Part shown: in pieces, positions 1-62,369 of the stretch
Layout of the letters: the number at the start of each line of letters is the position of its first letter
Position numbering within the stretch: the first letter of the stretch is position 1
Assembly (NCBI RefSeq): GCF_900128485.1
Contig: NZ_LT635859.1
Span: forward strand, 328,872-391,240
DNA from: Duodenibacillus massiliensis
GTDB lineage: Bacteria > Pseudomonadota > Gammaproteobacteria > Burkholderiales > Burkholderiaceae_F
Reading direction: 5' to 3'
Length of the DNA stretch: 62,369 nt
Made by a program: the position numbers and the translations under genes
Notes under the pieces: generated by a model
The model's database searches: none
What the model was told of the DNA's origin: nothing
The model's input: only the letters and a program-made list of their open reading frames with translations

Positions 1-130
1 AGTACGAGATCGTTGATTTGCCGATCGAGTACTGCTCCACGGCTTCAGAGATGCTGAGCTCCTTGCTCAGCAGGCGCGCTACGACGTTGTCTTTGAACTC
101 CTGCGAATATCGCATGTTTTGCCACTCCAT
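1..130 (-). mobile_element. IS3-like transposase OrfA, N-terminal fragment (runs off the window edge)
   Basis: The minus strand from the ATG at 130 reads 43 codons without a stop and leaves the window. It begins MEWQNMRYSQEFKDNVVARL and continues with a helix-turn-helix-like stretch (LSISEAVEQYSIGKSTISY), the pattern of the HTH_Tnp_1 DNA-binding domain of IS3-family OrfA proteins. The rest of the element lies left of the window, so completeness cannot be judged. The outer end probably lies near position 164, because the sequence between the ATG and there (minus strand TGTCATACTAACTTTCGCCA) begins with TG, like many IS3-family termini; that boundary is an inference. The element lies directly against a flavodoxin-like gene on the opposite strand. 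Confidence 0.7.
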
Positions 131-144
131 GAAAGGTTGAAGGG

Positions 145-618
145 GTGGCGAAAGTTAGTATGACATCTAATGGTTACACGGCACGCGTTGCACGGGTGAT
201 TGCTGCCTCGACCGGCGCGGACGTCTTTGAAGTGGAAACGGCGGAACCCTATCCGGCCGGTTACCGCAAAACAACGGATGTCGTGCAGGAAGAGTTTGAC
301 CGCAAGATTTACCGTGTCCTCAAAAAGCCGCTTCCGGACCTCTCCGCTTACGACACGGTCTTTATCGGGCCCCCGATCTGGTGGGGGCGTATTCCGCCGT
401 TTTTATACAAGGCACTGTCAGAGGCAGATCTCTCCGGCAAAACCGTCGTGCACTTCGTAACGCACGGCGGCAGCGGCTTCGGAAGTTCAGACCGGGAACT
501 GCGTGAGATTGCCCCAAAAGCCCGGTTTTTAAAGGGCCTCGCACTTTACGGAGAAGAAGTCGAAAGCTCAGAAGCCGAAATCAAAACCTGGCTCAAAGAA
601 CTGAAATTCATAAAGTAA
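145..618 (+). CDS. Flavodoxin-like protein, 5' end probably replaced by the adjacent IS end
   Basis: A 157-residue flavodoxin-fold protein that would bind FMN and carry electrons in the cytoplasm. The phosphate-binding loop TSNGYT is at residues 7-12, followed by the usual helix (ARVARVIAASTGADVFEVE); the aromatic FMN loop PPIWWG is at about 76-81 and VTHGGSGFG at 105-113. Family members have a hydrophobic first beta strand (about eight residues) before the P-loop; here only MAKVSM precedes it, and the start is a GTG in sequence that looks like the end of the neighbouring IS element. I infer that the IS inserted into the first codons, and that this product, if made, lacks strand beta-1. A ribosome site is not evident. 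It could be an N-truncated pseudogene. A two-way terminator follows. Confidence 0.75.
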   Translation: MAKVSMTSNGYTARVARVIAASTGADVFEVETAEPYPAGYRKTTDVVQEEFDRKIYRVLKKPLPDLSAYDTVFIGPPIWWGRIPPFLYKALSEADLSGKTVVHFVTHGGSGFGSSDRELREIAPKARFLKGLALYGEEVESSEAEIKTWLKELKFIK

Positions 619-635
619 GCCCGGCCGCAGGCATG

Positions 636-664
636 AAAAAAGCAGGAACAACGCCTGCTTTTTT
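636..664. terminator. Bidirectional Rho-independent terminator
   Basis: An 11-bp perfect stem (AAAAAAGCAGG / CCTGCTTTTTT) with a 7-base loop. It has a T-run on the plus strand and, by symmetry, on the minus strand. It lies between the convergent flavodoxin gene and the FAD-linked dehydrogenase gene and would stop both transcripts. Confidence 0.85.
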
Positions 665-681
665 CGCCCTTTAAGAACGCA

Positions 682-2088
682 TCAGTCCGGAAGAAGTTTT
701 CCGGGATTGAGAATCCCCTTGGGATCAAGCGCCTTTTTGATTTTCACCATCACCGCGACTTCCGCGGGGTTTTTAAGTTCAAGAAAGTGCGCGCGCTTTA
801 ACTGCCCGATCCCGTGTTCAGCTGAAATCGAGCCGTTATGCGCCGCAACGCGCTCGTAGACCGTTTCCCGGATCCCCTCTTCGTTTTCAAAGGCAAGCGG
901 CGCGGGAACCGAGCCCACGTTAAAGTGCAGGTTTCCGTCCCCGAGGTGCCCGAAGACCGACGGATCCACCCACGCAAAGCGCTTTTGCAGTGCCGTGAGC
1001 GTCTCTTCCACAAAATCCGGAATCTCACTGATCTCAAGACTCACGTCGTTATGGAGGTTTCCGCCGACGTGGGCGTCTGCGCTCGGAATGGACTCGCGGA
1101 TTGCCCAGAAGCTCTTGCTTTCCTTTTCGGACTGCGCAAGAAACGCGTCCACCGCAACGCCGTCTTCAAAGGCTTTTTCCAGCACGCTTTCCAGGGGATG
1201 GCCCTCGGGCTCACGGCTGTAACTTAATTCAATAAGACTCCACCAGGGAGCGCCCGAGACGTCCCCGGGAACCGTCACGGCGTCAATTTCTTTGCCGACG
1301 CGCTCAATGCATTTGGCCTGCATGAGTTCAAACCCGGTCAAAGCCGGGCCCGCGGCTTCTTTGACGCGCTTTAAGAGTTCACAGGCAGAACGCACGTCGG
1401 GCGTCCCCGCGAGCGCCGTAAAGCGGACCTTCGGGAGCGGAAAGAGCTTCACAACCGCGCGGGTAATAACACCCAAGGTCCCTTCGCTTGCCATGAAAAG
1501 GTGCTTTAAGTCGTAGCCGGTGTTGTCTTTTCTCAAGCCCCGGAGCATGTTCAAAACCGTGCCGTCCGCAAGCACCACTTCGATCCCGAGCACCAGGTCA
1601 CGGGTGTTGCCGTAACGGAGCACCGCCGTACCCCCCGCGTTCGTTGCGAGGCACCCGCCGATACAGGCCGAGCCCTCAGAAGCAAAACTCAGGGGGAAAA
1701 GCCGCCCGTGCGCGCGCGCCGCTTCCTGGGCCTTCTGCAAAATGACGCCCGCGTCCACGACCATCGTATCGTTGACGGCATCGATTCTCTCGACCTTATT
1801 CATGCGCTGCAGCGACAGCAAGACGGCCTTGCCGTCAGCCGTCGGAGTGCCGCCCCCCACAAGACTCGTGTTTCCTGACTGCGCCACCACCGGGACATTG
1901 TTGTCGTTAGCCCACTTTAAAACCGCAGAGACTTCGGCGGTATCAGCCGGTTTCACAATCGCCAGGGGCCTGCCGTGAAAGCGGTTGGTCCAGTCCGACA
2001 GAAGGTTTACGGAGGCAAAGGGCTCATCTTCCACCCATTTTTCACCCACGATTTCAGAAAGCGCAAGGCGCGCAGAATCAGCGGACAT
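682..2088 (-). CDS. FAD-linked D-2-hydroxyacid dehydrogenase (GlcD / D-lactate dehydrogenase type)
   Basis: Oxidises a D-2-hydroxyacid (D-lactate, glycolate or D-2-hydroxyglutarate) and passes electrons to a quinone or other acceptor. The FAD_binding_4 domain comes first (SGNTSLVGGGTP at about 71-82, ASEGTLG near 200), then the FAD-oxidase C-terminal domain with the metal/substrate motif GHLGDGNLHFNV at 380-391 and EHGIGQLKR near 424. The length (468 residues) is normal. I use the ATG at 2088; an in-frame ATG at 2100 is possible, and AGGATGGGG lies just ahead of 2088. No GlcE/GlcF or LldE partner lies beside it, so it is probably a single-subunit enzyme. The exact substrate cannot be read from the sequence. 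The upstream neighbour on the same strand is an AbrB-like regulator about 70 bases away. Confidence 0.88.
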   Translation of the reverse strand: MSADSARLALSEIVGEKWVEDEPFASVNLLSDWTNRFHGRPLAIVKPADTAEVSAVLKWANDNNVPVVAQSGNTSLVGGGTPTADGKAVLLSLQRMNKVERIDAVNDTMVVDAGVILQKAQEAARAHGRLFPLSFASEGSACIGGCLATNAGGTAVLRYGNTRDLVLGIEVVLADGTVLNMLRGLRKDNTGYDLKHLFMASEGTLGVITRAVVKLFPLPKVRFTALAGTPDVRSACELLKRVKEAAGPALTGFELMQAKCIERVGKEIDAVTVPGDVSGAPWWSLIELSYSREPEGHPLESVLEKAFEDGVAVDAFLAQSEKESKSFWAIRESIPSADAHVGGNLHNDVSLEISEIPDFVEETLTALQKRFAWVDPSVFGHLGDGNLHFNVGSVPAPLAFENEEGIRETVYERVAAHNGSISAEHGIGQLKRAHFLELKNPAEVAVMVKIKKALDPKGILNPGKLLPD

Positions 2089-2172
2089 GGTCAACCCCAT
2101 CCTGATTGAGTAAGTATTGAGAGAAAATCTGACGGTGAGCGGCACCCGCCGCCCACGACTGAGACGGGCAAC

Positions 2173-2430
2173 TTAAACGTAGTTGCCCGAAAGCATGGCG
2201 AGCACGCGGTCGCAGTGCGACACGCGCGCGGTCTCCTGACGGCTGCAGGCCTTTGCCTGCACCTGACCTGTGGCACGAACCCGGCTCTTACCGGCGGCCT
2301 TACGAACCTTGACGCTGCCGTCGGCATCGATATAAAACTCGACGGCACTTGACCCCATCGTCAGGCCAAGGAAATCACGCACGTTCTTCGGAATAGTGAC
2401 CTGGCCTTTGATTGTCAGACGATTGCTCAT
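2173..2430 (-). CDS. AbrB/SpoVT-family small DNA-binding protein
   Basis: An 85-residue protein beginning MSNRLTIKGQVTIPKNVRDF, the classic swapped-hairpin AbrB/MazE DNA-binding domain (about residues 1-45), followed by a basic tail that I do not recognise. The start at 2430 is chosen because AGAGGTG lies seven bases upstream and the domain begins there; longer in-frame extensions lack support. No PIN, MazF or other toxin gene is adjacent, so it may act as a stand-alone regulator rather than an antitoxin. It lies just upstream of, and on the same strand as, the 2-hydroxyacid dehydrogenase gene and may be co-transcribed with it. The target is unknown. Confidence 0.8.
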   Translation of the reverse strand: MSNRLTIKGQVTIPKNVRDFLGLTMGSSAVEFYIDADGSVKVRKAAGKSRVRATGQVQAKACSRQETARVSHCDRVLAMLSGNYV

Positions 2431-2558
2431 TTTGATGTTCACCTCTTTTAGCCTTGTTCGCCGACACGGCAGGTCAGGCAATTTGTGAGTTAAATCCACC
2501 TGCGGCACTTTGTCCTCTCCCGGCGACCGCCCGCCGATTTTTCTTCACTTCGAAAGTC

Positions 2559-2594
2559 AAAAAAACCGTCCGATCCATTTCGATACCGGACGGT
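2559..2594 (-). terminator. Rho-independent terminator on the minus strand, between serS and the abrB-like gene
   Basis: An 8-bp stem, ACCGTCCG / CGGACGGT, with a 14-base loop; read on the minus strand it is followed by seven Ts. It is the only strong element in the 341-base stretch 2431-2771. It probably ends the serS transcript, although it lies about 180 bases past the stop codon; it could also be an attenuator in the leader of the abrB-like gene. A small hairpin (GTGAGA / TCTCAC, near 2683-2699) also lies in this stretch. Confidence 0.7.
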
Positions 2595-2771
2595 CTCATC
2601 GACCCGCTTGGTTGTTTTCCGGCCGCGCCGGAAAGCCGCATCCGCTTGAGCGTTTCCACCTTGCCCGGGTAAGGCAGGTTGGCGTGAGAATCACTCTCAC
2701 CTCGAATTGTCCGCTTATTGTGACAGGGACAAAGTGAAAACGCAATAAGGCAATGCGCCTAGCGAAAAAGC

Positions 2772-4124
<1,353 letters not shown>

Positions 4125-4196
4125 TCAAACACAGTGAAACTGAAATTTTTGCGCGTTTAGCCTAAAAGTGCAACAAAAACGGGCAGTATCCGCTGG

Positions 4197-5579
4197 TTAT
4201 GAGCGCGCCTTGAGCGCTTTTTTTCGGGCTTCATCGTTAAGCGCCTTTAGTCGCTCCATCTTTTCTTTAATCTTGAGTTCCAGGCCCCGGTCCGTGGGCT
4301 CGTACCAGTGCATGTCCGCGATCTCAGGCGGCAGATACACTTCGCCCGCGGCAAACGCTCCCTCTTCGTCGTGCGCGTAGCGGTAGCCCTTGTGATACCC
4401 CAATTCCTTCATAAGTTTTGTGGGAGCGTTTCTTAAGTGCATCGGCACGGGGCGCGTGCCGTCTTCCTTCACGAAACTTCTCACCGCGTTATAGGCCGAA
4501 TAAACCGCGTTACTCTTGGGGGCGACCGCGAGATACACCACGGCCTGCGCGATCGCAAGTTCACCTTCCGGAGACCCCAGACGCTCATAAATGTCTGCGG
4601 CTTCAAGGGCCAGCTGCGTCCCTCTGGGATCAGCCAGCGAAATGTCTTCAATCGCCATCCTCACCACGCGCCGCGCGATGTAGCGGGGGTCGCAGCCGCC
4701 GTCCAACATCCGGCACATCCAGTAAAGGGCAGCGTCGGGGTCGCTGCCGCGTACGCTTTTATGCAGCGCACTGATCTGGTCGTAAAAGTTCTCCCCACCC
4801 TTATCAAAGCGCCGTACGGTTGACGGAAGCGTCTTACGCAGAAAGTCCGCGTCCACGGTTTCCATGTGGCGGTCTTTGGCCATTCCGGTCGCAACGTCAA
4901 GGGCATTTAAGAGCCTTCTGGCGTCACCGTCCGCGAGATCAATCAGAATCTCCCGGGCTTCGGGCGTAATCGACACCCCCTTAACGACTTCATTAAGCGC
5001 CCGGTCGATGAGCTCATTTAACTCATCGTGCGAGAGGCTCTCCAAGACATAAACCGCGGAGCGTGACAAAAGAGCAGAATTAACTTCAAAGGAAGGGTTC
5101 TCTGTCGTTGCGCCCACAAACACAAAAAGCCCGCTTTCCACGTGCGGCAAAAACGCATCCTGCTGGCTTTTATTAAAGCGGTGCACCTCGTCGACAAACA
5201 CAAGCGTGGGTTTGCCGGTTGCAGTCATATGGGCTTTGGCAGCCTCCACGGCCTCACGGATTTCTTTGACGCCGGAGAGTACCGCGCTGATCGCGATAAA
5301 AGGGAGCCCAAAGGCATCAGCCATCAGGCGCGCCAGCGTCGTCTTTCCCACCCCGGGCGGCCCCCAGAGAATCATCGAGTGCGGCCGGTGCGTTTCAAAC
5401 GCCACTCTCAGAGGCTGCCCCGGCCCCAGAAGTTTCTTCTGACCGATCACCTCATCAATCGTACGGGGTCGCAAACGCTCTGCCAAAGGCATCATCGTAT
5501 TTTCTACGGGCGCTTTTGTACTCCGCGGAGCTGTCACCGCAGGCATTGCGTCATCGCCAAAAAGATCACCGGTCGTCAT
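4197..5579 (-). CDS. rarA: Replication-associated recombination protein A (RarA/MgsA)
   Basis: A AAA+ ATPase related to clamp loaders that acts at stalled replication forks and binds SSB and DNA ends. The 460 residues include Walker A GPPGVGKTT at 73-81, Walker B LVFVDEVHRF at 126-135 (the DEVH form typical of RarA), sensor 1 GATTENPSFEVNSALLSR, and the C-terminal tetramerisation/MgsA domain ending around YLPPEIADMHWYEPTDRG. The length is normal. In Burkholderiales it normally follows lolA; here the rRNA operon lies immediately upstream on the same strand, and lolA is 10 kb away. Read-through from the rRNA operon is limited by the terminator at 5665-5700. Confidence 0.95.
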   Translation of the reverse strand: MTTGDLFGDDAMPAVTAPRSTKAPVENTMMPLAERLRPRTIDEVIGQKKLLGPGQPLRVAFETHRPHSMILWGPPGVGKTTLARLMADAFGLPFIAISAVLSGVKEIREAVEAAKAHMTATGKPTLVFVDEVHRFNKSQQDAFLPHVESGLFVFVGATTENPSFEVNSALLSRSAVYVLESLSHDELNELIDRALNEVVKGVSITPEAREILIDLADGDARRLLNALDVATGMAKDRHMETVDADFLRKTLPSTVRRFDKGGENFYDQISALHKSVRGSDPDAALYWMCRMLDGGCDPRYIARRVVRMAIEDISLADPRGTQLALEAADIYERLGSPEGELAIAQAVVYLAVAPKSNAVYSAYNAVRSFVKEDGTRPVPMHLRNAPTKLMKELGYHKGYRYAHDEEGAFAAGEVYLPPEIADMHWYEPTDRGLELKIKEKMERLKALNDEARKKALKARS

Positions 5580-5664
5580 AAGAAGAGAAAGTTCCTCGCG
5601 CTGAGACTGAGCATCTTAACGAAAAGGCGGGCCGTGCGCCTGCCTCTAAAACTTTCAGGCAAAG

Positions 5665-5700
5665 AAAAACCCCCGAGACCGTTTTGATCCCGAGGGTTTT
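5665..5700 (-). terminator. rRNA operon terminator
   Basis: On the minus strand AACCCTCGGGA pairs with TCTCGGGGGTT (11 pairs, some G-T) and is followed by TTTCTTT. It lies about ten bases past the 3' end of 5S and marks the end of the rRNA operon. Confidence 0.88.
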
Positions 5701-5710
5701 AAATGGTAAA

Positions 5711-5826
5711 GCCCGGCAGTGTCCTACTTTCACTGGAAATACAACCAACTATCATCGGCCCAGAAGCGTTTCACTGTCCTGTTCGGAATGGGAAGGAGTG
5801 GTACCGCCACGGTATGGCCGCCGGGC
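5711..5826 (-). rRNA. rrf: 5S ribosomal RNA
   Basis: Read on the minus strand this 116-base stretch starts TGCCCGGCGGCCATACC and ends GGACACTGCCGGGC, so the 5' and 3' ends pair (helix I). It contains the conserved core CCATTCCGAACAGGACAGTGAAACG. It is the last gene of the operon and follows 23S by about 160 bases. The ends are estimated to within a few bases. Confidence 0.96.
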
Positions 5827-5970
5827 AAAGCCTGTTGTCTCAGAAGTTCTTCAATTGAACTCCCGTGACGAAGTCTTTGCAAAAAGAAGTAAGCGTCGGA
5901 ACGCGATTATTTGCATTCACTGCGCTTCAAAATCCATTGTCCGTTTCTCAACTGCCTTACATTAGGCTTA

Positions 5971-5986
5971 GGCAGCACGGTTATAG

Positions 5987-5993
<7 letters not shown>
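5971..5993 (-). other. 23S precursor processing stem, 3' half
   Basis: The minus strand CTTGATCCTATAACCGTGCTGCC is complementary, with two mismatches, to the 5' flank of 23S at 8861-8883 (GGCTGCAGGGTTATAGGATCAAG on the same strand). Such flanking stems are cut by RNase III to release pre-23S RNA. Confidence 0.8.
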
Positions 5994-8860
<2,867 letters not shown>

Positions 8861-8868
<8 letters not shown>

Positions 8869-8883
8869 TATAACCCTGCAGCC
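8861..8883 (-). other. 23S precursor processing stem, 5' half
   Basis: Pairs with 5971-5993 over 21 of 23 positions to bring the 23S ends together. This is the expected RNase III substrate in the primary transcript. Confidence 0.8.
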
Positions 8884-9000
8884 TTTTGCCCGCAGAGTAT
8901 TCACGTGACTGATTTCGTAACGTGCTGTTCTCTTGGTTAATTCGTTGAGATTCTCGTTCAATGAAGATTTGAAACTCAGTTCAAATGCAATCACATCCCG

Positions 9001-9025
9001 TTTCAGCGTCTCATCAACGCTGAAA
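9001..9025 (-). other. Hairpin in the 16S-23S spacer
   Basis: A 9-bp perfect stem TTTCAGCGT / ACGCTGAAA with a 7-base loop, between tRNA-Ala and 23S and just downstream of the spacer boxA. It is not followed by a T-run on the minus strand, so it is more likely an RNA-folding or processing element than a terminator. Confidence 0.6.
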
Positions 9026-9050
9026 TTGAACGCTTTACTTCTTTTTCCAA

Positions 9051-9063
9051 ATTTTTAAAGAGC
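9051..9063 (-). promoter_or_regulatory. boxA antitermination site in the 16S-23S spacer
   Basis: The minus strand reads GCTCTTTAAAAAT, matching the boxA consensus bound by NusB-S10. A copy of the same 13 bases is found ahead of 16S at 11090-11102. It allows RNA polymerase to pass through the long untranslated rRNA. Confidence 0.8.
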
Positions 9064-9132
9064 TCGGTGCATCTTCGTACTGAAGACACTCCGTTTAAAA
9101 ACTCTCATACAAGAGCTTTTGAACTGAATGTC

Positions 9133-9208
9133 TGGTGGAGACAAACGGGATCGAACCGTTGACCCCCTGCTTGCAAAGCAGGTGCTCTCCCAGCTGAGCT
9201 ATGCCCCC
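9133..9208 (-). tRNA. tRNA-Ala (UGC)
   Basis: 76 bases including an encoded CCA. The minus strand starts GGGGGCATAGCTCAGCTGG, the anticodon loop is CTTTGCAAG with anticodon TGC, the T arm is GGTTCGATCCC, and it ends TCTCCACCA. It is one of the two spacer tRNAs usual in Burkholderiales rRNA operons. Confidence 0.97.
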
Positions 9209-9229
9209 GCGTGTTTCATGCACTGCGTT

Positions 9230-9306
9230 TGGTGGGTCTTGATGGACTCGAACCATCGACCCCCGCCTTATCAAGACGATGCTCTAACCAGCTGAGCTAA
9301 AGACCC
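9230..9306 (-). tRNA. tRNA-Ile (GAU)
   Basis: 77 bases including an encoded CCA. The minus strand starts GGGTCTTTAGCTCAGCTGG, the anticodon loop is TTGATAA with anticodon GAT, the T arm is GGTTCGAGTCC, and it ends AAGACCCACCA. It lies between 16S and tRNA-Ala, the usual order. Confidence 0.97.
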
Positions 9307-9393
9307 AACCGCATTACAACTTCAACAGACTCAACCGATAAGTGTGGGAACTTCCTTCTTGTGCTGCAGTCCCTTTCGGAAACTTTCTCTAGA

Positions 9394-10927
<1,534 letters not shown>

Positions 10928-11089
10928 ATCCTGCTTTTTGGTCGTACTCAAATCACTCGCAGAAACTGACTGAGATAAATCTCAATCATTTCTTTGGCTT
11001 AAAGTCTGAGTACTTCCGATTTTTTTGCGTTTCCATGAAGAAACTGCATTTTTCAGAAGCACCCACACTTATCGGTTCGTCTGTTTCAG

Positions 11090-11102
11090 ATTTTTAAAGA
11101 GC
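11090..11102 (-). promoter_or_regulatory. boxA antitermination site in the 16S leader
   Basis: The minus strand reads GCTCTTTAAAAAT, identical to the spacer boxA. It lies about 160 bases ahead of 16S and downstream of the two promoters, the expected place for leader antitermination. Confidence 0.8.
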
Positions 11103-11136
11103 GTTTGTTGCCGTTTCGTCGGCGACAAGGTTGCGT

Positions 11137-11165
11137 ATATTACACAACCGTTTTTCGTTTTGCAA
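11137..11165 (-). promoter_or_regulatory. rRNA operon promoter P2
   Basis: On the minus strand -35 TTGCAA (11160-11165), a 17-base spacer and -10 TAATAT (11137-11142). An A-rich block just upstream (AAAACAAAAAAAATTT) resembles an UP element. Confidence 0.75.
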
Positions 11166-11231
11166 GTCCGTCGGAAATTTTTTTTGTTTTCTTTCGGCTT
11201 TGCGCCTTCGTCTTAACGGCGAAGGGTGCGC

Positions 11232-11260
11232 ATTATGAGAGCCTTTTTTACGCTTGTCAA
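11232..11260 (-). promoter_or_regulatory. rRNA operon promoter P1
   Basis: On the minus strand a consensus -35 TTGACA (11255-11260), a 17-base spacer and -10 CATAAT (11232-11237), followed by a GC-rich discriminator GCGCACCC as expected for a stringently controlled promoter. An AT-rich stretch (AAAATTTTT) lies upstream. Together with P2 it accounts for the 413-base stretch between 16S and mobA. Confidence 0.85.
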
Positions 11261-11340
11261 GAGGCTGACGTGAAAAATTTTAAGGCCCGGATTTCCGCTT
11301 TTCGCCCTCTTTCCCAAGTGTTGTATTTCTGCTGCACCTC

Positions 11341-11931
11341 TTACACAAGACGTTGATGTGCGGCCGCAAGTTCCTCTGGCGTATTGATGTTGGCAAAGGC
11401 TTGCAAATCCCCAAAATCAACCCAGACGCAGCCCGCGCTCTCAAGCCACCCCCGCACGCGGTGCTCCCCCTTTGCAAGGTACTGAGCGAGCGAACTGCGG
11501 GCCGTTCGCCGCATCATCGCAGCCGTGGGTTGCGGAAATCCCCCCGCACGGACGGCCGCACAGGCTTTGTCCGGACGAGCAACAAGCGCCGCGTAGAGTT
11601 TTTCAACCATATCCGCCGGAAAAAAAGGCACGTCGCACGGGATACTGACGACATAGTCGGTGGTGAGCGCGTCCATTGCCGAGAGCCACCCGGCCAAAGG
11701 CCCCGGAAAATTCTCCAAGCTGTCGGTAACGACCGTCAGGCCCAGTGCGCGGTAAGCCGCGAGATTGCGGTTGGCGCTTACGACGACATGAGCGCACACG
11801 GGCATTAATTTCTCTGCCGCCCGGCAGACCAAAGGCTTACCCTTTAAGCAAACGAGGCCCTTGTCTTCACCGCCCATCCGGGTGGCGCGGCCTCCCGCAA
11901 GAATCACGGCTCCCACATTGTCCAGATGCAC
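11341..11931 (-). CDS. mobA: Molybdenum cofactor guanylyltransferase
   Basis: Attaches GMP from GTP to molybdopterin to make the guanine dinucleotide form used by DMSO-reductase-family enzymes. The 196 residues contain the nucleotide-binding motif LAGGRATRMGGEDKG at 11-25, and SIPCDVPFFP at 96-105 carries the metal-binding aspartate; the C-terminus ends NINTPEEL, typical of MobA. The start is a GTG at 11931, with AAGGAG upstream. It is divergent from moeA (155 bases between them). The presence of MobA fits an organism with molybdenum-dependent anaerobic reductases. Confidence 0.93.
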   Translation of the reverse strand: MHLDNVGAVILAGGRATRMGGEDKGLVCLKGKPLVCRAAEKLMPVCAHVVVSANRNLAAYRALGLTVVTDSLENFPGPLAGWLSAMDALTTDYVVSIPCDVPFFPADMVEKLYAALVARPDKACAAVRAGGFPQPTAAMMRRTARSSLAQYLAKGEHRVRGWLESAGCVWVDFGDLQAFANINTPEELAAAHQRLV

Positions 11932-12086
11932 TTACTCACTCCTTGGTTTACGGCAGAACGTGCAAAGCATACCTGCCGAAATCAGATGTGTTATTGTGGC
12001 AAAAAACAGCGCACAGGACCTGCAGCATGTCAGTCGCCCTGTGCCCGTCACAACGCCACGAGTTTGTCAGAGCAGAGGTTGTTCAC

Positions 12087-13328
12087 ATGCCTTCAGATAC
12101 TGTCAGCATCACCGTCGAGGAAGCTCGCAAAGATATCCTCAAAAAGGTTTCACGCAACATCTCCGCGGTGCAGAAACCCTTAAGAGACATTGTGGGATGC
12201 ATTCTTGCTCAGGATGTCGCAAGCCCCATTGCCGTTCCCGCCTACACCAATTCCGCCATGGACGGCTTTGCCTTTAAGGCCAGTGACCTGCGGGGTAAAA
12301 AAGAACTGACGCTCACCGTTGCCGGCACGTCCTATCCCGGCCACCCTTATAAGGAACGCATCAAGACCGGCCAGTGCGTGAAAATCACCACCGGAGGCGC
12401 CGTGCCCGCGGGGTGCGACACCGTGATTGCCTTTGAGAAGGTGACCGATAAGGGAGACACCGTTACGTTTGACACGGCGGTGGTGCGCAAAGGCGACAAT
12501 TTGAGGCTTAAAGGCGAAGAAGTCACGGTCGGGCAGACCGTGCTTGCCAAAGGCATCCGCATTAATCCCGCGCACGTTGCGGTGCTTGCCTCCCTCGGGT
12601 ATTCGGAAGCCATGATTTATGAGCCCTTCCGCGTGGGGCTCATTGCCACCGGCGACGAACTCATCTCCCCGGGGCGTCCCTGTCCGCCTGAGAGGCTTTA
12701 TAACGCCAACAGCCATTTCCTCGCGGCGCTTCTGAGAAACCTCGGCGTTGAAGTCACCGACTTCGGCATCATCCGCGATGACCCCAACGCCATCCGCCAG
12801 GCCATTCTCTACGCCAAGCAAAACTGCTCTCTCATTATCTGCACCGGGGGCGCTGCGGCGTCCGCAACGGACTTCACGCACCAGGTCGTCGAGTCTCTCG
12901 GAAAAATCTGCCGCTGGACCGTCAATATGCGCCCCGGGCGTCCGATGCGTTTTGCGGTGGTGGAAAGAAGGCCGCTTTTCATGCTCCCGGGTAATCCCGT
13001 CGCCGCCTTTGTGACATTTCTGGAATTTGTGCGGGGCACGATTCTTTACATGCAGGGGCAGGATGCCCCCGACTGCTGGCCGCACAGCATCACGGCGCGC
13101 GCGGGCTGCGACATTAAAAAGAAACCGGGCCGCGCGGAATTTATGCGCGCCAAACTGGCGATCAACGCCAAGGGCGTTCTCACGGCAACCCCGCTGAAAA
13201 ACCAGGGCTCAGCCGCCACCACGGTATTAACGGAGGCTGACGGCCTGATTGCGCTGCCTCATGAAACGGACTTCGTGAAAAAGGGCGAACCCGTGACGGT
13301 GCATCAGCTCACGCTTCTGATGAACTGA
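12087..13328 (+). CDS. moeA: Molybdopterin molybdenumtransferase MoeA
   Basis: Inserts molybdate into adenylylated molybdopterin, after Mog. The 413 residues show NSAMDGFAF at 55-63, TGGAVPAGCDTVI at 102-114, TGDEL at 188-192, RPGRPM near 282 and LPGNPVAAF at 300-308. The segment normally GGVSVG-x-x-D is TGGAAASATDF here (253-263): the glycines and catalytic-site aspartate are kept, but the middle is unusual. I chose the ATG at 12087 (AGAGG upstream, start of homology); the frame is open much further upstream, but that part overlaps mobA on the other strand. It ends in a strong terminator. Confidence 0.94.
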   Translation: MPSDTVSITVEEARKDILKKVSRNISAVQKPLRDIVGCILAQDVASPIAVPAYTNSAMDGFAFKASDLRGKKELTLTVAGTSYPGHPYKERIKTGQCVKITTGGAVPAGCDTVIAFEKVTDKGDTVTFDTAVVRKGDNLRLKGEEVTVGQTVLAKGIRINPAHVAVLASLGYSEAMIYEPFRVGLIATGDELISPGRPCPPERLYNANSHFLAALLRNLGVEVTDFGIIRDDPNAIRQAILYAKQNCSLIICTGGAAASATDFTHQVVESLGKICRWTVNMRPGRPMRFAVVERRPLFMLPGNPVAAFVTFLEFVRGTILYMQGQDAPDCWPHSITARAGCDIKKKPGRAEFMRAKLAINAKGVLTATPLKNQGSAATTVLTEADGLIALPHETDFVKKGEPVTVHQLTLLMN

Positions 13329-13348
13329 CGGCTTTAACCCTCACACAC

Positions 13349-13392
13349 AAAAATCCCGCCCCCGGCAACAAGCGCCTCGGGCGGGATTTTTT
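13349..13392. terminator. Bidirectional terminator between moeA and the metallophosphoesterase
   Basis: A stem of about 13 bp (AAAAATCCCGCCC / GGGCGGGATTTTT) with T-runs on both strands. It follows moeA by 20 bases. The stop codon of the convergent phosphoesterase lies at its right edge. Confidence 0.9.
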
Positions 13393-14381
13393 TATTGCTG
13401 GTTTTCTTTGGGCCCGTTTTTCCCTTGGGGCCTTAAGAAAAAGCGCCGCGGCTGGTGGTTTTTGCGGCGTGCGCCGCCCCGCCTTCCTTCCCGCGCGGGC
13501 GGAAAGCAGTCCTGGCACGTCGGCACGCACTTGGGGTCGCCCTCCTTAAAGTCCGTGGGCAGAATCGGCGCCGTATCAAGAATTTCGGGCGCGGGCTCTT
13601 CGCCGGCTTCCTGCATCGCGAGCATATCCCGCGGATCCATCTGCGAGGGAACGATCACGCGACCCTCCAGGTCAACGATGCCGCGGTAGCCCACCCCCCG
13701 GACAATCATCCCTTTGTAGCGCCCGTACTCATGGTCTTCGTGCTGATGTCCGTGAAAGAGCCACCGCACGTGAAGCCCCTGCCCGAGCCGGTCAATCGCG
13801 GCAAAACCCTTTTTATGGCAGCCCGCGGCTTCATGCGTCACAAGGACGTCGGCTCTCTGACGCAGGAGGTTGTCGTAAACCGACGGGAAGATTGACGTTC
13901 TGTGGCGTCTCGGAAGTCCCCCGTGCCAAAGCGTGCCGTGCCCGGCGCGGCGCACGAAACTTGCGGCCGACCGGTAATGGGGATCACCCTCAGGCATCCA
14001 GATCTGCCCGCGGAAAACGCCGCCCAGACCGGCAATACGAATCCCGGCGACATTGGCTACGCGCCCGTGGAGATTGTGTTCTGCCAGGGGCCCTTTCCAG
14101 AGTCGCTCGTAATACTCTTCGGAGTCGGAATCGTGGTTACCCGGAATCCACCAGACTTCGGTGAGTTCCATCGCGTCTTTGAGCACCACATCCATCGGCG
14201 CATAAGGCTGCATGTCACCCAAAAGCACGATCGCCTTGGGGTGCCACTTTTTCACCGCTTCGTTGATGTGATCAAAGCTGCCGTGTGGGTCGCCGCAGAA
14301 GAAAATCAGCGGCGTTTCCTTCTTTCCTGCGGGTGAGCGCACGTACCGCCGTCTGCGGTTACTGCTGATGTTGCCTGTCAT
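13392..14381 (-). CDS. Calcineurin-like metallophosphoesterase
   Basis: A 329-residue cytoplasmic protein with the full dinuclear-metal motif set in order: GDPHG (30-34, D-x-H), GDM (55-57), GNHD (81-84), THEA (182-185) and FHGHQH (209-214). The substrate cannot be told from the sequence. The last 70 residues are basic and proline-rich (RRKNHQPRRFF) and outside the fold. It starts ten bases after the WYL-regulator gene, with AAGGGGTGAG as ribosome site, so the two form an operon and the regulator may control it or share its job. Confidence 0.88.
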   Translation of the reverse strand: MTGNISSNRRRRYVRSPAGKKETPLIFFCGDPHGSFDHINEAVKKWHPKAIVLLGDMQPYAPMDVVLKDAMELTEVWWIPGNHDSDSEEYYERLWKGPLAEHNLHGRVANVAGIRIAGLGGVFRGQIWMPEGDPHYRSAASFVRRAGHGTLWHGGLPRRHRTSIFPSVYDNLLRQRADVLVTHEAAGCHKKGFAAIDRLGQGLHVRWLFHGHQHEDHEYGRYKGMIVRGVGYRGIVDLEGRVIVPSQMDPRDMLAMQEAGEEPAPEILDTAPILPTDFKEGDPKCVPTCQDCFPPAREGRRGGARRKNHQPRRFFLRPQGKNGPKENQQ

Positions 14382-14391
14382 CGCTCACCCC

Positions 14392-15429
14392 TTAGACGCC
14401 GCCCGCACGGTCGGCACTGTAGGCGGCAAGCGCCGCTTCCAGTTCCCGCAGCACGCTCTTTTTAAGGCTTTCCGGGGCCATCACACGGGCGTGCGCCCCA
14501 TAGTGCAGAATCTGCGCAACAAGCTCGGTTTCGTTGGTGTAGGGAACCCGCAGCTCCACCGTGCCGTCTTCGGCGGTCAGAACCTGCTGATCAGGGTGCC
14601 AAATTTCGTCGCGCACGTAGGCGCCCATCTGCGCGTCAAAGTGAATAACCGCAACCTGGACTTTTCCGCCGGAAAAAATGCCGAAGCCGCTGTCCAAAGC
14701 TTCAAGGTCCTTCATCGGCACGGCGCGACAGTTTTTGGCGCAGGGCTCCGCCGCGAGAATGTACTCAAGACTGAAGGTCCGAAGCTCATCGGTGAGATGG
14801 CACCAGGCCTGCAGATACCAGCGGTTTTTGTAGTTCACAAGCCGCACGGGCGAAATCTCACGCATCTTTTCGGTCTGCGAGGATTTGGTCCAGTAGGTGA
14901 TGCGAAGCCGCGTCTTGTGCGCAAGCGCGTTGCCGATCATCTCGAAAAAGGGCGAGCGGTGTTCAATCACCGAGGGCAGAATCACCCGCACGCGCTTTAG
15001 GAGTTCACGCGCGGAAATGCGCTCTTCCTGCACAAGCGACAGCAGGCGCGACTTCATCGCCTTCATGTCAGGGGCCAAAAGCCCGGACTTTTCGTTTTCC
15101 ACCCGGTCAAAAAGCTGCAGCGCCGTCATCAGGGCCGTAATTTCAACGGGGGAATACCAGGCTGAGGGAAGCGCCACCTTGCGGGCTTCTTCGCGCGCCT
15201 CTTTTTCCAGCCCCAGCGCCCTTTCGCGCACGTAGCTGTAGGAATTGGTCTTACGGCTGTAGACAATCGGGGCCTTGAGTTTTTCGCGCAGATAACGGAG
15301 GTCACGCTTTAGGGTCGGAACCGAACAGCGCAGTGCCGCCACCATTTCCGGTAGCGACACCTGCCCTCTTTCATGGATGAGCTGATCGATGCGGAACAAC
15401 CGCATCTTAAAGTTCATGTGGGTATACAT
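14392..15429 (-). CDS. WYL-domain transcriptional regulator
   Basis: About 345 residues. An N-terminal winged helix (RIDQLIHERGQVSLPEMVAA then SVPTLKRDLRYLREKL) is followed by a WYL ligand-binding domain (YKNRWYLQAWCHLTDELRTF) and the C-terminal WCX extension (EDGTVELRVPYTNETELVAQ). The frame is open to 15459, but an 11-bp inverted repeat covers 15431-15464, so I place the start at the ATG 15429; ATGs at 15417 and 15405 are also possible. No strong ribosome site is seen. WYL regulators often sense nucleotides or single-stranded DNA, but the ligand here is unknown. It forms an operon with the metallophosphoesterase downstream. Confidence 0.87.
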   Translation of the reverse strand: MYTHMNFKMRLFRIDQLIHERGQVSLPEMVAALRCSVPTLKRDLRYLREKLKAPIVYSRKTNSYSYVRERALGLEKEAREEARKVALPSAWYSPVEITALMTALQLFDRVENEKSGLLAPDMKAMKSRLLSLVQEERISARELLKRVRVILPSVIEHRSPFFEMIGNALAHKTRLRITYWTKSSQTEKMREISPVRLVNYKNRWYLQAWCHLTDELRTFSLEYILAAEPCAKNCRAVPMKDLEALDSGFGIFSGGKVQVAVIHFDAQMGAYVRDEIWHPDQQVLTAEDGTVELRVPYTNETELVAQILHYGAHARVMAPESLKKSVLRELEAALAAYSADRAGGV

Positions 15430-15430
15430 T

Positions 15431-15464
15431 GACAATTGCGGACTTTGGCCGGACCGCAATTGTC
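15431..15464 (-). promoter_or_regulatory. Inverted-repeat operator candidate in the WYL-regulator leader
   Basis: Perfect 11-bp arms GACAATTGCGG (15431-15441) and CCGCAATTGTC (15454-15464) separated by 12 bases. It lies between the promoter and the chosen start codon, a position that suits autoregulation by the WYL protein. Confidence 0.65.
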
Positions 15465-15504
15465 GGGAGTCAGGGCAAAGCCGATAAATAACTAAGGTCT
15501 TCTG

Positions 15505-15510
15505 ATTATA
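15505..15510 (-). promoter_or_regulatory. -10 element for the WYL-regulator gene
   Basis: A perfect TATAAT on the minus strand, about 75 bases ahead of the ATG and upstream of the inverted repeat. No good -35 is seen at 16-18 bases, so an activator or extended contacts may be needed. Confidence 0.55.
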
Positions 15511-15550
15511 CCTTTAGTCGACCGGCCCGCCCGAAGAAATCCCGCGGCCC

Positions 15551-16210
15551 TCAGAAAAGTGCCGTACGGTCTTCAAGCACCGTCGTCTCAGGCCCGGTTT
15601 TCACCGTAAAGATCCCTTCGGGCAGCGCGTGATTCGTGACAACGTCGGTGAGCACAAGCTGCGTTCTTCCGCCAAACGCATCGGTGAGAACCAAAACCGC
15701 CGGAAGGCCTGCAGCATCAAACCCCACCACGGCGCTTACGAAGGCAGCGTCCTGAGTCTTTGGTTCGGCCTTTACTGCCGTCACGGCGCCCTCGGGCGCC
15801 TTGACTTCCGTGAGCGTGAAATTTTCAAGTGCCTCAGCGCGTCCGAAAAGAAGCGCCGCAGGCGCCCCGGAGACCATTGTTTCAGCCGACTTTACGGTGA
15901 GCTGATCAAGGTCCTTGTCGTAGAGGCGGATGGTTTTCCCGTCACTTACGATGTCCTGCACGTAGGGCTTTTCCGTCTTCCAGGCAAAGCGTGAGGGCCG
16001 CTCAAAGGCAAAGCGCCCGGTACTCGGCCCGTCAATCACCTGCCCGGCCTTATCGGTCACGGTCTGCGTAAAGCGCCCCGAAGCGGTTTTAGCCTCCGTC
16101 ACAAACCGCCGCAGTGCGTCACGGGCCGCTGTTTTCTGTGCAAATGCCGGAAGCACCACCGCGCAAAGCGCGGCCGCGGCAAGCGTTCTGCGGGAAAAAA
16201 GCACGGTCAT
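15551..16210 (-). CDS. lolA: Outer-membrane lipoprotein carrier protein LolA
   Basis: Periplasmic chaperone that ferries lipoproteins from LolCDE to LolB. The 219 residues start with a Sec signal peptide (MTVLFSRRTLAAAALCAVVL, cleavage after AFA). The mature part shows the family pattern ASGRFTQTVTDKAG and GRFAFERPSRFAWKTEKPY. Its start codon overlaps the ftsK stop by four bases, so it is translationally coupled to ftsK. The order ftsK-lolA is standard, but rarA, which normally follows, lies beyond the rRNA operon here. Confidence 0.94.
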   Translation of the reverse strand: MTVLFSRRTLAAAALCAVVLPAFAQKTAARDALRRFVTEAKTASGRFTQTVTDKAGQVIDGPSTGRFAFERPSRFAWKTEKPYVQDIVSDGKTIRLYDKDLDQLTVKSAETMVSGAPAALLFGRAEALENFTLTEVKAPEGAVTAVKAEPKTQDAAFVSAVVGFDAAGLPAVLVLTDAFGGRTQLVLTDVVTNHALPEGIFTVKTGPETTVLEDRTALF

Positions 16211-18624
16211 AAACCCTCCCTGTTTTTCACGAGAATTTCACGCTTACCCGCGGCATTGGGCTGACTGACGATTCCGGCCTGCTCCATCGTTTCGATGAGA
16301 TTGGCGGCACGGTTGTAGCCGATATTGAGCCGCCGCTGAATAAAGCTTGAGGTCGGGCGGTTCGTTTCCAGCACGAGTTTTACGGCCGCGTCGTACAGGG
16401 GATCTTTTTCCCCCGAGCCGCCCCCGGCGCCCTCACCGAACCCGCCGGCACTGGTTTCAGCGGCATCGCACACGCCTTCGATGTACTGGGGTTCGCCCTG
16501 CGCCTTTAAGGCGTCGACCACACGGAGCACTTCGTCTTCGTTCACCATACAGCCCTGAATGCGCACAAGGGCTGAGGTCCCCGGCTGCTTAAAGAGCATG
16601 TCGCCGTGCCCCAAAAGATCCTGCGCACCGTTTTCATCCAGCACGACCGAACTGTCAAAGCGGCTTGCCACGGCAAAACAGGCGCGCGCCACGACGTTCG
16701 CTTTAATAAGTGGCGTCACAATATCCACGCTCGGGCGCTGCGTGGCAAGCACCAGGTGAATGCCCGCGGCACGGGCTTTCTGCGCCAGACGCACGATCAA
16801 GAGTTCAATCTGCTTGCGGTTAACGAGAATGAGGTCCGCCAATTCATCAATAAAGCAGACGATGTAGGGGAGTTTTTCAAGCACCACATGCGGCTCGGGA
16901 TTGTCGGGCGAGACCTGGAAGGGATCCATCAGGGGCTTTCCTTCCTTTTGCGCCGCCTCCACCTTTTCGTTATAGGAAAGGAAACTGCGCACCCCGAGGT
17001 GACTCATGAGGTTGTAGCGCCGGTCCATTTCCTGCACAAGCCAATTGAGGGCATTTGCCGCCTTATTCATGTCGATCACGACCGGGCAAAGGAGGTGCGG
17101 AATATCCCGGTACATCGAAAATTCGACGGTCTTGGGGTCAATGAGAACGAGCCTTAACTGCGTGGGATCGCACTTATAAAGAAGCGACAGAATCATCGCG
17201 TTGATGGCAACGGACTTACCCGAACCCGTGGTACCGCCCACCAGGAGATGCGGCAGACGCGCGAGGTCCGCGACCACCGGCTGCCCGGCGATGTCTTTAC
17301 CGAGCGCGAGCGTCAGGGGCGACGTACTTTCCGTAAAGGCTTTGCTGGTGATGAGTTCTTTCAGGTACACCGCAAGGCGCTGCTGCTTGTTGTTGGGGAT
17401 TTCAAGCCCCATGTAGGGCGTACCGGGAATTGCGGAAACGACGCGCACGGAGTGAACCGCGAGCGCGCGCGTTAAGTCCTTGCGGATACTTTCAATGGTG
17501 CTGCCCTTCACGCCTTCGGCGAGATCCAGCCAGTACTGCGTGATCACCGGTCCCACGCGGGCACCGACGACCTTGGCCTGAATCTTGTAGGTTTTGAGTT
17601 TGCTTTCAATGAGGCGGCTTGTCATCTTGACGGTGTCTTCGCGCACGCCGTTACGTTCCGCGGGCGGGGCATCCAAAAGCATCGTATCGGGCGCAATGCG
17701 GCCGCCGGCGGCTTTGGCAGCAGCGGGCTTGGCGGCAACCTTCACGGTCTTCGCGGGCTTACCTTCAATTACCGCTTCCTCCGTGAGTTCCCCGTTATCG
17801 GGCACACCCGCATCGCTTTCAAGCGAGGCTTCCGGGGCCGGGGCGGGCGCGTCTTCGGTGAGCATCACGTCCCCGGGCTTGGCCTCATCTTCCTCATGCG
17901 TCTCTTTTTTCACCGGACGGGCGCGCTGCACAAATGTCCAGAAGGCGTCCATCGCCGCCCCGAGCTCTTCAGCGAGCTTAAACCATGAAAAGCAAAAGGC
18001 CATTGCGGCCGCACAAGCGGTCAATACCACCAAAATGACGGTTGTGCCCCAGACGCCGAGCCACGGGGTGATGTTGCTTGCGACGTACTGTCCCACAAGG
18101 CCCCCTGCTCCCATCGGAATGCCTTTACCAAGGTAGCCCAGCTGCAGCGTTTCAAGGCCGCTTGAAAGAAACAAAAGAAGGATGAAACCGCAGGTAGCGG
18201 TCACCGGCGCAAAACGCGCTCTCTGCGGCGAGACAAGCGCATTTTTAAGCGACACAAGCCCGAACACGATAAGCGCCGCCGGCACCCACCAGACAGACCG
18301 CCCGAAAAACCAGAAACCGGCGTCAGCAAACCACGCGCCCGCCAGGCCGCAGAGGTTCGCGGGAAGTTTGGTGCCGGTCACTGAAAACCCTGGATCGGTC
18401 GGACTGTAGGTAAGAAGCGCCGCAGCGGCAAGAACGCCCGCGGTTAACGCAACCACCCAGCCCACCTTGAGCACCAGCCCCTTAATCAACGCCGAAACGG
18501 CGGCAAAAAGCCGGGCCCGTGCCGCGCGTGCCGCCTCCCGGTCGACCTCACGCTGCGCACGTTCCTGTGCCTCTTTGTTTTCACGCCATTCGCTGGCAAT
18601 TGCGGGTTTTTTCGTCTTTCGCAT
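16207..18624 (-). CDS. ftsK: DNA translocase FtsK (SpoIIIE family)
   Basis: Septal ATPase that pumps chromosome termini apart and activates XerCD. About 805 residues: a basic cytoplasmic N-terminus, four membrane segments (residues about 50-210), an Ala/Pro/Glu linker (about 240-330), and the RecA-like motor with Walker A GGTTGSGKS at about 463-471 and Walker B CFIDELADL. At the C-terminus is the gamma winged helix (TSSFIQRRLNIGYNRAANLI) that reads KOPS. I use the ATG at 18624; the open frame reaches a TTG at 18669, but a perfect -10 (18634-18639) lies between the two. With that promoter the mRNA would be nearly leaderless. Confidence 0.95.
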   Translation of the reverse strand: MRKTKKPAIASEWRENKEAQERAQREVDREAARAARARLFAAVSALIKGLVLKVGWVVALTAGVLAAAALLTYSPTDPGFSVTGTKLPANLCGLAGAWFADAGFWFFGRSVWWVPAALIVFGLVSLKNALVSPQRARFAPVTATCGFILLLFLSSGLETLQLGYLGKGIPMGAGGLVGQYVASNITPWLGVWGTTVILVVLTACAAAMAFCFSWFKLAEELGAAMDAFWTFVQRARPVKKETHEEDEAKPGDVMLTEDAPAPAPEASLESDAGVPDNGELTEEAVIEGKPAKTVKVAAKPAAAKAAGGRIAPDTMLLDAPPAERNGVREDTVKMTSRLIESKLKTYKIQAKVVGARVGPVITQYWLDLAEGVKGSTIESIRKDLTRALAVHSVRVVSAIPGTPYMGLEIPNNKQQRLAVYLKELITSKAFTESTSPLTLALGKDIAGQPVVADLARLPHLLVGGTTGSGKSVAINAMILSLLYKCDPTQLRLVLIDPKTVEFSMYRDIPHLLCPVVIDMNKAANALNWLVQEMDRRYNLMSHLGVRSFLSYNEKVEAAQKEGKPLMDPFQVSPDNPEPHVVLEKLPYIVCFIDELADLILVNRKQIELLIVRLAQKARAAGIHLVLATQRPSVDIVTPLIKANVVARACFAVASRFDSSVVLDENGAQDLLGHGDMLFKQPGTSALVRIQGCMVNEDEVLRVVDALKAQGEPQYIEGVCDAAETSAGGFGEGAGGGSGEKDPLYDAAVKLVLETNRPTSSFIQRRLNIGYNRAANLIETMEQAGIVSQPNAAGKREILVKNREGL

Positions 18625-18633
18625 GATGCGCTG

Positions 18634-18639
18634 ATTATA
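18634..18639 (-). promoter_or_regulatory. -10 element of the ftsK promoter
   Basis: The minus strand reads TATAAT ten bases ahead of the ATG at 18624. If used, transcription would start within about five bases of the start codon. Confidence 0.5.
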
Positions 18640-18707
18640 GGGGTGCGGTTTTCCGTCTTCACGGTTCAAAGACCGCTTGAAGCGCGGGATTTTTTTCTCA
18701 ATTCGTT

Positions 18708-18965
18708 TCAGTGTCCGGCATCGTGCCGGACTTCGTCAATGAGCGCCTGCACATCGTCATCGTTTCTGAGGCCCATTTCTGCGGCCACACCACGGAAAGT
18801 CTTCTGTGCGCGCTTAAGCGCCGCAGCCGAAGCGTTGCAGATCACGGTTTCACCGCGGTCATTTTCGGTAAAAAGGATTTTGTCGCCGGGTTTGAGTCCG
18901 AGGCTTTTTCTCACCTCAGCAGGCACCGCAATCTGACCGTTTGCAAAAACGCGGGCAAGATTCAT
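18708..18965 (-). CDS. AbrB/MazE-family DNA-binding protein, second copy
   Basis: 85 residues starting MNLARVFANGQIAVPAEVRK, the AbrB swapped-hairpin fold (residues about 3-45). The rest is charged and helical (RGVAAEMGLRNDDDVQALI), as in antitoxins of VapB/MazE type that bind a PIN or MazF toxin. No toxin gene follows; ftsK is next, on the same strand. It is the same length as the AbrB-like protein at 2173-2430, but the two are not close in sequence. Solitary antitoxin or regulator; the partner is unknown. Confidence 0.78.
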   Translation of the reverse strand: MNLARVFANGQIAVPAEVRKSLGLKPGDKILFTENDRGETVICNASAAALKRAQKTFRGVAAEMGLRNDDDVQALIDEVRHDAGH

Positions 18966-19086
18966 TTACAAAATCTCAAGACTTCTTGGAATCCTTGAAT
19001 TTCATCGAAAGCCTCAGAGCGGCTACACTCGGAAGGAAGAGTTTTCCGGCTGTCGGAAAACTTCCTGTTAAATTGGAATTTAAACC

Positions 19087-19419
19087 ATGACCGAAAATCT
19101 CATCACCAACGTCACCGACGCCACCTACGGCGAAATCGTCGAAAAGTCTGAACTCCCCGTGTGCTTCATCGTGGGCGCACCCTGGTGCCAGGACTGCCGC
19201 CGCATTGCCCCGCTCGTGAACGAATTTGCCCGGCGCTACGCCGGACGCGTTCTCTTTGCGTACGCCTACTTTGACGAAAATCCGTCGATTAAGGCGCGCT
19301 TTGAGGTGCAGCACATTCCGAGCATCTTCATCATCAAAAAGGGCGTGATCGAAGACCGCCTCATTGAACCGAAGGCAATTGCCCCCTTCCGCGACTTCAT
19401 TGAGTCGCATCTGAAGTAA
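19087..19419 (+). CDS. Thioredoxin-like protein
   Basis: A 110-residue single thioredoxin fold with active site WCQDC at 33-37 instead of the usual WCGPC, and the cis-proline loop IPSIF at 77-81. There is no signal peptide, so it is cytoplasmic. The QD between the cysteines should change the redox potential relative to TrxA; its role is probably as a reductant for a particular partner. It is followed after 19 bases by the sensor kinase gene, on the same strand, and may be the first gene of that operon. Confidence 0.88.
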   Translation: MTENLITNVTDATYGEIVEKSELPVCFIVGAPWCQDCRRIAPLVNEFARRYAGRVLFAYAYFDENPSIKARFEVQHIPSIFIIKKGVIEDRLIEPKAIAPFRDFIESHLK

Positions 19420-19438
19420 TTTTTGCGGGACACGGGTC

Positions 19439-21253
19439 GTGCTCAGAGGCCACAGCGGCGCCTTCACCCTCGCCGGCTTTTTACTGACGCTTGCAGGGAC
19501 GGCGTTTGCGCAAAACGCGGGCACGGCCGAGCCGGCTCACGCCGACGGAATTTTAAATGTCGGCATCGTGCGCTACATCCGGCCCTCGCCGCACGAGGCG
19601 GTGATCGAACCCACGATTGCGGCTTTAAAAGCCCGCTTTGGTGCGGCCAACGTCGCAACCGTGACTCTCACAATGGATGAGCTCACGCGCGCTATCCGCG
19701 ACAAAAAAGTCGACGTCTTTATCGCGAGTGCCGGTTTTTACCGCTTTAACGTCATCCACGGCGCGCGCGACCTTGTCACGCTCGCAAGCCGCGCCTACCC
19801 TGATCCCAACCACGGCGACGGCTCGGTTTTTGTGACGCTTGCGTCCACCCCTTTTGACACGATTGAGTCCCTCAAGGGAAGCCGCCTGGTTGCTGCCACA
19901 CCCACAGGGTTTACGTCTCTGAGAATCGCTCAGGGGGAACTCGCCGCCCGGGGCTACAACCCGGAAAAATTCTTCCGGCAGAGTTTTTTCACGGGACCGG
20001 GAAACACCGAGGCAGCCGTTGAGATGCTCAAAAGCTACAAAGCCGACACCGCGGTCTTTCGCCTCTGCTGGCTTGAAGACTACCTCAAAGCCCACCCGGA
20101 AGAAAAAAAACTCTGGCGCGTCGTGGAACCCAAACCCGATTCCGGACGGTGCCTTGCCTCCACCGATCTTTACCCCTCCTGGATTGTGGCAACAACGCCC
20201 GCCACGCCCCCTGCGGTCTCGCGCATTGTGACGGAAACACTTCTTGCGATGCCCGAAACCCGAGAGGGGCAGTACTGGAGTGTGGCCACGGACTTCAGCA
20301 CAATCGACAACCTCTATAAAACGCTAAAAATCGGTCCGTACCAGTTTCTGCGCGAGTGGTCGGTGACGCGCTTCTGGGAAACGTTCAGGCTCCCGATCTT
20401 TCTGGTCATAGGCCTTATCGTGGGCCTCATTTTCCACAGTGTGCGCGTCACGCAGCTCGTGCACCGTAAAACGCGCGAACTCACCGAGGCCCTTGCGCGC
20501 GAAACCGAACTCAAGCAGGAAGCGCAGCAGGCGGGCGAGCGCATTGCCCTTTTGCAGCGCTCAGGCATCATCGGGCAGATGTCTTCCATGATTGCGCATG
20601 AGCTACGGCAGCCCTTAGCCGCCCAGGATCTTTTCGGAAAGTCACTCGAAAAGATTCTCACGCGCGCCGGAGCCGGTGAGCAAACGCTCTCGGTTTTGGC
20701 CCGCATGATGAAGCAGACCGAGCGTATTGCGGCGATCGTGGAAAACGTCAGAAACTACGCCAAAGTCAAAACCGTCAAACGGACCCGCATTGATTTACGC
20801 AGTGTGGTTGAGCGGGGCATCGCCTCGTGGCGGGCCTCCGGCAGAAGCGACAAAGTCACCGTGAAACTCACGGCACTTGAACCCGTGATGATTGACGCCA
20901 ATGCCCTTGAATGGGAACTTGTGGTGTTAAATCTCATCAAAAATGCCGCAGAAGCCCTTGCCACCACCAAGGACCCCACGGTTTCGGTATCGCTGCTGCG
21001 TAACGACGCCGGAAACTTCGTACTGACCGTGGCCGACAACGGCCCGGGCGTCCCTGAAGAAAAGCTCAAGGCCTTCGGCAGCCCCGTTACGTCCGGGAAA
21101 ACGAACGGCCTGGGCCTGGGCTTAAGCATTGTGAAAAGCATCGTCGAAAATCACGGGGCCGCGATTCGTTTCCGCAACCACCCGTTAGGCGGCCTTGAAG
21201 TGGCCGTCATGATTCCCGCAACCGACACCGAAAGCGCAAAGGACACCGCATGA
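19439..21253 (+). CDS. Sensor histidine kinase with periplasmic PhnD/TtrS-like binding domain
   Basis: 604 residues from a GTG start. A Sec signal peptide (cleavage near AFAQ, about 25) is followed by a periplasmic phosphonate-binding-like domain (about 38-300; LNVGIVRYIRPSPHEAVIEP), one membrane helix (317-335), a coiled coil (340-372) and HisKA with MIAHELRQPL (His about 387). The HATPase has N-box NLIKNAAEAL (498-507), G1 DNGPGV and G2 GLGLGLS. The architecture is that of TtrS, the tetrathionate sensor, but no ttrABC genes are nearby, so the ligand (another sulfur oxyanion or organic acceptor) is open. The stop overlaps the response-regulator start by four bases. Confidence 0.92.
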   Translation: MLRGHSGAFTLAGFLLTLAGTAFAQNAGTAEPAHADGILNVGIVRYIRPSPHEAVIEPTIAALKARFGAANVATVTLTMDELTRAIRDKKVDVFIASAGFYRFNVIHGARDLVTLASRAYPDPNHGDGSVFVTLASTPFDTIESLKGSRLVAATPTGFTSLRIAQGELAARGYNPEKFFRQSFFTGPGNTEAAVEMLKSYKADTAVFRLCWLEDYLKAHPEEKKLWRVVEPKPDSGRCLASTDLYPSWIVATTPATPPAVSRIVTETLLAMPETREGQYWSVATDFSTIDNLYKTLKIGPYQFLREWSVTRFWETFRLPIFLVIGLIVGLIFHSVRVTQLVHRKTRELTEALARETELKQEAQQAGERIALLQRSGIIGQMSSMIAHELRQPLAAQDLFGKSLEKILTRAGAGEQTLSVLARMMKQTERIAAIVENVRNYAKVKTVKRTRIDLRSVVERGIASWRASGRSDKVTVKLTALEPVMIDANALEWELVVLNLIKNAAEALATTKDPTVSVSLLRNDAGNFVLTVADNGPGVPEEKLKAFGSPVTSGKTNGLGLGLSIVKSIVENHGAAIRFRNHPLGGLEVAVMIPATDTESAKDTA

Positions 21254-21879
21254 CAACCGACATCACTGCCGTAAAGGAAGCCGCCCTTGTGAGAATCTGT
21301 GACGATGACACGGATCTGGCGGCGGCGCTTGAGCTTTACCTCACGCTGGAGGGCTGGAAAACGGCGGTTTATCACGACGCCAAAAGTTTTTTGACCGGTG
21401 ACAGACCGTCGGTGCCGGGGTGCCTCATCCTTGACGTCCGCATGCCCGGGCTCACCGGCATCGAATGTCAGCGCGTCATGAAGGAGCACGGGGTGGATCT
21501 GCCCGTCATCTTTATCACCGGGCACGGCGACATCGATATGGCCGTGCAGGCCGTTTTGGAAGGCGCCGTGGATTTCATCCAGAAACCCGTTGATGAAGAG
21601 CGGCTTTTAAAGGACATCACCAAGGCCTGTGAGCGGTCCGTGCAGAAAGTAACGGGCTCGGTGTCAGCCGACACCGCACGCGAGCGGCTTGCTGCATTGA
21701 CGGCCCGTGAAACGGAAATTGTGCGTCTTATTGCGCAGGGGCTCGTCTCACGCGAAATTGCCGAGCGCCTCGGCATTGCCTTAAGAACCGTGGAAGTGCA
21801 CCGGGCATCGGCCCTGAAAAAAATCGGCACGCACGATCCGGCCGTGATCCGCCGCATTCTCGTGGCGGCCGGAGCGTAA
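21250..21879 (+). CDS. LuxR/FixJ-type response regulator (TtrR-like)
   Basis: 209 residues. The receiver domain has the acid pocket CDDD (17-20), phospho-acceptor Asp62 in LILDVRMPGLTG, and the switch lysine in IQKPVDEERL. The C-terminal LuxR helix-turn-helix reads LTARETEIVRLIAQGLVSRE and RTVEVHRASALKKIG. It is translationally coupled to the preceding kinase, so it is its cognate partner. By family (TtrR/FixJ) it should activate a respiratory operon; the target genes are not visible beside it. Confidence 0.93.
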   Translation: MTTDITAVKEAALVRICDDDTDLAAALELYLTLEGWKTAVYHDAKSFLTGDRPSVPGCLILDVRMPGLTGIECQRVMKEHGVDLPVIFITGHGDIDMAVQAVLEGAVDFIQKPVDEERLLKDITKACERSVQKVTGSVSADTARERLAALTARETEIVRLIAQGLVSREIAERLGIALRTVEVHRASALKKIGTHDPAVIRRILVAAGA

Positions 21880-21884
21880 TCATC

Positions 21885-22682
21885 ATGAAAACGACGGCCG
21901 ACGTTTTGGTCACCGAAGAAAACCGTACGGGCGGCATTCTCGTTGTGACCGGCGCAGAAACGGTGCCGGCGAACCCCGTCACGCGCCTTGCGTTTTTCTC
22001 TGACGCCGCCTGTGACCGGGGACCCGTTATCCGCCGCTTTGTCGAGTGGTTCAACCTCTGGGGGATGCCTCTCATTGAGACCCGCGGCAAAGAAGGCGCC
22101 TTTGAACGGGCCTTTACGATGACGGTGTGGCCTGCGGTGAAACCCAAGGGCCACGGCCCGCAGACCGTGCCCGAAACAGCGCGGGAGATTGCGGCTCTCA
22201 CAGAGGTTTTAAACGAGCGCAAACCGCGCCTCATCATCTTTCTCTCCTGCTACCTCTGGCAGGCTGTGAACACTGAAGCGGCGCTTCCCCTGGTTGAAAA
22301 AAGTCTCGGGCGAAGGCTTGATGCCGGCCGAAGAATCAGTTCGACGCGGCTGGCTGCCTACGAGCAGCACTTTGAGCGCGCCCGGATTCTTGCCCTGCCT
22401 CTGCCTTCCAAAAACACGACGGACGCCTTTGTCACGGCGCTGGCGCAGCCCGTGCAGCGCTTTTTTAAGGCAGCGGGCCTAGCGTCCGTGATGAAGACTG
22501 ATGCGGACGCCGAGCGCGCTGCTGAGTTTCTTGTGCTTGACCGTGAGGCAAGCATTCAGTGCATCAGGGCGGGCCTGCACATTTCAGTCGAAAAAGCCGC
22601 GGCGCTTTTTGAGAGTCTCGCGGGCGACGTGTGGGAAAAGGACGCCGCCGGGCGCCTGCTTTTAAAACGCCGGTCTCAGTAA
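21885..22682 (+). CDS. Unrecognised protein with an FtsK-gamma-like C-terminal winged helix
   Basis: 265 residues; I do not recognise the family. The last 52 residues (about 211-262; AAEFLVLDREASIQCIRAGL onward, ending AGRLLLKRR) align well with the FtsK gamma domain of this same window, sharing the spacing VL-x-x-R-x-x-S-x-x-x-I and KAA-x-L-x-E-x-L. The GYNRA core of FtsK is not kept, so KOPS recognition is not expected. The first 200 residues have alternating strands and helices; KPRLIIFLSCYLWQAVN (113-129) and LALPLPSKN (169-177) faintly recall uracil-DNA-glycosylase-like folds, which is speculation. It follows the response regulator by five bases with its own ATG, so it belongs to that operon or is read through from it. 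Confidence 0.7.
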   Translation: MKTTADVLVTEENRTGGILVVTGAETVPANPVTRLAFFSDAACDRGPVIRRFVEWFNLWGMPLIETRGKEGAFERAFTMTVWPAVKPKGHGPQTVPETAREIAALTEVLNERKPRLIIFLSCYLWQAVNTEAALPLVEKSLGRRLDAGRRISSTRLAAYEQHFERARILALPLPSKNTTDAFVTALAQPVQRFFKAAGLASVMKTDADAERAAEFLVLDREASIQCIRAGLHISVEKAAALFESLAGDVWEKDAAGRLLLKRRSQ

Positions 22683-22686
22683 CGCC

Positions 22687-22708
22687 AAAGGCTCCCGAAG
22701 GAGCCTTT
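22687..22708. terminator. Terminator between the orphan gene and htpX
   Basis: A 9-bp stem AAAGGCTCC / GGAGCCTTT closed by a CGAA tetraloop, symmetric so usable on both strands. The T-run is short (TTTGTGT). It lies between two convergent genes. Confidence 0.75.
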
Positions 22709-22729
22709 GTGTGCCGGCATTAAACCGGA

Positions 22730-23620
22730 TTAATACCCGAGCTTACGCAGCGCGGCGATACGGTCTTCGCACGAGGGGTGCGAGGCAAAGAGACTGCCGA
22801 TACCGCCTGAGATACCGAAGCCCTTCACAGAACCCGGCAGTTCCGCAGGCGTCATCGTTTCAAGGCGCTGCAGTGCGGCAATCATCGGTTCAGACGAACC
22901 CAAGAGTTTTGCGGAGCCTGCATCGGCGTGGTATTCACGCCAGCGGCTGAAGGCCGCGACAACGATACCGGCAAGAAAACCCAGGACGATATCCATCACA
23001 ATGCTCGTGATGAAGTAGCCGATACCGGGGCCTTCTTCTTCGTTACGCAGAATCTGACGGTCAACGACCCAGCCCACAATGCGGGAAATAAAGACCACAA
23101 AGGTGTTCATCACGCCCTGCACCAGCGTCATCGTCACCATGTCGCCGTTGGCGGCATGGCTGATTTCGTGACCGAGAACGGCTTCAACTTCCTTCTGATT
23201 CATGAGGCGCAAGAGGCCCGTGGAGACGCAGACCATGGAGCTGTTTTTTGTGGCGCCCGTGGCAAAAGCGTTGGGTTCACCCTCGTAGATACCGACTTCG
23301 GGCATCTTGATGCCGGCCTTATCCGACAGCTGACGGATCACGCCCACAAGCCACGTTTCAAGCCCGGGCTGGGGATTGTCCGTGTCAATCATCTGCACGC
23401 CCATGCTCATCTTGGCCATGGACTTACTCATCAGAAGCGAAATGATCGATCCGGCAAAGCCCACGACAAAGGCAAAGACCAAAAGCGACGTGATGTTCAG
23501 GCTCTTGCCGGCCATCTGGCCGAAGTTAATCCCGGTCAGAAGGCTCACCACATTGAGCACAATGCCGAGCATCACCACAATGGCAATGTTGGTCAGAATA
23601 AGAAGTGCAATACGCTTCAT
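22730..23620 (-). CDS. htpX: Membrane zinc metalloprotease HtpX
   Basis: Inner-membrane heat-shock protease (M48) that clears misfolded membrane proteins together with FtsH. The 296 residues have two N-terminal membrane helices (about 4-25 and 45-65), the zinc site HEISH at 151-155, two further hydrophobic segments after it, and the third-ligand motif REYHAD. The length is normal. It stands alone in its transcription unit, with a terminator downstream and about 200 bases upstream. Confidence 0.95.
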
Positions 23621-23824
23621 AGTGAAAAAGGAAATTCCTCAAATAAAAGCTCCGGGCGACACACCCGAAACTCCCGTTGTTCTGATAACGCGCGGACAAA
23701 GGCCCGCACTCACCGGACACTTACCGTACCGGTTGATGCCGCTAAGTGTAACGGCAGGGTAGCCGCGCAAAGTTTTCACCGGTGCCTTTTTATTAACAAA
23801 TTGTGTTTCAGCCCGGACTAAGGT

Positions 23825-24550
23825 TTACCGCTGCGCCCAACCTTTCTTTCGCAGAAACTCAAGCACAAAGGGGCGGCGCTCTTTCCCGAGAATGGCGGGA
23901 AGCGTCTCAGCCCAGCTCACGTCCTTGCTGCCCGCCGTGCGGTTTTTGTAGTAGGCGCGCGAAACAGCGTCGTAGGCGGCCATCACGGCCGGGGCGGGCT
24001 CACTGTAGCTGTTTTCCATGACGGTGACTTCCAGAGGCAGGCGCGGCTTCAATTCATTCTTTTCCGCAGGGTACCCGAAGGCAAGCCCCAGAACCGGAAA
24101 GACGTTTTGAGGCAGCGCGAGAACGTCGTCCGCGCGGGCAATGCCGTTGCGGATGCCGCCCACAAAGACACCCCCGAGCCCGAAGCTCTCCAAAGCGGTC
24201 ATCGCGCTTTGCGCGACAATCCCTGTGTCGACGCACCCGAGGATCAATTGCTCCGTCCAGCCGAGGTCGGCTCCCGCCACCAGTTCAGCATTTCGGTACA
24301 TGTCCGCGCAGAACACCCAGAATTCGGGCGCCGTGAGCACGTGCTTTTGGTTGCCGGAGAGTTCATAAAAGGCTTGGCGCTTGGCGGCATCCGTCACGCG
24401 GATCACGGTCACAAGCTGCAGAAAGCTTGAGCTTGATGCCGCAAAGGCCGCTTCAAGGATTGCTTTTCTCACGCCCTCAGAAACAGTTTTGTCTTCGTAG
24501 GCACGCACCGAGCGGTGCACCTTCATCAAATCCACGGTTGCATTGGTCAT
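23825..24550 (-). CDS. NfsA-type NAD(P)H nitroreductase
   Basis: A 241-residue FMN-dependent reductase. The N-terminal pattern LMKVHRSVRAYEDKTVSEGV and the central TGIVAQSAMTALESFGLGGV then FPVLGLAFGYP place it in the NfsA/FRP branch of the nitroreductase family. It probably reduces nitro compounds, quinones or flavins with NADPH. GGGAGAG lies upstream of the ATG. It is divergent from darP with 88 bases between the starts. The physiological substrate is unknown. Confidence 0.88.
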   Translation of the reverse strand: MTNATVDLMKVHRSVRAYEDKTVSEGVRKAILEAAFAASSSSFLQLVTVIRVTDAAKRQAFYELSGNQKHVLTAPEFWVFCADMYRNAELVAGADLGWTEQLILGCVDTGIVAQSAMTALESFGLGGVFVGGIRNGIARADDVLALPQNVFPVLGLAFGYPAEKNELKPRLPLEVTVMENSYSEPAPAVMAAYDAVSRAYYKNRTAGSKDVSWAETLPAILGKERRPFVLEFLRKKGWAQR

Positions 24551-24638
24551 TTTTCTCTCCCGAAATCCTTACGGCGGGGCCGTTTTAACGGTCTCAAAGC
24601 AAAATAGTGCCGGCCGATTCCGTTATTATTGCCGCACT

Positions 24639-25217
24639 ATGGCAAAGAAACCTTTTTACGATACACGCGCCTGGGCTGACGAAGACGATGACGAAGGGTA
24701 CGACCGGCCGTCAAAGTCTCAGCGCAAACGCGACTGCGATGAACTGCAAAGCCTCGGCAAGGACCTCACGGGCTTAACCGACGAGCAGCTCTCCTTAATC
24801 GATCTTCCCGAAGACACGGCGCTTGCAATCCGCGACTTTCGCGCGATGAAAAGCTTCGGAGCACAGCGGCGTCAACTGCAGTTAATCGGCAAACTCATGC
24901 GGCAACTCGATGCCGAGGCCGTTAAAGAAGCCATTGCCCGCGCTACCGGCGACTCCCGAGCGGCGGCTGCCGCGCACAAACGCGCGGAAAAAGCCCGCGA
25001 AGAGCTTCTCACGAAAGACGAAGCGCTCACCGCCTACGCTCAACTCCATCCGGCACTGGAAATTCAGCGCCTGAGGCAACTCATCCGTCAGGCCCGAAAG
25101 GAGCGCGATGCCGGCAAACCCGCCAAGGCCTTCCGCGAGGTCTACCGCGTCTGCTACGCCGAGGAGCTCCCACCCCTCACGCTTGAAGCGCGCAGTGAAG
25201 AAGACGAAGAAAACTGA
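24639..25217 (+). CDS. darP: Ribosome-associated protein DarP (YjgA, DUF615)
   Basis: A 192-residue highly charged helical protein. In E. coli the family associates with 50S precursors and helps late assembly. The typical features are the acidic start (WADEDDDEGYDRPSKSQRKR), LPEDTALAIRDFRAMKSFGA and the C-terminal HPALEIQRLRQLIRQARKE. The start at 24639 is where homology begins. The following gene (Mog fusion) begins 24 bases later on the same strand, the arrangement seen in Burkholderiales, where yjgA is followed by mog. Confidence 0.92.
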   Translation: MAKKPFYDTRAWADEDDDEGYDRPSKSQRKRDCDELQSLGKDLTGLTDEQLSLIDLPEDTALAIRDFRAMKSFGAQRRQLQLIGKLMRQLDAEAVKEAIARATGDSRAAAAAHKRAEKAREELLTKDEALTAYAQLHPALEIQRLRQLIRQARKERDAGKPAKAFREVYRVCYAEELPPLTLEARSEEDEEN

Positions 25218-25241
25218 TTTTTTCCTTTGGGACGCATTTCA

Positions 25242-26852
25242 ATGTCTGTGAAACGCACAACGGAAAACGAGCTCATTGTCGGGCTCGTTTCGATTTCTGA
25301 CCGGGCCAGTGCCGGCATCTACCGTGACGAGGGGATTCCGGCTCTGGAAGCCTGGCTTACCGACGCCGTCACAACGCCTCTCTCCCTTCATAAGCGCCTC
25401 ATCGCCGATGAGCGCTACGTGATTGAAAACACCCTGCGTGACCTCGTTGATAACGAAGGCTGTGACCTCGTTCTTACCACGGGCGGCACGGGTCCGGCCC
25501 TACGGGACGTGACGCCCGAGGCAACGCTCGCCGTCGCCACCCGCGAAATGCCGGGATTCGGCGAACAGATGCGGCGCATTTCGCTGCACTTTGTTCCCAC
25601 GGCCATTCTCTCGCGCCAGGTGGCGGTCCTTCGTGAAATTCCGGGGCACGCGGCGCTGATCATCAATCTCCCGGGCCAGCCCAAGGCGATTTCCGAGACG
25701 CTCGGGGGCTTTTATGACGATGACGGGCACGTCATTGAACCCGGTATTTTTGCCGCAGTCCCCTACTGCATTGATCTGATCGGCGGCCCCTACATCGAAA
25801 CGGATCCGGACGTTGTGAAGGCCTTTCGCCCCAAGAGCGCCCGTAAGCCCGAAGCGGCGCCTGCGAAAGAACCCCCTGCGGCGGTTTCCGAGACACCTGC
25901 CGCACCGCAGGAAGCTCCGCAGCACGCGCCTCAAATGCCACAGGCTGCCTCCGCGGCTGCAGCCGCCGGCCACGTCCCGGGTTTCCGCGGGCCTGAAGCG
26001 GGTTTAACGCCCCCTGTACAGGCACCCCGCGCGCCGCAGAGCGCGCAGAATCCGGCGCACGAAGCCCCTGTGCACGAGCGGCGCGATGACCGGCCGCGCA
26101 TGAGCCCTGAAGCCATTGCCCGCCGCTCCGTGCAGCGCGGCGTGCCGCTTTTTAACGAGCGCCCCCAGCGCCCTGCGGAGCAGCCTCTCAAAGTTTTTGT
26201 AAAAGACTCGACCTCTGACGGCGACATTCCCTGCACCGTGATTTGGCTCCACGGCATGGGTACCGACGCGCATGACTTTGAGCCGTTTGCGCAGGAACTC
26301 ATTGACTTCGGGGGGCCGGCAGCCCGGTTTTTGTTCCCGCAGGCGCCTGTGATTCCCATTACGGCGCATCAGGGCTGGCGGGGTACCGCCTGGTTTGACG
26401 TGCTCTCCATGGATTTTGAAGGACCGGAAGATGAGCGCGGGATCCGCGCCATGCACCAGAAGGTGACGCAGGTCATCAACGAAGTGCTCTCCACGGGGCA
26501 GGATCCGCAGCGGCTCTTTATCGGGGGCTTTTCGCAGGGCGCGGCGATGGCGCTTTACAGCGGCCTGAGGCAAACGCGGCCCCTCGCCGGAATCATTGCG
26601 CTTTCGGGCTTTTTGCCGCTCGCGCAGACGTTGCCCGCTGAAATCACGGCCGCGGGCCGCGCGACACCGGTCTTTATGGCGCACGGCGCCTTTGACAGCA
26701 TCGTAAGCCCCATGGTCGCCCGCAAGAGCGCCGATGTGGTGGAAAACTGCGTGCAGACCCTCATCTGGCGCGAGTACAACATGGACCATGAACTCTGCCC
26801 CGATGAACTCACGCACATCGCGCAGTTTATGAATACGGCTTTAGAAGGCTGA
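25242..26852 (+). CDS. Fusion of molybdopterin adenylyltransferase (Mog) and a carboxylesterase
   Basis: 536 residues in two enzymes. Residues about 1-190 are Mog/MoaB-like: TTGGTGPALRDVTPEAT at 79-95 and INLPGQPKAISE at 141-152, the MPT-binding signature; this half adenylylates molybdopterin before MoeA. Residues about 197-312 are a Pro/Ala/Glu-rich linker. Residues about 318-535 are an Abhydrolase_2 carboxylesterase/phospholipase with WLHGMG (335-340), nucleophile in GGFSQGAA (Ser431), Asp485 (GAFDS) and His516 (MDHELCP), a complete triad. The two genes are neighbours in related bacteria, so the fusion joins existing neighbours. I see no stop or frameshift across the linker. The start is the ATG at 25242; an in-frame TTG lies 15 bases upstream. 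Confidence 0.9.
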   Translation: MSVKRTTENELIVGLVSISDRASAGIYRDEGIPALEAWLTDAVTTPLSLHKRLIADERYVIENTLRDLVDNEGCDLVLTTGGTGPALRDVTPEATLAVATREMPGFGEQMRRISLHFVPTAILSRQVAVLREIPGHAALIINLPGQPKAISETLGGFYDDDGHVIEPGIFAAVPYCIDLIGGPYIETDPDVVKAFRPKSARKPEAAPAKEPPAAVSETPAAPQEAPQHAPQMPQAASAAAAAGHVPGFRGPEAGLTPPVQAPRAPQSAQNPAHEAPVHERRDDRPRMSPEAIARRSVQRGVPLFNERPQRPAEQPLKVFVKDSTSDGDIPCTVIWLHGMGTDAHDFEPFAQELIDFGGPAARFLFPQAPVIPITAHQGWRGTAWFDVLSMDFEGPEDERGIRAMHQKVTQVINEVLSTGQDPQRLFIGGFSQGAAMALYSGLRQTRPLAGIIALSGFLPLAQTLPAEITAAGRATPVFMAHGAFDSIVSPMVARKSADVVENCVQTLIWREYNMDHELCPDELTHIAQFMNTALEG

Positions 26853-26874
26853 TACGCCTTTTTGCCGTCTTCTC

Positions 26875-26915
26875 TTCCCGCCTTTTCCTCCAAGGAAAAA
26901 CGGCGGGAAATTTTT
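26875..26915 (+). terminator. Rho-independent terminator after the Mog fusion gene
   Basis: A stem TTCCCGCC / GGCGGGAA continued inward by TTTTCC / GGAAAA, followed by TTTTT. It is a strong terminator on the plus strand. Confidence 0.88.
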
Positions 26916-26917
26916 GC

Positions 26918-27067
26918 TCAGCGTTTGCCGGGCGCGTCTTTTGTCTTTTTGACGGCCGGGTTCTTCTGCTTTTGATCCTTGCCGTCCGTGGCACGGTCAT
27001 GGGCGGCCTTGGCCGCATCAGTGTACGGGTTTTTAACGGCATCGGAAAAGTCGTATTCGTCGCGCAT
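26918..27067 (-). CDS. Small basic protein with an antitoxin-like N-terminus
   Basis: 49 residues starting MRDEYDFSDAVKNPYTDAAK. The MRDEYDFS-x-x-x-x-NPY start is typical of short antitoxins of CopG/ribbon-helix-helix type, but the DNA-binding ribbon that should follow is absent and the rest is a lysine-rich low-complexity tail. The start is chosen at 27067 because AAGGA lies upstream and homology begins there; a longer frame reaches 27229. I take it as a truncated antitoxin gene or a degenerate small gene. It lies downstream of a decayed ATPase gene on the same strand, so both may be remnants of one accessory locus. Confidence 0.45.
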   Translation of the reverse strand: MRDEYDFSDAVKNPYTDAAKAAHDRATDGKDQKQKNPAVKKTKDAPGKR

Positions 27068-27137
27068 GATGTTCGTTGTCCTTGCGGGATACGTTGTCGG
27101 GAAATCTTTGGGGGCTGTGCTTTTTAACAGCGGGAAT

Positions 27138-27491
27138 TCATCGTCCGGCATCGGAAAGTCCAGAAAGTCCGCACCGTAAAAAGGCTGCGAGCGAAACACC
27201 GTTTCTGCGGCCCGCTTTGACCGGATCAAAACTGAGTCCCGGACTTTTGCCGGACACGGAGCTCAAAAGTCTCTCAACGGCGGCCCCGCCGGTTTTTGCA
27301 GTTTCCAGATCCGCGTACACCACGAGCGCTTTTCCCGAAAGCACCGCAATGAGATCCTCCCGGAGAAACGTTGTCTAGCCTGCGCCCCTCGGAGCAACGA
27401 GAAAGAGTCCGGCGCGTGAGGTGAGAATGTCAGGCTCAAAAAAGCGCCGGGCCAAAGCCAGAGCCAATTCGGGACGGTGAGAAACCGGCAT
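27138..27491 (-). pseudogene. Broken P-loop ATPase gene, stop codon at the Walker A lysine
   Basis: Read on the minus strand from the ATG at 27491 the frame gives a helix ending in RRFFEPDILTSRAGLFLVAP, then RGAG, then a TAG (27375-27377), and continues in the same frame TTFLREDLIAVLSGKALVVY. The ungapped reading is a P-loop GAG-K-TTF whose lysine codon (AAG) has become TAG by one base change. After about 80 further codons the frame ends at 27138, and the rest of the ATPase is missing. I recognise it as an AAA/archaeal-ATPase-like protein by this N-terminal pattern only. The gene is both nonsense-mutated and 3'-truncated. Confidence 0.72.
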
Positions 27492-27792
27492 TACGCAAGC
27501 CGCACGGACCAGAAAAAATTCAGAACCCCCGATTCTACGAAACCGCTTGCCCGCCTACACGGTTTTGCGGACCGTACTTTCAGACCATGCCCAGCTCTTC
27601 GTCAAGTCTCCTCTCTTTGACATGAGTACGGGGTACTTAGTGGGTTTACCCCTGCATAATCCCAACGTTAAGTTTCGCATCAGCTCACAATCGGGTTAAG
27701 TCCCTGAAAAGAAGGACTTTCCCCTTTGAGGGCGACACAAACACAAGAACTGCCTGATACACAAAGGCATCAGTCAAAGCAGGAGAATGAAG

Positions 27793-29307
27793 ATGTCCAA
27801 TACGGATCTCACCCGCCGCGGGCTCTTAAAGAGCTCGATTCTCGGAGCAGCCGCCGCGGGCGCTGCCGGTTTCGGCATGACCGCCACCGCGGAAGCGGCC
27901 CCGGCCAAAAAAATGAGCGGCACCTATGACGCGATCGTTCTGGGTGCCGGCCCCGCAGGCCTTATTGCCGCCATTACCGCGCACGACATGGGCGCCAAGG
28001 TCTGCGTCATGGAAAAGTGCGACCGTCCCGACGGCAACGCCATTTACGCCCTGGGGTCAGTCTGCGGCTGGGGTACGCGTCATCAGAAGGAACAGGGTAT
28101 CACCGATACGGCCGACGCCTTCTACGCGATGATGATGGACATCAGCAAGCAGATGGGTGATCCGGCCTTAAACCGCACCTACACCGACAACATTTCCGCA
28201 GGCATTGACTGGCTCGAAAAGGATATCGGCGTTAAGTTCGGCAAGATCCGTCCGATGCCTTATCCGCGTCTCGGCCGCACCTGCCGCGTGGTGGGTGATA
28301 AGAGCAAGGGCATGACCGGGGGCGCTGCGCTCGTTCAAAAGCTCCTGGAAGCCTGCGCCAAGCGCGGTATTGAAATCAAGTACCAGCATAAGGCCGTGGA
28401 ACTTCTCACGAACGAAGCCCTGCAGGTCACGGGCGTCAAGGTTCAGACCCCGACGCGCCAGCTCTACTTCCGTTCACGCGGCGGCGTTCTGATTGCAACG
28501 GGCGGCTTTTCCGCCAACCCCGGCCTCGTTGACCAGTACATCGGCGGCTGGGCCACACGCATGGTGCTTCGCGGTTCCCGCCACACCACGGGCGAAAACA
28601 TTACGCTCACGGCTCCGCTTTTCACGAAGTTTGTGAACATGGATCAGTTCCACTCCGGCCCGATCCTTGGGAAAACCCACGTGAACCCCGCCGATGTTCT
28701 CAATTCCGGCTACGGCGTGCAGGTGAACACTTCGGGCGTGCGTTACATGGATGAAAACAACACGTACGTCATTAAGGCCCGTACGACGGCGCAGAAGACT
28801 TTGGACAACTACGCCTGGGTGATCGTTGACAGCGACTGCTCGGTGCTGGACCGCGTCATTCCGAAGTTTGATACCTTGAACAACCCCTACGGCAAGGCCG
28901 ATACGATTGAAGAGCTCTGCAAGCAGGTGAACCTCCCGGTTGCCAAGGTCAAGAAGGTTGTGGACCAGTATAACGAAGCACTTAAAGCCAACAAGCTCGA
29001 CGAGATGGTTCCGCCCTGCAACTACAAGAAGCCCCATCCGATTGCCAAGGCCCCGTTCTACGCCGTTCCCTTCCAGGGCGGCATGACCGCGACCTTCGGC
29101 GGTCCCTTGATCAACACCAAGGCTGAAGTGCAGAACTTGGACGGCGAAAGCATCAAGGGCCTGTACGCTGCGGGTAACTCCGCGGGCGGCATCTTCTTTC
29201 ACAACTACGCGGGCGGCGCTCAGCTCGGTGCCGCGACCGTGTTCGGCCGCATTGCGGGCGCTGAGATGGTGAAGCGCGCCAAGGCTGCCAAGGCTAAGAA
29301 GATCTAA
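27793..29307 (+). CDS. Tat-exported FAD-binding flavoprotein, fumarate-reductase/flavocytochrome c type
   Basis: A 504-residue periplasmic flavoprotein. The twin-arginine signal is TRRGLLKSS at residues 7-15 with a hydrophobic stretch ending at AEAAPA. The FAD_binding_2 dinucleotide fold follows (AIVLGAGPAGLIAAI), and the C-terminus carries the FAD-contacting GLYAAGNSAGG and FGRIAGAEM. It lacks its own haem domain. With the small cytochrome c encoded 18 bases downstream it makes a two-subunit reductase; electrons come from a quinol dehydrogenase by way of the cytochrome. The acceptor (fumarate, urocanate, another enoate) is not determinable here. AGGAG lies seven bases before the ATG at 27793, so I prefer it to the ATG two codons upstream. 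Such pairs are numerous in Sutterellaceae. Confidence 0.9.
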   Translation: MSNTDLTRRGLLKSSILGAAAAGAAGFGMTATAEAAPAKKMSGTYDAIVLGAGPAGLIAAITAHDMGAKVCVMEKCDRPDGNAIYALGSVCGWGTRHQKEQGITDTADAFYAMMMDISKQMGDPALNRTYTDNISAGIDWLEKDIGVKFGKIRPMPYPRLGRTCRVVGDKSKGMTGGAALVQKLLEACAKRGIEIKYQHKAVELLTNEALQVTGVKVQTPTRQLYFRSRGGVLIATGGFSANPGLVDQYIGGWATRMVLRGSRHTTGENITLTAPLFTKFVNMDQFHSGPILGKTHVNPADVLNSGYGVQVNTSGVRYMDENNTYVIKARTTAQKTLDNYAWVIVDSDCSVLDRVIPKFDTLNNPYGKADTIEELCKQVNLPVAKVKKVVDQYNEALKANKLDEMVPPCNYKKPHPIAKAPFYAVPFQGGMTATFGGPLINTKAEVQNLDGESIKGLYAAGNSAGGIFFHNYAGGAQLGAATVFGRIAGAEMVKRAKAAKAKKI

Positions 29308-29325
29308 CCCAGGGGAGAATTTGAA

Positions 29326-29658
29326 ATGATGATGAAGACTTTTGCTGCCGCTCTCGCCCTTGCTGCGGGTCTTATGCTCGCCGACGGCTCTGCCGTTGCC
29401 GCTGAACAGACCCTCCAGCAGTTTCACGGTAAAAACTGGCCCGTTGCCAAAGACGGTTTCGTTCAGAAGAACCAGTGCCTGAAGTGCCACGTTTCCTACG
29501 AAGCGCTGGCAGAACAGACAAAGAACGTCACCCCCAACCCCCATGTGTCGCATCAGGGTGCCGTGGACTGCCAGGAATGCCATCAGGCCAATAAGCCCTT
29601 TAAGGACGTGAAGCTCATGTGCAACGACTGCCACAACTTCACGCTGAAAAAGAAGTAA
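29326..29658 (+). CDS. Periplasmic triheme cytochrome c subunit
   Basis: 110 residues with a Sec signal peptide (cleavage after about Ala26) and three CXXCH haem sites: CLKCH (51-55), CQECH (82-86) and CNDCH (99-103). Extra histidines (His73, His76) may serve as distal ligands. It resembles the cytochrome domain of flavocytochrome c3, which usually has four haems; I count only three CXXCH motifs. It would pass electrons to the flavoprotein encoded just upstream. AGGGGAG precedes the ATG cluster at 29326. Transcription ends at the hairpins that follow. Confidence 0.92.
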   Translation: MMMKTFAAALALAAGLMLADGSAVAAEQTLQQFHGKNWPVAKDGFVQKNQCLKCHVSYEALAEQTKNVTPNPHVSHQGAVDCQECHQANKPFKDVKLMCNDCHNFTLKKK

Positions 29659-29670
29659 TCGGCATACATC

Positions 29671-29744
29671 ACCGGCCGGAGGACACTAATCCGGCCGGTC
29701 AAAGAAAAACCCGGAGCGCTTTTTACGGCGTTTCCGGGTTTTTT
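29671..29744. terminator. Two hairpins ending the cytochrome and asd transcripts
   Basis: First an ACCGGCCGG / CCGGCCGGT stem (29671-29699) without a T-run, then AAAAACCCGGA / TCCGGGTTTTTT (29705-29744) with T-runs on both strands. The second is a bidirectional Rho-independent terminator between the convergent cytochrome and asd genes. Confidence 0.88.
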
Positions 29745-29765
29745 GTCGGTCTTTAAAAACGCGGC

Positions 29766-30899
29766 TTACGCGTTTTTAAAGTCAACGAGGATTCTCAGCA
29801 TCCGGCGCAGGGGCTCTGCGGCGCCCCAAAGGAGCTGATCGCCCACCGTAAAGGCGCTGATAAATTCCGGGCCCATCGCGAGCTTACGGATGCGGCCGAT
29901 CGGAATACGGCGGGTGCCGGAAACCTTAGCGGGCGACAATTCCGCAATCGACTCTTCCTTACGGTTTGGAACCACGTAAGCCCATTCATTGGCGTTATCA
30001 AGCAACTTTTCGATTTCCGCCGTGTCAAGGTTCTTTTTGAGCTTGATGGTGAGAGCCTGGCTGTGGCAGCGCATGCTTCCCACGCGCACGCAAAGACCGT
30101 CAACGATCAGAGACCCGGCGTCTCCCATAGCAGGAAGCCCCAGGATTTTGTTCGCTTCAGCGCCGCCTTTCCACTCTTCGCGGGACTGACCGTTACCGAG
30201 ATCCTTGTCAATCCAGGGAATCAGCGACCCGGCCAAGGGGGCGCCGAACGCCTTCTGCGGGAAATCAGGCTTTAAAAAGGCCTGGGTCACGCGGCGGTCG
30301 ATCTCAAGAATCGAAGAGCCCGGGTGCGCAAGCTGCTCGGAAACGGAGGCATTGAGGTAACCCATCTGCGCGAGAAGCTCACGCATATTCTGGGCACCGG
30401 CGCCGCTTGCGGCCTGATAGGTCATGGAGGTGACCCAGTCCACAAGCCCTTCACGGATGAGGCCATCCAGAGCCAAAAGCATCAGAGAAACCGTGCAGTT
30501 GCCGCCGATGTAGTCTTTAATTCCGGCCTTAAGGCTCTTTTCAATGACCGGCATATTGACGGGATCGAGAATGATCACCGCATCTTTTTCCATTCTGAGG
30601 CTTGACGCCGCATCAATCCAATAACCCGTCCAGCCCTCAGAGCGCAATTTCGGGTGAACGCTCTTTGTGTAATCGCCGCCCTGGCAGGAAATGATGACGT
30701 CGCATTTGGCAAGCGCCTGAGTGTCGTTGGCGTCAGAGAGCACGGGCTCGGCGCCCGCGACTTCAGGAGCGGGTTGCCCGGCCTGCGACGTCGAAAAGAA
30801 CACCGTTTTTTCGACGTGCCGGAAGTCGCCCTCTTCGAGCATGCGGCCCATAAGGACGCTGCCCACCATACCGCGCCAGCCCACCATACCGAGAATCAT
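29766..30899 (-). CDS. asd: Aspartate-semialdehyde dehydrogenase
   Basis: Reduces aspartyl phosphate to aspartate semialdehyde for lysine, threonine, methionine and cell-wall diaminopimelate. The 377 residues begin [20 protein letters not shown], the NADP-binding start of the Gram-negative type, with catalytic Cys135 in [10 protein letters not shown] and [13 protein letters not shown] near the C-terminus. The start at 30899 is supported by GGGAGAAAC upstream; the longer open frame is not. It follows leuB by about 130 bases on the same strand, the usual betaproteobacterial order; fimV and truA, which normally come next, are 19 kb away. Confidence 0.96.
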
Positions 30900-31029
30900 G
30901 ATTGTTTCTCCCTTTTTTTGAGTACCGAGTTTGCGTGTGAGAGGGCAACCCGCAGGCTTTAAAGCCCTGTCGCAGACATCTCCCAAAAAAAGCTGCGGCA
31001 GCACCCGCGGGATATGCCCCGGTGAAAAA

Positions 31030-32109
31030 TTATTTCAGTGCGTCGCGCACGGCGTCGCCCATTTCCGAGCAGGAAACCTTGCGGCAGCCTTCGCTCATGA
31101 TGTCGCCCGTGCGAAGCCCCGAAGCGAGGACCGCTTCCACCGCCCGTTCGATCCGGTCGGCGTTTTCGGCCATCCCGAGGCTGTAGCGGAGCATCATCGC
31201 AGCGGAAAGAATCGTCGCAATGGGGTTCGCGATATTCTTGCCCGCAATGTCCGGCGCCGACCCGTGGGAGGGCTCAAAAAGGCCCTGGCCCTTGTCGTTG
31301 AGGCTCGCGGAGGCAAGCATCCCGATCGAACCCGTGAGCATCGAGGCTTCATCACTCAGAATGTCGCCGAAGATGTTGCCGGTGAGAACGACGTCAAGGG
31401 CTTTGGGAGCACGCACGAGCTGCATGGCGGCATTGTCCACGTACATATGTTCAAGCGTCACATCGGCAAACTCTTTGTCGTGCACGGCAATCACCGTGTC
31501 GCGCCAGAGCTGGCTCGTTTCAAGGACGTTGGCTTTATCAACGCTCGTGACCTTGCCGCGGCGCTTGCGGGCCGCTTCAAAGGCAACGCGCGCAATGCGT
31601 TCGATCTCAGGCACGCTGTAGCGCATCGTGTCAAAGGCTTCAGGGGTACCGGGGAACTGGCCGTCCACCGCCGTGCGGCGGCCGCGGGGCGTACCGAAAT
31701 AAATGTCGCCGGTCAATTCGCGAACGATCAGAAGGTCCAGGCCGCTTACAACCTCAGGACGCAGGGTTGAGGCACCCACAAGTTCCTTAAAGCACTTGGC
31801 GGGCCGAAGGTTTGCAAAAAGCCCGAGGTTCTTGCGTAACCCCAGAATCGCCTGCTCGGGACGCAGACTCCGCTCCAAGGTATCGTACTTAAAGTCCCCC
31901 ACGGCGCCGAACAAGACGGCGTCGCTTTCCTTGGCAAGTTTGAGCGTTGCTTCCGGCAGCGGATGCCCGTGGTGCGCGTAGGCGACGCCGCCCACATCCG
32001 CCGTTTCCATTTCAAAGTTTTCGCCGAGGGCCTTTAAGACCTTGACGGCCTGATCCACAATTTCCGGACCGATCCCGTCACCGGGGAGCACTGCAATCTT
32101 TTTCGTCAT
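31030..32109 (-). CDS. leuB: 3-isopropylmalate dehydrogenase
   Basis: Oxidative decarboxylation of 3-isopropylmalate in leucine synthesis. 359 residues starting with [40 protein letters not shown] marks the NAD-binding loop, and the substrate arginines are in [15 protein letters not shown]. The length is normal. It lies 29 bases after leuD on the same strand in a leuC-leuD-leuB unit. Confidence 0.97.
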
Positions 32110-32138
32110 TTTTTATCTGTCTTTACGTCAAAAGTTCT

Positions 32139-32792
32139 TCACTGATTCAGCATCTTTGCAAGCCACGGCTTTTCGGCAAGGCGCTTATCCTCAAACGCAC
32201 GGATCTTGTCCTGGCGCGTGGAAAGCGTGATCCCGATGTCGTCAAACCCGTTCATGATCGCCCAGCGGCGGAAAGCCGAGATTTCAAAGGGCGTGACGGT
32301 GCCGTCAGGTTCCGTCACGGTCTGCTTGTCAAGATCGACCGTCAGACGGTACCCCTTGGTCTTTTCGCAGTCGCGGAACAGACGGTCAATCACGTCTTCA
32401 GAAAGCACCACGGGCACAAGGCCGTTTTTGAGCGAATTGGAATAGAAAATATCGGCAAAGCTCGGCGCAATCACGCAGCGGAACCCATACTGCAGCAGGG
32501 CCCAGGGCGCATGCTCGCGGCTTGAGCCGCAGCCGAAGTTTTTACGCGCGAGAAGGATCTCGGCGCCCTTGTAGCGCGGGAAGTTGAGCACAAAGTCGGG
32601 ATTGACCGGGCGCTTACTGTTGTCCATCCCAGGCTCGCCCTTATCGAGGTAGCGCCACTCGTCAAAGCAGTTGGGGCCGTAGCCGGTGCGGTAGATCGAC
32701 TTTAAAAACTGCTTGGGGATGATGGCGTCGGTATCAACGTTGCTGCGGTCAAGCGGAACCACAAGCCCCGTGAGAGTCGTAAATTTTTCCAT
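32139..32792 (-). CDS. leuD: 3-isopropylmalate dehydratase, small subunit
   Basis: The swivel domain of isopropylmalate isomerase. 217 residues with the family start ([20 protein letters not shown]) and the substrate loop [15 protein letters not shown]. It pairs with LeuC, encoded 24 bases upstream. The length is normal. Confidence 0.97.
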
Positions 32793-32816
32793 GATGAATC
32801 GTATCCTTACCGGGGC

Positions 32817-34238
32817 TTAAAAGAGTTTACTCACGTCCACGAAGTGGCCCATCACCGCCGCGGCGGCTGCCATCGCGGGACTCACCAGATGCGTTCTTCC
32901 GCCCTTACCCTGACGGCCCTCAAAGTTGCGGTTGGAGGTTGAGGCGCAGCGGTCCCCGGGATTGAGGCGGTCTGCGTTCATCGCAAGGCACATCGAGCAG
33001 CCCGGTTCACGCCACTCAAAACCGGCTTTCTTAAAGATCTGATCAAGCCCTTCTTTTTCTGCCTGCAGGCGCACAAGGCCCGAGCCCGGCACAACGAGAG
33101 CCTGCTTCACGCCCGGCGCGACGTTGCGGCCGAGTTTGGCGACAACCGCGGCGGCCATTCTGAGGTCTTCAATGCGGGAATTGGTGCAGGAACCGATAAA
33201 GACATGGTCCGGCGCAATGTCGGTGATCTTGGTGCCGGGCTTTAAGTCCATGTATTTAAGGGCCCGCTCCCAGCCTTCGCGCTTCACCGGATCGGGCTGG
33301 TCCTTGGGATCGGGCACCACGCCGTCAATTGAGGTGACCATCTCAGGCGACGTCCCCCACGTGACCATCGGGCGGATGTCTTCGGCCTTCATTTCAACGA
33401 CGACGTCAAAGTGGGCGTCTGCGTCACTGACGAGGGTCTTCCAGTAGCTAACGGCCTTGTCCCAATCTTCGCCCGTGGGCGCAAGCGGTTTGCCGCGCAT
33501 GTATTCAATCGTCTTTTCATCGACGGCAACAAGGCCGCTTCGGGCACCGGCTTCAATCGCCATATTGCAAAGCGTCATGCGCTCTTCCATCGAAAGCGAG
33601 CGGATGGCGCTGCCGGCAAATTCAATCGTGCAGCCCGTGCCGCCTGCGGTACCGATTTTGCCGATGACGGCAAGCGCAACGTCCTTACCGGTGATGCCCG
33701 CGCCGAGCTTACCTTCCACGCGCACGAGCATGTTGCGGTTTTTCTTCGTAAGAAGCGTCTGGGTGGCAAGCACGTGCTCGACTTCCGAGGTGCCGATCCC
33801 GAACGCGAGCGCCGCGCAGGCGCCGTGGGTGGACGTGTGGCTGTCGCCGCACACCACGGTCATGCCGGGGAGCGTCGCGCCCTCCTCGGGCCCCATGACG
33901 TGAATGATGCCCTGGCCCTTATCCATGAAGGGGAAGTAGGCGGCACAGCCGTACGTGTGAATGTTCTTGTCAAGCGTTTCCACCTGAAGGCGCGCAATCG
34001 GATCGGTGATGCCGTCCATGCCCTTCTCCCACCCCGTGGTGGGCGTATTGTGATCGGCCGTTGCCACGATCGAAGAAATACGCCAGGGTTTGCGGTTTGC
34101 CAGGCGCAGACCTTCAAAGGCCTGGGGACTTGTGACCTCGTGCATCAGGTGGCGGTCAATGTAAAGCGTCGTCGTGCCGTCGTCTTCACAGTCAACGACA
34201 TGTTCATCCCAAAGTTTGTCGTACAGTGTTTTTGCCAT
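32817..34238 (-). CDS. leuC: 3-isopropylmalate dehydratase, large subunit
   Basis: The [4Fe-4S] subunit that isomerises isopropylmalate. 473 residues, starting [20 protein letters not shown]; the cluster cysteines lie in [14 protein letters not shown] and [11 protein letters not shown]. It is first in the leuC-leuD-leuB(-asd) unit, read on the minus strand, and diverges from a lipoprotein gene. A candidate promoter lies at 34353-34381. Confidence 0.97.
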
Positions 34239-34352
34239 GGGGTTTTCTTGTTTTTTGTTGGGTTAATTCGGCGGTCACTCCGAGAATGTCCGCTTTTTTC
34301 GGGAACGCAAACTGAGGCTTGCGCCAAGGGAGTTTCAGAAGGCCGTCTCCGC

Positions 34353-34381
34353 AGTATGCACTTTAGGCGCAAAGCGCGCAA
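34353..34381 (-). promoter_or_regulatory. Candidate leuC promoter
   Basis: On the minus strand -35 TTGCGC (34376-34381), a 17-base spacer and -10 CATACT (34353-34358), giving a leader of about 110 bases before leuC. I see no leucine-rich leader peptide. Confidence 0.5.
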
Positions 34382-34434
34382 ACATTCAGTGTCCGCAGGA
34401 GTTTTTCGCCTCTCAAAAATACTAAAAACTACCT

Positions 34435-34465
34435 AAAAACAGCCCCGAAAACAGCCCGGGGCCTG
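34435..34465 (-). terminator. Orphan terminator upstream of the leuC promoter
   Basis: On the minus strand CAG(G)CCCCG pairs with CGGGGCTG (8 pairs, one bulge) and runs into TTTTT. No minus-strand gene lies upstream: the next gene (34620) is on the plus strand. It could end a small RNA or antisense transcript, or insulate leuC. Confidence 0.6.
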
Positions 34466-34619
34466 TACTTTCAGACGTGTTATCCGGGCTGGCTGCTCCG
34501 CCGGATGCCGGAAACCAATCGGAAACAAATTGCTCACAAATCTTCTGAGCCCGCCCGCGTAAAATCGAATCAACAGGATGCCCGGGCATCTTCCGACCCA
34601 TTTACTGCCGGAGACAGTC

Positions 34620-35129
34620 GTGAAACTACATTCAGCAGCGGCCGCTGCCGCCCTCGCCCTTGTTCTCACCGGCTGCTCCACGGTCGTGGAATTCGCAAGC
34701 GACATCGAAGGGGCCCGTGTCACCAGTGCCGACGGCACAACCGCGGGCATCACGCCCGTGCAGGTCACCTACGACAACGATGCGCTCGATGCCGCGCGCG
34801 GCGCCGACGGCTGTGCGGCGATTGCCGGCGTAACCTACACGTGGCCCTCGGGTGCAAAAGCAACGAGCGCCAACCCCATCCGGCTTTGCGGAGAGCAGTC
34901 AACGTTTCGCGTGCATCTGGAGCGCCCCAAGGACGCACCGGGCCTTGAAACAGACCTTAAAAATGCGCTCACCCGGGCGCAGCAGAGAGAGGCGGCGCTT
35001 AAGGCCGCATTGGCCAGAGAACAGGCCGAGCGAGACTTCTACTTTATGAACCGCATGATGTGGGCGCCGATGATGATGCCACCGCCGCCTCCCCCACCGC
35101 CGCCACCGCCCCGTCCGCCGCGTCGGTAA
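34620..35129 (+). CDS. Lipoprotein with a PEGA-like segment and a polyproline tail
   Basis: 169 residues from a GTG start with GGAG upstream. The signal peptide ends in a lipobox LTGC (Cys about 18). The next stretch ([20 protein letters not shown]) resembles a PEGA repeat that sits on the cell surface or periplasmic side. A coiled coil ([20 protein letters not shown]) follows, and it ends in MMM, eleven consecutive prolines, then RPPRR. The polyproline run should need EF-P for translation. I do not recognise a named family. tsaD begins 59 bases after the stop on the same strand. Confidence 0.78.
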
Positions 35130-35188
35130 AGCTTTGCGCCGTTAAAATACGGGACTTCCTTCTTTTTGACGGCTTTTCAAAGAAGACC

Positions 35189-36238
35189 ATGATTGTTCTC
35201 GGCATTGAAAGTTCCTGCGACGAAACCGGTGCAGCGCTCATTAACGATAAGCACGAACTGCTCGCGCAGGCCATTCACACGCAGATTGACATGCACCGCG
35301 CCTACGGCGGCGTTGTGCCGGAACTCGCTAGCCGCGACCATATCCGCCGCGCGATTGCCCTGATGGATCAGGTGCTTTCTGACGCGCACCTCACAAAAAA
35401 AGACATTGACGCGATTGCCGTCACTGAAGGCCCGGGGCTTGCCGGTGCCCTTTTGGTAGGGTCCTCCGTTGCGCATGCCGCGGGCTACGCCCTGGGCGTA
35501 CCTGTAATCGGCGTGCATCACTTGGAAGGCCATCTGCTTTCAGCGCTATTGAGCCCCGAAAAACCGAAGTTTCCGTTTTTGGCGCTTCTCGTTTCCGGAG
35601 GCCACACGCAGTTTATGAAGGTGACGTCCTTCGGGCACTATGAGCTTCTCGGGGAGACGCTTGATGATGCCGCGGGCGAAGCCTTTGATAAGACCGCGCA
35701 GCTTTTGGGCGAATGCTATCCGGGGGGACCCGCGGTGTCGCGCCTCGCGGAAAACGGCACTCCCGGCGCCATTGAACTGCCGCGGCCGATGCTGCACTCG
35801 CCGGACCTCAACTTAAGTTTTGCAGGGCTTAAAACCGCGGTCTTAACGACCGTGCAGAAGGCCCCGGATCCCAAAGACGAAACCTTCCGCTCTAATCTCG
35901 CGCGTGGCTTTGTGGACGCCGTGGTTGAGGTGCTTACCGCCAAAGCCGCCAAAGCCATGAAGAAAACCGGCATCAAGGATCTGGTGGTCGCGGGCGGCGT
36001 CTCCGCGAACAAGCAGCTTCGGGAAGGCCTCATCAAAACGGCCGCCAAACTCAAGGGCCGTGTGTACTTTCCGCCGCTTGCGCTTTGCACCGATAACGGC
36101 GCCATGATTGCCGTTGCCGGCATGATGAGGCTTGAAGCAATGACGCCCGAAGAACGCGCCAAGGCGCTTCACCGCTGGGCGTTTTCCGCCAAGCCCCGCT
36201 GGAAACTCTCGGAAGCTGCCCGGCCGGATAAAGCGTAA
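35189..36238 (+). CDS. tsaD: tRNA threonylcarbamoyladenosine synthase subunit TsaD
   Basis: Catalytic subunit, with TsaB and TsaE, that transfers the threonylcarbamoyl group to A37 of ANN-decoding tRNAs. 349 residues starting [20 protein letters not shown]; metal ligands in HHLEGHL, and ATP-fold motifs VSGGHTQF and [10 protein letters not shown]. The start at 35189 is fixed by this conserved N-terminus; the frame is open upstream into the lipoprotein gene. A tRNA-Thr gene, one of its potential substrates, lies just downstream. Confidence 0.97.
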
Positions 36239-36272
36239 GTACCAAAAGCCGCTTTCCGGGCCGCGTTTGCGA

Positions 36273-36301
36273 TTTGCTTTTTTTCAAAATCTCCGTAAAA
36301 T
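36273..36301 (+). promoter_or_regulatory. tRNA-Thr promoter
   Basis: -35 TTTGCT/TTGCTT (36273-36279), a spacer of 16-17 bases and -10 TAAAAT (36296-36301), followed by GCGC, about 55 bases ahead of the tRNA. Confidence 0.65.
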
Positions 36302-36357
36302 GCGCAACTCCGATTCAGAGCGGTTCGCCGCAAAGAAGCGGAAACAATTTGGGAAAT

Positions 36358-36433
36358 GCCGGTGTAGCTCAGCTGGTAGAGCAGCGCATTCGTAATGCGA
36401 AGGTCGGATGTTCGATTCCTCTCACCGGCACCA
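36358..36433 (+). tRNA. tRNA-Thr (CGU)
   Basis: 76 bases including an encoded CCA: starts GCCGGTGTAGCTCAGCTGG, anticodon loop TTCGTAA with anticodon CGT (reads ACG), T arm TGTTCGATTCC, ends CACCGGCACCA. All four stems pair. Confidence 0.97.
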
Positions 36434-36459
36434 TTTCCTCATCCCTTACGGGAAGACAA

Positions 36460-36489
36460 GAAGCCTTGGCGAAAGCCGAAGGCTTTTTT
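36460..36489 (+). terminator. tRNA-Thr terminator
   Basis: AAGCCTTGGC / GCCGAAGGCTT with a GAAA loop and one bulged G, followed by a T-run. From here to 36791 (300 bases) I see no gene; a short stretch (36571-36582) matches a tRNA T-arm on the minus strand but has no cloverleaf around it. Confidence 0.85.
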
Positions 36490-36791
36490 GTTATCCGCTG
36501 CAGTCACCCCGACATCAGCCGCGGATCCTTTGCCGCAGCGGCCGGCAAGCCGTTGAGCTTCCGTGTTGCAGGGATTCGAACCGTCACGGTCTTCATCGTC
36601 AGCCGCCGCACCGTCTGACGTTTTGCAGATTGCTGCCTCAGTCCGAGACATACACTCAGACATACATTCGCACCCGCAGGTCATATCAGCCGAAAAGGCT
36701 CTTCAACTTACGGCTCAGTTAATCTGCCGGAAATCCCGCTGCTTCACAAATCCGGACAAATTTTTTGCTTTCCGTGCCGGCTCTTGCGAGA

Positions 36792-36893
36792 TTACTTTTT
36801 GCTGGAGTCCCTGCTGTCAAGCCACTTGAGATACAGTCCGAACGCTGTAACACCGCACCCAACCAAAAGCACAAGCCAATACGTAAGACTCAT
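36792..36893 (-). CDS. 33-residue single-span membrane protein
   Basis: A small gene not previously obvious by length: ATG at 36893, stop at 36792. The N-terminus MSLTYWLVLLVGCG begins a hydrophobic helix of about 20 residues, followed by WLDSRDSSKK, a charged C-terminal tail. AGAGAGG lies eight bases before the ATG. It starts 57 bases past the miaA stop on the same strand and so is the last gene of mutL-miaA. The topology (short N-terminus out, basic end in) fits a bitopic small membrane protein. Function unknown. Confidence 0.7.
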   Translation of the reverse strand: MSLTYWLVLLVGCGVTAFGLYLKWLDSRDSSKK

Positions 36894-36949
36894 CTCTGCC
36901 TCTCTGTTAATTCAGAACCCGAAAGCACAAACACAGCAGCTCTCCGGCA

Positions 36950-37885
36950 TCAGCCCAGTTCGGCGTCCGTCAACTGCATCAGCTTGCCGGCCAGAGCCCC
37001 TGCTTCTTCAGCATACGGATCAAAAACGGTCACGGCCTTCATCGAGCGCAGCCACGTCATCTGGCGCTTCGCGAGCTGCCGCGTTGCGGCCTTGGCGCGA
37101 TCGAGAAACGCTTCCCTCGTGCACTCCCCGAGAAGATAATCCACAGCCTGCCGGTAACCCACACAGCGCATGGCCGGGGACTCCCGGATAAAGCGCGGCG
37201 ACTTCATGAGGTTCTCAACTTCATCCAAAAGGCCTGAAGCCACCATGGCGTCAAAACGCCCGCCGATCACCCGATGCAGGTGTGCTCTGTCGCCGGGCAC
37301 AAGGCCCACGGTCACAATCGTCGGGTCGGGTTGAGCCTCCCCCTTTTGATAATCCGAAATCGCCCGCCCCGTCTGACGGTAAATCTCCAGCGCCCGGCTG
37401 ATGCGCTGGCTGTCGTTAACCGCGAGCCGCGCGGCGGTCACGGGATCGACCTCCGCAAGTTTTTCGTGCATCGCGGGCCACCCGAAGGTTTTGCCCTCTT
37501 TTAAGACGGCAGCCCTTACCCCGGGGTCAGCCGAAGGCAGTTCGTCAATCCCTTCCCGTAAGGCTTTGGCGTAAAGCATCGTTCCCCCGACAATAAGGGG
37601 AAACCGACCGCGCGCGTGAATTTCATCAATAAGCCGCAGGGCGTCGGTGCGAAAGTCGGCCGCACTGTAACTTTCATCGATTTCACGGATGTCAATCAGG
37701 TGGTGCGGACAGAGGGCAAGTTCTTCGCGCGTGGGTTTGGCCGAGCCTATGTCCATGCCGCGGTAGATAAGGGCTGAGTCAACCGAAATGATTTCAACGG
37801 GGAGCTTGCGGGCCAGGGTCAGGGCAAGCGCGGTTTTGCCGCTTGCCGTGGGCCCGAGAATCATGAGCGCACGCGGCTGCATCAC
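36950..37885 (-). CDS. miaA: tRNA dimethylallyltransferase
   Basis: Adds dimethylallyl to A37 of UNN-decoding tRNAs. The 311 residues contain the P-loop GPTASGKTALAL at about 12-23, DSALIYRGMDIGSAKP, LIVGGTMLYAKAL, and the C-terminal QMTWLRSM. The ATG overlaps the mutL stop by four bases, so the two are coupled. The mutL-miaA order is widespread in proteobacteria. Confidence 0.97.
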   Translation of the reverse strand: MMQPRALMILGPTASGKTALALTLARKLPVEIISVDSALIYRGMDIGSAKPTREELALCPHHLIDIREIDESYSAADFRTDALRLIDEIHARGRFPLIVGGTMLYAKALREGIDELPSADPGVRAAVLKEGKTFGWPAMHEKLAEVDPVTAARLAVNDSQRISRALEIYRQTGRAISDYQKGEAQPDPTIVTVGLVPGDRAHLHRVIGGRFDAMVASGLLDEVENLMKSPRFIRESPAMRCVGYRQAVDYLLGECTREAFLDRAKAATRQLAKRQMTWLRSMKAVTVFDPYAEEAGALAGKLMQLTDAELG

Positions 37886-39849
37886 TGACCCCGCAGGAAA
37901 AACTTATCAAGCTCTTCAATCGTGATTTCGCGCCAGGTAGGTCGCCCGTGATTGCACTGATCCGCCCGCTCCGTCATTTCCATCTGCCGCAAAAGCGCCT
38001 GCATTTCCGGCAGCGTCAGAATCCTGTGCGCCCTCACCGACCCGTGACAGGCCATGGTGGAGAGGCACTTGTTGCGGAGCTCTTCGGTTAAGGACGTCAC
38101 ACCAAATTCCGCCAAATCCTGCAGCACGCCCCGAACGAGCCCCTCCGCGTCGGCGCGGCCGTCCGCAAACACCGCCGGGATACTGCGCAGCGCAAGCGCG
38201 TCTTCGCCGGAGCGGCTCACCTCAAGCCCGAGCTTTGTGAGCGTGTCGCCCGCTTCTTCAAACGCGGACATTTCCGCGGCCGTCACCCGAAAGACCACAG
38301 GGACCAGGAGCGCCTGCGTGGAAATCGATGTTTTGGCTTCGCGCTTTAAGCGCTCGTAGTTGATGCGCTCGTGCGCGGCATGCATGTCGACAATCACGAG
38401 TCCCCGGTCGTTTTCAGCGAGGATATAAATCCCCGCAAGCTGCGCCAGGGCCTTGCCGAGCCGGTAGTGGGGGAGCGCTTTTTCCGCCTGAGGTTCGTCC
38501 ATTGCCAAAGGCACGTTCCCGGCGTAGGCGGGAGGCTCGGGGACTGACTGCTGCTGAGGCACCGTAAGCATGTCTGCGGCCGTGGTCTCAGTGACAACGG
38601 GCGCTGCCGGACGCTCTAAAGGCGCCGGTGCGGCGGGCTTCTCAGTCTGCGCTTCTTTCGGTTTGGTCGCAAAGACGTTAAGCCACTCCGAAGCGGACAG
38701 GGGCTTGGGCTTCGTACCGAAACTCTGTCCTGTCTTTGCGCGGAAATTTTTCGGGAAAGAGGCTTCGCGCAGGGCGGCGGCCGACGGTTCATTAATCTGA
38801 GGACTTCCGCTCTCTGCCTGCGGTAAGAGTGATGCACCGCTCTCCCCGGTTTCACAGCTTCTGGCAAGCGCCTCGGAAATCGCGCGGCTCACGAAACTGT
38901 GCACCTGCGCGCTGTCACGGAACCGCACCTCGGACTTTTGCGGGTGAACGTTGACGTCCACCTTCACCGGGTTGATTTCAAGCATGAGGCAATACAGGGG
39001 CTGCACGGCGCCGTGCAGGACGTCCGCGTAAGCGGTTCTCACCGCGTGTTGCAGGACTTTGTCCCTCACAAAGCGGCCGTTTACGAAAAAGTACTGATCG
39101 GCCGTGCGGGCTTTGGCCGCGCGCGGCAGCCCGGCAAACCCCGTGATGCGCATGTCAAAACCTTCGGCGGCAACCGCGCGGCTGTTGACCTTAAAGTCCT
39201 GGGGCATCACGGCAAAGATGCGTTCTTCCTGCGTTTGTGCTGGAAGAATCAGGGCGCTTTTACCGTCGACCGTCACCCGGAATTCAACCTCGGGGCTTGA
39301 AAGCGCCATGCGCTCGATCTGTTCCACAACGTGTGCGCTCTCGGTTCTCACCGCCTTTAAAAACTTACGGCGTGCCGGGGTTTTGTAAAAGAGGTCTTCG
39401 ACTTCCACGGTAGTGCCGGTGTCCCCGGGCGCCACCGTAATTTCACCGGCAGGCGTGATGCGCTGCGCGGTGCTCATGCCGGCCGTACGGCTTGTCAGCG
39501 TAACGTCAGCCACCGAGGCAATCGACGCGAGCGCCTCACCGCGGAAACCGAAACTCGCGACCTTCTCAAGGTCCAGGAGATTACTGATCTTACTGGTCGC
39601 GTGACGCGTGAGCGCGAGGCCCAGCTCCTCCGGAGGAATCCCGCAGCCGTCGTCCGTGACACTGATCCGTTTGATGCCGCCCTCTTCCAAGCGCACCTGC
39701 ACGGTTTTGGCACCCGCGTCCACCGCGTTTTCAACGAGTTCTTTAACGACCGACGATGGGCGTTCAATAACTTCGCCCGCGGCGATTTGGCTGATGAGCT
39801 GATCAGGCAGTGCGTGAATATGGCGCACTTCTCGGTTTTCCGTGGTCAT
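37882..39849 (-). CDS. mutL: DNA mismatch repair protein MutL
   Basis: 655 residues. The N-terminal GHKL ATPase shows ELVENAVDAGA, DDGCGIP and FGFRGEALASI. A long linker (about 340-440) follows. The C-terminal dimer domain has DMHAAHERINYE, the DQHA(X)2E(X)4E endonuclease motif with Met for Gln, plus ACHGSVRAHR and CNHGRPTW. E. coli MutL lacks this motif, so this protein should nick DNA itself, as in Neisseria and most bacteria without MutH. The start is at the ATG 39849; miaA follows with overlap. Confidence 0.95.
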   Translation of the reverse strand: MTTENREVRHIHALPDQLISQIAAGEVIERPSSVVKELVENAVDAGAKTVQVRLEEGGIKRISVTDDGCGIPPEELGLALTRHATSKISNLLDLEKVASFGFRGEALASIASVADVTLTSRTAGMSTAQRITPAGEITVAPGDTGTTVEVEDLFYKTPARRKFLKAVRTESAHVVEQIERMALSSPEVEFRVTVDGKSALILPAQTQEERIFAVMPQDFKVNSRAVAAEGFDMRITGFAGLPRAAKARTADQYFFVNGRFVRDKVLQHAVRTAYADVLHGAVQPLYCLMLEINPVKVDVNVHPQKSEVRFRDSAQVHSFVSRAISEALARSCETGESGASLLPQAESGSPQINEPSAAALREASFPKNFRAKTGQSFGTKPKPLSASEWLNVFATKPKEAQTEKPAAPAPLERPAAPVVTETTAADMLTVPQQQSVPEPPAYAGNVPLAMDEPQAEKALPHYRLGKALAQLAGIYILAENDRGLVIVDMHAAHERINYERLKREAKTSISTQALLVPVVFRVTAAEMSAFEEAGDTLTKLGLEVSRSGEDALALRSIPAVFADGRADAEGLVRGVLQDLAEFGVTSLTEELRNKCLSTMACHGSVRAHRILTLPEMQALLRQMEMTERADQCNHGRPTWREITIEELDKFFLRGQ

Positions 39850-39906
39850 GAGGGATGAGTCTTTTCCGTGTGATCGGACGATTATACGGTCACCGGTTCC
39901 CTGACT

Positions 39907-41586
39907 TTACTGCTCTTGGAGTTTCCTCAGATCCGGATCCGTCATAAGCGAAACACGTCCCCCAAGCAAAGTGAGCTCCTCTGCGGTTCTTGCATACTTC
40001 ATTGAAGAAATGTCATTGGCCTGATCGTAAAAAGAAGATTTCGTCAGTCCCAAAATGCCGCATACCGTGTCAAACATCATGTCGTTTGTGAAAGGCTTTC
40101 CGGCATTTTGTCTGAGATTTGCTTCAATTTCGGGATGCGCACGGTTGAAATCCCGGGAAAACAAAAACCACACAGGTATCTGAGCCATGGACCAGGTGAA
40201 ATGATCCTCATTGTGACCGTAGCTGACAAGTTCCCCATGGTCACTCATCAAAAAAAGCCCCTGAAAATCCGAGCGCTTCCGCACGATTTGGCTGATTTCT
40301 CCGACAACGTGATCCGTATAACGCATGGCATTATCGTAGGCGCCGTCCCGTCCTGAATCATCCCAGTGCCGAAACTCGGCCGGATACCTGTTTTTATAAT
40401 CAACGTGGCACCCCATCAAGTGGATAATCACAAGCGTTTTTCCGGTATCAGCCAGCGGAATTCTTTTAAGATAGGGCAACAAGTCCCCGTCGGGAGAAAG
40501 TTTGTCGGAAGCCGCACCGTTTTCTCGGAGCCAAATCTGCTTTTGCGCGTCAGAAGCAATAACACTGGTCGGCGTGTCATAAAAACCGAACCGGCTTTGG
40601 TTGGAAATCCACCAGACATCAAAACCCGCCGCCTGCGCCATCTGCACGATGGACGGACTCAGAGCCAAAGAGGAATTTCTGAACTGGTTCTTCGCTGTCA
40701 ATGCCTCACTCAATGCCGGGACGGTATTGACGCGGCAGGAATACGCATTTCGAAGCAGCAAAACATCTCCGCTCCTGACAGCGTTATCCAACCATGGCGT
40801 TGTATTCTTTTCATAGCCGTATGCTGACATGCGTGTACGGGTCATGGATTCACCCACAACAAACACATACAGTCCGCTACGGGGCTCATGCCCGAGACTT
40901 TGCAGCCGTTCATTCAGAACTTGACGCTCTTTTGCCTTGGCACTGTATGACACATACTCATCAAACACCTGTCCGGCATCGAAAAATGCACTCAGTCCCG
41001 TATTAAAAATAGTTTTTGAGGTCGCAAATAACGCAAGGACAAGCAGCACTGCCAATGCAATCCTGGTCCCCAATCTCGGCGTCTGAGCAAACGGCGGGCG
41101 AAAAACCACCCTCAGAAGCAGTGCAAACAGAAAAAGCGAAAGAGCGGCCAAAACAGCAAACTTTCCCTTAAACGACAAAAATTCAACGCTCTCGGAAAAG
41201 TTGGTCTGCAACACGGCCAGTACAGCTGATGCTGAAAGAAGGGCTCCTTCCGTCACCCAGTAGAAAAGAACAGATAAAGGCAACAGCAGGGCAATTGCCC
41301 AAAGAACAACTGTGAGCCCCCTTGCGGCAATCCGCAGTACCTTACTGCGCAGAAAGCAACTGGATGCCGAAAGAACCACCAACGCGACCGAGACGGACGC
41401 CGCCCAGGAGGTCCCCTCTGCGATGGCCCGGTAGTAAGGCTTGATTTCCCCGTGAAAGGCAGGTGCAAACAGCCCCACCAAGACGGCAGGAATCAGCAAC
41501 ACAGCCCACAGGATCAGGGCAACCAGTAAATCAACCTTATCCTTTCGGAACACCAGCACAAACGCAGCAAGCAGACCGGCCGTCAT
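39907..41586 (-). CDS. Phosphoethanolamine transferase, EptA/OpgE-like
   Basis: Inner-membrane enzyme that adds phosphoethanolamine to lipid A, core sugar or glycan. 559 residues: five membrane segments in the first 190, then a periplasmic alkaline-phosphatase-fold domain with GES (245-247, metal ligand Glu), a likely nucleophile Thr288 in CRVNTVPALSE, and the metal site MSDHGE near the C-terminus. The frame is open for 21 codons upstream of 41586 without an ATG (WRWALGQPGHTL), so translation may start further up or the N-terminus may be slightly damaged. A 10-base G tract (C on this strand) lies about 120 bases upstream. It is probably the terminal step of a surface modification with the neighbouring sugar genes. 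Confidence 0.9.
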   Translation of the reverse strand: MTAGLLAAFVLVFRKDKVDLLVALILWAVLLIPAVLVGLFAPAFHGEIKPYYRAIAEGTSWAASVSVALVVLSASSCFLRSKVLRIAARGLTVVLWAIALLLPLSVLFYWVTEGALLSASAVLAVLQTNFSESVEFLSFKGKFAVLAALSLFLFALLLRVVFRPPFAQTPRLGTRIALAVLLVLALFATSKTIFNTGLSAFFDAGQVFDEYVSYSAKAKERQVLNERLQSLGHEPRSGLYVFVVGESMTRTRMSAYGYEKNTTPWLDNAVRSGDVLLLRNAYSCRVNTVPALSEALTAKNQFRNSSLALSPSIVQMAQAAGFDVWWISNQSRFGFYDTPTSVIASDAQKQIWLRENGAASDKLSPDGDLLPYLKRIPLADTGKTLVIIHLMGCHVDYKNRYPAEFRHWDDSGRDGAYDNAMRYTDHVVGEISQIVRKRSDFQGLFLMSDHGELVSYGHNEDHFTWSMAQIPVWFLFSRDFNRAHPEIEANLRQNAGKPFTNDMMFDTVCGILGLTKSSFYDQANDISSMKYARTAEELTLLGGRVSLMTDPDLRKLQEQ

Positions 41587-41704
41587 GAGCGTATGCCCCG
41601 GCTGCCCCAGAGCCCAGCGCCAGCAGAAGAAAACTGATGAAGGGTTTTACGAAATGAGCAACTGAAACAACTGACCGAAAACGGGAAAATCCAAGGCCGG
41701 AGGA

Positions 41705-41714
41705 GGGGGGGGGG
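41705..41714. repeat. Homopolymeric tract of ten G (C on the minus strand)
   Basis: Ten consecutive G on the plus strand, in the leader of the phosphoethanolamine transferase gene and 118 bases from its ATG. Such tracts are prone to slippage. The rest of the 350-base stretch 41587-41938 is AT-rich and holds a small inverted repeat at 41809-41827. Confidence 0.9.
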
Positions 41715-41808
41715 ACGTCGATATGATGCACAGAACACAAACTCAAAAATTCTCAGGTTTCGCTATTTTATAAAAATATAACAATTGCTTACATTGGGAT
41801 TTCCGCTA

Positions 41809-41827
41809 GATATCGAAAAACGATATC
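41809..41827. promoter_or_regulatory. Inverted repeat in the AT-rich divergent spacer
   Basis: GATATCG and CGATATC separated by AAAAA, 7-bp perfect arms. It lies between the transferase gene (minus) and dedA (plus), near an AT-rich block TTTATAAAAATATAAC. Possible binding site; the binder is unknown. Confidence 0.4.
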
Positions 41828-41938
41828 AGCTGATCGTGTAACACTTCTTCTCAGTTCAGACCAACGGCCGATATCACTGCTCCATGCTGTACCGCTATGA
41901 TTACGGGCATTCGATTAAACAAACGCCCTGTCTGCGCA

Positions 41939-42616
41939 ATGGATTTCCTCTCCCTCGTTACCGAGCTTTTCACCAACGCCGATCATTTTCTTGTGACGCT
42001 CGCCACCGAATACGGCTGGCTTGTTTATGCCGCCATGTTCCTCATTTTCTTTCTGGAAACCGGCATTGTGGTGATGGCGTTTCTGCCGGGGGATTCACTG
42101 CTTTTTGTGGCGGGAACCGTTGCGGCTGCAGGCACCATGAGCCCCTGGGGGCTGATGCTTGCGGTCATTCTCGGAGCGTGCCTCGGCAATACGCTCGGCT
42201 TTCACACCGGGCGCTGGCTCGGTAACCGCATCTACGACGGGTCAATTCGCTGGATTGATGCGAAGAAACTCCAGAAAACGCAGGTTTTCTACGAAAAGCA
42301 CGGCGGCAAAACGATTATTCTCGCGCGTTTCGTGCCGATCGTGCGTGCCTTTGCGCCGCTTGTGGCCGGTGCCGCCAAGATGAGCATGGGTCGGTTTGAA
42401 CTTTATTCGGGCTTGGGGGCCGTCATCTGGGCCGTGGGTCTGATCGGTTTGGGTTACCTCTTCGGCAACATCCCGATTGTGAAGAACAACCTTTCGATGA
42501 TTCTGCTTCTGGGCGTAATTTCCGCGGCTTCAGGGCCCGTGATCGTGGCCCTGGCCTGGAAGTATCTGCATACGCTAAAGATCTTTCAGCAGAAAAAAGA
42601 CGCATCAGAGCACTGA
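41939..42616 (+). CDS. DedA-family membrane protein
   Basis: A 225-residue inner-membrane protein of the DedA/undecaprenyl-phosphate flippase superfamily. The motif FLETGIVVMAFLPGDSLLFV and, after it, ILARFVPIVRAFAPLVAGAA are diagnostic. About five hydrophobic segments. I start at the ATG 41939 (MDFLSLVTELF, matching the family); an upstream ATG at 41897 is in frame. The last 12 bases overlap the end of the convergent glf gene. Confidence 0.92.
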   Translation: MDFLSLVTELFTNADHFLVTLATEYGWLVYAAMFLIFFLETGIVVMAFLPGDSLLFVAGTVAAAGTMSPWGLMLAVILGACLGNTLGFHTGRWLGNRIYDGSIRWIDAKKLQKTQVFYEKHGGKTIILARFVPIVRAFAPLVAGAAKMSMGRFELYSGLGAVIWAVGLIGLGYLFGNIPIVKNNLSMILLLGVISAASGPVIVALAWKYLHTLKIFQQKKDASEH

Positions 42617-43708
42617 TTGAGCAAGACTCAGAGCTGACTCAATCGCCTTATCCATATCGTAGTAGCGGTACTGTCCCATGCGTCCGCCGAAAAGCACCTT
42701 GGACTGCTCTGCGGCTTTTGCCTGATACTTCTGATAAAGCGCCGAATTACGTGCATCGTTGACTGGATAGTAAGGCTCTGCGCCCGGTGTCCAGGTCATC
42801 GGATATTCACGAGTGATAATGGTCTCTGGTTGCGTACCGTGCACAAAATGCTTGTGCTCAATGATGCGCGTGTAAGGTGTTTCACGGTCTGTGAAGTTCA
42901 TCACCGCGACGCCCTGATAATTATCCGTTGCCAGCAACTCATCCTCAAAGCGCAGACTACGGTACTCCAGATGGCCGAGCTCGTAGTCAAAAAATGCATC
43001 AATCGGCCCGGTGAAAAGCACTCGCTCGGCCGAAGCATTGAGCACCTCCCGATCTTTCAGGTAATCAATGCCCAGTTCAACCTCAATCCCTTCGAGCATT
43101 CTCTCCACGAGCTTTGTGTAGCCCTCAACCGGAATTCCCTGGTAAGCATCGTTAAAGTAGTTGTTGTCAAAGGTCATCCGCACCGGAAGACGCCGGATGA
43201 TGGAAGCAGGCAGCTCCGTGCATTCACGCCCCCACTGCTTCTCGGTATACCCCTTGATGAGTTTACGGTAGATGTCCGGCCCCACCAGACTCACGGCCTG
43301 TTCTTCAAGATTGCGGGGCGTTGTGATCGTTTTACCGGCTTCAGCCTTTTGATCTTCAATCTTTCGGCGGGCCTCCTGCGGTGTTTTCACACCCCACATT
43401 TGGTAGAACGTGTTCATGTTAAAAGGCAGGTTAAAGAGCTCACCCTTAAAGTTGGCCACCGGAGAATTGACGAAATTATTAAAGGCTCCGAACGCATTGA
43501 TGTAATCCCACACGGCTTTGTTACTGGTGTGGAAAATATGAGCGCCGTACCTGTGAACCATGATGCCGTGCTGCTCTTCGGTGTAAATGTTCCCGGCTAG
43601 GTGATTGCGGACATCGATCACTTTGACCTTTTTTCCGGCAGCACGTTTGGCTTCATGTGCAAACACAGCTCCGAAAAGGCCGGCTCCGACAACAAGAAAA
43701 TCGTACAT
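42605..43708 (-). CDS. glf: UDP-galactopyranose mutase
   Basis: A flavoenzyme that converts UDP-galactopyranose to UDP-galactofuranose for surface glycans. 367 residues: FAD motif FLVVGAGLFGAVFA at 4-17, HIFHTS, the conserved GYTEKQWGREC, and a C-terminus with LFGGRMGQYRYYDMD. The ATG at 43708 starts the Rossmann fold. The product supplies Galf to glycosyltransferases such as the one next to it. Confidence 0.97.
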   Translation of the reverse strand: MYDFLVVGAGLFGAVFAHEAKRAAGKKVKVIDVRNHLAGNIYTEEQHGIMVHRYGAHIFHTSNKAVWDYINAFGAFNNFVNSPVANFKGELFNLPFNMNTFYQMWGVKTPQEARRKIEDQKAEAGKTITTPRNLEEQAVSLVGPDIYRKLIKGYTEKQWGRECTELPASIIRRLPVRMTFDNNYFNDAYQGIPVEGYTKLVERMLEGIEVELGIDYLKDREVLNASAERVLFTGPIDAFFDYELGHLEYRSLRFEDELLATDNYQGVAVMNFTDRETPYTRIIEHKHFVHGTQPETIITREYPMTWTPGAEPYYPVNDARNSALYQKYQAKAAEQSKVLFGGRMGQYRYYDMDKAIESALSLAQSVL

Positions 43709-43731
43709 ACGATGTGTCCTCTGCAAAAATC

Positions 43732-44724
43732 TCAGTTCTGGTTTTTCTGTTTAAATTTGCGTGTGAAATACCAGCGCGCTAAAGCCGGACAATAAAGCAG
43801 CAGCAACGCGTAAAGTTTTTTGGAACCCCGCAGGACGCTCACCAAACTCACTTCTTTGTTCCATGTCAGCCAATCCGTGCGCCAGCGCTCGAAAAACCGC
43901 ATGGCAGCATCATGGCTTAAACGCGCAAAATTCCAACGGTAACCATAAAACGAAACCCGCGGAATGAGTGTTTTGAGGGTAATCCAGTCATCTCTTTCTC
44001 TGCAGAAGCGGATGATCTCGGCCCATTCGTCCGCGACGCAGGAAATCTTCTTATCCGACTTAACGGAATTATTGGCATGCTGTCTGTAATGCAGGAATAA
44101 GTCCGGCAGAAGCATGAAACGCCGGCAGCAGACAAATGTCTTGAATGCAAATCCCGTATCCTGAAAACTTGCTCCGGGCGTAGGCAAAAACGCAATACCG
44201 TTTTCGATCAGCATGGAACGACGGTAAATTGAAGTCCAAATTGCGGGCGGAGCAAAAATAACCTCGGTCTCGCGAAGAGGCGTGAACACAGTATTGAAAG
44301 GAACCTTGCGGATTTCACAAGGTGTGTCAACGCCGTCCTTGTAAGACCAATATTGAGACCGGCAGATATCGAGGTCATTGGCCTTGGCTGCGCTGTAGAG
44401 CTTTTCAAACATCCCGGGTTCAACAAAGTCATCCGACTCCACAATGCCGATGTACTCACCGCGAGCCATTTCCAGGCCCTTATTCATGGAGTCACCATAC
44501 CCGGAATTCTTTTTATCAAGCACACGGATACGGCTGTCGCGCGCGGCAAACTCCTGAATGATGTCAAGCGTATTGTCAGTTGAACCGTCGTTAATACAGA
44601 TAATTTCAATCTCTTTGAGTGTCTGGCCGACAATACTTTCTAAACACTCCCGGACAAAGACCGAAACGTTGCAGCACGGCACCAAAACCGACACCTTGAC
44701 GGTGTCTGCTCTTTTTTCAGACAT
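43732..44724 (-). CDS. Family 2 glycosyltransferase
   Basis: A 330-residue cytoplasmic GT-A enzyme: SVLVPCCNVSVFVRECLESI at the N-terminus, IICINDGSTDNT, KNSGYGDSMNKGLEMARGEY and the metal-binding DDF of VESDDFVEPG. The C-terminus (KLYALLLLYCPALARWYFTR) is basic and amphipathic, probably membrane-associated. AGGAATGT lies before the ATG at 44724. It is 23 bases upstream of glf in the same direction; the two probably form a short glycan operon, perhaps adding galactofuranose. The acceptor is unknown. Confidence 0.92.
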   Translation of the reverse strand: MSEKRADTVKVSVLVPCCNVSVFVRECLESIVGQTLKEIEIICINDGSTDNTLDIIQEFAARDSRIRVLDKKNSGYGDSMNKGLEMARGEYIGIVESDDFVEPGMFEKLYSAAKANDLDICRSQYWSYKDGVDTPCEIRKVPFNTVFTPLRETEVIFAPPAIWTSIYRRSMLIENGIAFLPTPGASFQDTGFAFKTFVCCRRFMLLPDLFLHYRQHANNSVKSDKKISCVADEWAEIIRFCRERDDWITLKTLIPRVSFYGYRWNFARLSHDAAMRFFERWRTDWLTWNKEVSLVSVLRGSKKLYALLLLYCPALARWYFTRKFKQKNQN

Positions 44725-44755
44725 ACATTCCTCGGGACTTAAGGTTTCAGGCACA

Positions 44756-45553
44756 TTATCCCAAAAGCATCGCGTCTCCGACAGCCACGTCCTTACCGGC
44801 CCGCTTCTCAAAGAGATCCAAAAGATCAGGCACGGCGAGCGTCTTTTTCACATCCCCCGGAATATCTTCCACCACGCGCCCGGCATGCATCATGATGAGG
44901 CGATTTCCAAAGCGCAGTGCGTCACGCATATTGTGCGTGATCATGAGGGTGGTGAGGTTGTGCTGACGGACGATGCGGTCAGTGAGCTGCAGCACTTTTT
45001 CCGCAGTCTTGGGGTCAAGCGCGGCGGTGTGTTCGTCAAGCAGTAAAAGTTCGGGGCGCACAAGCGTAGCCATCAGAAGCGTCACCGCCTGACGCTGGCC
45101 GCCCGAAAGCAACCCCACGTGCGCGGTCATCCGGTCCTCAAGCCCCAGGTCGAGTTCTCTCAACATCGCCTTAAAGCGCTCGGTCTGTTCGCCCTGAGAG
45201 CTCCAGCGCAGCCCCGGGCGCTTGCCTCGGCGCGCGGCCATCGCGAGGTTTTCCTCAATCATCATGCCCGCGGCCGTTCCCTTCATCGGATCCTGAAAAA
45301 CGCGGCCGATAAAGCGGGCCCGCTGGTATTCCGGCATCTTCGTAACGTCGGTGCCGCTGATTTCAATGCGGCCCGTGTCAATCGGAAAGACGCCTGCCAC
45401 AGCGTTTAAAAGCGTTGACTTACCGGCGCCGTTGGAACCGATCACGGTCACAAAGTCGCCGTCTTTGAGCGTCAGATCCACGCCCTGCAGGGCCTTTTTC
45501 TCGTTGACGCTGCCCGGGAAAAATGTTTTATGAACGTCTTTAACGATGAGCAT
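44756..45553 (-). CDS. ABC transporter ATP-binding protein (TrpZ-like)
   Basis: 265 residues with Walker A GSNGAGKSTLLN at about 38-49, signature LLSGGQRQAV, Walker B LLLDEHTAAL and the switch His (MITHN). It is the third gene of a binding-protein/permease/ATPase set (order on the minus strand 47508 to 44756), with 19 bases between it and the permease gene. The set belongs to the TrpXYZ/PF04392 type rather than to the nucleoside BMP type. Confidence 0.93.
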   Translation of the reverse strand: MLIVKDVHKTFFPGSVNEKKALQGVDLTLKDGDFVTVIGSNGAGKSTLLNAVAGVFPIDTGRIEISGTDVTKMPEYQRARFIGRVFQDPMKGTAAGMMIEENLAMAARRGKRPGLRWSSQGEQTERFKAMLRELDLGLEDRMTAHVGLLSGGQRQAVTLLMATLVRPELLLLDEHTAALDPKTAEKVLQLTDRIVRQHNLTTLMITHNMRDALRFGNRLIMMHAGRVVEDIPGDVKKTLAVPDLLDLFEKRAGKDVAVGDAMLLG

Positions 45554-45572
45554 TTTCTTTTTTTCCCGGAAG

Positions 45573-46454
45573 TTACTTCACGATGCGGCGCAGTTTCAGT
45601 TTGCCTTTTAACATCGGCATGGAAAGCGCAACGGCCACCAGTACGGCGGTAAAGAGCTTGAGGTCGTTCGGGGGCATCCCGAGCTGCAGCACCACGGCAA
45701 TCACAAGGCGGTAGACGATCGAGCCGAGAATCACGGCAATGAGGCAGTTTTTAAAGCTTCGGGTGCCGAAGAGCACCTCACCGATAATGACGGAAGCAAG
45801 CCCGATCACAATCGTGCCGGTTCCCATACCGACGTCGGCAAAACCGTTGGACTGCGCAACAAGCGCGCCTGAAAGCGCCACGAGAAGGTTGCTGATCAAA
45901 AGCCCCAGGATCACCATGGTGTCGGTGTTAATCCCCTGCGCCCGGGCCATCTGGGGATTAAAGCCCGTTGCGCGGATGCTTGTGCCCAATTCCGTACCAA
46001 AGAACCAGTAGATGGCGCAGCCCACCAGAATGACGGCAACAAGGCCCACAATGAAAGTGGCCTGAGCGTCCGTGAGCCCCCAGTCCCTCACGAAACTAAA
46101 GACCGTGTCAACGCGAAGAAGCGAGACGTTGGCTTTCCCCATCACATGCAGATTAATCGAGTAAAGCCCGATCATCGTGAGGATACCGGCCAAGAGAGCC
46201 GGGATCTTGAGTTTGGTGGTTAAAAGCGCCGTAATGACGCCCGCAAGGGCCCCTGCGACCGCCGCGAAGATAAAGGCGGTGCCTATGCCGTAGCCTGAAG
46301 CGAGCACGGTGGACGCTACCGCTGCTCCCAGCGGAAACGTGCCTTCAACCGAAAGGTCGGCAATATCGAGCACCCGAAACGTGATGTAGACACCCAGGGC
46401 CATCAGGGCCCACAAAAGCCCCTGCGCTACGGTCGGAATCAGTAAGTCAAGCAT
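45573..46454 (-). CDS. ABC transporter permease (TrpY-like)
   Basis: A 293-residue membrane protein with about eight hydrophobic segments and a branched-chain-type permease core (ISNLLVALSGALVAQSNGF; IVIGLASVIIGEVLFG). It begins MLDLLIPTVAQGLLWALMAL. It pairs with the downstream ATPase and the upstream lipoprotein. Confidence 0.93.
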   Translation of the reverse strand: MLDLLIPTVAQGLLWALMALGVYITFRVLDIADLSVEGTFPLGAAVASTVLASGYGIGTAFIFAAVAGALAGVITALLTTKLKIPALLAGILTMIGLYSINLHVMGKANVSLLRVDTVFSFVRDWGLTDAQATFIVGLVAVILVGCAIYWFFGTELGTSIRATGFNPQMARAQGINTDTMVILGLLISNLLVALSGALVAQSNGFADVGMGTGTIVIGLASVIIGEVLFGTRSFKNCLIAVILGSIVYRLVIAVVLQLGMPPNDLKLFTAVLVAVALSMPMLKGKLKLRRIVK

Positions 46455-46524
46455 CGCTTTAGCTTCACTTCAAAAAGAAAGAGTCCCGCTTCCCGCACGC
46501 CGGAAAACGGGACGGAGTCAATAA

Positions 46525-47508
46525 TTATTGAACGGTTTTGGCGGTCTTTGCGATCGCTTCAGGAATGGTGATGCCGAGTTCCTTCGCGACCGTCGGGTTT
46601 ACCACAGCCGTAAATTCCGTCTGGTACTGAATCGGCATGGTTTCGGGCTTGCCCTTCCCTTCCAGAATATCGGCGCCCATGTTGCCTGCGAGTTTTCCGA
46701 TCGTGTAGTAGTCAATACCGACCGTGGCAAGCGCGCCGTTTTTAAGAAGCGCGGCTTCCCCCGGAATCACGGGGATCTTGGCTTCCTTGGTGATGCGGTA
46801 GAGCGTCGGCATCGCTGAGGCCATCACGTTATCAGTGGGCAGATAAATCGCCTGCACCTTACCCACAAGGCTTTGCGCGGTCTGCTGCACGTCGTTTACG
46901 CTGGAAACCGTGGCTTCCACGAGTTCAATGCCCTTCTTTGCGAGTTCTTTTTTCGCAAGTTCCACCTGAAACTGCGAATTGATTTCCGAGCTGTTGTAGA
47001 TCGTGCCGACGGTCTTCGCGCCCGGCACAAGCTGCGTGAGAAGTTCAATCTGCGCCGCAATCGGGTTCATGTCGGAGGACCCCGTCACGTTCGTGCCGGG
47101 CTTGGCGTTGTCTTTGACGAGCTTTGCAACCGCAAAGTCCGTCACCGCCGTTGCCACAATCGGAATCGTTGTGGTGGCGTTGGCGGCGGTCTGAGCCGCA
47201 GGCGTTGCAATCGCGAAAATCAGGGGGTAGTTGTGCGAAACGAAGCGCTGGGCGATGTTTCTAAGGTTCGACTGATCAGCCTGCGCGTTTTGCTGGTCGA
47301 TTGCAAGCTTGATGCCGCGCGCCTTTAGGGCGTCGACAATGCCGCGGTTGGCGTCATCCAGTGCCGAATGCTCCACAAGCTGCACGATGCCGATCGTCTG
47401 TTCGGCGGGTTTTGCCACCTCCTGCGTCTTTTTATCCCCGCAGCCGGAAAGAACCGCCGCTGCGGCAGCCACCAGAACCGCCGCTTTCTGCCAGCGCTTG
47501 AAATGCAT
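46525..47508 (-). CDS. ABC transporter substrate-binding lipoprotein (TrpX-like, PF04392)
   Basis: 327 residues with a lipobox VLSGC (Cys about 23), so anchored in the inner membrane. The ABC_sub_bind fold starts EQTIGIVQLVEHSALDDANR and ends ELGITIPEAIAKTA. Family members bind tryptophan or other amino acids and small organic ligands; the ligand here is not fixed by sequence. GAGGGAG precedes the ATG at 47508. It leads the three-gene operon. Confidence 0.93.
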   Translation of the reverse strand: MHFKRWQKAAVLVAAAAAVLSGCGDKKTQEVAKPAEQTIGIVQLVEHSALDDANRGIVDALKARGIKLAIDQQNAQADQSNLRNIAQRFVSHNYPLIFAIATPAAQTAANATTTIPIVATAVTDFAVAKLVKDNAKPGTNVTGSSDMNPIAAQIELLTQLVPGAKTVGTIYNSSEINSQFQVELAKKELAKKGIELVEATVSSVNDVQQTAQSLVGKVQAIYLPTDNVMASAMPTLYRITKEAKIPVIPGEAALLKNGALATVGIDYYTIGKLAGNMGADILEGKGKPETMPIQYQTEFTAVVNPTVAKELGITIPEAIAKTAKTVQ

Positions 47509-47596
47509 GTGTTTCTCCCTCAGAAATTGTTGCAGCGGTTCTCTTGCCCCGCACAAAGGGGCTGAAAGCCCCTGATTTTCTCATTATGCCCAAATC

Positions 47597-47731
47597 TTGG
47601 AAAAAGATGGGGAGCATAAGAAGCCCGGCAGGCCGAGAAAGCAGAAGTTGGAGTTTGTGGGACCGAAACGCCCGCGCGGGCGTCCCCGTAAAGTTACACC
47701 GGCCGCCAGCTCTGCTGCGACGCCTGCCTAA
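47597..47731 (+). CDS. Possible small AT-hook protein (cryptic or frameshifted)
   Basis: The frame reads LEKDGEHKKPGRPRKQKLEF and on to RPRGRPRKVTP, stop at 47729-47731; two AT-hook cores (PGRPRK and RGRPRK). The only in-frame start is a TTG at 47597 without a ribosome site. One extra A in the A5 run at 47601-47605 would join this frame to the ATG at 47586, giving a 48-residue protein that starts MPKSWKKDGEHKKPGRPRKQ. So it is a real but frameshifted gene, a TTG-started one, or chance in a basic GC-rich stretch. It lies in the 567-base spacer between the trpX-like gene and trxB. Confidence 0.35.
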   Translation: MEKDGEHKKPGRPRKQKLEFVGPKRPRGRPRKVTPAASSAATPA

Positions 47732-47853
47732 GCGGCTATAGTTCCACACGTTGGGAAACTTTTAGTCACGGAAGTTCCTTTATCAAGACAATTATTATTG
47801 ATTTCGTGTTGTTTTTCAATTTTCTCAGGGAGTCAATTTTATCAACCTCCCAC

Positions 47854-47900
47854 GGAAGGCACGTGTCCGTAAAAAGCGAGGCCTCCGACAAGCACCTTCC
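47854..47900. other. Imperfect inverted repeat in the trxB upstream region
   Basis: Arms of 14 bases (47854-47867 and 47887-47900) pair at 11 of 14 positions, including GGAAGG / CCTTCC at the base, around a 19-base middle with AGGCCT. It may form a structured RNA or be a protein-binding site. Confidence 0.3.
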
Positions 47901-47960
47901 TATGATGACGATAAAACCCGAACGTCAGTTGCAACGATCTGTGTGAATTTTCCTTTATTT

Positions 47961-47981
47961 GAAAGGGCCCTTTCGTATAAT
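47961..47981 (+). promoter_or_regulatory. trxB promoter with a 14-bp palindrome directly before the -10
   Basis: -10 TATAAT at 47976-47981 preceded at one base by GAAAGGGCCCTTTC (47961-47974), a perfect palindrome that fills most of the spacer. No consensus -35 is seen. A repressor or activator bound here would control trxB directly. Confidence 0.6.
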
Positions 47982-48028
47982 CACCGCAACACATGGTGAC
48001 TGCAGCCGCTTCAAATTCTCGGTCTTGA

Positions 48029-49030
<1,002 letters not shown>

Positions 49031-49054
49031 TTCATTGAAAATGAAGGTGTACCT

Positions 49055-49813
49055 ATGGGAAATGCATTTGACGCTTTAAAACCGATGGCTGCGGAACTCA
49101 AAGCCCGCCATCGTGAACGAGCTGAAGAAAAACTTCGGCAGGAAAAAGTAGAGCAACGCATTGCCCAGGGTACACTGGATTTTTTAAAGGAAATGAACCG
49201 TACGGGCGTGCGCGCCGCGCAGGGCGTAAAGCTCTCCGCAGCGAGTAAAGACGCCGACATCAGCTTTGCCGCCGCGATGAAAAAAGCGGGAGTTGAGCCG
49301 CTCGGAAATGACAAACGCGCCCAGCACGAAAAGAAAAAGCCCGCTCCGGTGCCGCAGCAGACAATTGCCGACAACAAAGCGGTGCTTGCCGAATCCTTAA
49401 GCGACGAAGCCGATTCGATCGAGTTTCTCGAAAGCGAAGACGGCCTTTCCTTCCGGCGTCCTGAAGTGGGGCCGGATGTGCCGCGCGACCTCAGACGCGG
49501 CCGCTGGTGCGTTGTGGGGCAACTCGACCTTCACGGGATGTTTGTGGAAGAAGCCCGCGAAGCCGTGATTGACTTTATCCGCAAGTCACAGACAAACGAA
49601 CGTCTCTGCGTGCGCATCATCCACGGTAAGGGCAACAGCAACCCGGACCGTCAGTCCATTCTCAAGGAAAAAGTGCGCCGGTGGCTCAAGCAGTTTGACG
49701 CCGTCGTTGCGTTTGCCGAACCCTATGAAAGAGACGGCGGCGCGGGCGCGACCATTGTACGCCTCAAGCCCCTGCCGCACCCGAGCGTACGTAACGCCCG
49801 GCAAAACGGTTAA
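49055..49813 (+). CDS. Smr-domain protein (DNA/RNA endonuclease-like)
   Basis: 252 residues. The N-terminal 130 residues are helical and charged (AELKARHRERAEEKLRQEKV). The C-terminal Smr domain (about 150-245) has LDLHGMFVEEAREAV and IIHGKGNSNPD, the two signature blocks. Smr proteins nick branched DNA or cleave RNA; the role of this short proteobacterial form is not clear. AAGGTG lies before the ATG. It follows trxB by 24 bases, a common Burkholderiales pair, and ends convergently on truA with a few bases of overlap. Confidence 0.9.
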   Translation: MGNAFDALKPMAAELKARHRERAEEKLRQEKVEQRIAQGTLDFLKEMNRTGVRAAQGVKLSAASKDADISFAAAMKKAGVEPLGNDKRAQHEKKKPAPVPQQTIADNKAVLAESLSDEADSIEFLESEDGLSFRRPEVGPDVPRDLRRGRWCVVGQLDLHGMFVEEAREAVIDFIRKSQTNERLCVRIIHGKGNSNPDRQSILKEKVRRWLKQFDAVVAFAEPYERDGGAGATIVRLKPLPHPSVRNARQNG

Positions 49814-50619
49814 AAGGGGTCATATCCCTTCACCGGAATTTCCGGAAAATCCGGATACCCCACTCCCACGAGATATAGCCCTGCAGCGTCAAAAGTGGGC
49901 GCTGCAGCGGCTCTTTCCTTCGCTTCAAGCACTTCTTTCATCCACTCAGGCTTCTCGCGTCCCACGCCCACGTAAATAAGCGACCCCACGATATTTCGCA
50001 CCATGTGCTGCAAAAAGGCGTTTGCGGTGAGTTCAATGCCGATATAACGGCCTCGACGCACAATATTGATTGCCGTCATCGTGCGCACCGGGGTTGCCGC
50101 CTGACAGTCCGCTGCACGGAAACTTGAGAAGTCGTGTTCCCCGATAAGGCAGGCCGCGGCCTCGCGCATCCTCTCTTCATCACACGGCCGCCACACCCAG
50201 CCCGTGCGCCCGAAATTAACGGCCGAGCGGATCCGGTCGTTCAGAATCCAGTACTGATACGTCCGGCTGCGCGCGGAAAAACGCGCATGAAAACGGTCGT
50301 TTACGGGCACAGCCCAGCGGACCGCGATATCGTCGGGCAAAAAGGTGTTAAGTGCCCTCTCCCAGGAAGTGACCGAACGCTCACAGTCCGTATCAACGTG
50401 CACCACCTGGCCCGTGGCATGCACGCCGGCGTCCGTGCGGCCCGCGCAGATGGTGCCTGCGGGCTTCGTGAGAAACCGCTTTATGGCGCGTTCCAGCACG
50501 TCCTGCACCGTACGGCCGTCAGGCTGCGTCTGCCAGCCGTTATAGTGCGTGCCCGTGTATTCAATACCGAGCGCCGTGCGGAAAGCCGCCTCCGGCGCGT
50601 AGGGAAAGCGTTCCTGCAT
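49810..50619 (-). CDS. truA: tRNA pseudouridine synthase A
   Basis: Makes pseudouridine at 38-40 of the tRNA anticodon arm. 269 residues with catalytic Asp in ICAGRTDAGVHATGQVVH and FLQHMVRNIVGSLIYVGVG. The length is normal. It follows fimV by five bases on the same strand, the usual betaproteobacterial order fimV-truA. Confidence 0.97.
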   Translation of the reverse strand: MQERFPYAPEAAFRTALGIEYTGTHYNGWQTQPDGRTVQDVLERAIKRFLTKPAGTICAGRTDAGVHATGQVVHVDTDCERSVTSWERALNTFLPDDIAVRWAVPVNDRFHARFSARSRTYQYWILNDRIRSAVNFGRTGWVWRPCDEERMREAAACLIGEHDFSSFRAADCQAATPVRTMTAINIVRRGRYIGIELTANAFLQHMVRNIVGSLIYVGVGREKPEWMKEVLEAKERAAAAPTFDAAGLYLVGVGYPDFPEIPVKGYDPF

Positions 50620-50624
50620 CCGGC

Positions 50625-52463
50625 TTAAACGCGGCGCACGGCGTCAAGAAGGCGCTCTGCGGCGGCTCTCTGCTCGTCCGTGCCGAAGAGCTTTACTTCA
50701 CGCAGAAGTTTCTCGGCATCGTCCGGGAACCCCGCATCAATCTTTTGCTGGGCAGCGGCGAGCTTCACGGCCATCGCTTCGGGGCTGTGACCGTCCTCTG
50801 CCGTTACCGGGGTTTCCGCGGAAAAAGCCTCGGGCGGCTGAATCTGCATCCCCGAAGACGTGCTCGTGAGCGTAAAGGGACGGGGCTCTTCTTCAGGCGC
50901 CTGAGCCTTCACTTCGGGCCTAACTTCGGCAGCAGGCTGCGGAGCCGCAGTTTCAGGTGCCTTCGTCTCAGAAGCCGTCACCGTTGCCGCTGCGGCAGCG
51001 GTTGCGGTCGCTGTTGCGGCGGGCGCTGCGTCAAAGCCGCGCTTTGCCGCAGCGTCAGCTTCCATGCGCTTCGTGAGCAACTCATCCATGTTCCGCACCT
51101 GCTGCGGCGTGGCCGGTTCCGGCCTCAGAAAGCGGATGGTGCGCTCGGTGCGTTCAAACTCTTCCTTTTCCTTCTTGCGGCGCCAGACAAACCAGCCGCC
51201 TGCGGCAGCAGCGATGAGAATAATCAAGAGGCCCCAGAGCCAGGCGCTGCTCCCTTCTTCCTCGGTCTTTTCTTCAACCGCGGGTTGCGCCGTCATTACA
51301 GGCTGCGTGTCGGCCGCGGGTTCGGTCTTGGTTGCCTGCGTTTGAGCCGGTTTTGTTTCTTCAGGTGCTGCTGCGGGCGTCAGAGCTTCAGTCGTTGCTG
51401 CCGCTGTCGCAGCGGCAGCCGCAGCAGCTGCGGCCGGAGCCGCCGTTTCAGGCTTTGCTTCAGGCGCCGCGGGCTTCATGGGCTCAGCGGGTTTGACAGC
51501 GGGCTTTTGAACCTCAGCCGCCGGTTTCTTCGGCGTCCAGGCAATGCGGGCTTGCTTCATGCGCTGATGCGCACGGTTCAAGTTTCGTGCCGAGGGGGCC
51601 TTACGCATATCCGCATTAGGCGTCACATGCACAAGGCACCAGGCAACGTCGGTGCCGACGGCATCGACCTGCGCCTGTGTGGGCTCCTTTAAGCGGGCAC
51701 CGGGTTTAAGCCCGCTGATACGGCCGTTTTTAAAGGCAGCAGGGTTGCGGCGGATCAAAGCCACCAGCACTTCTTCGGTACGCGCCCCCTCATAGCGCGG
51801 CACCAAGAGGTTGGCAATCGACCACATCGTCATGCCGGGCTTCACGATAATGGGATCGGCGAGCGTGTACTGCGGCTTATTGGTTGTGGTCTTCGCGGAA
51901 GCGGGTTTCACTTGAGGCTTTGCCTTCACCGTTTCGCGCTTAGCGGGTGCGGGTTTTGCGGCAGGTTCTGCCTTCTTCGTTTCAACCGAGGGCATGGCGG
52001 CCGTTGACGGGAGTTTCCCTGCCGAGGGAGCAGCCTGCTTTGTCTGCGCCTGAGCTGTCGCCATGGGCGCTGCGGCCGGAGCCGGCGCAACTGCCGGTTC
52101 CAGGCGGATGCGGTAGTACTTGGCGGAGAGTTTGCCGCCGTCGTTAAGTTCCACAATGAGCGGGAAGTCCCGTGAGGTCACGGGCTTTTCGCTTTTAATG
52201 CGGACAACCCAAGGGGACTTACTTTCAAGCGTCAGTTCCAGGCCCGTGTCGGCCGCAAGCGGCTTCTTGCCGATGCGGTCATAAGTTGCTTCGGGCGCAA
52301 GACGAACCACCAGGGGCTCGACCTTGGGATCGACATTGTTGACGGTAAGCCGCGCCGACAGGGGCTCATTTAAACGGGAAGTCACGGAAAGCGTGCCGAG
52401 GTCTGCGGCCTGAGCCGAAAAACCGATCGCCGCCAGAAGTGCTGCTGCAGCCGTCAATCGCAT
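50625..52463 (-). CDS. fimV: FimV-like peptidoglycan-binding/TPR protein
   Basis: 612 residues. A signal peptide (MRLTAAAALLAAIGFSAQAA) is followed by the FimV N-terminal domain (LGTLSVTSRLNEPLSARLTV), a low-complexity Ala/Pro/Lys stretch, a LysM-like region (IIVKPGMTMWSIANLLVP at about 215), a second Ala/Glu/Pro linker, one membrane helix (AWLWGLLIILIAAAAGGWFV at about 420) followed by basic residues, and a C-terminal TPR-like helical end (AEKLLREVKLFGTDEQRAAA). FimV organises type IV pili and polar assembly. AGGATTGAT precedes the ATG at 52463. Confidence 0.88.
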   Translation of the reverse strand: MRLTAAAALLAAIGFSAQAADLGTLSVTSRLNEPLSARLTVNNVDPKVEPLVVRLAPEATYDRIGKKPLAADTGLELTLESKSPWVVRIKSEKPVTSRDFPLIVELNDGGKLSAKYYRIRLEPAVAPAPAAAPMATAQAQTKQAAPSAGKLPSTAAMPSVETKKAEPAAKPAPAKRETVKAKPQVKPASAKTTTNKPQYTLADPIIVKPGMTMWSIANLLVPRYEGARTEEVLVALIRRNPAAFKNGRISGLKPGARLKEPTQAQVDAVGTDVAWCLVHVTPNADMRKAPSARNLNRAHQRMKQARIAWTPKKPAAEVQKPAVKPAEPMKPAAPEAKPETAAPAAAAAAAAATAAATTEALTPAAAPEETKPAQTQATKTEPAADTQPVMTAQPAVEEKTEEEGSSAWLWGLLIILIAAAAGGWFVWRRKKEKEEFERTERTIRFLRPEPATPQQVRNMDELLTKRMEADAAAKRGFDAAPAATATATAAAAATVTASETKAPETAAPQPAAEVRPEVKAQAPEEEPRPFTLTSTSSGMQIQPPEAFSAETPVTAEDGHSPEAMAVKLAAAQQKIDAGFPDDAEKLLREVKLFGTDEQRAAAERLLDAVRRV

Positions 52464-52663
52464 ATCAATCAATCCTGCTGTGGAAACCAAAGTTCAAAGG
52501 GTTACTGCCCAATTTGCGTATTATGCACTGCCGACACGGCTGAAGGCATATTTTTTCAAGAGCTGTCCGCCGCTGTCGTTTCGTTTTCCTCTCCTTCGTT
52601 TTTGCTGAAAAACTCCGCACACAGTGCCGCCTTACATTGTTCGGCAAAAAGTTTCTTCCACAG

Positions 52664-52752
52664 AAGAATTTCGTCCGCTTTTCTGCGCGAAATTCTTTTA
52701 TAAAAGAATTTCAGGCGGTTTCAGCCCAAAGATTCTTCCATACAAGAATTTC
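52664..52752. promoter_or_regulatory. Cluster of AAGAATTTC repeats with a 24-bp palindrome upstream of fimV
   Basis: AAGAATTTC occurs at 52664-52672, 52704-52712 and 52744-52752, and its reverse GAAATTCTT at 52689-52697. The copies at 52689-52712 form a perfect 24-bp palindrome centred on TTTTATAAAA. The spacing of the three direct copies is 40 bases each. It lies in the 395-base spacer between ihfB and fimV, upstream of fimV. It looks like a multi-site operator or a structured element; no known regulator is assigned. Confidence 0.65.
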
Positions 52753-52770
52753 AGACAACAGACGCAAAAG

Positions 52771-52820
52771 AAAACGGCTCCCGAAGTTTTTCCCCGAAGG
52801 GAATCTTCGAAAGCCGTTTT
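52771..52820 (-). terminator. Terminator downstream of ihfB
   Basis: On the minus strand AAAACGGCT ... AGCCGTTTT (9 pairs) encloses CGAAG / CTTCG and is followed by CTTTTG. It lies 39 bases past the ihfB stop and ends the aromatic supra-operon. Confidence 0.72.
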
Positions 52821-52858
52821 GTGCGAATGAGCGCAGTATTCGCCAACTGTGTCAGGTG

Positions 52859-53170
52859 TTACTTCAGAGGAGTCACACCTGCTCTGCCGTTCATCGCGTC
52901 ACGGATTTCTTTGCCTGCACGGAAGTGCGGAACAAATTTGGCCGGGACTTCGACGGTGGCCCCCGTCCGGGGGTTGCGGCCCGTGCGCGCTGCACGGTGC
53001 TTCAGACTGAAGCTGCCGAAACCGCGGACTTCGACGCGAACGCCGTGGCTCATCGCGCTGATGATCGTTTTGAGGATCTCGTTGACCGCCTCGTCGGCCT
53101 CGCGGTTGGTGAGGCTGCCGTGGCGGGCAAAGACCTTGTCGATCAGTTCAGACTTGGTAAGAGCCCGCAT
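52859..53170 (-). CDS. ihfB: Integration host factor, beta subunit
   Basis: A DNA-bending protein. 103 residues, starting MRALTKSELIDKVFARHGSL, with the arm and body motif EVRGFGSFSLKHRAARTGRN and the tip KFVPHFRAGKEIRD. The start at 53170 is supported by the family N-terminus. It follows rpsA by 14 bases, the usual cmk-rpsA-ihfB order. Confidence 0.95.
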   Translation of the reverse strand: MRALTKSELIDKVFARHGSLTNREADEAVNEILKTIISAMSHGVRVEVRGFGSFSLKHRAARTGRNPRTGATVEVPAKFVPHFRAGKEIRDAMNGRAGVTPLK

Positions 53171-53184
53171 AGACACCACCCTGA

Positions 53185-54870
53185 TTACTTCTGTTCAAGC
53201 TTAGCCTTGAGCAGAGCACCAAGGTTGGTGGTACCGGCGGAAGCGTCGCTGTTGACGCGGTCAAGCACTTCGCGGGTCTGCGCGGCATCCTTAGCCTTGA
53301 TGGAGAGCTGGATGGAGCGGTTCTTACGGTCAACGCTGATGATGAGGGCTTCAACCGTGTCACCGACCTTGAGCTGCGTCGTGGCGTCTTCCACGCGTTC
53401 GCTCGAGATTTCGGAAGCACGCAGATACCCTTCGGTGTCGTCACCGAGGTCGATCGTGGCGCCCTTAGCATCAACGGCCTTCACCGTGCCTTTGACGAGC
53501 GTACCCTTTTCATGGGTGCCGGCAAAGGAAGAGAACGGATCACCGCCCAGCTGCTTGATGCCGAGGCTGATGCGTTCGCGGTCGGTGTCGATTGCGAGAA
53601 CCATGGCTTCGACTTCGTCGCCCTTCTTGTACTTACGGACGGCTTCTTCGCCCGGTTCGTTCCAGGAGAGGTCAGAGAGGTGCACGAGGCCGTCAATGCC
53701 ACCGGGCAGTCCGATGAACACACCGAAGTCGGTGATGGACTTGATCTGGCCCTTCACCTTGTCGCCCTTCTTGTGGCTCTGGTTGAATTCCTGCCAGGGG
53801 TTGGCCTTGCACTGCTTCATGCCGAGAGAAATACGGCGGCGTTCTTCGTCGATGTCAAGAACCATGACTTCGACTTCGTCACCCAACTGCACAACCTTCT
53901 TCGGATCGACGTTCTTGTTGGTCCAGTCCATTTCGGAGACGTGCACCAGGCCTTCGATGCCGCTTTCGATTTCAACGAAAGCACCGTAGTCGGTGATGTT
54001 GGTGACCTTGCCGAAGAGACGGGTGCCCTGCGGATAGCGGCGGGCAATGCCGATCCACGGATCTTCGCCCAACTGCTTGAGGCCCAGAGAAACACGGTTC
54101 TTTTCCTTGTCGAACTTAAGAACCTTGGCTTCGATTTCCTGGCCGACCTGAACGACTTCGCTCGGGTGACGCACGCGGCGCCAGGCGAGGTCGGTGATGT
54201 GCAGAAGGCCGTCGATGCCGCCCAAATCAACGAACGCACCGTAGTCGGTGATGTTCTTGACGATACCCTTGACAACGGCGCCTTCGGCGAGCGTTTCAAG
54301 GAGCTTGGCGCGTTCTTCGCCCATGCTCGCTTCCACAACGGCGCGGCGGGAGACAACAACGTTGTTGCGCTTACGGTCAAGCTTGATGACCTTGAATTCG
54401 AGGGTCTTGCCTTCGTACGGGGTCGTATCCTTCACAGGACGCGTATCGACCAAGGAGCCCGGCAGGAACGCGCGGATGCCGTTGGTCATGACGGTGAGGC
54501 CGCCCTTCACCTTCCCGGTGATGGTGCCGGTGACGAGTTCGCCGGATTCCAGAGCCTTTTCGAGGTTCATCCAGGCCGCAAGGCGCTTAGCCTTGTCGCG
54601 GGAGAGGATCGTATCGCCGTAGCCGTTTTCAACCGATTCAATTGCCACGGAAACGAAGTCGCCGGGCTGCACGGTCACTTCACCGCGGTCATCCTTGAAT
54701 TCTTCGATGGGCACATAAGCTTCAGACTTAAGGCCGGCGTTCACGACAACGTAGTTGTAGTCAACGCGGACAACTTCAGCGGTGATGACTTCGCCCTGGC
54801 GCATTTCCTGCTTGGCAAGGCTCTCTTCAAAGAGCTGGGCAAAAGATTCGGTATTGGTATTGTTGGACAT
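53185..54870 (-). CDS. rpsA: 30S ribosomal protein S1
   Basis: 561 residues with six S1 domains in a row, for example [40 protein letters not shown] and [20 protein letters not shown]. It holds mRNA on the 30S subunit. No Shine-Dalgarno is found in the 20 bases before the ATG (sequence CATTAACGATTTAACTAC), as in E. coli rpsA, where S1 represses its own translation. It follows cmk by 120 bases. Confidence 0.97.
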
Positions 54871-54990
54871 GTAGTTAAATCGTTAATGATCTCGCCCGTC
54901 CGGGAGTCTGAAATGTCAGACCGATGGGGCGGTGTTGCTTTAAATTTCCCTAAAAGCCCCCGGCGGCCTTTAAGGCTGAAAAACGGTTCT

Positions 54991-55647
54991 TTACCGGGGA
55001 AGCTTCCGCCACCACGCCATGATCTGATCCACGGTCTCTTCAATCGTGAGATCCGAGCTGTCTAGGATGTGCGCATCCGCTGCCGGCACGCAGGGCGCAA
55101 CCGCGCGTTCGCGGTCCCGACGGTCGCGTTCGGCCAAATCCCGGGTAAGATTTGAAAGGTTAGCAGAAATTCCTTTTTCAATCAACTGGTTATATCTGCG
55201 CATTGCGCGCGCTTCAGGCGTAGCCGTCAAAAAGACCTTTAAAGGGGCATCAGGAAACACCACGGAAGCCATGTCGCGGCCGTCCGCCACCAGGCCCGGG
55301 GCCTGTGCGTAGCGCCTCTGCAGGTCAAGTAACTCAGCCCGTACCGAGGGGTAGGCCGCCACAACGCTTGCGGCAAGCCCCACCTCTTCGGTGCGGATGG
55401 CTTCGGTCACATCCGCGCCGTCCAAAACAATTCGGCCGCCATTAAAGACGGGATGCATGGTTCGGGCCTCTTCAGCGCAGACCGCCTCGTTTTTCAGGTC
55501 GCCCCCCGACTTCATGGTTCTTAAGGCGCAGAGGCGGTAAAGCGCGCCGCTGTCGAGATAATGAAACCCGAGCTTTGCGGCAACACGCGCTGACACGGTG
55601 CCCTTGCCGCTTGCCGTAGGTCCGTCGATTGCAATAACGTCAACCAT
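54991..55647 (-). CDS. cmk: Cytidylate kinase
   Basis: Phosphorylates CMP and dCMP. 218 residues, P-loop IDGPTASGKGTVSARVA near the N-terminus, VADGRDMASVVFPDAPLKVF as the CMP-binding part. The start at 55647 (MVDVIAIDG) fits the family; an upstream extension is not conserved. It lies between aroA and rpsA in the same direction. Confidence 0.96.
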   Translation of the reverse strand: MVDVIAIDGPTASGKGTVSARVAAKLGFHYLDSGALYRLCALRTMKSGGDLKNEAVCAEEARTMHPVFNGGRIVLDGADVTEAIRTEEVGLAASVVAAYPSVRAELLDLQRRYAQAPGLVADGRDMASVVFPDAPLKVFLTATPEARAMRRYNQLIEKGISANLSNLTRDLAERDRRDRERAVAPCVPAADAHILDSSDLTIEETVDQIMAWWRKLPR

Positions 55648-55676
55648 CGTTTTTACTACCCGATGCCCCACGGGCA

Positions 55677-56981
55677 TCACTTTGAGTGAATTAACCGGAA
55701 AAAATCAGTGAAATAGGCCGGATAGGTCTTTGCGGTGCAGCCCGGATCGAGAATCACGGTTGTGACACCCACCGTCGCCGCCAGCGAAAAGCTCATCGCC
55801 ATGCGGTGGTCATCATAGGTGGCAACCGTCACTTTTTCGGGAAGGGGCTTCACGCCGCGGCTCACTTCAAGCCAGTCCGGGCCTTCGGTGACTTCAGCGC
55901 CGAATTTGCGCATTTCGGTTGCCATCGCGTGAATGCGGTCCGTTTCCTTCACGCGCCAGGAGCCGATGCCGGTCAACCGCACCTTCCCCCGCGTTTTCAG
56001 CGCCATCGGCACGAGCGTCATGGCGGCGTCCGGGATGAGCGTACAGTCCGCGTCAATCCCCTTGAGAATGCCGTCTGCCGGGGCCGAGGCCTCAATGAAG
56101 TTTTCGCCCTTCACAATCCGCGCGCCCATCATTTCCAATAGGTCCGCAAAAGCCGCGTCCCCCTGAAGCGCATTTTTCCCGACCCCCTCAACGCGCACGG
56201 GACCGCCCGCCAAAGCGCCTAAAGCGAGGAAGTAACTTGCACCCGAGGCGTCGCCCTCCACGGCGTACTGTTCTACCGCACGGTATTGCCCCGGCGTCAC
56301 GAGAAAGCCGTCGGGCAGTTCCGTCACCCTGACGCCGAACGCGGCCATCATGGTAGTCGTGATTTTGATGTAGGGGCGGCTGATGAGCTCTCCCTCAATC
56401 ACGATTTTGAGGCCTTCGGCAGGGGCTATCAGCGGCGAAATGATAAGGAGCGCCGTCAGGTACTGACTTGAGACGTTGCCTCGGATATGCACCACGTTGC
56501 CGCGCGGCTTCACCGGTGAAAACCGAAGCGGCAGAAAACCCTCATTTTGTTCGCAGGTGATCTCAGCACCAAGTTCCCGCAGGGCTGCCAGGAGGTCGGC
56601 AATCGGGCGCTCGCGCATGCGCTCGATGCCGTCAATACGGTAGTTGCCTTCACTGAAAGCCAATGCTGCCGTCAGGGTTCTTGCCGCAGTGCCCGCGTTT
56701 CCAATAAAAAGATCCGCGGACTTCACCGGGAAAAATCCCCCGCAGCCCGTGACGGTGCAGGCATCGTCCTTCACATCCACCGCAACGCCCAAAAGCCTCA
56801 GGCTTTCGATCATGCGTTCCGTATCGTCGGCCCGCAACAGCCCCGTAAGCGTTGTTCTCCCGTGCGCGAGCGCCGCAAGGATGAGCGCCCGGTTGGAAAT
56901 GGACTTGCTGCCAGGGAGCCGCACGGTGCCCGAGGCAGCGGTAACGGCCGGTACGGTGAGTTCAGGCGGAAAAACTTTCAT
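55677..56981 (-). CDS. aroA: 3-phosphoshikimate 1-carboxyvinyltransferase (EPSP synthase)
   Basis: Sixth step of the shikimate pathway. 434 residues: PGSKSISNRALILAALAHG (PEP/shikimate binding), GNAGTAARTLTAALAF, and DDHRMAMSFSLAA near the C-terminus. The active-site form GNAGTAARTL is of the glyphosate-sensitive class I type, judged from motif only. It follows tyrA by nine bases. Confidence 0.97.
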   Translation of the reverse strand: MKVFPPELTVPAVTAASGTVRLPGSKSISNRALILAALAHGRTTLTGLLRADDTERMIESLRLLGVAVDVKDDACTVTGCGGFFPVKSADLFIGNAGTAARTLTAALAFSEGNYRIDGIERMRERPIADLLAALRELGAEITCEQNEGFLPLRFSPVKPRGNVVHIRGNVSSQYLTALLIISPLIAPAEGLKIVIEGELISRPYIKITTTMMAAFGVRVTELPDGFLVTPGQYRAVEQYAVEGDASGASYFLALGALAGGPVRVEGVGKNALQGDAAFADLLEMMGARIVKGENFIEASAPADGILKGIDADCTLIPDAAMTLVPMALKTRGKVRLTGIGSWRVKETDRIHAMATEMRKFGAEVTEGPDWLEVSRGVKPLPEKVTVATYDDHRMAMSFSLAATVGVTTVILDPGCTAKTYPAYFTDFFRLIHSK

Positions 56982-56990
56982 GGCTCTCCT

Positions 56991-57854
56991 TTACTTCTTG
57001 GCGGGCACCTGAACGGTGCGGCGGATGTGGCTTGCGCGCGAGAAGATTTCAGTGAGCGTTTCGGCGTCCCCGGTGCGGATTGCTTCGTGAAGAAGTGCAA
57101 GTTCGGCCTGAACGTTTTCCAGGCTCTCAAGGAGCGCCCGTCGGTTGGCCAGACAAATATCGCGCCACATTACGGGACTGGAAGCCGCAATGCGCGTGAA
57201 GTCTCTGAAGCCAGCGCCCACAAAACGGAATTTTTCATCAGCTTCCGGGGTTTTGGCCATCGCGTCCACGAGCGCATAGGCCAGCACGTGCGGCAGGTGA
57301 CTTACCGCCGCAAAAATCCGGTCGTGCGTTTCAGGCGTCATCCGGAATAGTTTCGCCCCCACGGCTTCCCAGGCTTTTTCCCAGAATGCCACGGCCTCTA
57401 GATTCATGTCATCCGTGGGCGTTGAAATCACCTTGGTCCCCGAAAAGAGCGCGCTGTCGGCGTATTCAACACCGGGCATTTCGCCCCCAGCAATCGGATG
57501 CACCGGCGCGTAGCGCGAGAACCGTTCTCCCAAGGCTTTCCGGGCCGCGGCAATCACACCGCACCGGGTGGAGCCGACATCGGTCACCCAGGCCTCCTGC
57601 CGCATGGCTTCGGTAATCTCAGCAAACACCCCTTCCATCGCGAGAACCGGAACGGCAACCAAAATGCAGTCGGCATCAGACACAGCGTCGGCCACTTTTG
57701 CCGTTGCTCGGTCAGCAATTCCGAGGCTCACCGCTTTTTCTGCGGCACCCATGGAAATATCACAGGCCGTGACGGCGTCAACGACACCGGCCTTTTGAAA
57801 AGCCCAGGCGGCCGATCCCCCGATTAGGCCCGTTCCGATTAACGCAAGACGCAT
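56991..57854 (-). CDS. tyrA: Prephenate dehydrogenase
   Basis: Oxidises prephenate to 4-hydroxyphenylpyruvate for tyrosine. 287 residues: NAD motif IGTGLIGGSAAWAF at 5-18, VTDVGSTRCGV and HPIAGGEMPGVEYAD for substrate binding. A stand-alone TyrA without a chorismate mutase domain, as usual in Betaproteobacteria. It follows hisC by 14 bases. Confidence 0.95.
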   Translation of the reverse strand: MRLALIGTGLIGGSAAWAFQKAGVVDAVTACDISMGAAEKAVSLGIADRATAKVADAVSDADCILVAVPVLAMEGVFAEITEAMRQEAWVTDVGSTRCGVIAAARKALGERFSRYAPVHPIAGGEMPGVEYADSALFSGTKVISTPTDDMNLEAVAFWEKAWEAVGAKLFRMTPETHDRIFAAVSHLPHVLAYALVDAMAKTPEADEKFRFVGAGFRDFTRIAASSPVMWRDICLANRRALLESLENVQAELALLHEAIRTGDAETLTEIFSRASHIRRTVQVPAKK

Positions 57855-57868
57855 CGCCCGTCTCCGCC

Positions 57869-58984
57869 TTAACTAAGCCCGAGCGCTTTGCGCGCGGCCT
57901 GAAAGGCTTCAATAAAGCGCGCGTTTTCCCGGGCGGTTCCCACGGACACCCTGAGCCAGTCAGGAAGCCCATAGCTTTTCACCGGCCGCACGATCACACC
58001 GCGCTTTAAAAGTTCGGTATTAAGTTCCGCGGTTTTGGGACCGGTCTGCGCAAGCACAAAGTTGGCGGTTGTCGGCAGGTAACGGATCTCCTGCTCCTTA
58101 AAGAAGGTTTCAAGCGTTGCGACGCCCGCGCGGTTTTCCTTGTAGACGCGCTCCAAAAACGCGGCGTCGTCAATGCAGGCCGCGGCCGCAGCCTGCGCGG
58201 CCGTATTCATGTTAAAGGGCGGCCGGATGCGGTTAAGCATTTCAATGAGCGCGGGCTGCGCAAGTGCAAAGCCGGATCTCAGGCCGGCAAGCCCATAGGC
58301 CTTTGAGAACGTCCGCGTCACAACGACGTTTGCATACTCTTTCACCCATTTCAGAGAATCAGTTCTCTCTTCAGGCGCGAGGTAATGGCAGTAGGCTTCG
58401 TCCAAAACCACAATGCAGTCGCGCGGGATCTTTGCCAAAAACGCATCAATCGCGCTTTCGGTTAAGGCAAGCCCCGTGGGATTGTTGGGATTGGTGATAA
58501 ACACGAGCCGCGTTGTCGCGTCAACGGCTGCGGCAATGGCGTCTAAATCCACTGCAAAGTCTTTGGCAGGCACGCACACGCAGCGTGCACCGTTTTCCTG
58601 TGCGGAAAGCTCATAAACGGAAAAAGAGTACTGCGAGTAGACGCAGCTTGTTTCAGGCGTGAGCACCAGACGGGCAATGAGGCCCAGGATCTCGTCTGAT
58701 CCGTTACCGCCGATCACCCAGTCGGGCGTGAGGCCAAAGTGCTTTGCCACCGCCTCACGAAACACACGGGCGTTCCCATCGGGGTAGCGGGAGACTGACG
58801 TCATCACCGCTTCCACGGCTTTTCGCGCGCTCTCGGGCATCCCCAGGGGATTTTCGTTACTCGCAAGCTTCACAATTTCGTTGAGTTTGAGACCGTATTC
58901 CTTGGCGGTCTCTTCGATGGGTTTGCCCGCCACATACGGGGAAATCGCGGCAATGTGGGGCTTTACTTTCAATGCGTCATTCAT
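57869..58984 (-). CDS. hisC: Histidinol-phosphate/aromatic aminotransferase
   Basis: A PLP-dependent transaminase of the HisC branch. 371 residues: NENPLGMPESARKAV, GNGSDEILGLIARL, LVFITNPNNPTGLAL, the PLP lysine in TRTFSKAYGLAGLRSGFALA. In this operon it probably also aminates aromatic precursors (phenylpyruvate and hydroxyphenylpyruvate), as the pheA/tyrA neighbours suggest. It lies 35 bases after pheA. Confidence 0.94.
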   Translation of the reverse strand: MNDALKVKPHIAAISPYVAGKPIEETAKEYGLKLNEIVKLASNENPLGMPESARKAVEAVMTSVSRYPDGNARVFREAVAKHFGLTPDWVIGGNGSDEILGLIARLVLTPETSCVYSQYSFSVYELSAQENGARCVCVPAKDFAVDLDAIAAAVDATTRLVFITNPNNPTGLALTESAIDAFLAKIPRDCIVVLDEAYCHYLAPEERTDSLKWVKEYANVVVTRTFSKAYGLAGLRSGFALAQPALIEMLNRIRPPFNMNTAAQAAAAACIDDAAFLERVYKENRAGVATLETFFKEQEIRYLPTTANFVLAQTGPKTAELNTELLKRGVIVRPVKSYGLPDWLRVSVGTARENARFIEAFQAARKALGLS

Positions 58985-59019
58985 GTTCTTTCTCCCTGAT
59001 TTTTTTCCTGTTGCCGGAC

Positions 59020-60117
59020 TTAATAATCTTTGGCCTGCGGGTAGGAGCCGAGCACCTTAAAGAAACTCGAAACTTCCTTCATTTCCGCCAGAGCCTGCGC
59101 GACCTTGGCGTCTGTAGCGTGTCCTTCCACATCCACAAAGAAGTTGTAGTCCCAGGCGCCGTTTCTTGCCGGGCGGCTCTCAAGCCGCATCATCGATACG
59201 CCGTTTTTCTCCAGGGGCTCGAGCGCATGAAAGAGTTGCCCCGCGCGGTTGGGAACCGAAAAGACGACACTCGTTTTGTCGCTCCCGGCACTTCCCTTAG
59301 CCGCCACCGCGTGCCCGAGCACCAGAAACCGCGTGCGGTTGCGGGGATCGTCCTGAATACCGGCCGAAACAATCTGTAGCCCATAGAGTTCCGCGGCGCG
59401 CGTTGCGGCAATCGCCGCCATCTTCGGATTTTTGGAGGCCTCAAGCGCGGCCTCCGCATTACTTGCAGCCGGAATGGTTTTAACGCCCGGCAGGTGCGTG
59501 CCGAGCCACGCGCGGCACTGCGCCAAAGCCTGCGGGTGCGCCGAGACCACTTCAATGTCTTCTTTTTTCCCTGTGAAATTCATGAGGTTGTGCGCAATCG
59601 GAATGTGCACTTCCCCGATAATGGATAAGGGTGAGGAAAACAGAAGGTCCATCGTGCGCGTCACGGTCCCCTGGGAGCTGTTTTCCACGGGGACGACGGC
59701 GTAAAGCGTACGGCCGGATTCGGCCGAATGAAAGACTTCGTCAATACTTTCGCAGGGGCGCGCCTCGATGTTGCTTCCGAACTGCTTTAACACCGCCATT
59801 TCGGTGAAGGTCCCCTGGGGGCCCAGATAAGCAACCGACGGCCGGGCTTCGAGCGCCCGGCACGCCGACACAATCTCAAGGTAAAGCGTTGAGAGAACGG
59901 AGTCCGGCAAAAGGCCGCCCAGCCGGCGGTTTTCCGCGAGAGCCCGCTCCACCACCTCACGCTCACGTTCGGGGCGGTAGACGGGGGCCGTTCCCTTGGC
60001 TTTACCGACGGATTGCGCCAACTGCGAGCGCCGCACGATGCAGCCGACGATTTCGCGGTCCACGGCGTCGATTTCTTTTCTCAGGCGCTCAATTTCCTGT
60101 GTGTTTTCTGCTGTCAT
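59020..60117 (-). CDS. pheA: Chorismate mutase/prephenate dehydratase (P-protein)
   Basis: A bifunctional enzyme of phenylalanine synthesis. 365 residues: chorismate mutase AroQ-type (about 1-90; IERLRKEIDAVDREIVGCIV), prephenate dehydratase (about 95-275; AYLGPQGTFTEMAVLKQFG and ENSSQGTVTRTMDLL), and a C-terminal ACT domain with the ESRP motif (about 315) that binds phenylalanine for feedback control. It follows serC by 24 bases. Confidence 0.97.
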   Translation of the reverse strand: MTAENTQEIERLRKEIDAVDREIVGCIVRRSQLAQSVGKAKGTAPVYRPEREREVVERALAENRRLGGLLPDSVLSTLYLEIVSACRALEARPSVAYLGPQGTFTEMAVLKQFGSNIEARPCESIDEVFHSAESGRTLYAVVPVENSSQGTVTRTMDLLFSSPLSIIGEVHIPIAHNLMNFTGKKEDIEVVSAHPQALAQCRAWLGTHLPGVKTIPAASNAEAALEASKNPKMAAIAATRAAELYGLQIVSAGIQDDPRNRTRFLVLGHAVAAKGSAGSDKTSVVFSVPNRAGQLFHALEPLEKNGVSMMRLESRPARNGAWDYNFFVDVEGHATDAKVAQALAEMKEVSSFFKVLGSYPQAKDY

Positions 60118-60141
60118 CGGCTGCTGTCCCTTGGTCTTGGA

Positions 60142-61221
60142 TTATCCGTGCCGCGCGGCAAAGACGGTCATGAAATTGGCAAGAGCCTGCGCTGCCTCCT
60201 TGGGCTGCGCGTTGTAGAGCGACGCGCGGATGCCGCCCGCAAGGCGGTGGCCCTTAAGGTTGGTGAGCCCGGCGTCCGCTGCCTCTTTCACAAAAAGCTC
60301 CGTGAGCGCTTCTTCCGCGAGCGTAAAGACCACATTCATGCGGCTTCTTGCCTGCGGGGCAATGGTGTTGATATAAAAGCCGTCACTCTTGTCGATCACG
60401 TCATAAATGAGGCCTGAGCGCTCTTTGGCGCGGCGGTCCATTTCGGCAATGCCGCCTTCTTTTTTGAGCCACCGCGTCACAAGACACGCCATGTAAACCG
60501 CAAAGACGGGCGGCGTGTTGTAGAGGGAATCGGCCTTGGCGTGCACGGCGTAGTTGAGCATCGTGGGGCAGGATTCCGGGGCGAGGCCCAGAAGGTTTTT
60601 GCGGACAATGACAACGGTAAGGCCCGCCGGACCGAAGTTTTTCTGGGCGCCCGCAAAGACCAGAGCGTGCTTGGCAAAATCAATCGGGCGCGACAGGAAA
60701 TTGGAACTCACGTCGCTTACCAGAGGCACACAGTCCGGCACCGGCGGAATGTAGTTAAATTCCAGGCCGTTTACGGTCTCGTTCTGGCAGTAGTAGAGGT
60801 AGGCCGCGTCGTTGGGGACCTTCACGACGTCCGCGGGCGGCACGCCGTGACCGTAGTCACTCGTGATCACATCCACGTGGCAGAACTTGGCAGCTTCGGT
60901 GGCGGCCTTCTTGGACCAGACGCCGTTAACGATATAAGTGGCTTCCGCAGCGGCTCCGAGAAGATTCAGAGGAACCATTGCAAACTGCAGGTGACCGCCC
61001 CCCTGCAGAAACAAAATATCGTGCGTTTCAGGGATTGCGAGGAGCTCTCTGAGGTTCGTCCGGGCTTCTTCATGAATCGCCGAATAGGTGGCCCCGCGGT
61101 GACTCATTTCGAGAATACTCATCCCCTGCCCGTGAAAGTTCGGCAGTTCACGCGAGGCTTCTTCCAGAACCTCCAGCGGCAGCACCGCCGGGCCCGCTGA
61201 GAAGTTATACACACGGTTCAT
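60142..61221 (-). CDS. serC: Phosphoserine aminotransferase
   Basis: Makes phosphoserine (and the pyridoxal precursor). 359 residues: NFSAGPAVLPLEVLEEA, MSHRGATYSAIHEEAR, PLP lysine in FAGAQKNFGPAGLTVVIV. It is first in the aromatic supra-operon as seen here; the upstream gene is normally gyrA, but an iscB gene ends 27 bases away instead. Its ribosome site (GCGGAA) is weak and lies next to the hairpin at 61229-61270. Confidence 0.96.
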   Translation of the reverse strand: MNRVYNFSAGPAVLPLEVLEEASRELPNFHGQGMSILEMSHRGATYSAIHEEARTNLRELLAIPETHDILFLQGGGHLQFAMVPLNLLGAAAEATYIVNGVWSKKAATEAAKFCHVDVITSDYGHGVPPADVVKVPNDAAYLYYCQNETVNGLEFNYIPPVPDCVPLVSDVSSNFLSRPIDFAKHALVFAGAQKNFGPAGLTVVIVRKNLLGLAPESCPTMLNYAVHAKADSLYNTPPVFAVYMACLVTRWLKKEGGIAEMDRRAKERSGLIYDVIDKSDGFYINTIAPQARSRMNVVFTLAEEALTELFVKEAADAGLTNLKGHRLAGGIRASLYNAQPKEAAQALANFMTVFAARHG

Positions 61222-61228
61222 AGAAATT

Positions 61229-61270
61229 CCGCGAGGAAACCCGCGTCTTCAGACGCGGGAGGAATCGCGG
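61229..61270 (-). repeat. Subterminal hairpin at the iscB-serC junction
   Basis: Inner arms CCCGCGTCT (61240-61248) and AGACGCGGG (61251-61259), outer arms CCGCGA (61229-61234) and TCGCGG (61265-61270). The iscB stop codon (61249-61251) sits in the loop, and the serC start is eight bases from its edge. It has the look of the terminal palindromes of IS200/IS605-type elements, and could also affect serC translation. Confidence 0.65.
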
Positions 61271-62369
61271 CCCTCCTTTCTCAGTTCAGTTAAAAACATC
61301 TTTCGCTTCTCAAGAAGCGAAAGTTTCTTGTAGGAAATACCGGCAGAAATCTTTGTACCGTTCAGACGGCGCACATCGAATGCACCCGAGGAGCGTCTGC
61401 CAAAAATAAAGCCGACTTCCCCTTTGCACAGCACCTTGTCAAAGAGCCTGAAGCCGTGCACTAGGTACGGAGCCTGATGGCGCTTGCGCACACCGCCTTT
61501 GAGAATCGTCAGCTTGTGGATCTGGCGATTGTGGCGGCGCGTCTGTTTCTGAAACAGGTATTCGCCCCGACGTTTTGCGTCGAGGACGCCAGCAATGCAG
61601 AAAGCGTCCGCGCAATGCGTCTTCGGCAAGCCCGCGACGATGCGCTTGTGTTTGGTCAGATACCCGTAGGCATTCGTGACAGGCAATTCGGGATGGCGCT
61701 CGCGCAGGCGGTTGAGCACCGTCCAACGCATGATGCCCATGAAAGTCTCTGCCCTGAAAGAAGCGCCGCGCCGGGGACTGAACTGCTTCAACTTGCCTGC
61801 GTGATACGCCTTGTGGCACGCCTCGCACAGCGTGATGAGGTTGCCCGGCGCGTCGCCTCCCGTTTTCCGACTCTCAATGTGATGCACGTTGAGAATCAGA
61901 TCTTTCGATCTGCCTTTGCAGGCTTGGCAAACGTGACCGTCGCGGAACAGCACATATTCGCGCACGTTCCAAAAGCCAAGCTGCTCGCCCTGCTGATAGC
62001 CTTCGCCTTCAATCTCCGGGTTTTTGATCTTCTGCATATCGAACGCCGCCGTTTCTACGGTAACGGAGGTGACGGGCAGAAGACGCAAAACAGCCTCGAT
62101 GCGCGAAAGATGGGCACGGATGCGGTTTTCAACGGACGGCGCAAGCCAACCCTTGTGCTTTGATCGAACGCGATTGTCAAAACGCGGCGCACGGCAGCGG
62201 GTCTTGCGGTTGCGTCGGGCGCGGCGAAGTGCCAAGCGATCCGAGAGCAAGCCCGTCACGTCCTGCCGCAGTTCGACCTCGGAAGCCAACAACTCTTCCT
62301 TGGCGGTCGTTGCGCTCAGGCCGACGTGCTTGTAGCCCGCATCCACACCCAAGGTGATCGGCTGCTTGG
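61249..62369 (-). CDS. iscB: IscB (RuvC/HNH RNA-guided nuclease), N-terminus beyond the window
   Basis: At least 373 residues visible, still open at the window edge (KQPITLGVDAGYKHV). Numbering from the TTG at 62352: RuvC-I Asp4 in GVDAGYKHVG, arginine-rich bridge helix RLALRRARRNRKTRCR at 39-54, RuvC-II Glu100 in VTVETAAFDM, HNH domain with CQAC (142-145), HH at 157-158, Asn171 and CEACH (176-180), and RuvC-III THCADAF with Asp249. All catalytic residues are present. IscB is the transposon-encoded ancestor of Cas9 and uses an omega RNA encoded upstream of the gene, here outside the window. The N-terminal PLMP domain is also outside. The target-adjacent motif is unknown. It lies between the usual position of gyrA and serC. 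Confidence 0.92.
   Translation of the reverse strand, partial: KQPITLGVDAGYKHVGLSATTAKEELLASEVELRQDVTGLLSDRLALRRARRNRKTRCRAPRFDNRVRSKHKGWLAPSVENRIRAHLSRIEAVLRLLPVTSVTVETAAFDMQKIKNPEIEGEGYQQGEQLGFWNVREYVLFRDGHVCQACKGRSKDLILNVHHIESRKTGGDAPGNLITLCEACHKAYHAGKLKQFSPRRGASFRAETFMGIMRWTVLNRLRERHPELPVTNAYGYLTKHKRIVAGLPKTHCADAFCIAGVLDAKRRGEYLFQKQTRRHNRQIHKLTILKGGVRKRHQAPYLVHGFRLFDKVLCKGEVGFIFGRRSSGAFDVRRLNGTKISAGISYKKLSLLEKRKMFLTELRKEGRDSSRV

Follow-up and report, generated by a model that had tools for sequence, protein, structure and literature searches.

The location of an iscB gene directly before serC in Duodenibacillus massiliensis raises the question of how a host gene is expressed when an element abuts its start codon. 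It also bears on how an IscB element has its guide transcribed, the variable part of the guide being located in flanking host DNA, and on how elements of this kind are maintained. The window, that is, the whole stretch of 62,369 nucleotides that was analysed, corresponds to G000:C20:328872-391240 of a 2.35 Mb genome. The frame at 61249-62369 on the minus strand covers iscB from RuvC to the C-terminus and was identified by profile search as NCBIfam NF040563 guided_IscB (285.6 bits vs a cutoff of 175), with Pfam RRXRR and HNH both matched in the same frame. The RuvC and HNH catalytic motifs described in a sequence-only reading of this DNA were readable in the window translation and supported by these profile matches; translation, profiles, and alignment together revealed RuvC I-III, the bridge helix, and HNH with the catalytic residues by which an IscB is recognized. 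A single N (L009:3242) marks the end of the window, and full copies of the element carry about 174 nt more there that code for the PLMP domain; this N is probably an assembly gap that hides the N-terminal PLMP part of the window iscB. The window copy, which had been called intact-looking from the sequence alone, is therefore only a candidate for an intact gene; the PLMP domain (QPLMP) was present in sister copies. Seven of the twelve sister copies read (L011, L012, and L015-L019) were open without N or stop, and all four searched motifs were found in six of the seven, with L018 lacking the RuvC-III motif. A full-length sister copy was aligned with the solved IscB chains 7xht, 8csz, 9k2z, and others over a span that includes the PLMP, RuvC-I, bridge helix, RuvC-II, HNH, and RuvC-III motifs.

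The junction with serC was examined base by base, with all features on the minus strand. The serC gene (60142..61221; phosphoserine aminotransferase, TIGR01364/NF003764) was aligned to NF003764 from residue 1, and its ATG (61219-61221) was found to directly abut the last base of the element (61222), in agreement with the abutment proposed from sequence. The ATG and the next base form the tetranucleotide ATGA (61218..61221), a target or TAM-like sequence that follows every right end found in this genome. Upstream of the ATG are (i) an A/T-rich 7-nt spacer, AATTTCT (61222..61228); (ii) a 42-nt terminal hairpin (61229..61270), supported by predicted fold and by covariation in relatives and composed of the outer stem CCGCGA/TCGCGG, 5-nt internal loops, an 8-bp inner stem, and a 4-nt loop; and (iii) an element-borne Shine-Dalgarno sequence, AAGGAGG (61272..61278), inside the last codons of iscB. 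The iscB stop codon TGA (61249..61251) was located in the terminal hairpin, as had been claimed, and there in the loop; the proposed closeness of the hairpin to the ATG also held, with the outer stem ending 7 nt rather than eight bases before it. According to the fold prediction, the distance from AAGGAGG to the serC ATG is 50 nt when linear and 8 nt with the hairpin folded. The element splits the gyrA-serC pair, with a distance of 109 nt on the gyrA side, and serC is followed by pheA (59020..60117; chorismate mutase/prephenate dehydratase), hisC (57869..58984), tyrA (56991..57854; prephenate dehydrogenase), aroA (55677..56981), and cmk (54991..55680). The suggestion that the element had replaced the natural gyrA-serC junction was rejected, since it was inserted between the native Shine-Dalgarno sequence and the ATG, the left flank retains that Shine-Dalgarno sequence, and the serC site was empty in 9 of 9 other genomes of the genus examined. 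No element end was found at serC in these nine genomes by exact motif search, and in most of them the ATG or GTG was immediately preceded by a purine-rich stretch resembling a Shine-Dalgarno sequence.

An omega RNA had been predicted to lie just outside the window, and it was found there: an Rfam search detected the HEARO/omega RNA family RF02033 at L009:3271-3510 (136.5 bits), just past the window end. Because this RNA lies outside, the scan of window positions 50000-62369 gave no Rfam match. The RF02033 match starts with model position 1 and coincides there precisely with the left terminus of the element, so the host 5′ leader forms the flank in the guide position. The left end was read by eye to carry an inverted repeat, and subterminal hairpins were present at both ends of the element. 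At least one HEARO RNA was detected in each of 75 of 80 related loci. In Sutterella wadsworthensis (L081:1025-2935), two HEARO RNAs were spaced 1690 bp apart, resembling elements arranged head to tail.

The serC insertion was found to be one of many in this genome. RRXRR matches numbered 25, and a pattern search located 33 right ends, with ATGA after 33 of 33, although the pattern itself included ATGA with up to 3 mismatches allowed (the reversed control pattern gave 0 matches). The same 33 places were contained in the BLAST list; as the BLAST survey scored 40 of 89 first-look candidates, the copy counts are to be read as at least these numbers. By type, 24 right ends were of the iscB type, including that at serC and most of them at start codons, and 9 belonged to a second element kind that shares the last 53 bp. 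The ATG opened an open reading frame of at least 92 codons at 19 of the 24 iscB-type ends and one of 6-25 codons at the other five. Native N-termini were supported for SerC, LepB, NtrC, LolC, SppA, NrdG, and LplT, the profiles of which aligned from within the first residues, and the starts of a histidinol-phosphatase-like and a YdiK-like protein were also profile-supported, at scores below the curated cut-off. At L016 and L018, the downstream protein is matched by its profile from residues 36 and 109 onward, making the true start less sure, while profile search gave no family match for the frames downstream of L014, L021, and L029. As with gyrA and serC, the lepA-lepB pair was split, with 15 nt between lepA and the element, and so was ntrB-ntrC, with 22 nt. 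LepB is essential in Escherichia coli; expression of lepB here thus has to pass the element.

Several copies, including that of the window, hold N at or inside the element, so partial copies are often not real truncations; many of them were at first taken for deletion derivatives, a view that was given up where the copy ends at N. One truncated copy, L027, lacked any assembly gap: its match to the reference was confined to the final 474 bp, with the terminal module kept, before nrdG. At L025:2661-5352, two consecutive iscB-type right ends were found, one before a gene for a binding protein and the other before a YdiK-like gene, the first of the two being cut by N. In copies of this genome that were split by BLAST, the omega RNA and the 3′ part of iscB were 97-99% alike and the 5′ part of iscB mostly 87-95%; possible readings of this contrast are gene conversion, selection on the ends, or assembly chimeras.

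The means of movement was sought in the same genome. No tnpA was found within the iscB element. Nine Y1_Tnp matches were detected in the genome, and eight of these lie next to ends that have 53 bp in common with the right end of the iscB element. In this second element kind (L032-L039 and L018), tnpA lies on the opposite strand in 8 of 9 cases, and no iscB left end was found beside any of them. The second kind is a possible source of transposase, and an IS200/IS605-type transposase from such separate, same-ended elements probably moves the iscB element in trans. The upstream Shine-Dalgarno sequence was present in 0 of 8 examined tnpA-type ends that share the hairpin. With regard to location, 19 of 24 iscB-type ends vs 4 of 9 tnpA-type ends were at starts when the cut-off was 60 codons (P = 0.07, not significant) and 19 of 24 vs 3 of 9 when it was about 90 codons (P = 0.02); this contrast is only suggestive.

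Whether the start-codon location exceeds that expected of ATGA sites was determined in three samples. Some loci share a genome or contig, and the copies in these tests are therefore partly non-independent. Among insertions of this genome with both ends known, 16 of 19 were start-like compared with 129 of 478 non-coding ATGA sites (27%; P = 3.2 × 10−7), the control being ATGA sites outside genes called in 400 kb by a custom gene caller. Here a site was scored as start-like when an open reading frame of at least 60 codons began at the ATG and the upstream frame was closed within 60 codons. The related loci (80 kept of 254) came from Sutterella, Parasutterella, Desulfovibrio, Lachnospiraceae, Methanolobus, and others and represent several phyla. 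Right ends were placed in 69 of the 80 (62 by rule, after which 18 were set or reset by hand) and were followed by ATGA in 56 and ATGG in 13; among the 63 with both ends, 34 were start-like vs 106 of 684 control sites taken from the flanks of the loci analysed (15.5%; P = 2 × 10−12). A phylum-wide search of 398 genomes yielded one further genome above the cut-off (G370), and the second set was therefore drawn from viral_contigs. Of 100 loci, 80 were kept; the automatic rule placed no right end in 32 of these, and removal of 2 duplicates left 46, of which 30 had both ends; 18 of these 30 were start-like by the automatic rule vs 74 of 369 control sites (20%; P = 1.9 × 10−6). The left flanks were then compared. 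A native Shine-Dalgarno sequence of at least 4 nt at the proper distance was present in 26 of 34 start-like insertions of the relatives vs 5 of 29 others and 24% of random positions, and in 13 of 18 vs 4 of 12 in the second set. The difference was small in the D. massiliensis genome (9 of 16 vs 50 of 129 control starts). Judged from these sequences, the element is inserted between the native Shine-Dalgarno sequence and the ATG.

The element-borne module was also followed across relatives. A Shine-Dalgarno sequence of at least 5 nt was present in 40 of 61 unique modules, and for 33 of these 40 the folded spacing to the ATG was 7-12 nt. In the second set, 36 of 46 modules contained one. Among the 69 relatives, the motif fell in all three iscB frames (24, 14, and 5 loci) and, in a single locus (L099), downstream of the stop, while the same search did not find it in 25 of 69. 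This independence of the iscB frame speaks for selection on the nucleotide sequence and not on the protein, and the motif appears to be kept as nucleotide sequence. When sorted by insertion type, the motif was found at 22 of 29 start-like vs 14 of 26 other insertions of the relatives (P = 0.08) and at 16 of 18 vs 11 of 12 in the second set. Being about as frequent at non-start insertions, it is a trait of the element rather than a mark of start sites. Both hairpin stems covary across the relatives. Pairing of the outer stem was, however, among the grounds on which 32 of 42 windows were selected for this comparison, which inflates the signal of that stem. Recognition by the transposase may be the sole reason why the hairpin is conserved. 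Folding with flanks predicted the Shine-Dalgarno sequence to be 18-43% unpaired in 19 contexts of this genome and about 45% unpaired in 42 relatives. Such partial masking implies that initiation may be weak or may need ribosomes that finish iscB. The iscB stop codons lie from 10 nt before to 57 nt after the AGGA core, that is, within the module. At L107, L113, and L116, the target ATGA itself completes the iscB TGA, so that stop and start codons overlap within it; this arrangement points to coupling. Other arrangements were also observed: a distant IscB clade (L174, L180, and L186; about 36% identity) ends before ATGA or ATGG without the upstream Shine-Dalgarno sequence and has GAGG directly before the ATG, an alternative solution, and five copies in one Erysipelotrichaceae genome (RD49; L127, L133, L142, L144, and L146) have no Shine-Dalgarno sequence and end before ATGG.

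We consider it likely that this multi-copy IscB element, placed between the native Shine-Dalgarno sequence and the serC ATG, keeps serC translated by means of its own hairpin-spaced Shine-Dalgarno sequence. Host transcription would run through the guide, the omega RNA, iscB, and the host gene as one message. The 30S subunit would then bind the Shine-Dalgarno sequence of the element with the hairpin looped out, by analogy to T4 genes 25 and 38, or, alternatively, ribosomes would restart after finishing iscB within the module. Insertions of this kind may survive because they do little harm to the host gene and secure expression of the guide and nuclease. For the lineage as a whole, a broader reading, to which we give a little short of an even chance, is that these widespread elements act as removable 5′ leaders: they would dock between the Shine-Dalgarno sequence and the start, take the guide from the leader of the gene, use the promoter of the gene, and repay it with a portable, hairpin-spaced ribosome-binding site. 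The nuclease of each copy would be programmed against the uninserted start region, and host genes, including likely essential ones, would depend on the element.

Other explanations account for parts of these data. A plain preference for ATGA combined with the purging of intragenic insertions, in which starts are merely the remaining ATGA sites and the Shine-Dalgarno-like motif has no role, is consistent with the ATGA or ATGG after every placed right end, with the richness of starts in ATGA (105 of 505 non-intragenic ATGA sites in 400 kb were called starts), and with a motif about as common at non-start insertions. Against it, the non-coding nulls of 27%, 15.5%, and 20% are all exceeded by the observed fractions (16/19, 34/63, and 18/30), and the motif is independent of the iscB frame; we judge the explanation improbable. 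Translational coupling alone, with ribosomes that finish iscB restarting at the nearby ATG and the hairpin serving only as a transposition signal, fits the stops within the module, the TGA that forms part of the host ATGA at L107, L113, and L116, and the predicted masking. The gap-free L027 copy argues against it, as its last 474 bp still stand before nrdG with the module kept, and we regard coupling as the sole route as rather unlikely.

The sequence-only reading had also proposed that the element may have taken over the promoter or ribosome-site control of serC. Its ribosome-site part is likely correct, given the Shine-Dalgarno sequence of the element, while its promoter part gained no support: a scan of two copies for one promoter type, the sigma-70-like, detected none (shuffles averaged 0.4). 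Insertion sequences often carry outward promoters, and an element promoter driving serC would become likelier if the terminator-like matches on the iscB strand near the 3′ end were real; real terminators would also stop read-through. One of them has a 10-pair stem and T run (L009:2195-2172) and another lies at the right end, yet their count of 3 is at chance level (shuffles 2.5 and 3.3), and we judge a promoter brought by the element to be quite improbable. It is very improbable that faulty scaffolding of a repeat-rich assembly created the insertions at serC and elsewhere: many copies, that of the window included, do have N at or inside the element, and several seemingly partial copies end there, but copies without internal N and with both flanks present were found before lepB, lolC, and other genes, and named genomes of other genera display the same arrangement.

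The element is a member of the known IscB/HEARO (OMEGA) family of the IS200/IS605 superfamily (ISC transposons), which it resembles in the PLMP domain of its sister copies, in RuvC with bridge helix and HNH, in an upstream RF02033 RNA that starts at the element end, and in the presence of Y1 transposase in the genome; the subterminal hairpins at both ends and the fixed ATGA flank are likewise those of IS200/IS605 (ISC) elements. IscB is regarded as ancestral to Cas9, and HEARO insertion before ATGA/GTGA was reportedly described by Weinberg et al. in 2009. The anatomy of the module and the start-codon habit appear undescribed as far as we have looked: among the matches listed in a literature search, no title or abstract opening suggested that IscB/HEARO elements reside at start codons or bring a ribosome-binding site with them, and in PMC13180657 the term "start codon" occurs once. 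The DtIsrB nickase has the TAM 5′-NTGA-3′ (PMC9581776), which would cover the ATGA found here, although IsrB differs in being without HNH; "start codon" is absent from the main text of that paper. The ATGA flank is no more than a candidate TAM, and RNA-guided cleavage is a candidate activity. The closest likeness for translation is to the split ribosome-binding sites of T4, where an intervening hairpin shortens the spacing between Shine-Dalgarno sequence and AUG from 22 to 5 nt in gene 38 and from 27 to 11 nt in gene 25 (PMC3014915), compared with a predicted 50 to 8 nt here. The junction at serC thus has a distant Shine-Dalgarno sequence and a hairpin that would bring it near the AUG, according to sequence and fold prediction, with partial masking also predicted. 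It differs from genes 25 and 38 in its longer hairpin and in forming the end of a transposable element, with which it can move to many genes. If start-codon docking is true, host transcription would supply the guide, and the host gene would stay active through the ribosome-binding site that the element carries. The finding gives a testable rule for where such elements settle, and they would represent a natural 5′-leader cassette that moves between genes.
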